Below are positions 1 to 42,293 of a stretch of DNA of 42,293 bases, piece after piece. The DNA is taken from assembly GCA_903905455.1 (NCBI GenBank), contig CAIVGN010000020.1, positions 1-42,293 on the forward strand. The letters are read 5' to 3'. The position numbers and the translations under genes are program-made. The DNA is from an uncultured Archangium sp. Lineage in GTDB: Bacteria; Myxococcota; Myxococcia; Myxococcales; Myxococcaceae. The number at the start of each line of letters is the position of its first letter. Position 1 is the stretch's first letter. The notes under the pieces are model-generated. The model was not told where the DNA came from, searched no databases, and saw only the letters and a program-made list of their open reading frames with translations.

Positions 1-780
1 GAGGCGGTTGGGCGTGGTGCCGCTGCCGACGTAGAGCGGGTTGCTGGAGATGCTGCCGGTGCCCGGGCTGACCGAGGTGTAGTTGGCCGAGGTGTTGCCC
101 CAGACGTCGTTGTACGAGTTGCCCAGCGCGATGGTGTTGTACTGGTACAGCCCGGAGCCGTTGGCGGTGACCACCGAGTTGGTGATGCTCACCGCGCCCG
201 ACGTGCCCGACGAGTAGACGCCGTAGGTGTTGGACACGAGCGTCGAGTGGTCGACGGAGAGCGAGCCACTGACGCCGTACGCGCCGAAGGTGTTTCCGGT
301 GAAGAACGTGGTGAGCACGTTGGTGGTGCCCGCGTTGGTGCGGAAGCCGTAGGTGTTGCTCCGCGCGATGCCGTTGCTGAAGGTCACCGACCCCGACGAA
401 TCGACGGCGTAGGTCGCCTCTTCGAGGGTGGTGGAGCTCGCGGTCAGCGTGCCGCCGGCCGCGACGCGGATGCCGGTCCACGAGCCGGCCGAGGTGCCCG
501 CCGAAGTGAAGAGCACCGGCGACGCCCCGTTGCCGTTGACCGCCAGGGTGCCCAGCACGATGAGCTCCACGTGGGCCGCGTCGGTGCCCAGGTTGGCCGC
601 GTCGGTGGTGGTGACGGTGATGGTGGTGCCCGCGGCGACGGTCAGGGTCACGCCCGCGTTGACCTGCACGTCGCGGGTGATGCTCACGGCCCCCGACCAG
701 GTCGTGTCGCTGCTGATGACCTGCGCCGAGGCCGAGGTGGCGAGCAGGGCGAGGAAGAGAAGGGGGCGGGGGGAGCGCAT
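1..780 (-). CDS. Secreted right-handed beta-helix repeat protein, C-terminus beyond window
   Basis: The reverse frame is open from an ATG at 780 to the window edge (260 codons, no stop), so the 3' end is missing. The N-terminus is a clear Sec signal peptide (MRSPRPLLFLALLATSASA, cut likely before QV). The rest is low-complexity Ser/Thr/Gly/Asn sequence with a short period of turns such as NTYGF, NTFGAYG, NTYGVYSSG and NGSGLYQYN, the pattern of parallel beta-helix (PbH1/NosD-like) proteins, including the phrase where a 'wall' of fragments is defined by TSAGSWTGIRV. Such proteins are usually exported surface or extracellular proteins; no enzymatic residues can be assigned. It is divergent from fdhD. 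Function is unknown. Confidence 0.8.
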   Translation of the reverse strand, partial: MRSPRPLLFLALLATSASAQVISSDTTWSGAVSITRDVQVNAGVTLTVAAGTTITVTTTDAANLGTDAAHVELIVLGTLAVNGNGASPVLFTSAGTSAGSWTGIRVAAGGTLTASSTTLEEATYAVDSSGSVTFSNGIARSNTYGFRTNAGTTNVLTTFFTGNTFGAYGVSGSLSVDHSTLVSNTYGVYSSGTSGAVSITNSVVTANGSGLYQYNTIALGNSYNDVWGNTSANYTSVSPGTGSISSNPLYVGSGTTPNRL

Positions 781-869
781 GGTCGGTGAACACCTCACCC
801 CCGCTCGAAGTGCAAGCCCGCTACACTCGGAAAGATGAGCGGAAACCGCCCCGGGAGAACGTTTCCTTC

Positions 870-1673
870 GTGAACGAACTTTCCCGCGCCGTCACGCTGC
901 AACACCTTGGTTCTGCTGGGTCCGAGGCCCGCACCGACGAGGTCGCCCACGAGGAGCCGCTGGAGTTCCAGCTCGATGGCCAGTCGGTGGCCGTCGTCAT
1001 GCGCACCCCCGGGCACGACGAGGAGCTCGGGACCGGCTTCCTGCTGACCGAGGGAATGATCACCGCCCTCGACGACGTTCTCTCGCTTCGACACTGCACG
1101 GTGGTCCCCACCCCAGAGGCCGAAGACAACGTCTTGCAGATCCGCCTGCGCACCCCCATCGACCTCGCGCGCTTCCGCCGCAACCTCTTCGCCAGCTCCA
1201 GCTGCGGGGTGTGCGGCAAGGCCACCCTGGAGAACGCGCTGCGCACCACGAGCCCGGTGGTGACCTCCTTTGAAATCTCCCGGGCCTCCCTGGTCGCCAT
1301 GCCCGCCCGCCTGCGCGCCGAGCAGCCCGCGTTCTCCGCCACCGGAGGGCTGCACGCCGCGGCGCTCTTCACCGCCGACGGCACGCCGCTGGTGGTCCGC
1401 GAAGACGTCGGCCGCCACAACGCCGTCGACAAGGTGGTGGGCTGGGCGCTGCGGAACGACGTCCCGCGCGCGTCGCTGACCTTGATGGTCTCGGGGCGCC
1501 TGAGCTTCGAGCTGGTGCAGAAGGCGGTGGCCGCGCGCATCCCCGTTCTCGCGGGCATCTCGGCGCCGACCTCGCTGGCGGTGCGCATGGCCGAGGGCCT
1601 GGGCATCACCCTCGTCGGCTTCCTGCGCGAGGGCTCGATGAACGTCTACGCCCACGCCGCCCGGGTGAAGTGA
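870..1673 (+). CDS. fdhD: FdhD, sulfurtransferase/sulfur carrier for formate dehydrogenase maturation
   Basis: FdhD passes sulfur from IscS to the molybdenum/tungsten cofactor of formate dehydrogenase in the cytoplasm. The protein (267 aa from the GTG at 870) carries the family's Cys-loop SSCGVCGK (Cys112 and Cys115), an early TPGHDEELGTGFLLTEG segment and the later REDVGRHNAVDKVVGW and SGRLSFELVQKA blocks, all typical of FdhD. A frame-matched GTG at 786 would add 28 poorly conserved residues but lies only 5 bp from the divergent upstream start; the GTG at 870 has a GGGAGA stretch upstream and gives the usual length, so I prefer it. The stop overlaps the next start (TGATG). No formate dehydrogenase gene is in the window, so its client is encoded elsewhere. 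Confidence 0.93.
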   Translation: MNELSRAVTLQHLGSAGSEARTDEVAHEEPLEFQLDGQSVAVVMRTPGHDEELGTGFLLTEGMITALDDVLSLRHCTVVPTPEAEDNVLQIRLRTPIDLARFRRNLFASSSCGVCGKATLENALRTTSPVVTSFEISRASLVAMPARLRAEQPAFSATGGLHAAALFTADGTPLVVREDVGRHNAVDKVVGWALRNDVPRASLTLMVSGRLSFELVQKAVAARIPVLAGISAPTSLAVRMAEGLGITLVGFLREGSMNVYAHAARVK

Positions 1674-2212
1674 TGGCCAGCATCGGGCACGTGGTGCTGG
1701 GCACCGCGGTGGCGCGCGCCCACGACGGGACGCTGAACTGGCGCTCGGCGGTGGCCTTCTCGGCCTTCTCGATGCTGCCCGACCTCGACGTCATCGGCTT
1801 CCGCTTCGGCATTCCCTACGGCGCGCCCTTCGGCCACCGAGGGGCCACGCACTCCATCGCCTTCGCCCTGGCCGTGGGCGTGCTCGGCTTCTTCATCACC
1901 CGGCGCAACTGGCGCAGCACGTTCGCGGTGACCCTGGTGGTGCTCTCACACCCGCTGCTCGACATGCTCACCGACGGCGGCCTCGGGGTGGCGCTCTTCT
2001 GGCCGCTCACCCCGCACCGCTACTTCTTCCCGTGGACCCCGCTGCCCGTGGCGCCCATCGGCAAGGGCATGCTCTCGGCGCGCGGGCTGTACGTGGTGGC
2101 GGTCGAGAGCCTCGTCTTCCTCCCGCTGCTGTTTCTCCGCCTCGACCCACGGCGCTACTCCTGGACGTTGCGCAGGAAGTCGGCGACCTCGGAGAAGCGG
2201 GTGTGCAGGTAG
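1673..2212 (+). CDS. YdjM-like membrane-bound metal-dependent hydrolase (DUF457 family)
   Basis: A 179-residue integral membrane protein of the YdjM/COG1988 'metal-dependent hydrolase' family. Visible signatures are SIGHVVLGTA at the N-terminus, MLPDLDVIGFRFG, FGHRGATHS and LSHPLLDMLTDGG: the conserved His/Asp residues proposed to bind metal, spaced between hydrophobic helices (about residues 62-76, 83-93 and 139-153). The substrate is unknown; YdjM in E. coli is known mainly as an SOS-regulated inner-membrane protein. The start ATG at 1673 overlaps the fdhD stop by one base (TGATG), implying translational coupling. The last 58 bp overlap the 3' end of the convergent globin gene, so the C-terminal tail is read from a shared stretch. 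Confidence 0.88.
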   Translation: MASIGHVVLGTAVARAHDGTLNWRSAVAFSAFSMLPDLDVIGFRFGIPYGAPFGHRGATHSIAFALAVGVLGFFITRRNWRSTFAVTLVVLSHPLLDMLTDGGLGVALFWPLTPHRYFFPWTPLPVAPIGKGMLSARGLYVVAVESLVFLPLLFLRLDPRRYSWTLRRKSATSEKRVCR

Positions 2213-2595
2213 CTGCGAACCGGGCCGGCGAGGCCCCGCTGGTCCATCGCCCGGGCCATCGAGCGCACCCACGCGTCGCGCAGGTCGACGCCCACCGGCA
2301 CCTTCGCGTGGCGCATGCGCAGCCGCGGGTGCCCGTGCTTCTCGGTGTAGTCCTGCGGGCCGCCCAGCCAGCCCATGAGGAACATCGCGAAGCGCTCGCG
2401 TGAACCGCGGCTCACCTTGCCCGGCGGCTCCTGGTGGTGCACCGCGGCCAGGGCGGGCTCGTTGAGTTCCATGTCGTCGTAGAAGGCCTCGACCAGGGCG
2501 GTGACCGCCTCGGCGCCTCCCACGCGCAGGAACGGGGTGTCCTGGGGCGTGGGCGTGTACGCGTCGCTGCCCTCGATGCGCAAGGTGACCGTCAT
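2155..2595 (-). CDS. Truncated haemoglobin, group II-like
   Basis: A 146-residue globin. The sequence FLRVGGAEAVTALVEAFYDD matches helices A-B of group II truncated haemoglobins, and GHPRLRMRHAKVPVG with RDAWVRSM is the family's signature around the proximal haem-binding His (His96) and the conserved Trp109. These proteins bind O2 or NO in the cytoplasm and are usually linked to NO detoxification or oxygen sensing. Open frame extends upstream to 2826, but homology begins just after the ATG at 2595, which sits 4 bp after the stop of the M3 peptidase gene, so the two are probably co-transcribed. The 3' end overlaps the convergent ydjM-like gene by 58 bp. The product is well supported; the physiological role is inferred. 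Confidence 0.9.
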   Translation of the reverse strand: MTVTLRIEGSDAYTPTPQDTPFLRVGGAEAVTALVEAFYDDMELNEPALAAVHHQEPPGKVSRGSRERFAMFLMGWLGGPQDYTEKHGHPRLRMRHAKVPVGVDLRDAWVRSMARAMDQRGLAGPVRSYLHTRFSEVADFLRNVQE

Positions 2596-2599
2596 GGCG

Positions 2600-4615
2600 T
2601 CACTTCCCGTCGAGCCACGCCTGGAAGGCGTCGAAGGAGTACGGGCGACCCAGGAAGTCCTGCACCAGGGCGCCGGCTTCCTTGCTGCCGCCGGGCTCGA
2701 GCACCTTCTTGCGGTACTGCGTGGCCACCGTGCCGTCGAGCATGCCCCTGGCGCGGAACTGGGTGAGCAGGTCCTTCGCGATGACCGTGCTCCACTGGTA
2801 CGTGTAATAGATGGCCGAGTAGCCATCGAGGTGGCCGAAGCCGAGCTCGAAGTGCGTGCCCGGCGCCCACTCGCGGCGGAAGGGGAGGAACTTCTCCTGC
2901 ACCTCCTGCAGCACCGCCGTGGAGTCGAAGCCCGGCGCGCGGTTGTGGAAGGCGAGGCTCACCGCCGAGAGGAAGAACTGGCGGCGCGTGTCCACGCCCA
3001 CGCCGAACTCCTTGGCGCGCTTGAGCTGTCCCACCAGCGCGTCGGGGATGGGCTCGTTGGTGGTGACGTGCTTGGCGAAGGTCTTGAGCGCCGACGCGTC
3101 CAGCGGCCACTCCTGCAGCAGCATCGAGGGCACCTCCACGAAGTCCCACTCGGTGCGAATGCCCGACACCCCGGCCCACGGCTGGCGGCCCGCGAAGATC
3201 TCGTGCAGCAGGTGCCCGAACTCGTGGAAGAAGGTCTCGACCTCGCTGTGCTGCAGCAGCTCACCGGGCCTGGGGAAGTTGCACACCAGCACCGCCTCGG
3301 GGAGCTCCCGGCCGCCCACGCCCACCGTCAGGCCGAACTGCGCCGCGTGCTTGTACTTGCCGTCGCGGGGATGCATGTCGAGGTGGATGCGCCCCAGCAG
3401 CGTGTCGCCCTCGAAGAGGTCGAAGGTCTCGACGTCGGGGTGCCACACCTGGGCGTCGGTCACCTTCACGTAGCGCACGCCGAAGAGCGTCGAGGTGATG
3501 CTCATCACCCCCTGCTTCACGTTGCCGTACTCGAAGTACGAGCGCAGGGCCTGCGAGTCGAGGCCGTACGACTCGGCCTTCACCCGGTCCTCGAAGAACT
3601 GGTGCTCCCAGGGCTCGACCGAGGTCGCGCCGGGGAAGTCCTTCTGCTTGCGCGTCAGCAGCATCGCCATGTCCTGCCTGGCGCGCTTCTCGGTGGCCAG
3701 GCGGCCCTTCTCGATGAAGTCGTTGGCGGCCTCGGCGGTCTTCACCATCTTGGTCTCGGTGATGTACGCGGCCCAGGTGGGGTAGCCGAGCAGCGTGGCC
3801 AGCTCGTGGCGCTTGGCGAGCATCGCGTTGAGCACCTCGACGTTCTGGGGGAAGGCGCGCTCGCGGTACGCGCGCCACAGGGCTTCGCGCACCTTGCCGC
3901 TCTTGGCGTAGATCATCACCGGCAGGTAGTCGGGGGTGTTGGTGGTGACGGTCACCTTCCCGTCCTTCGCGGGGTGCGCGGCGAGCCAGTCGGCGGGCAG
4001 CCCGTCGAGCTCGGTGGCGTTCACGGTCACCTGGCGCACGTCGTCGCGGATGTTGCGGCCGAAGGTCTGGCCGATCTTCACCAGCTCCTCGTTGATGCTC
4101 TTGACCCTGGTGCGCGTGGCCTCGTCGCGGTCGACGCCGCTGCGGCGGAACTCGCGCAGGGTCTTGAACAGCCAGAACGCGCCCACCGGGTCGAGCGACT
4201 TCGCCTCGACCTTCGCCAGCGCGTCGTACAGCCCGCGGTCCAGCGAGAGCTCCACGTTGTAGGCCTCGAGCTGCTGCTCACAGGTCTCGCAGGCCTCGCG
4301 GAACTTCGCGTCGGGGTGCACTTCCTTGGCGAGACCGGAGCGCGCGCCCATGTTGCCCATCGCCGCGACGACCTCGTCGTAGAGCGCGAGCACCTTCGCG
4401 TCGCTGCCCGGCGGGAGCGCCTTGAGCTCGGCCACCGCGGCCTTCGCCCGGGCCAGCGTCGCGTCGCAGGTCGAAGTGAACGTCGTCACGGGGCTCGCGA
4501 GCAGCGTCGCGGCCTTCGGCGTCGAGGTGAGCTTCATGGGGGGTCCCTTCACGGAAGTGGCAGTGGTGGCGCAGCCGGTGACGAGGGCCGCGCTGAGGCA
4601 GAGGAGCGTTCGCAT
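2600..4615 (-). CDS. M3 family zinc oligopeptidase, predicted lipoprotein
   Basis: A 671-residue thimet/oligopeptidase-like metallopeptidase. The HEFGH zinc motif is at residues 464-468 and the third ligand Glu494 lies in EVPSMLLQEW, the standard M3 arrangement; length is normal for the family. M3 enzymes cleave short peptides and are mostly cytosolic. Here, however, the N-terminus from the ATG at 4615 is a lipoprotein signal (MRTLLCLSAALVTGC, lipid Cys15) followed by a short Thr/Lys-rich linker, so the enzyme is predicted to be anchored in the envelope and degrade peptides in the periplasm or outside. An in-frame start at 4744 would put a long non-signal extension in front and run into the divergent gene's start; I rejected it. 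The globin gene follows after 4 bp. Confidence 0.92.
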   Translation of the reverse strand: MRTLLCLSAALVTGCATTATSVKGPPMKLTSTPKAATLLASPVTTFTSTCDATLARAKAAVAELKALPPGSDAKVLALYDEVVAAMGNMGARSGLAKEVHPDAKFREACETCEQQLEAYNVELSLDRGLYDALAKVEAKSLDPVGAFWLFKTLREFRRSGVDRDEATRTRVKSINEELVKIGQTFGRNIRDDVRQVTVNATELDGLPADWLAAHPAKDGKVTVTTNTPDYLPVMIYAKSGKVREALWRAYRERAFPQNVEVLNAMLAKRHELATLLGYPTWAAYITETKMVKTAEAANDFIEKGRLATEKRARQDMAMLLTRKQKDFPGATSVEPWEHQFFEDRVKAESYGLDSQALRSYFEYGNVKQGVMSITSTLFGVRYVKVTDAQVWHPDVETFDLFEGDTLLGRIHLDMHPRDGKYKHAAQFGLTVGVGGRELPEAVLVCNFPRPGELLQHSEVETFFHEFGHLLHEIFAGRQPWAGVSGIRTEWDFVEVPSMLLQEWPLDASALKTFAKHVTTNEPIPDALVGQLKRAKEFGVGVDTRRQFFLSAVSLAFHNRAPGFDSTAVLQEVQEKFLPFRREWAPGTHFELGFGHLDGYSAIYYTYQWSTVIAKDLLTQFRARGMLDGTVATQYRKKVLEPGGSKEAGALVQDFLGRPYSFDAFQAWLDGK

Positions 4616-4731
4616 CGGGGGGCGGTTTACGAGCATGGCGCTGACAACTCCAGCGAACACGCGGGGCTGGTGCGGAGCGGGCTGCAAGCGCATGAAGCTC
4701 CTTGAAAAGGCCACGCACGAAGGGAACCCCC

Positions 4732-5511
4732 ATGAACTCCGCACTCCTCGCGCTGCTGCTGTTCGCGGCCCCCGAAGCGGCGCCCGCCGACCTGCCCGCG
4801 TGCCCCAGCGCTGAAGAGAAGCCCGACGTGAAGCTGCTGCTCAAGCGCACCGAGCGCGTGCTCGAGGGCCGCTCGTCGGTGGCGGTGATGCGCATGGCCA
4901 TCAAGACGCCCGCCTGGGAGCGCGCGGTGAAGATGAAGATCTGGTCCCGCGGCCGGGACTTCACCCTGGTGCGCGTGGTCGAGGGCGGGCCGCGCGAGAC
5001 GGGCATGATGACCCTCAAGCGCGAGAAGCAGCTGTGGAACTACCTGCCCCAGGCCGGCCGGGTGATGAAGCTGCCCTCGGGCATGATGGGCGACAGCTGG
5101 ATGGGCTCCGACTTCACCAACGACGATCTCGTGCGCGGCTCGTCGCTGGTGGACGACTTCGACGCCCGCTTCGAGAAGAGCGTGGACCACGAAGGCTCGC
5201 CCGCGTGGTCCATCACCCTGACCCCGCACGCCAGCGCCAGCGTGGTGTGGGGAAAGATCGAGATGCGCATCGACCGCAAGAGCTGCATGCCCGTCGAGCA
5301 GCGCTTCTTCGACGAAGACCAGCAGCTCGCGCGGCGCATGACCTACGGCGACCTGCAGACCATCGGGTGGCGCACCTACCCCATGAAGCTCACCGTCACC
5401 CCGGCGGACCAGGGCCGCCAGACCGTCATCACCTACGAGCACCTCGAGCTCGACGTGGACGTGCCCGACGACACCTTCAGCCTGCGCCGCCTGCAGCAGG
5501 GCAAGGAGTGA
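4732..5511 (+). CDS. Outer-membrane lipoprotein-sorting (LolA-like) periplasmic protein
   Basis: A 259-residue exported protein with a short signal peptide (MNSALLALLLFAAPEAAPA). The mature part matches the pattern of the 'outer membrane lipoprotein-sorting protein' family (LolA/LolB-like fold): an N-terminal helix LLLKRTERVLEGRSSVAVM, strands with KIWSRGRDFTLVRVVEGGPRE, then a long run ending in VPDDTFSLRRLQQGKE, the usual last strand plus tail. Such proteins carry hydrophobic cargo through the periplasm. The ATG at 4732 has GAAGGGA about 9 bases upstream; an in-frame ATG at 4702 would precede the signal peptide. It is the first gene of a five-gene operon with two FtsX permeases, an ATPase and a beta-barrel, suggesting it shuttles the transporter's substrate. 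Cargo is unknown. Confidence 0.85.
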   Translation: MNSALLALLLFAAPEAAPADLPACPSAEEKPDVKLLLKRTERVLEGRSSVAVMRMAIKTPAWERAVKMKIWSRGRDFTLVRVVEGGPRETGMMTLKREKQLWNYLPQAGRVMKLPSGMMGDSWMGSDFTNDDLVRGSSLVDDFDARFEKSVDHEGSPAWSITLTPHASASVVWGKIEMRIDRKSCMPVEQRFFDEDQQLARRMTYGDLQTIGWRTYPMKLTVTPADQGRQTVITYEHLELDVDVPDDTFSLRRLQQGKE

Positions 5512-5514
5512 CCC

Positions 5515-6717
5515 ATGTTGCTGTCGATGTCGTGGCGCAACGTCTGGCGTAACGCCCGCAGGTCGATCATCACCATGACCGCGCTGAGCTTCGGCGTGGC
5601 GGGCATCGTCGGCATGTACAGCTACCGCGAGCTCACCTACGGGGTGATGGTTCGCGACATCACCACCGGGCTCGTGGGCCACCTCCAGGTGCACGGCAAG
5701 GGCTACCAGGACGCGCCGAGCATCGGCACCCTCGTGGCCAACCCGCTGCAGGTCGAGGCGGTGCTCCAGGGCGCGCTGCCCGGGGCGAAGACCGAGCGGC
5801 GGGTCATCGGCGCGGGGCTCGCGGGCTCGGGCGACCGTTCGGCGCCGGTGATGGTGCTGGGCGTCGAGCCGGGCGCCACCGCGCTCTACCGCATGAGCGC
5901 CGGCCAGGACTTCACGGGGCAGCCCCACGAGGTGCTCATCGGCAAGGACCTCGCGACCGAGCTCGACGTGGGCGTGGGTGGCGAGCTGGTGCTGGTGAGC
6001 CAGGGCGCCGACGGCTCGGTGGCCAACGATCGCTACGTGGTCAGCGGCACCTTCACCTCCAGCAGCGCGGAGCTGGACGGCACTGCCGTGGCGCTCCCGC
6101 TGGCCGAGGCGCAGTCGTTCTTCGCCCTGGGCGAGGGCGTGCACCAGCTGGTGGTGCGCCTGCCGGTGGATCGCGAAGACGTGGGCCCGGAGGTGAACGC
6201 CCTGCGCGCCGCGCTCGACGTGAAGACCCTCGAGGCCCTCTCGTGGACCGAGATGCTCCCGCAGATGAAGGCCTCCATGGACACCAAGCGCCGCAGCCAG
6301 GGCGTGATGGACTTCGTCATCTTCCTCATCGTGGGCCTGGGCGTGTTCAACGCCATGACCATGGCCGTCTTCGAGCGCACCCGGGAATTCGGGGTGCTCG
6401 CGTCGCTGGGCACGCGGCCTTCCCGCATCCTGGCCATGGTGATGCTCGAGGCCTTCTGGCAGGCCGGCCTCGCCTTCGTCATCGGGGTGAGCCTCGCGGC
6501 CCTCGGGCTCTACGGCTGGGGCACCGTCGACCTGAGCGCGATGATGCAGGGCGACGTGATGGGCGTGCGCATGCCCACGAAGCTCGAGCTCGGCCTCGAC
6601 CCCCGCGCGCTCGGTGGCGCGGCCTTCACCGCCTTCTTCACCGCCTTCGCCGGCGCCTTCTTCCCCGCGTTGCGCGCGGCCCGGCTCAGGCCCGTCGAAG
6701 CCCTGAGGCACACATGA
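5515..6717 (+). CDS. ABC transporter permease, FtsX/LolC/MacB type (first of two)
   Basis: A 400-residue inner-membrane permease. It has the four-helix MacB/LolC layout: an N-terminal helix after SWRNVWRNARRS (about 18-36), a large periplasmic domain (about 45-255), and three C-terminal helices, with FERTREFGVLASLGTRPSRI as the cytoplasmic coupling segment and the family end-motif RAARLRPVEALR. LolC/LolE proteins extract lipoproteins from the inner membrane; MacB-type proteins act mechanically on periplasmic partners. It starts 3 bp after the LolA-like gene, and its stop overlaps the next permease start (ATGA). With its paralogue it probably forms a heterodimer energised by the ATPase at 7953. 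Lipoprotein release versus export of another envelope component cannot be decided from sequence. Confidence 0.92.
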   Translation: MLLSMSWRNVWRNARRSIITMTALSFGVAGIVGMYSYRELTYGVMVRDITTGLVGHLQVHGKGYQDAPSIGTLVANPLQVEAVLQGALPGAKTERRVIGAGLAGSGDRSAPVMVLGVEPGATALYRMSAGQDFTGQPHEVLIGKDLATELDVGVGGELVLVSQGADGSVANDRYVVSGTFTSSSAELDGTAVALPLAEAQSFFALGEGVHQLVVRLPVDREDVGPEVNALRAALDVKTLEALSWTEMLPQMKASMDTKRRSQGVMDFVIFLIVGLGVFNAMTMAVFERTREFGVLASLGTRPSRILAMVMLEAFWQAGLAFVIGVSLAALGLYGWGTVDLSAMMQGDVMGVRMPTKLELGLDPRALGGAAFTAFFTAFAGAFFPALRAARLRPVEALRHT

Positions 6718-7940
6718 GCGGCGCCCTGTTGCTCGGTTGGCGGAACATCTGGCGCAACCGCCGCCGCACCTTCATCAGCATGAGCGCCATCGGCGTGGGC
6801 CTGCTGCTGGTCATCTTCTATTCGGGCCTCGTGGGCGGCCTGCTGGGCGAAGCCAAGAGCCAGCTCGACGACGGCGGCATGGGCCACGTCGAGGTGTTCG
6901 CCCGGGGCTTTCGCGGCAAGCACGACGTGGCGGCGGTGATGCGCGACGTCGCCGCCTGGCGCGCGGGCCTCGCGTTGCCGGCGCGCAGCGAGGTCGGTGC
7001 CCGGGTTCTTGCTCGCGGCCTCGCCACCAGCGCACGGGGCAACGAGGCGGTGCAGGTCTTCGGCGTCGACTGGGCCGACGAGGCGACGCTCTCGGCGCAC
7101 CTGCGGCAGCTCCGGCTGGGCGCCTTGCCCGGGAGCGACGACGTGCACGGGGTGCTGGTGGGCGAGCAGCTCGCCGAGCGCCTGGGCCTCAAGGTGGGCT
7201 CGAAGGTGCGGCTGATGGTGCAGCGCGCCGACGCCGAGATGGGGGCCGATCTCTTCCGCGTCCGCGGGGTCTTCCACTCCATCGCGCCCACCATCGGGCA
7301 GCGCCAGGTCTACGTGTCGAGCGCCGCGGCCCAGGAACTCCTCGGCGTGCCCGGCGCGGCCCACCAGTTGGTCATCCAGCTCGAAGACCCCGCGCAGGCC
7401 GACGCCGTGGCGGCCAGCCTCAAGGCGCGCCTGGGCGACGACTACGAGGTGCTCACCTGGGCCGAGCTGTTGCCGGTGCTCAAGCGCATGGACGCGATGA
7501 TGAACGGCGTCATCTTCGGCCTCGCCACCTTCGTGTACCTGCTGGTCGGTCTCGGTGTGCTCAACACCATGTTGATGTCGGTGCTCGAGCGCACCCGCGA
7601 GTTCGGCGTGCTGATGGCGCTGGGCACGCGGCCCTCGCGGGTGATGCAGGTGGTGCTCGCCGAGTCGTTCTGGATCGCCACCTTGAGCGTGGTCCTCGGC
7701 GCCAGCCTGGGCGCGCTGCTCTCCTGGCAGTTCTCGAAGACCGGCTTCCAGCTCGGCACCGGCGGCGAGTCGATGCAGCTCGAGGGCGCCACCCTGTCGA
7801 CGCTGGTCAAGACCCGCTTCAACCCCACCGACGTCTTCAGGGCCGCGGGCTTCGTCTACGCCATGGCGTTGATCGTCGGCCTCTACCCCGCATCGCGCAT
7901 CACCCGGCTGCAGCCCGCAGAGGCGCTGCGCCGCTCCTGA
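6714..7940 (+). CDS. ABC transporter permease, FtsX/LolC/MacB type (second of two)
   Basis: A 408-residue paralogue of the preceding gene: both begin with a WRNxWRN motif (here LLLGWRNIWRNRRRTFISM), both have one N-terminal and three C-terminal membrane helices, a large periplasmic domain between them, the segment LERTREFGVLMALGTRPSRV and the terminal motif RLQPAEALRRS. Two different permease subunits with one ATPase is the LolCDE arrangement. The ATG overlaps the previous stop by four bases, which fixes the start although the frame is open further upstream. The ATPase gene follows after 12 bp. Confidence 0.92.
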   Translation: MSGALLLGWRNIWRNRRRTFISMSAIGVGLLLVIFYSGLVGGLLGEAKSQLDDGGMGHVEVFARGFRGKHDVAAVMRDVAAWRAGLALPARSEVGARVLARGLATSARGNEAVQVFGVDWADEATLSAHLRQLRLGALPGSDDVHGVLVGEQLAERLGLKVGSKVRLMVQRADAEMGADLFRVRGVFHSIAPTIGQRQVYVSSAAAQELLGVPGAAHQLVIQLEDPAQADAVAASLKARLGDDYEVLTWAELLPVLKRMDAMMNGVIFGLATFVYLLVGLGVLNTMLMSVLERTREFGVLMALGTRPSRVMQVVLAESFWIATLSVVLGASLGALLSWQFSKTGFQLGTGGESMQLEGATLSTLVKTRFNPTDVFRAAGFVYAMALIVGLYPASRITRLQPAEALRRS

Positions 7941-7952
7941 GAGGAGCCCGTC

Positions 7953-8630
7953 ATGGCCGTCGTCGAAGTCGAGAACGTCACGCGCGTGTACGAAGAGAAG
8001 GGCCAGGCCCCGTCGCCCGCGCTGCGCGGCGTGTCTCTCCTGGTCGAGAAGGGCGAGTTCATGGCCCTCGCCGGGCCCAGCGGCTCGGGCAAGACCACCT
8101 TGCTCAACCTCATCGGGGGGCTCGACGCGGTGACCTCCGGCGAGGTGCGAATCGATGGGCGCGCGCTCGGCAAGCTCTCCCGGCCCGACCTGGCCGACCT
8201 GCGGCGAGACCGCATCGGCTTCGTGTTCCAGGCCTACAACCTCGTGCCGGTGCTCACCGCCGCCGAGAACGCGGCCTACGTGCTCGAGCTCAAGGGTGTG
8301 CCCGCGGGCGAGCGGCGCGCGAAGGTGAAGGCGGTCTTCGAGCGGTTGGGGCTGGGCGCGTTCCTCGACACCCGGCCCATGAAGATGAGCGGCGGCCAGC
8401 AGCAGCGCGTCGCCGTCGCCCGGGCCATCGTCTCGGAGCCGGCGGTGGTGCTCGCCGATGAGCCCACCGCGAATCTCGACCAGGCCACCGGCGCCGCGCT
8501 GATGGACCTGATGCGCGAGCTCAACCGCGAGCGGGGCATCACCTTCATCTTCTCCACGCACGACCCCATGGTGCTCTCGCGCGCCGATCGCGTGGTGCGC
8601 CTCGTCGACGGGCTGGTGGTGGCGACGTGA
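7953..8630 (+). CDS. ABC transporter ATP-binding protein, LolD/MacB type
   Basis: A 225-residue nucleotide-binding subunit with every catalytic motif intact: Walker A GPSGSGKT (41-48), Q-loop Gln93 in FQAYNLVPVLTAAEN, signature MSGGQQQR (145-152), Walker B VVLADE (165-170) followed by PTANLD, and switch His203 in STHDP. The Q-loop context (YNLVPVLTAAENV-like) and the short length are typical of LolD/MacB/FtsE ATPases that pair with FtsX-type permeases. It lies 12 bp after the second permease and its stop overlaps the GTG of the beta-barrel gene (GTGA), so all five genes are likely one transcript. It should power the heterodimeric permease in the inner membrane. Confidence 0.95.
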   Translation: MAVVEVENVTRVYEEKGQAPSPALRGVSLLVEKGEFMALAGPSGSGKTTLLNLIGGLDAVTSGEVRIDGRALGKLSRPDLADLRRDRIGFVFQAYNLVPVLTAAENAAYVLELKGVPAGERRAKVKAVFERLGLGAFLDTRPMKMSGGQQQRVAVARAIVSEPAVVLADEPTANLDQATGAALMDLMRELNRERGITFIFSTHDPMVLSRADRVVRLVDGLVVAT

Positions 8631-10000
8631 GTCGGTGGGGCCAGGTGGCCCTGCTCGCCCTGGGCCTCTCGATGAGCGCCCAGGCCCGCGAGGTGGCGCG
8701 CGACGATCACGGCGGCGTGCTCGAGTTGAGCGGCTTCTACAAGACGCTGTTGACGGGCGTGCTCCTGCAGCCCGAGTCGGTGGCCGCGGCGCGCCAACAG
8801 GCCTCGCTGCTCAGCGCCGCGGGCGTCTCGACGCCGGCCGTCCCTGACGGGGGCTTCCTCAGCGCGCACCTCTTCCGCGTGGCCGGGCGCTTCCGCTTCG
8901 AAGACAAGATCGAGCTCGACGCCGCGTGGCAGGCCTCGCTCTCGCTGGCGAGTGACGCGGCGTTCTCCGGGGGCTCGTCGCTCAGCGGCACCATCGGCGG
9001 CACGGGCGCGGGGACCCAGCGGCGCGTGGTCGACCTCGGCGGCTCACTGGCCCTGGGCTCGACGTGGCGGCTCGATCACCAGGTCGATCGCCTCGCGCTC
9101 AAGGTGACGCTGCCCTTTGGCGATCTCACCATCGGCCGCCAGGTGCTCTCGTGGGGCACGGGCCGGTTCTGGAACCCCACCGACGTGCTCTCTCCGTTTC
9201 CCCCGACGGTGGTCGACCGCGAGGTGCGGCGCGGCTTCGATGCCGTGCGCCTCGCGGTGGCGCTGGGCGACGTGACGCAGTTGGACCTGCTCTACCTCCC
9301 GCAGCTGCGCGGCGTGGACATGGGCGGCGTGGCGCGCTTCCAGACCAACGTGAAGGGCTTCGATGGCTCGGTGTCCTTCGGCAAGTACGTGCGCGACCTG
9401 GTCATCGGCGCGGACCTGGTGGGCGACCTGGGGCCGGTGGGGGTGCACGCCGAGGGCGCGTACACCCTCGAGCTGCTCGATCTCGAGGGCGGCCCGGTGC
9501 GCATCGGGGAGCACTTCTTCCGCGGCGTCATCGGCGCCGAGGTGAAGCCCCACGAGAAGCTGGTGCTGATGGCCGAGTACGCCTTCAACGGCTCCGGGGC
9601 GGAGCGGCCCAACGGCTACGCACAGGTGCTCAGCTCGGCGCGGGTGCTTCGCGGTGAGGTGTTCGGCGCGGGGCGACACCAAGCGGCCCTCGCGGCGTCG
9701 TTCCTCGCCAGTGACCTGCTCACCGCGCAGCTCTCGGTGCTGGGCAACCTCACCGACCCCAGCGCGCTGCTCATTCCGTCTTTCGAGTACTCCTTCACCC
9801 AGTCGGTGTTGGTGCGCGCCGGGGCGTACGTGCCCCTCGGCCGGCCTCCGGACCCGCGCGTGTACGACGGGCTGACCGCGACCGACGTGCTCACCCAGAG
9901 CGAGGCCTACCGCACGGCGAGCGCCACCCGTGGCCTGCGCAGCGACTACGGCAGCTCGTCCTTCGGGGCCTTCCTGCAGCTCGGCGTGTACGTGCCCTGA
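8627..10000 (+). CDS. Outer-membrane beta-barrel protein of the Lol-like operon
   Basis: A 457-residue predicted outer-membrane protein. A GTG overlapping the ATPase stop starts a Sec signal peptide (SRWGQVALLALGLSMSAQA). The mature part is alternating amphipathic strands, with the characteristic segment LTIGRQVLSWGTGRFWNPTD followed by VLSPFPPTVVDREVRRGFDAVRL, a pattern seen in DUF1302-like and alginate-export-like barrels, and it ends in an aromatic-containing strand (FGAFLQLGVYVP). Such barrels often accompany LolA-like proteins in gene clusters. Its translational coupling to the ABC transporter suggests a dedicated outer-membrane acceptor or exit pore for the cargo carried by the LolA-like protein. 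The exact family is uncertain; the beta-barrel nature is well supported. Confidence 0.82.
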   Translation: MSRWGQVALLALGLSMSAQAREVARDDHGGVLELSGFYKTLLTGVLLQPESVAAARQQASLLSAAGVSTPAVPDGGFLSAHLFRVAGRFRFEDKIELDAAWQASLSLASDAAFSGGSSLSGTIGGTGAGTQRRVVDLGGSLALGSTWRLDHQVDRLALKVTLPFGDLTIGRQVLSWGTGRFWNPTDVLSPFPPTVVDREVRRGFDAVRLAVALGDVTQLDLLYLPQLRGVDMGGVARFQTNVKGFDGSVSFGKYVRDLVIGADLVGDLGPVGVHAEGAYTLELLDLEGGPVRIGEHFFRGVIGAEVKPHEKLVLMAEYAFNGSGAERPNGYAQVLSSARVLRGEVFGAGRHQAALAASFLASDLLTAQLSVLGNLTDPSALLIPSFEYSFTQSVLVRAGAYVPLGRPPDPRVYDGLTATDVLTQSEAYRTASATRGLRSDYGSSSFGAFLQLGVYVP

Positions 10001-10019
10001 GGCGGGCCCGAAGTGGAGC

Positions 10020-10048
10020 CGCGAGCCCCTCTCCACCCCCGGCTCGCG
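10020..10048. terminator. GC-rich hairpin after the Lol-like operon
   Basis: CGCGAGCC (10020-10027) and GGCTCGCG (10041-10048) are perfect inverted repeats with a 13-base loop, located 20 bp after the barrel stop and 25 bp before the kinase start. There is no T-tract, so it could be a weak or factor-assisted terminator, an mRNA-stabilising hairpin, or an element in the kinase leader. Confidence 0.35.
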
Positions 10049-10072
10049 ATGGAGGCAGTAGGTTTCCGACCC

Positions 10073-11506
10073 ATGTTCGGTTTCGGAAAGAAGCGCGTCG
10101 ACGACGGGAAGAGCCTCACCCAGCCGCTGCCGGAAGGGTGGCAGGTGGTCGACCTGGGGCTGCTCGGCTCGGGGGGCATGGCCCGGGTGTACCGGGTTCG
10201 CGACGAGGTGCTGGGGCGCGAGGTGGCACTCAAGGTCCTCCGGCCCGAGTTGATGAAGAACGACGCGGCGATGGCGAGCTTCGTGACCGAGGCGCGCATC
10301 ACCGCGCTGCTCGATCACCCCAACATCCCCCCGGTCTACGCGCTGGCGAACGACCGCAAGCGCACCAGCGCCTTCACCATGAAGGTGCTCGAGGGGACCA
10401 CGCTGCAGGAGCTGCTCGACGAGAACGAGCGCGATGGCGTCGACGGAGTCTCGGCCGCGCTCGAGGTGTTGCTGCACATCTGCGACGCCGTGGCCTTCGC
10501 GCACTCCAGGGGGGTGCTCCACCTCGACCTCAAGCCGTCGAACGTCATCGTGGCGTCCTTCGGGCAGATCTACCTCGTCGACTGGGGCATCGCCCGGCGC
10601 AAGGAAGAGCTGCCCCAGGAGCCCGTCGCGGCCGAGTCCGCGCAGGGCACGCCCACGTACATGGCCCCCGAGCAGGCGGCCGGCGAGCTGTGGAAGTTCG
10701 ACGAGCGCACCGACGTGTTCGGCCTGGGCGGCGTGCTGTACCGCATCCTCTGCGGCCGCTCGCCGCACGCCGCGGCCACCGCGGAGAAGGCCTTCGAGAA
10801 GGCGGTCGCCGGCATCGTGACCCCTCCCGACCTCGTCCCCGGGCGCAGCGCGCTGCCGCGCCGGCTGGTGGCCATCTGCATGAAGGCGCTCGCGGCGAAC
10901 CCGGCCCAGCGCTACCAGACCGTGGAGGCGTTCCAGGGCGAGCTCCAGCGCTACGCGCGCGGGCTCTCGCAGCTGCCCCAGCACCGCTTCAAGGCCGGCG
11001 AGGCGGTGATCTCCGAGGGCGAGCCGGGAGAAGCGGCCTACGTGATCATCGAGGGCCAGTGCGTGGCCACCCGCCTGGTGGCCGGTCAGCCGCAGGAGCT
11101 GCGCAGGCTCAACCCCGGGGAGCTCTTCGGCGAGGCGGCGGTGTTCACCGGCCAGCCCCGCTCGGCCACCGTGACCGCGGTGACCGACGCCGTGGTGGGC
11201 ATCATCGACCAGGCCGCGCTGCGCGAAGAGATGGAGCGCACCTCGTTCATGTCGCTGGCCATTCGCACCGTGGCCTCGACGTTCCTCGATCTCGATCGAC
11301 AGCTGGCCCGCCAGCGGCAACAGGGCCAGGTGGTGGAGCAGGTCCTGCGGGAGCTGGCCTTCAGCGGCGCGCGGCGCACCCCGTGGCAACCGTTGCTCGC
11401 GAAGTTGGTGCGCAGCTCGGCGGCGACCGAAGACGAGGTGTCTTCGTGGGTGCTGGGCGCGACCGGTCTCTCCCTCGAGGGCGAGTCGCTGGTGCTCCGC
11501 GAGTAG
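10073..11506 (+). CDS. Ser/Thr protein kinase with C-terminal cyclic-nucleotide-binding domain
   Basis: A 477-residue soluble kinase. The kinase domain (about 22-290) has a glycine loop LGSGGMARV (31-39), catalytic Lys54 in VALKVLRPE, a catalytic loop HLDLKPSN (Asp142), the metal-binding DWG (160-162) and TYMAPE. The usual Arg of HRD is Leu here, and DFG is DWG (common in bacterial kinases of this type). Residues about 310-400 form a cyclic-nucleotide-binding domain: FKAGEAVISEGEPGEAAY, PGELFGEAAVF (348-358) and PRSATV (Arg363), i.e. the phosphate-binding cassette with its Glu and Arg. No membrane helix is visible, so it is probably cytoplasmic and could be switched by cAMP or cGMP. The ATG at 10073 is chosen; an ATG at 10049 and a GTG at 10013 are also in frame. 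The tail (about 400-477) is unassigned. Confidence 0.9.
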   Translation: MFGFGKKRVDDGKSLTQPLPEGWQVVDLGLLGSGGMARVYRVRDEVLGREVALKVLRPELMKNDAAMASFVTEARITALLDHPNIPPVYALANDRKRTSAFTMKVLEGTTLQELLDENERDGVDGVSAALEVLLHICDAVAFAHSRGVLHLDLKPSNVIVASFGQIYLVDWGIARRKEELPQEPVAAESAQGTPTYMAPEQAAGELWKFDERTDVFGLGGVLYRILCGRSPHAAATAEKAFEKAVAGIVTPPDLVPGRSALPRRLVAICMKALAANPAQRYQTVEAFQGELQRYARGLSQLPQHRFKAGEAVISEGEPGEAAYVIIEGQCVATRLVAGQPQELRRLNPGELFGEAAVFTGQPRSATVTAVTDAVVGIIDQAALREEMERTSFMSLAIRTVASTFLDLDRQLARQRQQGQVVEQVLRELAFSGARRTPWQPLLAKLVRSSAATEDEVSSWVLGATGLSLEGESLVLRE

Positions 11507-11554
11507 CGTGCACCAGACCCACCCGGCGAAACTCAGCGCCGACCTGCGCTTCGG

Positions 11555-13351
11555 TCAAGGAAGCTTCAGTCGCAGCTTCACGTTCTCGCCGGAGGGGATG
11601 ACGACGGACCGGGTGACGTTGAGGTTCGCCCCCTCGTTGATCAGCACCAGTCGATGCGAGCCAGCGGACAGCCGCTTCTTGTTGATGGGGGTCGAGCCGA
11701 TGGGCTCGTCGTCCACCGACACCTTGGTCCATGGATCGGTGTCGATGGTGAGAAAGCCCGGCCCCACCGCGGTCACCTCGGGGACCTTCTGTGGCACCAC
11801 GGGCGCCCGGGTCGCCACCTTGAGGGCCTTGAGTTCGAGCGTCACCTCGCGCGACTCCCCAGGCTTGAGCACGAGTTCGACCTCCGTTCGCTCGAAGCCG
11901 CGGCGCTCGGCCGCCAGGTAGTGGGTTCCGTCCGGGGTGACCTCCAGGTGCTGCGGCGCCATTCCCAGTTGGCGGCCATCGAAGCGCAGCGCGGCCCCCG
12001 TGGGGACCGTCACCACCGTGAGCTGCGCGGCCGCAACGGGCACGGCGGGCGGCGACACCGCGGCGTCGGGTACGACCGCGAGCGCGACCGCGGCATCGGG
12101 CGCAGTCGCGTGTGGATCGTTCCGCACGGCGAGCGGCGCCACGTCGACCGGTGCCGGTCCACGGCCGACGAGCTGCGCCGCCGCACCCACCCCGAGCGCC
12201 AGCACCACGAGCACGCCCAGCAGCAGCAGCGGCCCCCGCTTCTTCGCGGGGGGGGCGGGGACCACCGAGACGGGGCTGCCGGAGGCGATCAGCACGCCCG
12301 TGGCCTCCGGCGTCGCGGGCTGGGCCATGCTGCCGGTCGAGAGATCGACCTCTTCGGACGGCGGCGGCTGGCGCTGGGCGAGGCTGATCACGAAGTTGTC
12401 ACTGGCGCCCGGCGGCGGGGCCGTCGAGACCTTGCTCTCGCCCGAGCCCAGTCGACGCATCAGCGCCGCGGGCGTGAGCCCCGGGGTCTGCGTGTCGAGC
12501 ATGGTGTCGAGCACCTCGGCGACCTCGGCCAGGGACGCGAAGCGCGCCTGGGGATCCAGGCTGATCATCCTCATCACCGCGTCGGCCAGCGCGGGCTGCA
12601 CGTCGGGCATGAGGCGGTCGGGCCGCTCGACGACGCCGGCCATCACCAGCTTGATCAGCTCGAGGTCGTTCTCCGCCTTGAAGAGCCGTCGGCAGGTGAG
12701 CAGTTCCCAGAACACGACCCCCAGCGCGTACTGGTCGACCAGCGGCGTCATGGGTTGGCTGTGCACCTGCTCGGGGGGCATGTAGGCCAGCTTCCCCTTG
12801 ATCATCCCCGTGGCGGTGCGGGTCGAGCGGTTGGCCGCGCTGGCGATGCCGAAGTCCACCACCTTGGTGACGCCGTCTTCGCGCAGCATGATGTTTTGCG
12901 GGCTGATGTCGCGGTGCACGATGTGCAGCGGGCGACCGCTCGCGTCGTGGGCGTTGTGGGCGTGGTCCAGGCCGAGCGCTGCGTCGCGGATGATCCTCGC
13001 CGCGACCTGCGGGGGGATGCGCTGCTGCTGCTCGATGGCCCGGCGCATCAACTGCGACAGGTTGCGCCCGCTGATGAACTCCATGGCGATGTAGAAGGTG
13101 CCATTCCACAGGCCGACTTCGAAGATGCTCACCACGTTGGGGTGGTTGAGGGTCGCGGCCACGCGCGCCTCATCGAGGAACTGGTCGACCAGGTCCTTCT
13201 GCTGCGCCAGGTCGGGCAGCAGGCTCTTCAAGATGACCGGCCGCTCGAAGCCCGAGACCCCCCGCTGAACCGCGGCAAACACCTCGCCCATGCCCCCGAT
13301 GGCAAGGCGGTGCTGGATCTCGTACTTGCCGAAGATGAGCGTGCTGGTCAT
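11555..13351 (-). CDS. Membrane-anchored Ser/Thr protein kinase with PEGA repeats
   Basis: A 598-residue PknB-like kinase. The kinase domain (about 8-275) has IGGMGEVF (18-25), Lys42, HRDISPQN (Asp148), DFG (167-169) and YMPPE. A Pro/Ser-rich juxtamembrane linker leads to one transmembrane helix (about 383-404, LLLLGVLVVLALGVG). The outer part contains two PEGA-type beta domains: about 442-508 (VPTGAALRFDGRQLG...) and about 531-598 (TDPWTKVSVDDEPIGSTP...). PEGA domains are common in myxobacterial surface and regulatory proteins; here they would sense an envelope signal or partner. The gene is convergent with the other kinase and starts 21 bp after the stop of the long ELWxTDGT/HYR gene, so it is likely the last member of that long transcription unit. 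Confidence 0.93.
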   Translation of the reverse strand: MTSTLIFGKYEIQHRLAIGGMGEVFAAVQRGVSGFERPVILKSLLPDLAQQKDLVDQFLDEARVAATLNHPNVVSIFEVGLWNGTFYIAMEFISGRNLSQLMRRAIEQQQRIPPQVAARIIRDAALGLDHAHNAHDASGRPLHIVHRDISPQNIMLREDGVTKVVDFGIASAANRSTRTATGMIKGKLAYMPPEQVHSQPMTPLVDQYALGVVFWELLTCRRLFKAENDLELIKLVMAGVVERPDRLMPDVQPALADAVMRMISLDPQARFASLAEVAEVLDTMLDTQTPGLTPAALMRRLGSGESKVSTAPPPGASDNFVISLAQRQPPPSEEVDLSTGSMAQPATPEATGVLIASGSPVSVVPAPPAKKRGPLLLLGVLVVLALGVGAAAQLVGRGPAPVDVAPLAVRNDPHATAPDAAVALAVVPDAAVSPPAVPVAAAQLTVVTVPTGAALRFDGRQLGMAPQHLEVTPDGTHYLAAERRGFERTEVELVLKPGESREVTLELKALKVATRAPVVPQKVPEVTAVGPGFLTIDTDPWTKVSVDDEPIGSTPINKKRLSAGSHRLVLINEGANLNVTRSVVIPSGENVKLRLKLP

Positions 13352-13372
13352 GACCGCCGTGGGGGCCCCGCG

Positions 13373-16300
13373 CTACTCCCCGAAGTCAGTGAAGGGAATC
13401 ATGACCAGCGAGGTTGCGCCAGCGGCACCTGTCGCGATCCAGCCCACGTTGGCCAGCAACGCGAAGGTGGTGCCCCGGTTCCGCACGGCCACCAACTCGG
13501 CCCCCGGGCGCCCGGCGAGCGCGCCCTGTTGGTAGGCGCGTTCCTCGAAGGGCACCGCCAGCGCGAAGCCACCGGCGGCGAGCGCGAAGAGCACCGTCAC
13601 CACCGTCGAAGTCCAGAACGCAGCGCGCGAGAGCGGCTTGTAGCGGGCGACCTGCGTGGCTCCAGCGCTCAGGCGCACGGACTTCGGTTCGCCCTCGGAG
13701 CCGAGCATCAGCAGCGGGCCCTCCCGGTCGACGGTTCGCACGAAGTACTCCAGCGTCAACCCCTGGTCGTTGGCGGTGAAGTCGGCGGGAATGAGCCCTT
13801 TCCACACCCCGGTGTCGCTGCGTTCCAGGTTGAGCGTCGAGAACCCGTGCTGACCGGCCTTGCGGTACGGCACCTCGACCCCGTCGACCACTCCCTGCGG
13901 GTCGCGCAGGCGCCACGAAAAACGCAGGGGCTGGCCGCCGACGGCCTGGGTGGGGGCCTCGCCGATGAGGCTCAGGTTGGCGATCAACCTCTTGCGCTCG
14001 ACCTGCCGCATCGTGGCGTTGAGGGCGCGTTCTTCGCTCTGCACCTTGCGGAACACGGCGAGGATCTTCGGCGAAGTGGTGTCGGGCAACTCGTAGGTCG
14101 GCCGCGCCCTGAGCAAGAGACGGAAGGGCTGCTCGGCATCGACCGGGTCCTCCACCACCGCCCGGGCACAGCCCTGGAGCCGGTAGGCCTCGACGCGCGC
14201 GTCGAGCGGAAGCTCGGGGCGGCCGAGGAGCTGGACGGTGGCGGTCACCACGCTCTCGTAGTCCAGCGCTTCGAACAGCCCCTGGATGCGCGCGACCTCC
14301 GCGGTCCCTGACAGCTCGACCGAGTTCGCCGCTGCGGGCGTCGCGGGCGTGGTGGGCGCCGCGAATTCGGGGCGTGCCGGAGCGCTGGGGGGCGGGCGCG
14401 GCGCCTTCGATTTCACCTTCCCCTTCGGGGCCGCTGCCGCCAGGCCCGGCAAGCACAGGACCAGGGCCAGCATCGGGAGGAGGGACCGGGCCTGCGTCCG
14501 TTTTCCCCCGGGGGAACGGCGGCGACGGCGAACCAGAGCGCCCAGCGCCAACACCGCGGCGAGGGCATCGGCTCCGCCCGCCTCGGTGCACCCACAGCCG
14601 GTGGGACGGAGCTTGGTGGTGGGCAGCACGGGGGCCTCCAGAGCGGGCGGACGGACGATGACGTGGAACCGGCAAGTCGACTGGTGCCCGGCGCTGTCGG
14701 TGGCCGAGGCACGCACCTCGGTGGTGCCGACTGGGAACACGCCCAGGCTCGGGGTGATGACCAGGGTGGGGGCCGGGTCGACGGTGTCCGTGGCGCTCAC
14801 GTCGAGCGACAGGGCCGCGCCGCCGTCGAGCGTCTGGTCGACCGTGCGGTCCTCGGGGCAGGTCAGGACCGGCGCCGTGACGTCGCGCTTGAGCACCAGG
14901 CTCGCTTCGCCCTGCCCACCCGAGGAGCGGACCCGGCAATCGAACTGCAGCGTGCCCTCTTCGAGCACCGCGCCGCCGTCGCAGCCACTGAACTCCAGCA
15001 GCGGCGAATCGGGGTCCTCCGCGTGAAAGGTGACCACGGTGTCGCCGACGTACCATTCGCCCTGCCGGGGGCCGGTGACCTCGACCTCGACGCGCGGCGG
15101 GGTGTTGTCCAGGGCCGAGGGGAGCAGCCACACCCACGGCTCGCGGTCATCGTCGGTGTCGGTCGCGGCGAAGACGAGGCGCGTGCCCACTTGCGCGGGG
15201 GCGCCCGGCCACGAATCGAGGCGGCCGAGGGCGATGTCGGCGACCGGGCCGGCGTCGAGGCCGTCGCTGGTCCACAGCTCCTCGCCGGCATCGGAGCCGG
15301 CGGCAAAGGCCACTCCATCGCCCAGGGGCGCCAGCCACGGGGGCGTGGCGCTCGGCCAGTGCCGCAGCTCGCGCGTGCTGGCGGCGGTGCCGGTGGTCAC
15401 CCACAGGGAGCGCACGCCCAGATCATCCAGCACGAAGAACCACTGGTGCAGGGTGGCCTGGGCCAGCTCGAACCTGCGAGCGCCCAGGGGCAGCAACTCG
15501 ACGGTGCCCGTCGCGGTGCCGTCGGTGAAGGCCACCACCCGACCCGAGGGGGTGAGCGCCGTGAACAACAGTTGCTGCCCGCGGGCCGCGCGAGGCGTGG
15601 GGTTGGAGCCCGCGGCGCCCGGCATCAGGTCGGCGACCCGCAGCGTCCCCGCGGCCGTGCCGTCGGTGCGCCACAGCTCGGCGCCTGTCACGCCGTCATC
15701 GGCAGCGAACCACGCGAGCTCGCCCGAGGACACCACGCTGGAGGGGGCACTCGAGCCCGGGCCCGCCACGAGGTCCTTGATCAACCGGGTGCCCCCGGCG
15801 CTGCCGTCGGTGAACCAGGGCTCGAGCCCACTCACGCCGTCATCGGCGAGGAAGACCAGCCCACCTTGCAGGGCCGCCAGCGCCGTCGGCGCCGACGACA
15901 CCGGCCCCTCCCTCACGTCGCGGACCAGGTGCGTGCCTTCCGCCCGACCATCGGTGCTCCACAGCTCACGGCCGAAGTCGGCGTGGTGGGCGGTGAAGAA
16001 GACGGTGGTGCCGGACCGCACGAAGTCTTCGGGCGCAGAGGAGCGCCGGCCCGGCTCGAGGTCGACCCGCTCGGCGCCCCCGTCGGCGCTCGGCAGCAAC
16101 CACAGTTCGCGGCCGACGGTCCCTTCGTCCCACGCGAAGACCAGCCGCTCGCCCACGGCGATCGATGCGCCCGCGGAAGCGGGGCCGCCCTGGAGCCAGA
16201 CATGGACACCGGCGTCGAGCACGTCGACCGTGAGCAGCGAGACCGACGCGTCGGGCGCCGTCGAAAGCAGCGCCACCTCGCCGGTGAGCGCGACGAGTTG

Positions 16301-17647
16301 CCGTGGCTCAGAAGGGCTGGTGCCAGGGTTCAGGTCGACCACCGCGCTGCCGGCGACCGTGCCGTCGGACAGGACCAACTCGGCCGGGTAAAAGTTGGAG
16401 GTGTCGCGGGCGAGGCTCATGGACACCGGGCCGGCGAGAAACCGCTCGGTCGCTTCGGCCTGGGCCCCCGGAAACACCGCGCTCGAAAGCCCCAGGTCGA
16501 ACGTCCCGGCGGGGGTCCCATCCGTGCGCCAGAGTGCTTGTTGAGTGCCTCCCCCGGCCCTGGCCCAGAAGTAGGTGAGGGGCCCGCTTTGTCTCGCGAT
16601 GAACCTGGGCTCGCTGGACATCGACCCGTTGGCGTTGGCGAGTTGCGTCAGCCCGCCGTCGAGTTCGACAATCCAGGGCTCGTCCTCCTCACCCGTGCTC
16701 GCCAGGCCCATCAACAACCGGCCGGCGTTCACGGCGGTGCTCCCGAAGATACTGAACGTCGTACCGATGGAACGCTGGGTCCCACTGGTCAGATTCAGCA
16801 GCGAGACGGGATTGCGAGGGGGGGAGTACGTCATCACCACAGCCTGGTTGCCCGTGGCGGCGCGCACGGACTGACCCGCGGCCAGTTGGGTCGAGACCAG
16901 AGACACGCCCGCAGTCGAGTCGTACACGTACAGTTGCCCCGCTTGAGAATCAAACAGCACGCGGGTGTCGCTCAACGGCCATGCCACTGCACTGGGGATT
17001 TGCGGAATCCGCGCGATGGTTTGGCCGTCGAAAGACAACCAGCCGGTCGCGGTCGGTAGCGAGGCTGGCGCATTCCGGATCAGCAGTGAATTCCGAAGCG
17101 TGACGGCATTCCAGTTGTAGCTCGCGGTCGGCAGCGGTCTCGCCGTCAGGCTCGAGCCCGAGAGTTCGAGCAACTGACAGACCAACACAGAGAGGACGGG
17201 GTCGAGCTGGCATTGACTGAAGAAGCCACGAGTGCCGACGCTTCCTCCAGGTTTGAAATAGGATTGCCCCGCCCCCAGGGGCCCCGCCGGCGGTGTGAGG
17301 CTCTGCGTACCGGCATCGGCGCGAAACTCGAACAACTGCGGCGCGCTGCTGTAGTCATAGAGCTGAAAGACAGTCGCTGCGGGGCTCTCCACCAGCACTT
17401 CGAACCCCACGACACTTTGCCCGCTGGTGACCCTGCGGGTCGTCTGCGCCGTCCCAGAGGTCAACCACATCTGGGTGCCGAAGCGATCGTTGGCGAGGAA
17501 CCCGATGTCGTCGCCGAGGCGCACGAAGCTCCCCGGCAAGGAGCTGCGCACCGCCTCCTGCGTCTGGAGATCGACCAACCGTGCGACCTGGGCGTTTGCC
17601 GTCAGGGCCGCGACCCACACCAACACCCCTGCGAAGCGCGACTTCAT
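13373..17647 (-). CDS. ELWxTDGT-repeat/HYR secreted protein fused in frame to a second exported protein
   Basis: A 1424-residue open frame that looks like two proteins. Part 1 (1-1045): signal peptide (MKSRFAGVLVWVAALTANA), a long beta-propeller-like region with repeats such as RELWSTDGRAEGT, LEPWFTDGSAGGT and AELWRTDGTAAGT, an HYR domain (about 930-1010, from TAPVLTCPEDRTVDQ), then a MYXO-CTERM-like tail: Cys1018-Gly-Cys1020, a hydrophobic helix and five Arg. Part 2 (about 1046-1424): a second signal-like segment (KRTQARSLLPMLALVLCLPG), a Pro/Ala-rich linker, a helical TPR-like region (EALDYESVVTATVQLLGRP), a beta domain, and two C-terminal hydrophobic segments. Part 2 resembles the secreted partners often beside PEGA kinases, as here. 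No stop separates the parts; an in-frame ATG at 14473 could start part 2 independently. The start overlaps the kelch gene stop (ATGA). Confidence 0.75.
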   Translation of the reverse strand: MKSRFAGVLVWVAALTANAQVARLVDLQTQEAVRSSLPGSFVRLGDDIGFLANDRFGTQMWLTSGTAQTTRRVTSGQSVVGFEVLVESPAATVFQLYDYSSAPQLFEFRADAGTQSLTPPAGPLGAGQSYFKPGGSVGTRGFFSQCQLDPVLSVLVCQLLELSGSSLTARPLPTASYNWNAVTLRNSLLIRNAPASLPTATGWLSFDGQTIARIPQIPSAVAWPLSDTRVLFDSQAGQLYVYDSTAGVSLVSTQLAAGQSVRAATGNQAVVMTYSPPRNPVSLLNLTSGTQRSIGTTFSIFGSTAVNAGRLLMGLASTGEEDEPWIVELDGGLTQLANANGSMSSEPRFIARQSGPLTYFWARAGGGTQQALWRTDGTPAGTFDLGLSSAVFPGAQAEATERFLAGPVSMSLARDTSNFYPAELVLSDGTVAGSAVVDLNPGTSPSEPRQLVALTGEVALLSTAPDASVSLLTVDVLDAGVHVWLQGGPASAGASIAVGERLVFAWDEGTVGRELWLLPSADGGAERVDLEPGRRSSAPEDFVRSGTTVFFTAHHADFGRELWSTDGRAEGTHLVRDVREGPVSSAPTALAALQGGLVFLADDGVSGLEPWFTDGSAGGTRLIKDLVAGPGSSAPSSVVSSGELAWFAADDGVTGAELWRTDGTAAGTLRVADLMPGAAGSNPTPRAARGQQLLFTALTPSGRVVAFTDGTATGTVELLPLGARRFELAQATLHQWFFVLDDLGVRSLWVTTGTAASTRELRHWPSATPPWLAPLGDGVAFAAGSDAGEELWTSDGLDAGPVADIALGRLDSWPGAPAQVGTRLVFAATDTDDDREPWVWLLPSALDNTPPRVEVEVTGPRQGEWYVGDTVVTFHAEDPDSPLLEFSGCDGGAVLEEGTLQFDCRVRSSGGQGEASLVLKRDVTAPVLTCPEDRTVDQTLDGGAALSLDVSATDTVDPAPTLVITPSLGVFPVGTTEVRASATDSAGHQSTCRFHVIVRPPALEAPVLPTTKLRPTGCGCTEAGGADALAAVLALGALVRRRRRSPGGKRTQARSLLPMLALVLCLPGLAAAAPKGKVKSKAPRPPPSAPARPEFAAPTTPATPAAANSVELSGTAEVARIQGLFEALDYESVVTATVQLLGRPELPLDARVEAYRLQGCARAVVEDPVDAEQPFRLLLRARPTYELPDTTSPKILAVFRKVQSEERALNATMRQVERKRLIANLSLIGEAPTQAVGGQPLRFSWRLRDPQGVVDGVEVPYRKAGQHGFSTLNLERSDTGVWKGLIPADFTANDQGLTLEYFVRTVDREGPLLMLGSEGEPKSVRLSAGATQVARYKPLSRAAFWTSTVVTVLFALAAGGFALAVPFEERAYQQGALAGRPGAELVAVRNRGTTFALLANVGWIATGAAGATSLVMIPFTDFGE
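14430..14600 (-). other. Internal MYXO-CTERM-like tail joined to a second signal peptide
   Basis: Within the 1424-residue frame, codons 14596-14588 encode Cys-Gly-Cys, followed by a hydrophobic helix (ADALAAVLALGALV), RRRRR, and then immediately a basic stretch and a second hydrophobic signal-like core ending in a run of Ala. A C-terminal sorting tail should be the last thing in a protein, so this is either a genuine fusion through loss of a stop codon or an assembly/sequence error at the CCCCCGGGGGAAAA run near 14503-14516. A one-base shift does not bring an early stop in either other frame, so a lost stop by substitution is more likely than a simple indel. Confidence 0.7.
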
Positions 17648-20600
17648 GGCGTCCCCCCGTCGCGGCGCCAGCGCAGTGTGTATTCGACCCCAGACGTCGA
17701 GAGCTGGGCCTCTCCCGTGCCGTTGACCCCGGCCGAGGTCGCCCCGACGGTGAAGGTGGCCACGAAGCCCCCGTCAGCGGTGCGTAACGAGCGCTCGAGG
17801 TCGGCGAGTTCCCGGTTCTCATAGGCCACGACGGTGTGGGCGTTGGTGGTCCCCGCCGCCCCGACGGAAGCCGGCACCGGCATCAAGGCGCGCGTCGACG
17901 ACGAACCCTGCAACAAGACGAGTCCGGCGAGCGATCCGCCATCTGGCGCGCTCCCCGAAGCGCCGCCGCGCCAACGCACCGACGACGCGAGTACCCGGGC
18001 GTCGCCGGGCATCGCCGAGCGGGTGAGGGGAACGCCGAAGGCTTGCACCGGCTGTCCTGCAGAGAAGTCGAGCACCTGGGTGAACCAGGCGGCGTAGCTG
18101 GGCCACACCACCTGCCTGGACTGAGGGTCGAGCACGGCGTCGCACGTGGACAGGTTCAACGTCGGCACTTTCTTGAAGCGCCAGGTGGCGCCTTCGAGCG
18201 TCGCGATCTGGCCGTCGCCCAACGCCAGGGGGGCGCCCGAGAAGGGGTGCTGGGTCAGAGCCCCATAGCCACTGGGCCGGCCCACGCCCTGACTCTCGAA
18301 GGCCGGCAGGGGCCCCAGCCCGGCGCTCCAGTGCGTGTCGAATCGGTACTGCTGTCTGCTGGTCACCAGCACGCTCTGGTGCGTCGGGGCGTCGGCCAGC
18401 CAACGCTCGGTGGAATAGGGAGCGAGGTCGCTGAGCAGTGTAAGAAAGGTAGGTCGCGCGACCGCAGGCCCCACTTCGAGCAGGTGCCAGCCGACCTGGT
18501 CCAGGGCCCACGTTTCGTCCGAAAGTCCGCCGTCTGGGCGGAAGCCGCCATGAAGCAGGAGCCTCCCGTCGTCCCACCGGGCGTAGGAGCCGCTGTAGGT
18601 GGAGGCTCCTCCGGAAGGCAGGGACGAAGTGGTCCACCCTCCGTCGGGGCTCCAGCGAGCCTGGGTGCGTTGGTCCATGGCGTAGAGCGGTCCGTTCAGG
18701 ACCGAACCCCCGTCCAGGAAGCGCACGGCGTCGGAGACCACGAGCTCGCGGCTGGAAGGGTCCCAGCCCAACCGCCCGCCGGCAAACAGAGGTGTGGAGG
18801 CCGTCGCGGGCACGGTGGTCCAACGCCAGTCCTTCCAGAACGCCATCGGCTCCTGGGTCATCGAGATGAACGCCGTGCAATCGTCCTCTCCACAGATGGC
18901 GTCCGTCTCGCTTCCGCCAGCGGCGACGACGGCGCCGAGATCGGGCTGGTACCCGAACGCCACCGCGGTGGGCAGGTAGAGGGCGACCGAGTTCAGGACG
19001 GGCACCCACGCATCATTCTTGAACACATACATCGGAGGACTGTCGGCACCGCCATCGAAGGGGGCGGTGTCGCCCCACAAGAGGGTGCCCGTGCCGGGGT
19101 GTTGGAGCAGCCGCCCGCCCATTCGCCCGACGTAGGCCCCTGCGTCGATCTCCCGCCACTGCGACCCGTCGTGGACCCAGGTGTCCTGCGCAGCCACTCC
19201 GCCATGGAGCAGGCCGCCGGCGAGCAGCACGCGGTTGGTCTTTCGGTCCCAGGCGAGGCTGGCACCGGCGCGCGCCGGGGGCTGGGGACCGCCGAGTTGC
19301 ACGAAGCCCCCATCTTCAAAGGCCCAGGTTTCACCGGACGTCACCCCGGAGGCCACGCCCCCGAAGATGAGGAAACGCTGGCGGAGCGGGTCGAAGGCCA
19401 TCGCCTGTCTCCCGCGCGGGGGCGGCTGGGGGTTGGCCACCGGCGTAACCGTGGTGCCGTCAAACCAGAGCCCACCACCCAGCGGGATTCCCGCGTCGGT
19501 CTCTCCTCCCAGGATGAGCGCGCGGCCGCCACCGATGGCGATGGCAGGCCACCACCGCTCGGCCCCCGCCAGCCCTCCATCTCCCAGTGGAAGCCCCTGG
19601 CCCCCACCGACGCAGACGCTGCCCAGCCGGGGGTCAAAGGCCTGTGCCTGGTGGGGGAAAAGACATGGAGAAGAGTTGGAGGTCGGATCTTGCAGGTTCT
19701 GACCGTCGACCCAGAAGCTCCTGCCGATGAAGCCATACCGCCCGAGCTCGAACATGGCGTTTGGGGCGAATGTCTCCGCGTGGTTGGGTTGACGAACCAC
19801 CACGCCGCCGCTCGTCACCCAGCGCCGCTCCGCGGTGATGTCCGGGGGTTCCGCGGTGACGTGCAACGGGTCGTACACCCCCGCCTGGAACAGCGTGCCC
19901 GCGTCAGCCTGCAGCGCGGAGATGATCCACTCGACTTCGAGCACCTCGGCCAGCGGCGACTCGTTGCCGGCAGCGTCGATGGCCCGCAGCGCCACGGTCG
20001 GGGCGTCGCCCTCGAGGCGGAGCGTGATGAGGAAGCTGCCGTCGGGGTTCACGCGCGCGCGGCCCACCGGGTATACGCCGGAGATGGCGGCCACGGCCAC
20101 GGAGCCCAACGCCGCGCCGGGCTCCCCGTGCACCTCGTAGAGAGGTGCGTCCGACTCGAGGGTGCCCCAGGGCGCGCGGCGGTAGACGACCGCCCCCGGC
20201 ACCGAGAGGGCCGGGGTCGGGGGAGCGGTGGTCCGCACCTCGAGCGACGCGCCGTCGAGCGCCGCGGCGTTGCCCACCAGGTCGGCCGCTTCGATGCGCA
20301 GCGCATACCGGCCCTGGGCCACGTCACCGGGCAACACCGCGGTCGCCTGAAAGCTCTCGCCCAGGGCCGTCACCGTACACGCGACGCCCGCGTCTTCGCC
20401 CAGCAGGGACACTCGGGGCAGCCCGGTGACGAGCTCGCTGAGGCGGAAGCGGGCCTCGAGGGTGGAGCCCGCGCGGCCAGCGGTGAGCAGGTCGGGGTAG
20501 CCGTCGATCACCAGGGCGTTGTCTTCGGTGGCGAGCACCCGCAAGGTCGTGTCCAGCGCGCTGGGCGCCGTGAAGTCGAGCTCGAAGGCGCCCACCTCGA

Positions 20601-21051
20601 CCAGGTTGACCACCGCCTCCCCAGCGCCGGGTTTGACGCTGACGAACACGCGATGCCGCCCCTCGGGTTCGGCGCCGGTGGCGGTCCACGCCCAGCGCCC
20701 CAGCTCGAGGTCGAAGGTGAACGTGGCCACCTGGGCCCCGGCACTGTCGAGCGCGACCGCCGTGAGCTGCGCGGCGTTGAGCGCCCCCGTCGAGAGCTGA
20801 AACGAGAACACGTCGCCGGCCCGACCGCGGGGCGGCTTGACCGGTGTCGTCACCACGAAGGGCGAGTTCGCCGCGACGCATACCTTCAACTGCGCGTCGC
20901 ACTGGTCCGTCGTCGGGCAATCACCGTCCGCCTCGCACGGCACGCGCGCCCCGGCAGGCAACGACTCGTCGAAGCGACACCCGGCCAGGGAAAGAGGAAC
21001 CAGAACGCACACCGTCAGCCCAAAGATCAACCGACTTTGCGTCGTGCCCAT
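17644..21051 (-). CDS. Kelch-repeat lipoprotein
   Basis: A 1135-residue lipoprotein: signal MGTTQSRLIFGLTVCVLVPL with lipobox SLAGC (Cys25), followed by a small Cys-rich motif (CEADGDCPTTDQCDAQLKVC) common in myxobacterial lipoproteins. Then come Ig-like beta domains (about 60-370, for example PSALDTTLRVLATEDNALV and the RIEAADLVGNAAAL strand) and a kelch-type propeller (about 480-900), with blades such as GGGRALILGGETDAG, RQRFLIFGGVASG and TNRVLLAGGLLHGG followed by TWAF or TWVHD. Kelch propellers bind other proteins or glycans; no enzyme site is evident. The ATG at 21051 is chosen because the frame upstream is an overlapping reading of the glycosidase gene. The stop overlaps the next start (ATGA), so it is translationally coupled to the ELWxTDGT/HYR gene. 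Confidence 0.88.
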   Translation of the reverse strand: MGTTQSRLIFGLTVCVLVPLSLAGCRFDESLPAGARVPCEADGDCPTTDQCDAQLKVCVAANSPFVVTTPVKPPRGRAGDVFSFQLSTGALNAAQLTAVALDSAGAQVATFTFDLELGRWAWTATGAEPEGRHRVFVSVKPGAGEAVVNLVEVGAFELDFTAPSALDTTLRVLATEDNALVIDGYPDLLTAGRAGSTLEARFRLSELVTGLPRVSLLGEDAGVACTVTALGESFQATAVLPGDVAQGRYALRIEAADLVGNAAALDGASLEVRTTAPPTPALSVPGAVVYRRAPWGTLESDAPLYEVHGEPGAALGSVAVAAISGVYPVGRARVNPDGSFLITLRLEGDAPTVALRAIDAAGNESPLAEVLEVEWIISALQADAGTLFQAGVYDPLHVTAEPPDITAERRWVTSGGVVVRQPNHAETFAPNAMFELGRYGFIGRSFWVDGQNLQDPTSNSSPCLFPHQAQAFDPRLGSVCVGGGQGLPLGDGGLAGAERWWPAIAIGGGRALILGGETDAGIPLGGGLWFDGTTVTPVANPQPPPRGRQAMAFDPLRQRFLIFGGVASGVTSGETWAFEDGGFVQLGGPQPPARAGASLAWDRKTNRVLLAGGLLHGGVAAQDTWVHDGSQWREIDAGAYVGRMGGRLLQHPGTGTLLWGDTAPFDGGADSPPMYVFKNDAWVPVLNSVALYLPTAVAFGYQPDLGAVVAAGGSETDAICGEDDCTAFISMTQEPMAFWKDWRWTTVPATASTPLFAGGRLGWDPSSRELVVSDAVRFLDGGSVLNGPLYAMDQRTQARWSPDGGWTTSSLPSGGASTYSGSYARWDDGRLLLHGGFRPDGGLSDETWALDQVGWHLLEVGPAVARPTFLTLLSDLAPYSTERWLADAPTHQSVLVTSRQQYRFDTHWSAGLGPLPAFESQGVGRPSGYGALTQHPFSGAPLALGDGQIATLEGATWRFKKVPTLNLSTCDAVLDPQSRQVVWPSYAAWFTQVLDFSAGQPVQAFGVPLTRSAMPGDARVLASSVRWRGGASGSAPDGGSLAGLVLLQGSSSTRALMPVPASVGAAGTTNAHTVVAYENRELADLERSLRTADGGFVATFTVGATSAGVNGTGEAQLSTSGVEYTLRWRRDGGTP

Positions 21052-21143
21052 TTCAGCCCAGTTAAACTCAGGGACGCCTCCCGTGGAAAGGGACTTGCGC
21101 GCAGTCGCCTGCGACGAGCGCCACGCTTGGCTGACCTCGAACG

Positions 21144-23687
21144 TCAGCGCGGTTCGACCACCAGCACCGCGGCCTGCAGCGCACCCACCGGTACCTGCAG
21201 CGCTCCGGCCTGCAGCTGCGCCCCGGTCAGCGTGGTGGCAAAGGCTCCGCGCAGCGCCTCCTTCACGGTGTAGCCGGTGGTCGACACGAGCCCCAGGGCG
21301 GCCAGGTCGTCCACCCGCACGGTGACGGTCGAATTGACCCCCAGGTCGTTGAGCACGAAGACGTACACCCTCGCCGCCGAGCGCCGTGCCCACGCCAGGT
21401 GCCGCCCATTGCCCGTCACCAGCAGGGGGCGCTCGCCGGCGAGCCCGGCCACGGAGCGGGCCAGGGTGTTGGCTCGCGCCACCTCGTCGTTGGGCAGCGC
21501 GTAGTAGTCGTCCTGGTTGAAGCGCGTGGCCACGTAGGTGCCGAGGAAGACCCGCTTCTTCACGCCGTCTTCCACCAGCCAGCCCACCTCGTCGCCGTTG
21601 CTCCCGGTCAGCGCCGTGCGCTCGTAGAGCAGGGGGGTGTGGGGCCCCTGCGGCGCCCACTGGCTCTCGTACCAGAAGCTCTCGGTGGGCCCCGCGAGCC
21701 CCGGCACCGCGCTGTTCACCTGGCCACCGCGCGACGGGCCCAGCCACTGCCAGCTGCCGGCGGCGTTCGCCGGGTACAGGCCCGAGAGCGCGCTGGAGGC
21801 GGCCGACACCCGGAAGTCGTCGGACAGGCGCCCCGGCCAGAGCATCGTCACCAGCAAGCCTCCGCCCTGCGCGTAGCGCGTGAGCTTGGCGGCCGTGGCG
21901 TCGTCCTGGAAGTCGGGGTTGAGGAAGAACACCGCCCGGTAGGTCGCCAGCTCGGCGTCGGAGGTGAGCTGCACGTCGAGCACCTCCGGAGCCAGGCCGG
22001 CCGACACCAGCCACCCGAAGACCGCCGGTTGCTCGATGGTGGCCAGGCGCTGCATCGAGTCGTCGAGGCCCCCCTGCGGAGCGCCCCAGGCGGCGTTGGT
22101 GAGCACCGCGACGCGGTTGTTCACCGCCCGCGCGCCCAGCAAGTCGGTCCCGTAGCGCGAGAGGAACTGGCCCCAGCGCTTGATGACGTCGTAGCGCGGC
22201 GTGGTGGCCCCGGCCCGCGTGATGGCCGCCTGGTAGTCGTAGGCGGAGTTGTCGAGGTTGAGCCCGTCGCGCATGACGTAGAACGCGCCGCCCTTGAGGC
22301 CCCGGCCGATGGAACGCGCCAGCAGCGCCTCGGTCGCCTCGGGCATCACCGTGGGCGCGCCGACGACCGGGAACCCGAAGAAGCCGCCCTGCAGCTCGGC
22401 GGCGTAGACCCAGTCCTGGGGGCCGGTGGCCAGGTCGGCCTCCTGGTCGAAGAGCCGCGTGAAGTAGTCGGCCTGGAACGGCTGGTCCTGCACGGAGTCG
22501 TGGCTGGGGTCCTGCCGGGGGTAGAGGTCGAGCCCGCACGCGCCCCCCGAGGCATTCTTGGTGCGCCCGTCGTGCACTTGCGTCTCGTGCAGCACCAGGT
22601 CGCCGGCCAGCAGCGCGAAGGGCGAGTCGTTGGTGAAGAAGAGGACGTCGGGCTCGCGGAACCCCTCGTCGTTCATCAGGCCTCGCAGCGTGCGCAGGTA
22701 CTGGGCCACCCAGTCCTGTCCTGCCCAGTACCAATCGGCAGCCCACGGGTTGTCGGCGCGGGCGTCGGTCGCGCCGGGGGTGCTCGTGGGAGGCGGCACG
22801 TCGGCGAAGCGCGCGTGGTGGGTGCCGTAGCGCGCGTTGAGCGCGTCGATGGAGCCGTACTTCGCCTCGAGGAAGGCCCGGTAGTGGTCCAGCGCCACCG
22901 GGTGGTAGTCGGCGCTGCCGAAGTGGCTGCCCCAGTAGAGGTTGGTCTCGTTGTCGACCTGGAGCGCGATGAGGCACTTGCCGAGGTAGGGCTTGAGCCT
23001 GGGCAGCACCTGCGCGTACCAGCCGCGCGTGGCCTCGAGGAAGGTGGGGTGCTGGAGGCTGGGCTGGGCCTGGTCGGCGGCGCCGGTGGGCGAGAACGAG
23101 AAGGGCGCGCCCGAGGAGGTCAGCGCCAGCGCCTCGGGGTGCGCCTGCTTCCACCAGGCGGGTACCGCGCCGAAGGTGCCAAAGCCCCGCGGCCACTCCC
23201 CGGTGATCAGCGGCCCGGGCTTGGCCACCACCCAGAACCCGCGCGCGCAGGCCAGGTCGAGGAAGCGGCTCACGTCGCGTGCCCCGGAGAAGTCCCACTG
23301 GCCCTCGCCGCTCGAGTGGTAGTCCCACGGCAGGTACGTGGTGACGAGGTTCATGCCCGCGTCGGCCATCAGGTCGAGCGACTGGGCCCACATCGCCTCG
23401 GTGGCCGCCGGGTCGAAGTCCGGCGCGCGCACGCGGAAATAGTGGAGGTCGCCGCCGTAGAGAAACGTGGGCTTTCCGTCGATGAGCAGCGCTCCGCCGC
23501 CGATGACCACGTGCGGGACCCGGACCCCTGCGTCAGCGGTGCCACCGTCGGCGGGGTCGCCGCCACCGCTCCCGGCGTCGCGGGTTCCTGCGTCGAGGCC
23601 CGCATCGTCAAGGGACACGGGCGGGGGCCCGCAGGTGCACCCCCCCAGCGAGCAGATGATGGCGGTTGCGACGAGGAGCCTGGGCAT
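21144..23687 (-). CDS. GH35-like beta-galactosidase lipoprotein
   Basis: An 847-residue predicted glycoside hydrolase anchored as a lipoprotein (lipobox SLGGC, Cys17) with an Asp/Ala/Gly-rich linker (DAGLDAGTRDAGSGGG). The TIM-barrel start DGKPTFLYGGDLHYFRV, then MNLVTTYLPWDYH, GQWDFSGARDVSRFLDLA and VVAKPGPLITGEWPRGFG, is the pattern of GH35 beta-galactosidases. The likely acid/base is Glu247 in ALQVDNE and the likely nucleophile Glu431 in VYAAELQGG. Beta-sandwich sequence fills the C-terminus. The enzyme should act on extracellular or surface galactosides or related glycans. GH42 or another related clan-A family is possible. The ATG at 23687 is chosen because it starts the signal peptide; the frame is open 75 bp further upstream. 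Confidence 0.87.
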   Translation of the reverse strand: MPRLLVATAIICSLGGCTCGPPPVSLDDAGLDAGTRDAGSGGGDPADGGTADAGVRVPHVVIGGGALLIDGKPTFLYGGDLHYFRVRAPDFDPAATEAMWAQSLDLMADAGMNLVTTYLPWDYHSSGEGQWDFSGARDVSRFLDLACARGFWVVAKPGPLITGEWPRGFGTFGAVPAWWKQAHPEALALTSSGAPFSFSPTGAADQAQPSLQHPTFLEATRGWYAQVLPRLKPYLGKCLIALQVDNETNLYWGSHFGSADYHPVALDHYRAFLEAKYGSIDALNARYGTHHARFADVPPPTSTPGATDARADNPWAADWYWAGQDWVAQYLRTLRGLMNDEGFREPDVLFFTNDSPFALLAGDLVLHETQVHDGRTKNASGGACGLDLYPRQDPSHDSVQDQPFQADYFTRLFDQEADLATGPQDWVYAAELQGGFFGFPVVGAPTVMPEATEALLARSIGRGLKGGAFYVMRDGLNLDNSAYDYQAAITRAGATTPRYDVIKRWGQFLSRYGTDLLGARAVNNRVAVLTNAAWGAPQGGLDDSMQRLATIEQPAVFGWLVSAGLAPEVLDVQLTSDAELATYRAVFFLNPDFQDDATAAKLTRYAQGGGLLVTMLWPGRLSDDFRVSAASSALSGLYPANAAGSWQWLGPSRGGQVNSAVPGLAGPTESFWYESQWAPQGPHTPLLYERTALTGSNGDEVGWLVEDGVKKRVFLGTYVATRFNQDDYYALPNDEVARANTLARSVAGLAGERPLLVTGNGRHLAWARRSAARVYVFVLNDLGVNSTVTVRVDDLAALGLVSTTGYTVKEALRGAFATTLTGAQLQAGALQVPVGALQAAVLVVEPR

Positions 23688-23789
23688 GGTGTCGCGCACT
23701 CTACGCCGGGCGTGGGGGCGACGTGCATCGGCTCGTCGATCCTCGAGCGGCTGGCCGCGCACCGCGAGCCAGCACCGAAGGGTCCCCGC

Positions 23790-26700
23790 CTACTCGTGCT
23801 CGTGCTCGAACAGCACCTGCAGCGCCTCGACGAACTCGCGCTCGGTGGGCACCTTGACCGGGGGCTTCACCACCGGCTTCGCGGCGGTCAGCGGCTGGCC
23901 GGCCTTGAGCGGGAAGTCGTCGTAGGCGCCCGAGCCGTCGGCATCGATGAGGATCGCGTTCGACCACGCCGAGGGCCGCGCGTCGTGCAGCGGGGTCATG
24001 CCGCGCCCCGAGGTGCCGCGGGCCATGCCCACGAACCAGGTGTCGCTGGTGGGCGTGACCACGAACTTCTCGGTCAGGTGGAGCCGGCGCAGCGTGGTGC
24101 CGGCGATGGCCTCGGCGGGCGTGGCGAGCACGTCGATGTCGTGCTTCTGGAGGATGCGGCCTTCGGGCCAGTCACTGTTCGATTCACCCGCGAGCGCCTC
24201 GCGGCCCGGCGCGTGGGAGTACAGCTCCACGCGGTTGACCTGCATCCACTCCTGGCCCTGCACGTCCACGGTGAACTCCACCTTGTCGCCGGCGGTGATG
24301 CTCAGGGTCTCGCCGATGCCCACCTTGGGCCCCACCGGCTGGTTCGCCGCGTCGAGCTTCTGCGCGGTGAACTGCAGCAGCGGCCCGTTGCTCACGAAGG
24401 CGCGGTGCGCGCGAATGGCGTCGGCGAAGTCAGCGGGCTTGAAGGCCATGGGGCTGTCGGTGCCCACCTTCGCCCAGGTGCGCGCGTAGCCGCCGGTGTC
24501 GCTGAACTCGTGGTGCGAGTCGGACACGCCTGACGAGGTGCGCACCGTGCCGCGCGAGAGGAAGGTCATCCAGTCGTTCAAGATGGCGTAGTTGGGGTTC
24601 GGGCCGTTGGCCGACTCGAGGATGTCGAAGCCGTCGCCGAAGAGCCTGGTGTCGTCGGCCGTCGCGTCGGGCGCGGGGGCCATGTTGAAGTCCGCCGGGT
24701 TCCCGTGCGAGCGCAGGGTCGCGGTGTCCACCTTGAGCTGGGTGAGCACGCCGCTGCCGCCGCGCGAGTGGTTCAGCTGCACCACGGCGCCCGCGTGGGC
24801 CTCCTTGATGCCCGAGAAGATCTGCGGCATGCGCAGCGAGGGCGCGTCTTCACCGCCCGCGTGGTCGAACGCGCCGCCGTTGGGGATCGCCGGGTCGCGC
24901 ACCAGGGGGAAGGTGTTGAAGTGGCCGTAGGAGAAGGTGGTGACCTCTTCGCCGATCATCGTGGCCATGAGCTGGTCCGCGCCCAGCTCGCGCACCACCG
25001 GGGCGAAGTCGGTGATCCACTCGTGGTCCGTGGAGAGCAGCACGTCCACGCCCTCCGCGAGGTAGTTCGCCGCGCGCAACGCGTTGCCCACCGCGCTGTC
25101 CGAGCTGGCGACCGCGTGCACGTGCAGGTCGGCCGACATCCACCCCGTGGTGTCCACGATGCGCCCCAGCACCGCGTTGGCCGTGGCGTCGGAGGTCCGG
25201 AGATCGACGTGGTGACCCGCGGTGGGCCAGGTGTCCGGCCACGTCGAGTACTCGGGCCCGCGCGAGACCACGAGATCGTATTCGCCGGGGGGCAGGGTGA
25301 CCGCGAGCTGGCCGTTGACCGGCACGAAGGCCACGGCCGCCGCGCCGAAGTCCGGGCGGTCGAACATGAAGTGCTGCGCGTAGGTGTCGACGTTGAAGGG
25401 GCAGGGGCCTCCCGAACAGAACACCGTGACCTTGGCCGGCATGGGAGAGCCCGCGGCGTCCTTCACCGTCAGCGTCACGGTGTGCGCTTCGGCGAGCCGC
25501 ACGGCGCCCTGCGTGGTCTGCCCCGCCGAGAGCACCACCGTGGCCTGGTCACCCACCAGCCGGCCGTTGAGCGAGCCGCTGATCTTGTAGCTGCCCGGCG
25601 CGAGCGTGGTCGACGCGTGGCCCGTGGCGTCCGCGGCCATCAGGCCGATCATCCGGTCGGCGGCGTTGAGGATGCTGATGCGCGCGTACGGGGCAGGCGC
25701 GCCCCCGGGGAGCGTGGCGTTGACCTCGAGGGAGCCCACGGCCACGCCGTCGGTGTGGAGCAACACGCCGTTGACCCCGGCGAGATCCTTGGAGACCACG
25801 AAGTCGCGCAGGTAGCCGCGCCACTGGCCCGGGCGTACGTTGAAGGTGCCGGGCCGCGTGCGCGCGTCGGCGTTGGTCCACGAGAGAATGCCGGCCAGCG
25901 ACTCGGCCTCGATGAAGGTGCCGACCACGCCGCCGTAGCCGATGACCGCGTTGGCCTCCACGGGCTTGGTCAGGTCCGAAAGCGACGAGCTGCGAATGCC
26001 GTAGGCCACCCCGTCACCCTGCGTGCCGAACCACTTGGAGGGCGCGGCGGTGCAGTCGTTGTTGGGGTCGATGCGGCTGTTGCCCAGGCCGTTGGCGCAC
26101 GGGCCGGGGTTGAAGATCTCGAAGGCGCCCACATCGAGCAACTCGATGAGGGGCAGCGACATGGCCGCGTCACCTTCGTTGCAGAACGCGGTGAGCATGC
26201 GCACCCGCGATTCCCCGGGCGAGAGCACGTAATAGGTGGTGGTGCGCAGCGCGAGCGACTGGTTGGGGTTGACCACGAAGTCGACGTTGAGGCCCGCGAC
26301 GTTCAACAGCAGAGACTTGATGTTCAGGAGATCGTGCGGCACGTCGATGCCCGTGGCCGCGACCACCGCCGGTCCGCCGTTGCTGCCGTCCGAGAGCACC
26401 TCCACCGTCTTCACGCTCGAGAGCCGGCCGAAGGCATAGAAGAGCGCCATGCGGCCGAAGGCGTCACGCCCCGGCTCCCCCGCGGCCCGCTGCAGGTCGG
26501 CGTCGATGATGCCGCCGCCCGAGAGCAACGGCCCGATGGTGCGGCCCGGCTGTTCGATCACCACGCGCACCTGTCCGTTCTGCAACAGCACGTCGCCCAG
26601 GCGCCCGGTGGCACCTTCCCCGCCGATCAGCTGCCCCGCGGAGTCGATGACCTGGGCCTTCGCGCCCGTGCCCCCCTGCGTGAAGTAACCGGTGGCCGCG

Positions 26701-26816
26701 AGGTCGACTTCGCAGCGGCCAGAGCCCGCATCGGGAACGCCGCTCCCGCCGCCCGGCTTCGGGCAAGCACACAGAAACAGGACCGCGAGGGCGAGGACGT
26801 GACGGGGTTGTTGCAT
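23790..26816 (-). CDS. PHP-domain (CehA/McbA-like) metallohydrolase lipoprotein
   Basis: A 1008-residue exported protein, probably a lipoprotein (MQQPRHVLALAVLFLCAC; Cys18 the likely lipid site). Residues about 40-360 are beta-rich and unassigned. Residues about 365-550 contain carboxypeptidase-regulatory-like beta domains (SLEVNATLPGGAPAPYARIS; TLTVKDAAGSPMPAKVTVF). From about 555 is a PHP metal-dependent hydrolase domain with DLHVHA (Asp563-His567), STDHEWITDF (Asp597, His598), GEEVTTFSYGHFN and SGVSDSHHEF, the His/Asp set expected for a multi-metal site. CehA/McbA relatives hydrolyse ester or phosphoester bonds; the substrate here is unknown. It ends in a Glu/His-rich tail (EVALQVLFEHEHE-like). 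The gene precedes the glycosidase by 102 bp in the same direction. Confidence 0.87.
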   Translation of the reverse strand: MQQPRHVLALAVLFLCACPKPGGGSGVPDAGSGRCEVDLAATGYFTQGGTGAKAQVIDSAGQLIGGEGATGRLGDVLLQNGQVRVVIEQPGRTIGPLLSGGGIIDADLQRAAGEPGRDAFGRMALFYAFGRLSSVKTVEVLSDGSNGGPAVVAATGIDVPHDLLNIKSLLLNVAGLNVDFVVNPNQSLALRTTTYYVLSPGESRVRMLTAFCNEGDAAMSLPLIELLDVGAFEIFNPGPCANGLGNSRIDPNNDCTAAPSKWFGTQGDGVAYGIRSSSLSDLTKPVEANAVIGYGGVVGTFIEAESLAGILSWTNADARTRPGTFNVRPGQWRGYLRDFVVSKDLAGVNGVLLHTDGVAVGSLEVNATLPGGAPAPYARISILNAADRMIGLMAADATGHASTTLAPGSYKISGSLNGRLVGDQATVVLSAGQTTQGAVRLAEAHTVTLTVKDAAGSPMPAKVTVFCSGGPCPFNVDTYAQHFMFDRPDFGAAAVAFVPVNGQLAVTLPPGEYDLVVSRGPEYSTWPDTWPTAGHHVDLRTSDATANAVLGRIVDTTGWMSADLHVHAVASSDSAVGNALRAANYLAEGVDVLLSTDHEWITDFAPVVRELGADQLMATMIGEEVTTFSYGHFNTFPLVRDPAIPNGGAFDHAGGEDAPSLRMPQIFSGIKEAHAGAVVQLNHSRGGSGVLTQLKVDTATLRSHGNPADFNMAPAPDATADDTRLFGDGFDILESANGPNPNYAILNDWMTFLSRGTVRTSSGVSDSHHEFSDTGGYARTWAKVGTDSPMAFKPADFADAIRAHRAFVSNGPLLQFTAQKLDAANQPVGPKVGIGETLSITAGDKVEFTVDVQGQEWMQVNRVELYSHAPGREALAGESNSDWPEGRILQKHDIDVLATPAEAIAGTTLRRLHLTEKFVVTPTSDTWFVGMARGTSGRGMTPLHDARPSAWSNAILIDADGSGAYDDFPLKAGQPLTAAKPVVKPPVKVPTEREFVEALQVLFEHEHE

Positions 26817-26864
26817 GGGCGTGACGGAACAGACACCACCCGCCCTCGCCCACGCAAGGGACGG

Positions 26865-27617
26865 CTACAGACCTTCGTCCGTGCAGAGGTCGGCCTGGAG
26901 CTCGGTCAGCGCCTTTCGCTCGCGCATCACCTTGCAGCTGTTGCGCAGGCGGTACGACGAGGCGCCCACCAGCGAGGCCTTCACCCTGGGCTGCATCACC
27001 GACCAGCACTGCGCGAAGGCGACCAGGCGCGCGGCCCGGGCTCCGTCTTCGTCGACCGGGAGATCGAGGCCGGCCAGCACCACGTCCTGCAGGTCCACCT
27101 CGCGGCAGGCAGGCGCGTCCTTCTTGTCCACCGCCTTGCAGAAGAGCGGCGCGACGCGGGCGGGCACGAAGCCGTTCTTCCGCATCAGGCGGCCGAGGGT
27201 GAGGCTGCCGGCGGGGCTCAGCGTCGACTCGAGGCGCGCGAGGTCCTTCCAGCACGGGGCGTACTCGGCCTCCTCGAGGCACAGCGCGGCGCCGGCGACG
27301 ACGGCTTCATCGCGGGCGCTGGTGAACGCGGGCTGCTCGGCGAGGAAGCGGTAGCGCTCACCCAGGGCGTCGGCGCGGGCGGCGCGGCTGAAGGGCTCCT
27401 TCGTGGGGCGCTGCGAGACGCTCGCGGTCGCCGCCCGGGTCACCGCCGCCCGCCACTCGTCCTTGCGCGCCGCCACCGGGACGTCTTCGGCCCGCTCGAG
27501 CAGCTCCTCGAAGGCGGCGTGCGCCACGAGGGCCTCGAGGTCAGCCTGGGTCGCGGGTTCCTTTCCCAGCGCGAAGTGGCTCAGGCACAGCACGGCAGCG
27601 ATGAGCACGTTCTTCAT
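26865..27617 (-). CDS. Small exported protein of unknown function
   Basis: A 250-residue protein with a clean Sec signal peptide (MKNVLIAAVLCLSHFALG) and a helical, charged mature part with five or six scattered Cys (for example ALCLEEAEYAPCWKDL, LFCKAVDKKDAPACRE, LRNSCKVM, DLCTDEGL), suggesting disulfides and a periplasmic location. I do not recognise the family. The ATG at 27617 is preferred over a TTG two codons upstream. It starts 11 bp after the PQQ-propeller lipoprotein gene and is followed after 48 bp by the PHP lipoprotein, so it belongs to the same run of envelope genes. Confidence 0.8.
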   Translation of the reverse strand: MKNVLIAAVLCLSHFALGKEPATQADLEALVAHAAFEELLERAEDVPVAARKDEWRAAVTRAATASVSQRPTKEPFSRAARADALGERYRFLAEQPAFTSARDEAVVAGAALCLEEAEYAPCWKDLARLESTLSPAGSLTLGRLMRKNGFVPARVAPLFCKAVDKKDAPACREVDLQDVVLAGLDLPVDEDGARAARLVAFAQCWSVMQPRVKASLVGASSYRLRNSCKVMRERKALTELQADLCTDEGL

Positions 27618-27628
27618 GGCCAACGCTC

Positions 27629-29260
27629 TTACTTGATGTCGATGCCGTAGATGCGATTGGCCCTCGACCCGAGCACCGCGCGCCCATTGAAGGCCGCCGG
27701 TGAGGACTCGATGTCCCCCTCGAGCTGCAGGCTCGCCACCAGCTTCCCGGTGCGCGCGTCATGCAGCCGCAGCAGCCCGCCGATGCCCGAGTGCAGCAGC
27801 CACGCCTTGCCGTCTTCATCGGTGAGCAGCGTCGGCGTCGACCAGCTGAACTGCTTGAGCTCGTAGCGCCACGCCTCCTTGCCCGTCTTCTTCTCGAGCG
27901 CGAGCAGCACCCCGTTCTCCGGCCCCGGGCAGCGCGCGAGCACGAAGAACACCAGGTCGCTCACGTCGCCCGTCCCCAGGGTCGGCGTGGCGAAGACCCC
28001 GGCGTCGATCTTCTTCGGCGCCAGCGCCCCGAGGCAGGCGTAGTGCTTCTGCCAATCCGCCTTGCCCGTGAGCCCGTCCAGGCGGCGCAGCCAGGTGTTC
28101 CCCTTCGGCCCCGTCTTGTCGACCTCGCAGCCGGTGTAGAGCTTGGGCCCCGTGGCCTCGAGCTCCAGCGCGAGCGTGGCGTCGGTGTCGTCGCCGGCCT
28201 CGAACTTCCAGCGCGGCGTCATGGTGCGCAGGTCGACGGCCTGCAGCGTGCCTCCGTTGTCGGCGAAGAACGCGAGGTTCTGCAGCACGGTCAGCGAGTT
28301 CTCGATGCCGAAGTACTCGTTGTCGGGTGACTTGTAGCGGTAGCGCGCGACCTCCGGGGTGACGTGCAGCGTCAGCGCCAGGGGGTCGAAGTCGGTGTTG
28401 AGGTGCAGCAGGTAGAGCAGGCCGTTCTCCCCGCCCACCACGTAGGTGTCGGTCAGCCGGTTGAGCAGGCCCGATGAATCGAAGGCACCCCAGCCCTTGC
28501 GCGGCGCGGCCTTGTCTCCCCCGGGCAGGAAGAAGACCTCGGTGTGGTTGATGAGCTCGAAGACCCGCAGCCCGATGGGCTTGTTCTCGGGAATGCCCTG
28601 GCCCACGAAGAGCAGCGGGTAGCCGCGGGGATCGAGGGAGACGCTGCCCTTGATGGGGTTGCCGGTGTTGATCGCCGGGCGGCTGCGCAGGCCCGTCGCG
28701 AGATCGATGAAGTGCACGCTGCCGTCGAGCGACCCCTGGATGACCTCCACGAAGCCGTCTTGTTGTCGCAGCGCGCCGAGCTTCGGCATCGAGTGCCGCA
28801 TCACCGCGGGCCAGCGCACGATGGCCGGCTGCCCCGTCCACCCCGAGCCTCCGAACCACGGCGCGTGGCTTTGGCCCGTGGCGAGGCTCCAGGCGATGCT
28901 CAGCTGGTGCGGCTCGCGCGGAATGACCCCCCACGCGCCCCCCGCACGACGCGGCCCACCCCGGAAGGTGAAGACGCCTTCGTGGTCGGAATAGGTGTCG
29001 GGGAAGGTCTGGCGATCGTCGGCCGGGAGCCCCGCGTCGAGCAACAACTCCCGCTCGAGGAACACCAGCGACGGCCCGTCGGGCGCGAGGTCGATGGTGC
29101 GCGAAGGCGGCGGCGGCGGTGCCGGTTCCGCGAGCACGGCCGGCGGCGGCGCGATCGCGACCACCACCGGCAACTGCAGGGCGGGGGGCGGCGCCGGGGG
29201 CGGCTTCCGACACCCGAGAAAGAGAAGGGGGCCCAGGAGCAGGCCCCACACCGCGCGCAT
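27629..29260 (-). CDS. PQQ-type beta-propeller lipoprotein
   Basis: A 543-residue lipoprotein (MRAVWGLLLGPLLFLGC, lipid Cys17) with a Pro-rich linker (KPPPAPPPALQLP, PAPPPPPSR) and a beta-propeller. Blades of the PQQ/BamB-like kind are visible: GSLDGSVHFIDLATGL, ENGLLYLLHLNTD, NGGTLQAVDLRTMTPRWKFE, RLDGLTGKADWQKHY, GVLLALEKKTGKEAWRYEL, LLRLHDARTGKLVASLQLE and RANRIYGIDIK. These are protein-protein scaffolds or redox-cofactor enzymes; the residues for PQQ binding cannot be confirmed here, so a structural role is as likely. The start overlaps the stop of the upstream beta-rich gene (TGATG), implying translational coupling. Confidence 0.87.
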   Translation of the reverse strand: MRAVWGLLLGPLLFLGCRKPPPAPPPALQLPVVVAIAPPPAVLAEPAPPPPPSRTIDLAPDGPSLVFLERELLLDAGLPADDRQTFPDTYSDHEGVFTFRGGPRRAGGAWGVIPREPHQLSIAWSLATGQSHAPWFGGSGWTGQPAIVRWPAVMRHSMPKLGALRQQDGFVEVIQGSLDGSVHFIDLATGLRSRPAINTGNPIKGSVSLDPRGYPLLFVGQGIPENKPIGLRVFELINHTEVFFLPGGDKAAPRKGWGAFDSSGLLNRLTDTYVVGGENGLLYLLHLNTDFDPLALTLHVTPEVARYRYKSPDNEYFGIENSLTVLQNLAFFADNGGTLQAVDLRTMTPRWKFEAGDDTDATLALELEATGPKLYTGCEVDKTGPKGNTWLRRLDGLTGKADWQKHYACLGALAPKKIDAGVFATPTLGTGDVSDLVFFVLARCPGPENGVLLALEKKTGKEAWRYELKQFSWSTPTLLTDEDGKAWLLHSGIGGLLRLHDARTGKLVASLQLEGDIESSPAAFNGRAVLGSRANRIYGIDIK

Positions 29261-30360
29261 CAGAAGCGGATGCGGAGGCCCGCGCCGACGCGCGAGTTGC
29301 CCGTGGAGTCGTGGCTCGCCGAGAGCGCGAAGTCGACGTCCTGCTTCACCTTCCACGTGGCCTCGGCGTTGGCCGTGGTGCGCTTGGTCTGGAAGTCGTG
29401 GTTCACCCCGCCCGAGAGCGTGAGGTCGTCGTTGGGCCGGTACACCACGCTGCCGCCGACCGTCTCCAATCCCTGGTGGTTGGCGGTGCCGTAGGCCGAG
29501 AGGTTCAGGTCGGAGCGGCTGAAGTCGTACTGCACGCGCGCGGTGTCGAAGCCGGTCCTCGAGTTCGCCGAGACCGAGGCCGAGAGGCGGCCCGCGTCGC
29601 CGAGGTCCGCGCGGCCGGTGACCGTGGTGGTGGTGCTGAAGTTGGTGAAGTGCGCGTCCCAGTTGCCGCGGAGCTTCACCTCCAGCTGGTCGTTGAAGAA
29701 GCCCTGCTTGATCTCCGGCTTGATTCCCAGGCGCTCGAGCTTCGCGCTCCCGCCCTGCCACGCAGAGAGGCCCGCGTAGGCGGCCAGCCCGGTGGCCAGC
29801 CCGTAATACGCCGCGGGCGAGCTCTGCTCGAGGTCCTTGACCAGGTCCTTCGCGACGTCGCCGCCGATCTGCCCGAGGTCCTTGAGCTTGGTGCTCGCGA
29901 TGTCGCGGGTGTCGAGGCCCGCGGCCTGGAGCTTCGCCTGCACGTGCGAGGCGACCTCCGGGCTCAGCGCGCCAATGGGCAGATCGCGCACGAAGTCGGT
30001 GGTCGCGCGCTGCAGCTCTTCGGTCTGCGCGGTGGTCAGCGCGTCGCCTTCACGCACCGGCGTGCGACCGCGCGCGATGCTCATGGCGTCGTGGGCCAGC
30101 GTCACCTCGATGCGCGAGGTGTACGCCGTCAGCGCGCTCTCGAGGCCCTGGCGCACGGGGTTGGGCATCGTGGCCCGCACGTCATCGGCGTTGGGCGCCG
30201 GCTTGGGGAGCGAGAGATCGAGCGGGCGCTGGGCGCTACCGCCGGCCTGCCAGCCTGCGTTCGTCGTGGGGGTCGGGGTCGTCGTCGGTTCGGCAGCCGG
30301 GGTGTTGGCGGTGGTCGCGACGCGAGGAGTCGATGGACTTCCAATCCGGTTCACAGGCAT
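29260..30360 (-). CDS. Beta-strand-rich (barrel-like) protein without Sec signal, GW-type leader
   Basis: A 366-residue protein. The N-terminus (MPVNRIGSPSTPRVATTANT onward, about 45 residues) is disordered and rich in Thr/Ala/Pro, ending near NAGWQAGGSA; there is no hydrophobic signal peptide. A helical middle follows (VRQGLESALTAYTSRIEVTL; DLGQIGGDVAKDLVKDLEQ) with a weakly hydrophobic stretch (YYGLATGLAAYAGLSAW). The C-terminal 150 residues alternate polar and nonpolar residues in strand-turn repeats (GNWDAHFTNFSTTTTVTGRA, GRLSASVSANSRTG, DLNLSAYGTANHQG, DLTLSGGVNHDFQTK, VDFALSASHDSTGNSRVGAG) and end in LRIRF, an aromatic last residue like that of outer-membrane barrels. How it is exported is unclear. 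RBS GGTGGA precedes the ATG by about 5 bases. Function unknown; start well supported. Confidence 0.75.
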   Translation of the reverse strand: MPVNRIGSPSTPRVATTANTPAAEPTTTPTPTTNAGWQAGGSAQRPLDLSLPKPAPNADDVRATMPNPVRQGLESALTAYTSRIEVTLAHDAMSIARGRTPVREGDALTTAQTEELQRATTDFVRDLPIGALSPEVASHVQAKLQAAGLDTRDIASTKLKDLGQIGGDVAKDLVKDLEQSSPAAYYGLATGLAAYAGLSAWQGGSAKLERLGIKPEIKQGFFNDQLEVKLRGNWDAHFTNFSTTTTVTGRADLGDAGRLSASVSANSRTGFDTARVQYDFSRSDLNLSAYGTANHQGLETVGGSVVYRPNDDLTLSGGVNHDFQTKRTTANAEATWKVKQDVDFALSASHDSTGNSRVGAGLRIRF

Positions 30361-30398
30361 GGTTTCCACCTTAACCCCGATCCCCCCGGAGCTGCGCA

Positions 30399-30728
30399 AT
30401 GGCCACCTTCCTCGTCGTCGATCTCCCGGCTCTCCTCGACTCCAGCAAGGTGGGGGCGGAGGCGGCAAAGGGGCTCGAGAAGACCTGGAAGGGCTCGCAG
30501 AAGCTGCCCGACGAGGAGCGCGCGGAGTTGCTCAAGAAGCTCCAGGCCCAGCGCGATGGGCTGCGCGAGGCCCTCTTCGCCCGCGCCCGGCCGCTGCTCG
30601 CCGAGCTGGCGAAGGAGAAGAAGGCCGAGATGGTCTTCGACAAGGCCGCCGTGCTCTTCGGCGACGCGGAAGACGTCACCCGGGCGTTGATCAAGAAGGT
30701 CGATGCCGGCGGTCCGCTGAAGCTCTGA
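30399..30728 (+). CDS. Short Skp/OmpH-like coiled-coil protein without signal peptide
   Basis: A 109-residue protein whose layout matches the OmpH/Skp family: an initial strand (ATFLVVDLPALLDSSKVGAEA), a charged helical hairpin (KGLEKTWKGSQKLPDEERAELLKKL... to LLAELAKEKKAEMVFDKA) and a final strand-helix with DAEDVTRALIKKVDA where Skp proteins have the 'DIT' segment. Skp is a periplasmic chaperone for outer-membrane proteins, but here there is no signal peptide and the protein is shorter, so it may be cytoplasmic or exported another way. It is divergent (38 bp apart) from the barrel-like gene, which also lacks a signal. The family call is inference from pattern. Confidence 0.72.
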   Translation: MATFLVVDLPALLDSSKVGAEAAKGLEKTWKGSQKLPDEERAELLKKLQAQRDGLREALFARARPLLAELAKEKKAEMVFDKAAVLFGDAEDVTRALIKKVDAGGPLKL

Positions 30729-31241
30729 TCAGTCCCCTGCTCGAGAACGACGAGGGCCCCGTGGCCGACCTCGTCGCTGCCGCCCCGACCACGACCGCTC
30801 CCGAGACTGGGACGAAGGTGTGGTTGCTCGAGTGCGTCGCGACGACGTCGACGTGCGCTGCGCGGACCTCGCTGGGCCCTGCGGCAGTCGGTGCCGGAGA
30901 GGCCAGGGCCCCGGTATGTGTGGGCGTGCAGGGCGCGAGGCCTTCCTCGACCCGGGCGTGCCCCTCGAACCGTGGCTCGTTGGCCCATGAGCGGTGGACA
31001 GGGCGCAGGGCCGGGGGCCCGCAAGTCCTCATCAAAGTTGACAACCGCTCTGGTTGAAAACTGACGTTGTCAACATTGATGACGCACTGGGAGACCCCCT
31101 CCGGTACCGCGTGTCCCTTCGTCACCACGCGCTGGCGCCGAGGGGCTGCGCGGGCACCGCACTTCCGCCTCGCGCACCGTTCAACCGCGCGTTGGCTGCC
31201 TGCCACGCAGCGCTCGTGGCTCGGCGCCTCGCGGGAGAGGT
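30729..31241. other. Gene-free interval between convergent genes
   Basis: About 510 bp between the ends of the Skp-like gene and the hydrolase-like lipoprotein gene. I see no supported gene. Codon-position bias is weaker than in flanking genes. A reverse open frame (31032-30691, 113 codons) has a plausible composition but no recognisable domain, starts inside the inverted repeat and overlaps the Skp-like 3' end. The only clear structure is the inverted repeat at 31029-31082. An AT-rich island (31029-31082) stands out against the GC-rich background. Confidence 0.6.
31029..31082. repeat. Imperfect inverted repeat, 17-bp arms
   Basis: Left arm TCATCAAAGTTGACAAC (31029-31045) and right arm GTTGTCAACATTGATGA (31066-31082) are complementary at 16 of 17 positions, with a 20-base spacer. 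Each arm contains the self-complementary core GTTGWCAAC, and the spacer has a third degenerate copy, GTTGAAAAC (31053-31061). The element is AT-richer than its surroundings. It could be a multi-site operator, a recombination or transposon end, or a hairpin; TTGACA -35-like hexamers occur in both directions but no convincing -10 partner is present. Confidence 0.7.
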
Positions 31242-32153
31242 CTACGGCCTGACGGTCACAGCGGGAGGCAACGCGCTGCTGAGATGCCCGCGCATCAGCA
31301 ACTCGAGCACGTAGGGCGTCGCCGCGCGCGCCACGTCGCAGTGGCCGATGTCCCGGCCCGCGAGGCCGTTGAACACCTGCGCCGGGGCCAACGAGAAGTC
31401 GAAGTCGCGGCAGGCCTGCGTTGACGGACAGCCGAGCCGCCGCCCCTTGTACGGGCCCAGCGGGGCCAGGTTCGAGCAATCAGAGCTGGGGGCGACGCTG
31501 TGACGGAACGACCAGGCCGCGTCGACCGCCGCCGGCATGCTGATCACCGGGTCGAGGCTGAGGATCGGCTGATACCCGTCGAGGATGATCACCCGCTCGA
31601 AGAGCGACGCCTGGTGGATGCGCGGGTCGTTCGCGAGGCGGGTGGCGAGGTCGCCCGCGTTCACGCCGCCCCAGGAGAACCCGACGATGTTGAGATCGAC
31701 GGGGCCATCGAGGTCGGTGATGGCGTTGTCTCCATTTCGATCGAGGGCCGCGAAGAGCGGTGCGACGACGGCCTGGGCGTCGGTGGCCACGGCGGTGGCG
31801 AAGGTCGAACCCGAGGTGCTGCGCACGAGCCCCGCATCGAGCGCGCCGAGTTGGTCACACAACTGCGTGAAGTCGTAGTTACTCCCGCAGTTGGCGCCCA
31901 GGTCTGAGCAGGCGCCCGTCAGGCAGATGGTCACCGGTCGATGGGTCCCGGCGTCGACTCCTGCGTCGTGACCTGCGTCGGGCACACCGGCGTCGGGCAC
32001 ACCGGCGTCGGGAAGGCCCGCGTCGGAGAGGTCCGCATCTGAGCCGCCGCCGTCCGCTTCTTCCGCGAACTCCGGCCCACCACACGCAGCGAACAGCGCG
32101 GCCACCAGCACGACCATCCACATCCGAGAAGTCGACTTCTCGGCCCGCGACAT
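31242..32153 (-). CDS. Alpha/beta-hydrolase-like lipoprotein with DAG linker
   Basis: A 303-residue protein with a lipoprotein-like signal (MWMVVLVAALFAAC, lipid Cys24 if the ATG at 32153 is used), a linker of DAG repeats (DLSDAGLPDAGVPDAGVPDAG), and a globular domain. That domain has GFSWGG, the nucleophile elbow G-x-S-x-G of serine hydrolases, preceded by a strand (VDLNIV), and a calcium-loop-like DRNGDNAITDLDG typical of EF-hand/dockerin sites. Six or so Cys in the mature part (for example CLTGACSDLGANC) suggest disulfides. A lipase/esterase role at the cell surface is likely but the catalytic Asp/His cannot be fixed. An alternative ATG is at 32123. It is divergent from fba. Confidence 0.78.
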   Translation of the reverse strand: MSRAEKSTSRMWMVVLVAALFAACGGPEFAEEADGGGSDADLSDAGLPDAGVPDAGVPDAGHDAGVDAGTHRPVTICLTGACSDLGANCGSNYDFTQLCDQLGALDAGLVRSTSGSTFATAVATDAQAVVAPLFAALDRNGDNAITDLDGPVDLNIVGFSWGGVNAGDLATRLANDPRIHQASLFERVIILDGYQPILSLDPVISMPAAVDAAWSFRHSVAPSSDCSNLAPLGPYKGRRLGCPSTQACRDFDFSLAPAQVFNGLAGRDIGHCDVARAATPYVLELLMRGHLSSALPPAVTVRP

Positions 32154-32269
32154 CTCAGCACCGTCGCCTGGATGCAACCCGCTCCTTCTCGATGCCAGTG
32201 CCCCACGCGCACCGGTCGCCGCAGCTTCCGCTTGCCGTCGCGCCGCGCCGCTGCTTGCTTCCGCGCATC

Positions 32270-33343
<1,074 letters not shown>

Positions 33344-33365
33344 GCTGACGACTTCGGCCTGAACC

Positions 33366-33413
33366 ACGGCCCGTGAGGCAGAGCGCATCGTCGCGCTCGG
33401 CATCACGGGCCGT
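33366..33413. terminator. Long GC-rich hairpin between convergent genes
   Basis: ACGGCCCGTGA (33366-33376) and TCACGGGCCGT (33403-33413) are perfect 11-bp inverted repeats; an inner part adds GAGCGC paired with GCGCTC. It lies between the stop of fba (33343) and the stop of the convergent IPT-repeat gene (33428), the right place for a bidirectional terminator. There is no T-run on either strand, so termination may depend on Rho or on hairpin strength alone. Confidence 0.6.
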
Positions 33414-33427
33414 CTCATGTCCGGGCT

Positions 33428-36400
33428 TCAGCGGCGCACGCGACGACGGGCCATCGCCCCGAGCAGCACCATCGCCAGCCACCCGGCGCCGGGCACCGAG
33501 GTGCAGCCACAGCCTGTGCCGTCCATCGTCGGCTCGAGGCCGGCGTCGGCCGACATCCCTGCACCGCCGTCGCCCGCGAGGCCTGCGTCGGCCGAGCCCG
33601 CGTCTGCGGCCGAGCCTGCGTCATCGGTCGAGCCCGCGTCATCGGTCGAGCCCGCGTCATCGGTCGAGCCCGCGTCATCGGTCGAGCCCGCGTCATCGGC
33701 CGAACCCGCGTCATCGGTCGAACCCGCGTCATCGGTCGAGCCCGCGTCAGCCGTCGAGCCCGCGTCCAGGGCCGAGCCCGCATCGCCAGTGGCCCCCGCG
33801 TCGGTGATGCCCGCGTCGACCGCCGTCACCACGCACGCGCCCACCGTGCACACCCCGGCACTGCCGCCGCAAGCGAGCCCTTCGCGGGCAGGGGAGGCGC
33901 CGGCGCAGAGGCCTGCGCTGCATGCCCCGACACCGGTGCACACGTCCCGGTCGACACAGGCCACCCCGGCGTGGGCCACCGCGGCGACGCACGCACCGGC
34001 GGTACAGGTGCCGGTCCCCGTGCACGCGTTGCCGTCGTCACAGGCCTGGCCCTCGTTCACCGCGAGCCCGGCCTGACACGCCGAGCCCACGCAGCGCCCG
34101 GCGCCGGTGCAGGCGTTCCCGTCGTCGCAGCCCGCGCCCTCCGCGAGGTCGAGACCGCAACTCGGTACGAACTCCAGCCCGGTGAGCGATGCCGTGCCGG
34201 CCGTCGCGGTCGCCACCACCGTCGCCGGTCCCGCGGGTGTCGCAGGCACCGCGCACAGCACCGAGGTGTCCGTGGCCTTCACCACCACGCACGGGGCGCC
34301 CGCGATGGTGAACGTGGCCTGCGCCAGCCCCACGCCCTCGAGCGTCACCAGCGTGCCGCCGCGCGTCGGGGCCGAGCGCGGGAACACCGAGGTCAACTCC
34401 AGCGCCGGCGAGTTCACCGTCAGGGCGTTGCTCGACTGCCCCGCCACCGTGAGCTGCACCGACCTCGTGCCCACGCCAGCCGGGAGCGTGCACCTCACCA
34501 CCGCGTGCGTCCGAGCGACGATCGGGCACATCGCCGCGCCCACCATCACCGTGGGGGTCAGCCCGAAGTTCGCGCCCGACAGCGTCAACACCGCGCCCGC
34601 CGTCACCGGGTTGGGCGACACCGAGTTGAGCAGCGGCGCCGCGAAGTCGAGCGCTGCGCTGGCGCTCGCTCCCGCCACCGTCGCCTGCACCGTCACCCCG
34701 AGGCCTTCGCCTTCAGGCAGCGTGCAGGTGAGGCTGGTGTGGTTGCTCGCCAACCCGGTACACGCGCTCGTGCCCACCAGCACCGAGGTCGCCGCGCCGG
34801 AGCCGAAGTTCGTGCCCGCCAGCGTGAGCACCGTGCCTCCCGCGGTGGGCACCACGCTCGGGGTGACGCCGCTCACCGTGGGCGTGCCGTAGACGTACGT
34901 CGACGACGCGGTACTTCCCGCGCGCGTGAGCACCACCGGCACCGAGCCGCCCACGCCCGCAGGCAGGGTCACCAGCACCACCCCGTGCGACCACGCGTTC
35001 ACCGTTGCCGACAGCCCACCGATGGTCACCGTGCCGCTCGTGCCGAAGCTCGACCCGCTCAACGTCACCACGCTGCCCCCGGCGGTCGAGCCGCCCGTCG
35101 GCGCGAGCGAGCTGATCACCGGCGCGTCGTAGGTGAAGGTGCCCGCGCTCACGGTGGTCGTCCCGCGCGTCAACTCCACCGGCGCCGCCCCCACGCCCGC
35201 CGGCGTGGTGCAGCGGCGGAGCGCAGGCGTCGGAACTCCCGAGGTCGCGCACGCGCCGCCGCCCACGGTGATGGAGACGCCGGGGCGATCGAGCCAGCTC
35301 CCGGTGAGCGTGAGCGTCGTGCCCCCCGCGGTCGGTCCGCTCGTGGGGGTGAGGCTGGTCACCGCCGGCTCGAGGTACCCGACGGCCCTCACGTTCGAGG
35401 TCGCCGCGCCGACGCTCACCCGCACGTCCTCCTGCGTGACGGTGCCGTCAGAGCCCGGCGTCGAGGCGAGGACGATCTGCGTGTGCGTCGAGTTGGTCAC
35501 CACCGCGTTGCGCCCTCCGACGGTCACCACGGGGGTGAGTCCGAAGTTGGTTCCGCTCAAGGTGAGCGCTCCGCCGCTCCAGGGCAGCGACGTGGGCGTC
35601 AACGACGAGAGCGTGGGCGCGGAATAGGTGAAGGTCACCGGCATGGAGGTCTCGCTCCCGCGCTGCACCACGATGCTCGCCGTGCCCTGGCCCGCGGGCA
35701 TGGGGAAGATGAGCTGCCCGTCACGCACCGAGACGGGGGTCGTGGCGACGCCGTCGACCCAGGCCACGCCCGTGCTGCCGAAGCTCGTGCCGCTCAGCGT
35801 CACCAGGAAGCCGCCAGCGGTGCTGCCCCCGGTTGGCGAGAGCGCGGCGATGGCGGGGGCGTCGTAGGTGAAGGTGCCCGCCGACACGTTGCCGGGTTGC
35901 ACCACCACGGCCGCCGCGCCGGTGCCCGCGGGCGTGTCACAGAGCACGAGGGTCTGGCCTCCGTTGACCGACTGCACGGGGCAGGGCTGGCCACCGACGG
36001 TCACCCCCGGCGCCAGGCCGAAGTTGCTGCCCGAGAGCGTCAACCGCGTGCCCCCGCCCGCCGGGCCCCGACTGGGCGTCAGCGCGGAGACCGTCGGCGA
36101 GGCCCAGGTGATGGAGGCGGTCACCCCCGCCGGGGCGCTCGGCGTCGTCACCCGCACCACGCCGACCCCACCGCGGCTGGCCGGCACCAGGCAGCGCAGC
36201 ACCGTGTTCGAGGTGAACGTCAGCGGGCACGCCAGCCCGTCGAGGCTCACCGCCGGCGCGCTGCCGAAGTTCGCGCCGCTCAGCGTGAGCGTCACCCCGC
36301 CGGCCGTGGGCAGGTTCCCCGGCGTCAGCGCCGCGATGAACGGCGGGTCGTAGGTGAACGTCAGCTCGTTGCTGCGCTGACCTCCACCCTGGGTGAGCGC

Positions 36401-37753
36401 GACGGCCGCGGCGCCTTCCCCCGGGGGGGCCGTGCACCGCACCACCGTCGAGGTCTGCCCCACGAGAGGGCAACTGGCCGTGCCCACCGTCACCGCCACC
36501 GAGGGCGCGAAGTTCGCCCCGCTGAGCGTCAACGTGGTGCCGCCGGCCACCGGGCCACTCGCCGGCGTGAGCGACGAGAGGGTGGGTGGGTTGTACGAGA
36601 ACTGCAACGTGTTGCTGGTGACCCCGCCGAGCGTGGCGACCACGGGCACGTTCGCGCCGGCCCCCACGGGCAGGGTGCACCGCAGCACGGTCGAGGCCTG
36701 GCTCTGCACCACGCACGGCGCGCCGCCGACGGTGACGCTCGCCGGCGTGGCATCGAGACCCACGCCCGTCAGGGTGAGCGTCGTGCCGCCCGCGGTGCTG
36801 CCCGTCGCGGGCGTGAGCGCGCTGAGGGCCGCCGCGAGCCCGGGCACCAGGGCGGCAGGGCTGGCCTGGCCGGCCGCGGTGACCACGATCGAGACCTGCG
36901 CCGTCGATGCCCCCGGGCTGGTGCACACCAGCTGGGTGTGGCTGCTCGAGGTCACCGGGCAGCTGGCGCCTCCCACGGTGACGGTGGGCGGGGTGACGCC
37001 GAAGTCCGCGCCCGAGATCGTCAGCGGCGCACCTGAGCTCGGCGAGATGCTCGCCGGGGTGATGCCGTTGATGCTCGGCGCGAAGCGCTCCAGGCCCAGG
37101 CTGCCCAGCGTGGCCTGGCCCCCCGCGGTCACCGTGACGAGCTGCGAGGCACCTTCGCCTTCAGGCGCGAGGACCACCAGCTGGGTGTGCGTCTGCGAGT
37201 TGACCACCGCGGTGGCGGCGCCGACCCGCACCTGCGCGCCGCCAGCTCCGAAGTTCGCCCCGGCGATGGTGACGGCGGTGCCTCCCGCGGTCGACACGCG
37301 CCGGGGCGTGAGGCCCGAGAGCACCGGTGCCTGGAACGAGAAGGCGTTGAGCCGGGTGCCGGTAGTGCCCTCGCGGCTCGTCACGCTGGCCGTGAGGTTG
37401 GCGCCCGTGCCGGCAGGGACTGCGCAGACGATGGCCGTCTCCGACCAGCTCGAGGGGACGCAGCTCGACGCGCCCACCGTCACCGCGCCCGTGCCCTGCG
37501 CCGCGCTGAACCGCGCTCCCGTCAGCGTCACGGTGCCGCCCGTCGTCGGCAACGCCGCGGGGCTCACGCTCGAGATGTCGGGGACCCGGCACTGCGAAGT
37601 GTAGTCCGCGCAGCAGTCGCCGTAGGTGAGGCAGGCCGCGTCGCACCAGCAGCTCGTCGCCGGCCCCCCGCACTTCGCCGCACAGCTTTGCGCCTGGGCG
37701 GAGGTGGCCCACAACGAAGAGAGACACAGCCCGGCCACCAGGAAGAAGCGCAT
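33428..37753 (-). CDS. Giant secreted protein: somatomedin-B domain, 14 IPT/TIG domains, DAG repeats, MYXO-CTERM-like tail
   Basis: A 1441-residue surface protein. After a signal peptide (MRFFLVAGLCLSSLWATSAQA) comes a somatomedin-B-type domain with all eight Cys (24, 28, 35, 37, 41, 47, 48, 55; CWCDAAC and DCCADY). Then follow 14 tandem IPT/TIG Ig-like domains, each starting with a phrase like PTLSSLTPASGPVAGGTTLTL. A Cys-rich region contains the motif CDDGNACTGxGxC repeated, then a (D/S)DAGST hexapeptide array, and a C-terminal Cys-Gly-Cys, hydrophobic helix and Arg-rich end (AMARRRVRR), the sorting and anchoring signal of myxobacterial MYXO-CTERM proteins. It should be attached to the outer surface and act as an adhesin or matrix protein; ligand unknown. 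It is convergent with fba and starts 41 bp after the cysteine-peptidase gene stop. Confidence 0.93.
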   Translation of the reverse strand: MRFFLVAGLCLSSLWATSAQAQSCAAKCGGPATSCWCDAACLTYGDCCADYTSQCRVPDISSVSPAALPTTGGTVTLTGARFSAAQGTGAVTVGASSCVPSSWSETAIVCAVPAGTGANLTASVTSREGTTGTRLNAFSFQAPVLSGLTPRRVSTAGGTAVTIAGANFGAGGAQVRVGAATAVVNSQTHTQLVVLAPEGEGASQLVTVTAGGQATLGSLGLERFAPSINGITPASISPSSGAPLTISGADFGVTPPTVTVGGASCPVTSSSHTQLVCTSPGASTAQVSIVVTAAGQASPAALVPGLAAALSALTPATGSTAGGTTLTLTGVGLDATPASVTVGGAPCVVQSQASTVLRCTLPVGAGANVPVVATLGGVTSNTLQFSYNPPTLSSLTPASGPVAGGTTLTLSGANFAPSVAVTVGTASCPLVGQTSTVVRCTAPPGEGAAAVALTQGGGQRSNELTFTYDPPFIAALTPGNLPTAGGVTLTLSGANFGSAPAVSLDGLACPLTFTSNTVLRCLVPASRGGVGVVRVTTPSAPAGVTASITWASPTVSALTPSRGPAGGGTRLTLSGSNFGLAPGVTVGGQPCPVQSVNGGQTLVLCDTPAGTGAAAVVVQPGNVSAGTFTYDAPAIAALSPTGGSTAGGFLVTLSGTSFGSTGVAWVDGVATTPVSVRDGQLIFPMPAGQGTASIVVQRGSETSMPVTFTYSAPTLSSLTPTSLPWSGGALTLSGTNFGLTPVVTVGGRNAVVTNSTHTQIVLASTPGSDGTVTQEDVRVSVGAATSNVRAVGYLEPAVTSLTPTSGPTAGGTTLTLTGSWLDRPGVSITVGGGACATSGVPTPALRRCTTPAGVGAAPVELTRGTTTVSAGTFTYDAPVISSLAPTGGSTAGGSVVTLSGSSFGTSGTVTIGGLSATVNAWSHGVVLVTLPAGVGGSVPVVLTRAGSTASSTYVYGTPTVSGVTPSVVPTAGGTVLTLAGTNFGSGAATSVLVGTSACTGLASNHTSLTCTLPEGEGLGVTVQATVAGASASAALDFAAPLLNSVSPNPVTAGAVLTLSGANFGLTPTVMVGAAMCPIVARTHAVVRCTLPAGVGTRSVQLTVAGQSSNALTVNSPALELTSVFPRSAPTRGGTLVTLEGVGLAQATFTIAGAPCVVVKATDTSVLCAVPATPAGPATVVATATAGTASLTGLEFVPSCGLDLAEGAGCDDGNACTGAGRCVGSACQAGLAVNEGQACDDGNACTGTGTCTAGACVAAVAHAGVACVDRDVCTGVGACSAGLCAGASPAREGLACGGSAGVCTVGACVVTAVDAGITDAGATGDAGSALDAGSTADAGSTDDAGSTDDAGSADDAGSTDDAGSTDDAGSTDDAGSTDDAGSAADAGSADAGLAGDGGAGMSADAGLEPTMDGTGCGCTSVPGAGWLAMVLLGAMARRRVRR
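33600..33779 (-). repeat. Tandem 18-bp minisatellite (10 units) encoding the DAG linker
   Basis: Ten contiguous 18-base units, consensus GCGTCATCGGTCGAGCCC on the plus strand, occupy 33600-33779. Units 2, 3, 4, 5 and 8 are identical; the others differ at one to a few bases. On the coding (reverse) strand they encode a hexapeptide such as GSTDDA. The array is in frame, so gain or loss of units changes linker length without breaking the gene; such arrays vary between strains. Confidence 0.93.
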
Positions 37754-37794
37754 GTCCGGCGATGCTACCGCAGGCCGCGCTCAGGCCTCGTGGA

Positions 37795-38622
37795 TCAGTC
37801 GATGCCCAGCCAACGACTGACGGTGTTCGTCACGTCGGCGACCTTGTCCACCAGGAACCCGCGGGTGCCGAAGCCACCGCTGGCGGGGAGCTTCACGTCG
37901 TTGGTGTTGCGCACCCGGCCGTCGGCGCCCTTCACCGTGACGCCCTGCTTCGGCATCGCGACGATCATCACGTTGTTGAGCCCCGAGCCCACGCCCTCGA
38001 ACTTGAGGTTGTCCCAGCGGGCCTTGAAGGTCGCCAGCGGCACGGTGGTGAGGCTGCCGCCCGCCGGGTCCGCCAGCTTCACGCCGGTGACGGTGCCCTT
38101 CGCGTCGCGCGCCAGGCCCACCACGTCCACGTAGTGAAGGAACGAGTCCTTGTCGCCCGACGGCTTCTCGCCCGAAGGGTCGTAGAGCACCTGCACGGGG
38201 ACGCCCTTGTCCACGAAGCTGGCCAGTTGATCGACGGTGGCGTTGTTGGTCGCCGACGCGCGGAAGCCGTGCTTCTCGTACCAACCCTGGAGGTTCTGGG
38301 GCGAGGTGAACATGTCCGCCCGGCGGATCGACTGGTCGATCTCGGCGTGCTGCGTCTTGCCCGGCGTCTTGTTCCAGAAGTTCACCAGCATCGACGCCGA
38401 CGTGGTGCCGCAGGCGTTGGTGTTGCCCTGGTCCAGGAGGTACTTCTTGAACTCCGCCACGTCACGCTGGGCCGTCGGACCCTTGGCCTGCGGTGCCCAG
38501 GTCGAGGCCGCGGTCTTCCCCGGGGTGACCTTCTTCGGCGCAACCTTTGCGGTCTCGCGCTGGGGCGCTGCGGGGGCCAAACGGGGCGACTTCGAGGGCG
38601 ACGGTGACTTCAGGGGTTGCAC
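37795..38622 (-). CDS. C39-like papain-fold cysteine peptidase without Sec signal
   Basis: A 275-residue protein. The N-terminal ~50 residues are disordered and rich in Lys/Pro/Ala/Thr/Ser (QPLKSPSPSKSPRLAPAAP..., then AASTWAPQAKG), with no hydrophobic signal. The rest matches the C39_2 papain-like peptidase pattern: Cys71 in TNACGTTSASMLVNFW preceded by the oxyanion Gln65, His163 in DSFLHYVDVVG and Asp185 in VKLADPAGG, a complete catalytic set. Such enzymes cleave peptides, typically Gly-Gly leaders or peptide/isopeptide bonds; its substrate is unknown. It begins with GTG at 38622, 48 bp after the stop of the thioesterase gene, in a co-directional run with the amidoligase. A link to it is inference. 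Confidence 0.82.
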   Translation of the reverse strand: MQPLKSPSPSKSPRLAPAAPQRETAKVAPKKVTPGKTAASTWAPQAKGPTAQRDVAEFKKYLLDQGNTNACGTTSASMLVNFWNKTPGKTQHAEIDQSIRRADMFTSPQNLQGWYEKHGFRASATNNATVDQLASFVDKGVPVQVLYDPSGEKPSGDKDSFLHYVDVVGLARDAKGTVTGVKLADPAGGSLTTVPLATFKARWDNLKFEGVGSGLNNVMIVAMPKQGVTVKGADGRVRNTNDVKLPASGGFGTRGFLVDKVADVTNTVSRWLGID

Positions 38623-38670
38623 AGGGGGATTCTCGGTCGAAGGGGCCCGGAGGTTGTGGAAAAAAGCACC

Positions 38671-39534
38671 TCAGGTCTCGCGCTGGCGCACGAGGCCTTC
38701 CTGCGCGGTCGAGGCCACCAGCACCCCCGCCTGCGTGTAGATGCGCCCGGTCACCAGCCCGCGCGCGCCCGAGGCCCGGGGGCTCTGCATCACGTGCAAC
38801 AGCCACTGATCAGCGCGGAACGGCGCGTGGAACCACACCGAGTGGTCGATGCTCGCCACCTGCATGCCCGGCGTCAGCCAGGTCACCGCGTGCGGCTTGA
38901 GCGAGGTGGTGATGAACGAGAAGTCCGACGCGTAGGCCAGCAGCGCCTGGTGCAGCATCGGGGTGTCCGGCAGCGCGTGCGTCGCCTTGAACCACACCGC
39001 GCGTTCCGGCGGGTGGGCGGTCCGCATCATCGGGTCGGGCTCGTTGACCGTGCGCACCTCGATGGGCCGCTGGGCGATCACGATCTCCCGCATGAAGTCG
39101 GGGAGCTTCTCGAGGTACGGCGCGAAGCGCTGCTGATCGTTCTGCGCCTCTTCCGGCGGAGGCACCTGGGGCATCGGCGCCTGGTGATCGAAGCCCGGCT
39201 CCTGCTTCTGGAAGCTGGCCGACATCTCGAGGATGGGGTGGCCGTGCTGAATGGCGCGCACGTGGCGCGAGGTGAACGACGACCCGTCGCGGGTGCGCTC
39301 GACGTCGTAGACGATGGGCGCGCTCACGTCGCCGGGCCGCAGGAAGTACGCGTGCAGCGAGTGCACCTGGCGATCCGTGGGCACGGTGTGCAGCGCCGCG
39401 AAGAGTGACTGGCCGATGACCTGGCCGCCGTAGACGGTGCCCCAACCCAGGTCCTGGCTCTGGCCGCGGTAGAGGTTTTCTTCGATGCGCTCGAGCGAGA
39501 GCAGCTTGACCAGTTCGTCGAGGACGGTTGCCAC
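38671..39534 (-). CDS. tesB: Acyl-CoA thioesterase II (TesB)
   Basis: A 287-residue double hot-dog thioesterase that hydrolyses acyl-CoA to free fatty acid and CoA in the cytoplasm. Family markers are NLYRGQSQDLGWGTVYGGQV near the N-terminus, HSLHAYFLRPGD, SRHVRAIQHGHPILEM, SIDHSVWFHAPFRADQWLL and the C-terminal TAQEGLVR. The catalytic triad expected by comparison with E. coli TesB (Asp, Thr, Gln) fits the Asp in SIDHS, the neighbouring Thr-rich segment and the Gln in TAQEG. The start is GTG at 39534 with GGAGA 7 bases upstream; that RBS lies in a small palindrome (39543-39555). Its place between an amidoligase and a peptidase is not obviously functional. Confidence 0.96.
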   Translation of the reverse strand: MATVLDELVKLLSLERIEENLYRGQSQDLGWGTVYGGQVIGQSLFAALHTVPTDRQVHSLHAYFLRPGDVSAPIVYDVERTRDGSSFTSRHVRAIQHGHPILEMSASFQKQEPGFDHQAPMPQVPPPEEAQNDQQRFAPYLEKLPDFMREIVIAQRPIEVRTVNEPDPMMRTAHPPERAVWFKATHALPDTPMLHQALLAYASDFSFITTSLKPHAVTWLTPGMQVASIDHSVWFHAPFRADQWLLHVMQSPRASGARGLVTGRIYTQAGVLVASTAQEGLVRQRET

Positions 39535-39542
39535 GGTGAATG

Positions 39543-39555
39543 TCTCCAGTGGAGA
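39543..39555 (-). promoter_or_regulatory. 13-bp palindrome covering the tesB ribosome binding site
   Basis: TCTCCAGTGGAGA (plus strand) is an odd palindrome; read on the coding strand it places the RBS GGAGA in the 3' arm of a 5-bp hairpin with a 3-base loop. It might lower tesB translation unless ribosomes from the upstream gene open it. Short palindromes arise by chance. Confidence 0.3.
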
Positions 39556-39577
39556 AATGACGCGTGGTGTCTAACGC

Positions 39578-40522
39578 TCAGCCGCGCTGGACGCGCGCCA
39601 GAAACGCGTCGGCCTGGGCCAGCCGGCTCAACGTGGCCTCGGCGTCGAGCGACCCGGGCAGGCAGCGCAGCTCGACGGTGGGCTGCTTGGGGTGCTGCTC
39701 CACCAGGCCCAGGAGGTTCAGGTCCACGGCCCGGTGCAGCCCGCCCAGCAGGTAGCCCGCGGCCACGGTCTCGAAGGGCAGGTCATCGGTGGCCACCTCG
39801 GCCACGCGCACCACGTCGGCGGGGAAGGGGCCCAGCTTGCGACAGCGCGGGTTGGGCTCGAAGCGTGTGCGCCACGCGGCCCGCTCGTGGGTCCACGTCA
39901 GCACCAGGCGCCGCAACAGCGCGGTGGAACGGAACGGCGCGGCGTCGAAGTGGGCGTGCACCGCGGCCTCCTGGGGCACGGTGAAGCCCAGCGAGGTGGC
40001 GAGCTTCATCACCCGGGTGAGCACGGGCTTGCGTTCCTTCGGCTCCAGCGGCCGGAGCACCACCTCGCACACCCGCGCGCGTTGCAGCGGCTCGTCGGCC
40101 CAGAGCACCAGCGGGTGGCCCCAGGGGTCGAGCAGTCCCTCGTCGGTCTCGGTGGTGTGGAAGGTCTTCGTCAGCGCGGCGAAGCGGTGGGTGGGCTTCG
40201 CGTGCCAGCAGCTGCGTTCGATCCACGCGGCGAGGCGCACGTCGTCGGTGCGCGCGATGCGGCGGCGCTCCGAGGTGGGCGGGAGATCGTCTTCGATGGT
40301 GGGGTCGTCCACGAACGACGCCAGCCACTTCCCGCGCACGTCGACGCGCGAGGCCGGGGTGAGGCGAGCGTCGGGGCGTCCGTCGGGGAAGTGACCGGCG
40401 CCGTGGTACTTGAGCCCAAGACGAAGCGCGCCCCCCGCTTGCTTCGCGAGGGCGCGCGCCAGGTCATCACGGGTCTTCCCGTCGGGCGCGAGGAGCTCGA
40501 GCTCCAGCCCGACCCGCGTCAC
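39578..40522 (-). CDS. Amidoligase-family (putative amidoligase) protein
   Basis: A 314-residue protein with the motif set of the 'amidoligase enzyme' family (ATP-grasp/COOH-NH2 ligase-like fold): VGLELELLAPDGKT at the very start (Glu-rich strand), CEVVLRPLEP, VHAHFDAAPFRS, NPRCRKLGPFPADV and near the end TVELRCLPGSLDAE. Known relatives form amide bonds, for example modifying peptides, proteins or peptidoglycan, and are often encoded next to peptidases. No signal peptide, so it is cytoplasmic. The start GTG overlaps the stop of the three-repeat protein gene by four bases (GTGA), so both are translated together; tesB follows after 43 bp and a papain-like peptidase after that. The family is reasonably clear; activity and substrate are inferred. 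Confidence 0.78.
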   Translation of the reverse strand: MTRVGLELELLAPDGKTRDDLARALAKQAGGALRLGLKYHGAGHFPDGRPDARLTPASRVDVRGKWLASFVDDPTIEDDLPPTSERRRIARTDDVRLAAWIERSCWHAKPTHRFAALTKTFHTTETDEGLLDPWGHPLVLWADEPLQRARVCEVVLRPLEPKERKPVLTRVMKLATSLGFTVPQEAAVHAHFDAAPFRSTALLRRLVLTWTHERAAWRTRFEPNPRCRKLGPFPADVVRVAEVATDDLPFETVAAGYLLGGLHRAVDLNLLGLVEQHPKQPTVELRCLPGSLDAEATLSRLAQADAFLARVQRG

Positions 40523-41241
40523 GGGATCTCGTGGCGATCGCGGCCGGGGGTGATGCCCGCTTCGGTCATCATCGAGGTGTAGTCGTTGAGCACCTTGAGG
40601 CCCATGTACTCCTTGACCTCCTGGGTGCTCGCGCCCTTGAGGAAGTCGAACTTCTTCTTCGCCTGGTCGACGTCCTTGGCCGAGTACCCGCCGCGCTTGA
40701 AGGCGGCCAGCATCTCGTGGCTGTCGAACTTCGAAGTGGTCACCCCGACCTCGGTCAAGATGCCCTCGTTCTTGTTGACCACCTTGAGGCCGATGTACTC
40801 CTTGGCCTCGGCGAGGTTCTTGAGGAAGGGCAGCTTCTTGAGCGCCTGCTTCGCGTCGGCGTCGGAGTACTGGCTGCGCTGGAAGGCCACCGTGCAGTCG
40901 TGGTTGTCGTAGCGCTCGCGGCTGATGCCCTTCTGCTCCAGGGGTCCCTCGTTGCGCGTGATCACGGCCTTGCCGATGAACTCCTTGGCGGCGTCGAGGC
41001 TGGGCAGGCCGAAGGCCTTCTGCGCGGCCTTGGCGTCGGCGTTGGTGTACGGCGAGTGCCAGAAGGCGGTGCGCGCGGTCTTGCTGTCGATGGCCGAACC
41101 GGTCGCGGCGCCGCCGGCCTTCACCCAGCCCGTGCTCGGGGTCGCGGCCTGGGGCGTCGCCGCCGTGCTGGCCTTCGGGGTCTTCGCGGCGGTCTGCTGC
41201 GTGGCGACGGTGCGGGGGCTGCTCGTGATCTTTGCGGGCAT
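40519..41241 (-). CDS. Three-repeat protein of unknown function, GW-type leader, coupled to amidoligase
   Basis: A 240-residue protein made of a disordered leader (MPAKITSSPRTVATQQTAAK... to STGWVKAGGAATGSA, about 1-55) and three tandem ~60-residue repeats (about 59-118, 119-179, 180-240). Aligned repeat features: AF-x-R-S/G-x-Y-S/T-x-A-D-A-K-x-A near the start, E-A-K-E-Y/F-I-G-L-K-V in the middle, N-E-G-I-L-T-E-x-G-I/V-T and a closing D-x-H-E. The repeats are helical by composition. There is no Sec signal. The ATG at 41241 is preferred over a start at 41301 because it opens the leader. The gene overlaps the amidoligase start (GTGA). I do not recognise the family; it could be the amidoligase's substrate, a scaffold, or a separately exported effector. 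Confidence 0.8.
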   Translation of the reverse strand: MPAKITSSPRTVATQQTAAKTPKASTAATPQAATPSTGWVKAGGAATGSAIDSKTARTAFWHSPYTNADAKAAQKAFGLPSLDAAKEFIGKAVITRNEGPLEQKGISRERYDNHDCTVAFQRSQYSDADAKQALKKLPFLKNLAEAKEYIGLKVVNKNEGILTEVGVTTSKFDSHEMLAAFKRGGYSAKDVDQAKKKFDFLKGASTQEVKEYMGLKVLNDYTSMMTEAGITPGRDRHEIP

Positions 41242-41318
41242 GAGTCCTCGGGGCTGGTTGGAGAGCGCATTGATCACACTTCGGGCCAGCCCGTTGCGCA
41301 ACAGGTAGAACGAGAAAG

Positions 41319-42293
41319 ATGACGACCCTCGACTCTCAGACGATGGGAACCCTGCAAAGCGCGTTGACGTCGGCCCAGGCCCAGTTCGTCGCGCGCTTCC
41401 CCGGCGAGTCTGATCAGCGGCAGCCGGTGCACGTGGTCTACGGCGGCGCGCACCTCTTCAAGGCCGAGACGGCGCAGAAGCTGGGGGCGTTGGCGCGGCA
41501 GGCGTTGGCCAGCTCCGCGCCCGACGCGGCGTCGTTGGCCGAGGCCCTGGGCCTGTCCCCCGCCCTGGCTGCGCGCGTGTACCCGAAGCTGGTGGCGAAG
41601 CTCGAGCATGAGCCGGTGGAAGACCTGCGCATCGACTTCGAGGACGGCTACGGGCACCGCAGCGACGAGGAAGAAGACGGGCACGCGATGGCCGCGGGTG
41701 AGCAGTACGCCCGGGCGCTTTCAGAGGGCCTGCTCCCGGCGTTCTCGGGCCTGCGCATCAAGCCCATGTCTGCGGAGCTGGGCGCGCGCGCCATCCGCAC
41801 CCTCGATCTCTTCCTGACCTCCCTCGCCCTGCGACAGCGGGGAGAGGGCCGGGGTGAGGGGCCGACGCCGGCACTGCCCCACACCATCCTCCTCACCCTC
41901 CCGAAGGTCGTCTCCGTCGCCCAGGTGGAGATCCTCAACACCGCGGTCCAGGCCCTCGAAGCCCGCCTCTCCCTGCCGAAGACCCTCCTCCGCTACGAGT
42001 TCATGGTCGAAGCCTCGCAAGGGCTGCTCGACCCACAAGGCCGCGCCCTCCTCCCGCAACTCCACGCGGCCGCCGCCGGTCGCCTGCACGCGGCCCACTT
42101 CGGCACCTACGACTACACGGCCTCGCTGGACATCACGGCCGCCGAGCAGCGCATGCGCCACCCGGCCTGCGACTTCGCGCGCTCTCAGATGAAGGTGGCC
42201 TTCGCGGGCACGGGGGTCTTCCTGAGCGACGGCGCGACGACACAATTCCCGGTGCCGCGGCACAAGGGCGCAGACCTCACCGACACCCAGCGC
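41319..42293 (+). CDS. DUF6986/HpcH-HpaI aldolase-like protein, C-terminus beyond window
   Basis: 325 codons are present; the frame is still open at the window edge. VHVVYGGAHLFKAETAQKLG, then VEDLRIDFEDGYG and EEDGHAMAAGEQYARA, RIKPMSAELGARAIRTLDLF and LLTLPKVVSVAQVEIL match the DUF6986 family (HpcH/HpaI aldolase/citrate-lyase-like TIM barrel, sometimes annotated 'phosphoenolpyruvate kinase'). Acidic residues of the IDFEDGYG motif would bind divalent metal. The substrate is unknown. Residues about 173-182 (QRGEGRGEG) come from a dispersed GC-rich repeat inserted in frame. The ATG at 41319 is divergent from the three-repeat gene (77 bp apart). Confidence 0.88.
   Translation, partial: MTTLDSQTMGTLQSALTSAQAQFVARFPGESDQRQPVHVVYGGAHLFKAETAQKLGALARQALASSAPDAASLAEALGLSPALAARVYPKLVAKLEHEPVEDLRIDFEDGYGHRSDEEEDGHAMAAGEQYARALSEGLLPAFSGLRIKPMSAELGARAIRTLDLFLTSLALRQRGEGRGEGPTPALPHTILLTLPKVVSVAQVEILNTAVQALEARLSLPKTLLRYEFMVEASQGLLDPQGRALLPQLHAAAAGRLHAAHFGTYDYTASLDITAAEQRMRHPACDFARSQMKVAFAGTGVFLSDGATTQFPVPRHKGADLTDTQR
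41839..41861. repeat. Dispersed GC-rich 'LTPALSP' repeat inside a coding region
   Basis: GGGGAGAGGGCCGGGGTGAG plus GGG at 41839-41861 is the reverse of the CCCTCACCCCGGCCCTCTCC element that recurs, often next to GGC/GCG runs, in many high-GC bacterial genomes and gives the well-known spurious reading LTPALSP. In this gene it sits between a strand ending LTSLAL and LTLPKV and adds about ten residues with no frame change. Confidence 0.7.

Follow-up and report, generated by a model that had tools for sequence, protein, structure and literature searches.

Tails of the MYXO-CTERM type are cleaved in vivo by the myxosortase MrtX, and in the published model (PMC11980579) the protein is lipidated, then cut by MrtX at a point distal to the tail cysteine, and delivered to the cell surface via type II secretion. 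The same work describes tails away from the C-terminus as known exceptions and reports an internal MYXO-CTERM tail as rare, the case in point being MXAN_5598 of Myxococcus xanthus, for which the authors proposed a gene fusion with processing of the tail, together with processing at internal tags (Guo, Haft and Wall 2025, PMC11980579). The proteome list of M. xanthus outer-membrane vesicles also includes MXAN_5598, where it is entered as an OmpA domain protein. In the 42,293-nucleotide stretch of DNA analysed here (the window), from an uncultured Archangium sp., one reading frame encodes a tailed surface-type protein and a second exported protein. The order is that of the TraA-TraB operon (PMC3325183), in which the gene for a MYXO-CTERM surface protein precedes that for another exported envelope protein; that operon, however, consists of two cistrons with a four-base overlap and represents an unfused counterpart.

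The fused ORF extends over positions 13373–17647 on the minus strand, starts with ATG and encodes 1424 residues without an internal stop, and GC at the third codon position remains ~0.9 throughout the joint. The first signal peptide (MKSRFAGVLVWVAALTANAQ..., 17573–17647, minus) leads into half A (14600–17572, minus), which consists of ELWxxDGT repeats and a HYR domain (PF02494, residues 922–998) and belongs to the ELWxxDGT family TIGR04534 with 225.5 bits over seven stretches, the curated cut-off being 65 bits. Half A ends in an internal MYXO-CTERM tail (GCGCTEAGGADALAAVLALGALVRRRRR, residues 1017–1044, 14516–14599, minus), and a basic linker of 14 residues (SPGGKRTQARSLLP, residues 1045–1058, 14474–14515, minus), which may act as a cytoplasmic loop or as the n-region of what follows, connects this tail to a second signal peptide (MLALVLCLPGLAAA, 14432–14473, minus). 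This segment, MLALVLCLPGLAAAAPK, begins at M1059 (ATG at 14473) and ends at about A1072, with cleavage predicted between AAA and AP after residue 1072. According to the simple hydropathy and motif rule used for calling signal peptides in place of SignalP, it has the parts of a Sec signal (KRTQAR, LALVLCLPGL and AAA) and a core score of 2.81. The remainder is half B (13373–14431, minus), for which a structure model with a mean pLDDT of 81.5 predicts TPR-like helices, an Ig-like sandwich and a C-terminal TM hairpin after a Pro-rich segment.

The internal tail has the tripartite MYXO-CTERM form, GCGC followed by the hydrophobic helix ADALAAVLALGALV and RRRRR, and reached 21.4 bits in a whole-genome search with TIGR03901, whose curated cut-off is 20. 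It does not occupy the C-terminal location typical of these tails, as 380 residues follow it. A second tail in the window (33434–33520) terminates one residue past its Arg run, as usual; it is the normal terminal tail of a TIG-repeat protein with 14 IPT/TIG stretches (33428–37753, minus). The motif is short and 21.4 bits barely exceeds the cut-off, which leaves room for a chance hydrophobic segment that happens to end in arginines rather than a sorting signal. We nevertheless regard such a coincidence as scarcely credible, given that the GCGC motif, the helix and all five arginines are present, that the half it ends has relatives with the same tail and that genuine tails of this genome have similar scores. 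The first-pass annotation had described a tail in the middle of the ORF, a new signal segment directly after it and two exported proteins joined without a stop, and it was correct on each of these points: the tail scores above the curated cut-off, the signal segment lies where it was placed, and the frame is continuous across two halves that are separate in relatives. Its further suggestion, that a myxosortase-type cut and a signal peptidase cut would yield two mature products, is supported.

Relatives of half B with 34–55% identity are present in six genomes (G022, G018, G006, G002, G010 and G056). At complete loci they stand alone after an upstream stop, each with its own signal peptide, and those at two G056 loci (L065 and L069) have longer N-terminal regions and are likewise free of a tail fusion. 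A profile scan of genome contigs, for which a three-member alignment was used, found B unfused at eight named MAG loci, at least two of which are the G022 and G018 contigs. ELWxxDGT proteins elsewhere, when tailed, end at the tail (L036, L038, L040, L042, L052 and L059). Neither the 60 relatives nor the genome-contig scan yielded an orthologue of the whole A-B fusion, and the pair is unique to the source genome among those searched. Because B stands alone and tailed ELWxxDGT proteins end at the tail elsewhere, the fusion is, by this comparison of sequences, specific to the source lineage. A comparison of orthologues had been suggested earlier as a check on whether the halves are two genes, with homologues that are always one protein lacking an internal tail as the outcome that would count against two joined proteins; the halves are two genes in the relatives.

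The gene neighbourhood of B is partly conserved. In G002 and G010, a long kelch-type gene and B share four bases (NTGA), which hold the stop of the former and the start of the latter; a PEGA-type kinase gene follows B in G010, G022 and G006. The window retains the kelch gene, B and the kinase, with the ELWxxDGT gene encoding half A lying exactly between the kelch gene and B, so that the ATG of half A overlaps the kelch stop (ATGA) and the tail of half A runs into B. The kelch/Big_6 lipoprotein gene (17644–21051, minus) lies in a frame of 1915 residues (17644–23391, minus) that is too long; its start is probably at 21051 (MGTTQSRLIFGLTVCVLVPLSLAGC, residue 781 of that frame), with a LSLAGC lipobox. 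On the other side, the Ser/Thr kinase (11555–13351, minus) has a TM segment at about residues 374–392 and PEGA repeats. Half B itself gave no Pfam match and only generic Ig matches in Foldseek, and it forms a BLAST cluster of its own among the second halves described below. Judging from the modelled hairpin, half B would stay at the inner membrane next to the PEGA kinase, which is a likely signalling partner and a possible sensor partner.

A whole-genome search with the published MYXO-CTERM model, which is blind to downstream sequence, provided 30 loci for inspection. Twenty of these tails stop no more than about ten residues after the Arg run, one is an apparent false match and nine continue, and a signal-peptide-like segment directly follows the tail in all nine. 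When only tails that score above the curated cut-off are counted, internal ones make up 8 of 19 in the source genome compared with 3 of 58 in the complete genomes G119, G103 and G086 (Fisher p = 4e-4), a comparison that leaves out continuations without a signal peptide. The word 'rare' used in the literature therefore suits these three genomes but not the source genome. Two tails of one other genome (L278 and L324) are followed by >45 residues that contain no signal peptide; these were left uncounted. Within the source genome (G000, L070–L099), internal tails are mostly of the single-Cys type (GCSST or GCSAG, 6/9) and terminal tails mostly of the GCGC type (about 17/20), possibly representing two tail classes.

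A model of the nine joints was searched against 60 relatives, and a 48-joint model then against 195 genomes of the phylum. Many matches spanned both the tail and the second signal, and 91 of the 94 that were read are real joints. Together with the nine of the source genome these amount to 100 joints in 62 genomes and 14 families, most of them found by a joint-derived model, so that their uniformity is partly selected, while the first nine are free of this effect. Loci L147 and L192, at first counted as internal, and L258, at a later stage, were excluded for having no more than short tails. Of the 100 joints, 95% have a hydrophobic core that passes the test, compared with 7% of random stretches from the same proteins; since, in addition, every one of the long continuations in the source genome enters a signal-like segment, the joint after these tails is not a product of chance. 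The second signals end in an AxA-type site in 90 joints, a lipobox in nine and GFA in one (L223). Lipoprotein signals follow the tail at L150 (G029), with a trypsin-like second half, and at L260 (G028), as well as at L105 (G000:C198) and L144 (G005:C131), two species of the genus in which the signal (LSGC) precedes a VWA second half.

In 86 of the 100 joints, no ATG lies in the stretch from the Arg run to the second core, and in 33 this stretch has none of ATG, GTG and TTG, so that these 33 need read-through, barring initiation inside the core or at an unusual codon. The second halves fall into 19 BLAST clusters, three of which are short contig-end pieces. The biggest groups comprise 43 OmpA/barrel proteins from 35 genomes and, in 18 genomes, a 900-residue family, and VWA, trypsin-like, TIG and PD40 proteins are also represented; partners as unrelated as these argue for many independent origins. 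The tail-plus-signal joint is a recurrent architecture rather than a sequencing accident.

The start of half B deserves separate consideration. The ATG at 14473 coincides with the natural start position of stand-alone B proteins, and because a usable codon lies exactly there, half B may also be made separately. The window could accordingly contain two cistrons, with B initiated at this ATG and the intervening stop either lost very recently or absent because of a wrong base in the draft contig. In agreement with this, translation from ATG 14473 gives MLALVLCLPGLAAAAPKG, which is close to the start of the stand-alone protein L338, MLVTVGLVVTLQLAAAPPRGKAK; the junction is also less typical than most, with a longer linker (11 residues to the core against a median of 5), and the A-B pair was found fused nowhere else among the genomes searched. 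However, no Shine-Dalgarno-like stretch was found upstream of ATG 14473, and eight more joints of the same kind exist in the same genome. The two other frames also lack a stop near the Arg run, so that a single-base indel cannot give a normal ending, and an indel masking a stop was rejected as a simple explanation. Two separate cistrons are thus an unlikely, though not far-fetched, account of the window. A base error may be present at this junction of a draft contig, yet the architecture is independent of it.

Fused and overlapping states of related gene pairs coexist. At L094 of the source genome, the stop of the tail gene overlaps the start of a barrel/OmpA gene by GTGA; the product of the latter shares 44% identity over 477 aa with the second half of the L172 fusion, whose first half the L094 tail protein also resembles. 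An overlap of the same type occurs at L280 of G086, where the downstream gene has fused relatives (L163, L233, L242, L255 and L256, in G047, G078, G173, G038 and G080). An ORF starting with a signal-peptide-like segment begins near the stop in 13 of 46 terminal tails, a raw count that carries no chance control. The fused state probably arises by loss of the stop between tightly packed cistrons.

These features suggest how the fused protein might be handled. A gene for an ELWxxDGT surface protein, ending in a tail, and a gene for a periplasmic TPR/Ig protein would have come to share one reading frame. The joint would be a processing unit complete in itself. During export, transfer would stop at the tail helix, whose Arg cluster would stay on the cytoplasmic side; the hydrophobic stretch after it would insert back into the membrane and serve as a signal peptide, so that both halves come to lie outside. 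Cleavage by MrtX at the Cys side of the tail would direct half A to the cell surface, and a cut by signal peptidase I after AAA would release half B, which would be anchored by its C-terminal TM hairpin and is genetically tied to the PEGA kinase. The genome encodes MrtX, which carries the EExxxR and HxxxN motifs and scores 329.8 bits, well above the curated cut-off of 180. We infer this topology, both cuts and the final locations in this protein, and with them the release of two mature products.

The protein might instead remain uncut, with the tail helix and the second segment serving as a permanent hairpin anchor and both halves staying in the periplasm; two adjacent helices joined by an Arg loop would indeed form a stable hairpin. 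We judge this to be very improbable in view of the in vivo cutting of such tails by MrtX (PMC11980579) and of the many second halves that are OmpA/barrel proteins or carry a lipobox, both of which require removal of the second signal. The presence of lipoproteins and outer-membrane barrels among the second halves, sensible only if that signal is removed, argues strongly for the second cut. A polyprotein cut at the tail by MrtX and at the second signal by signal peptidase, as one case of a recurrent Myxococcota architecture, is in our assessment the probable interpretation of the fused ORF.

A broader proposal, to which we give an even chance, is that the pairwise production of envelope proteins as polyproteins is general among Myxococcota, with tail and signal forming a modular double-cut joint in which the Arg cluster doubles as an n-region. 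Such joints would have arisen many times with unrelated partners and been kept for co-production at a fixed ratio, or else because separable halves render loss of the stop nearly neutral, after which loss of the inner start makes the fusion hard to undo. If the joints are cut as expected, many surface and envelope proteins of myxobacteria that are currently annotated as single giant proteins are in fact pairs, and their predicted location, partners and function change. The joints would offer natural substrates for testing myxosortase on internal tails, and they mark the envelope partner of a surface protein, as TraA is marked with TraB.

Polyproteins are, to our knowledge, unusual in bacteria. 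One of them is the FbcH cytochrome b/c1 precursor of Bradyrhizobium, in which the cut falls at an internal signal sequence; unlike the tail-plus-signal joints, it has no sorting tail and constitutes a single family instead of many. LPXTG proteins and a Haloferax ArtA substrate, as cited in PMC11980579, resemble the joints in that their sorting tags work away from the C-terminus, but different enzymes are involved. In the literature covered, a scope that does not extend to Haft 2024, no text came to light that presents the tail-plus-signal joint as a general architecture, and the sections of PMC11980579 consulted do not discuss the second signal peptide as a constant feature or the breadth of the arrangement. 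As far as those sections describe it, MXAN_5598 shares with the fused ORF an internal tail after a large N-terminal region and an exported second half in one frame; its second half is an outer-membrane barrel with OmpA, to which the TPR/Ig/TM second half of the fused ORF, with its link to a PEGA kinase, is unrelated. The rare internal MYXO-CTERM tail was known, and what appears to be new is the extent of the arrangement and the constancy of the second signal.
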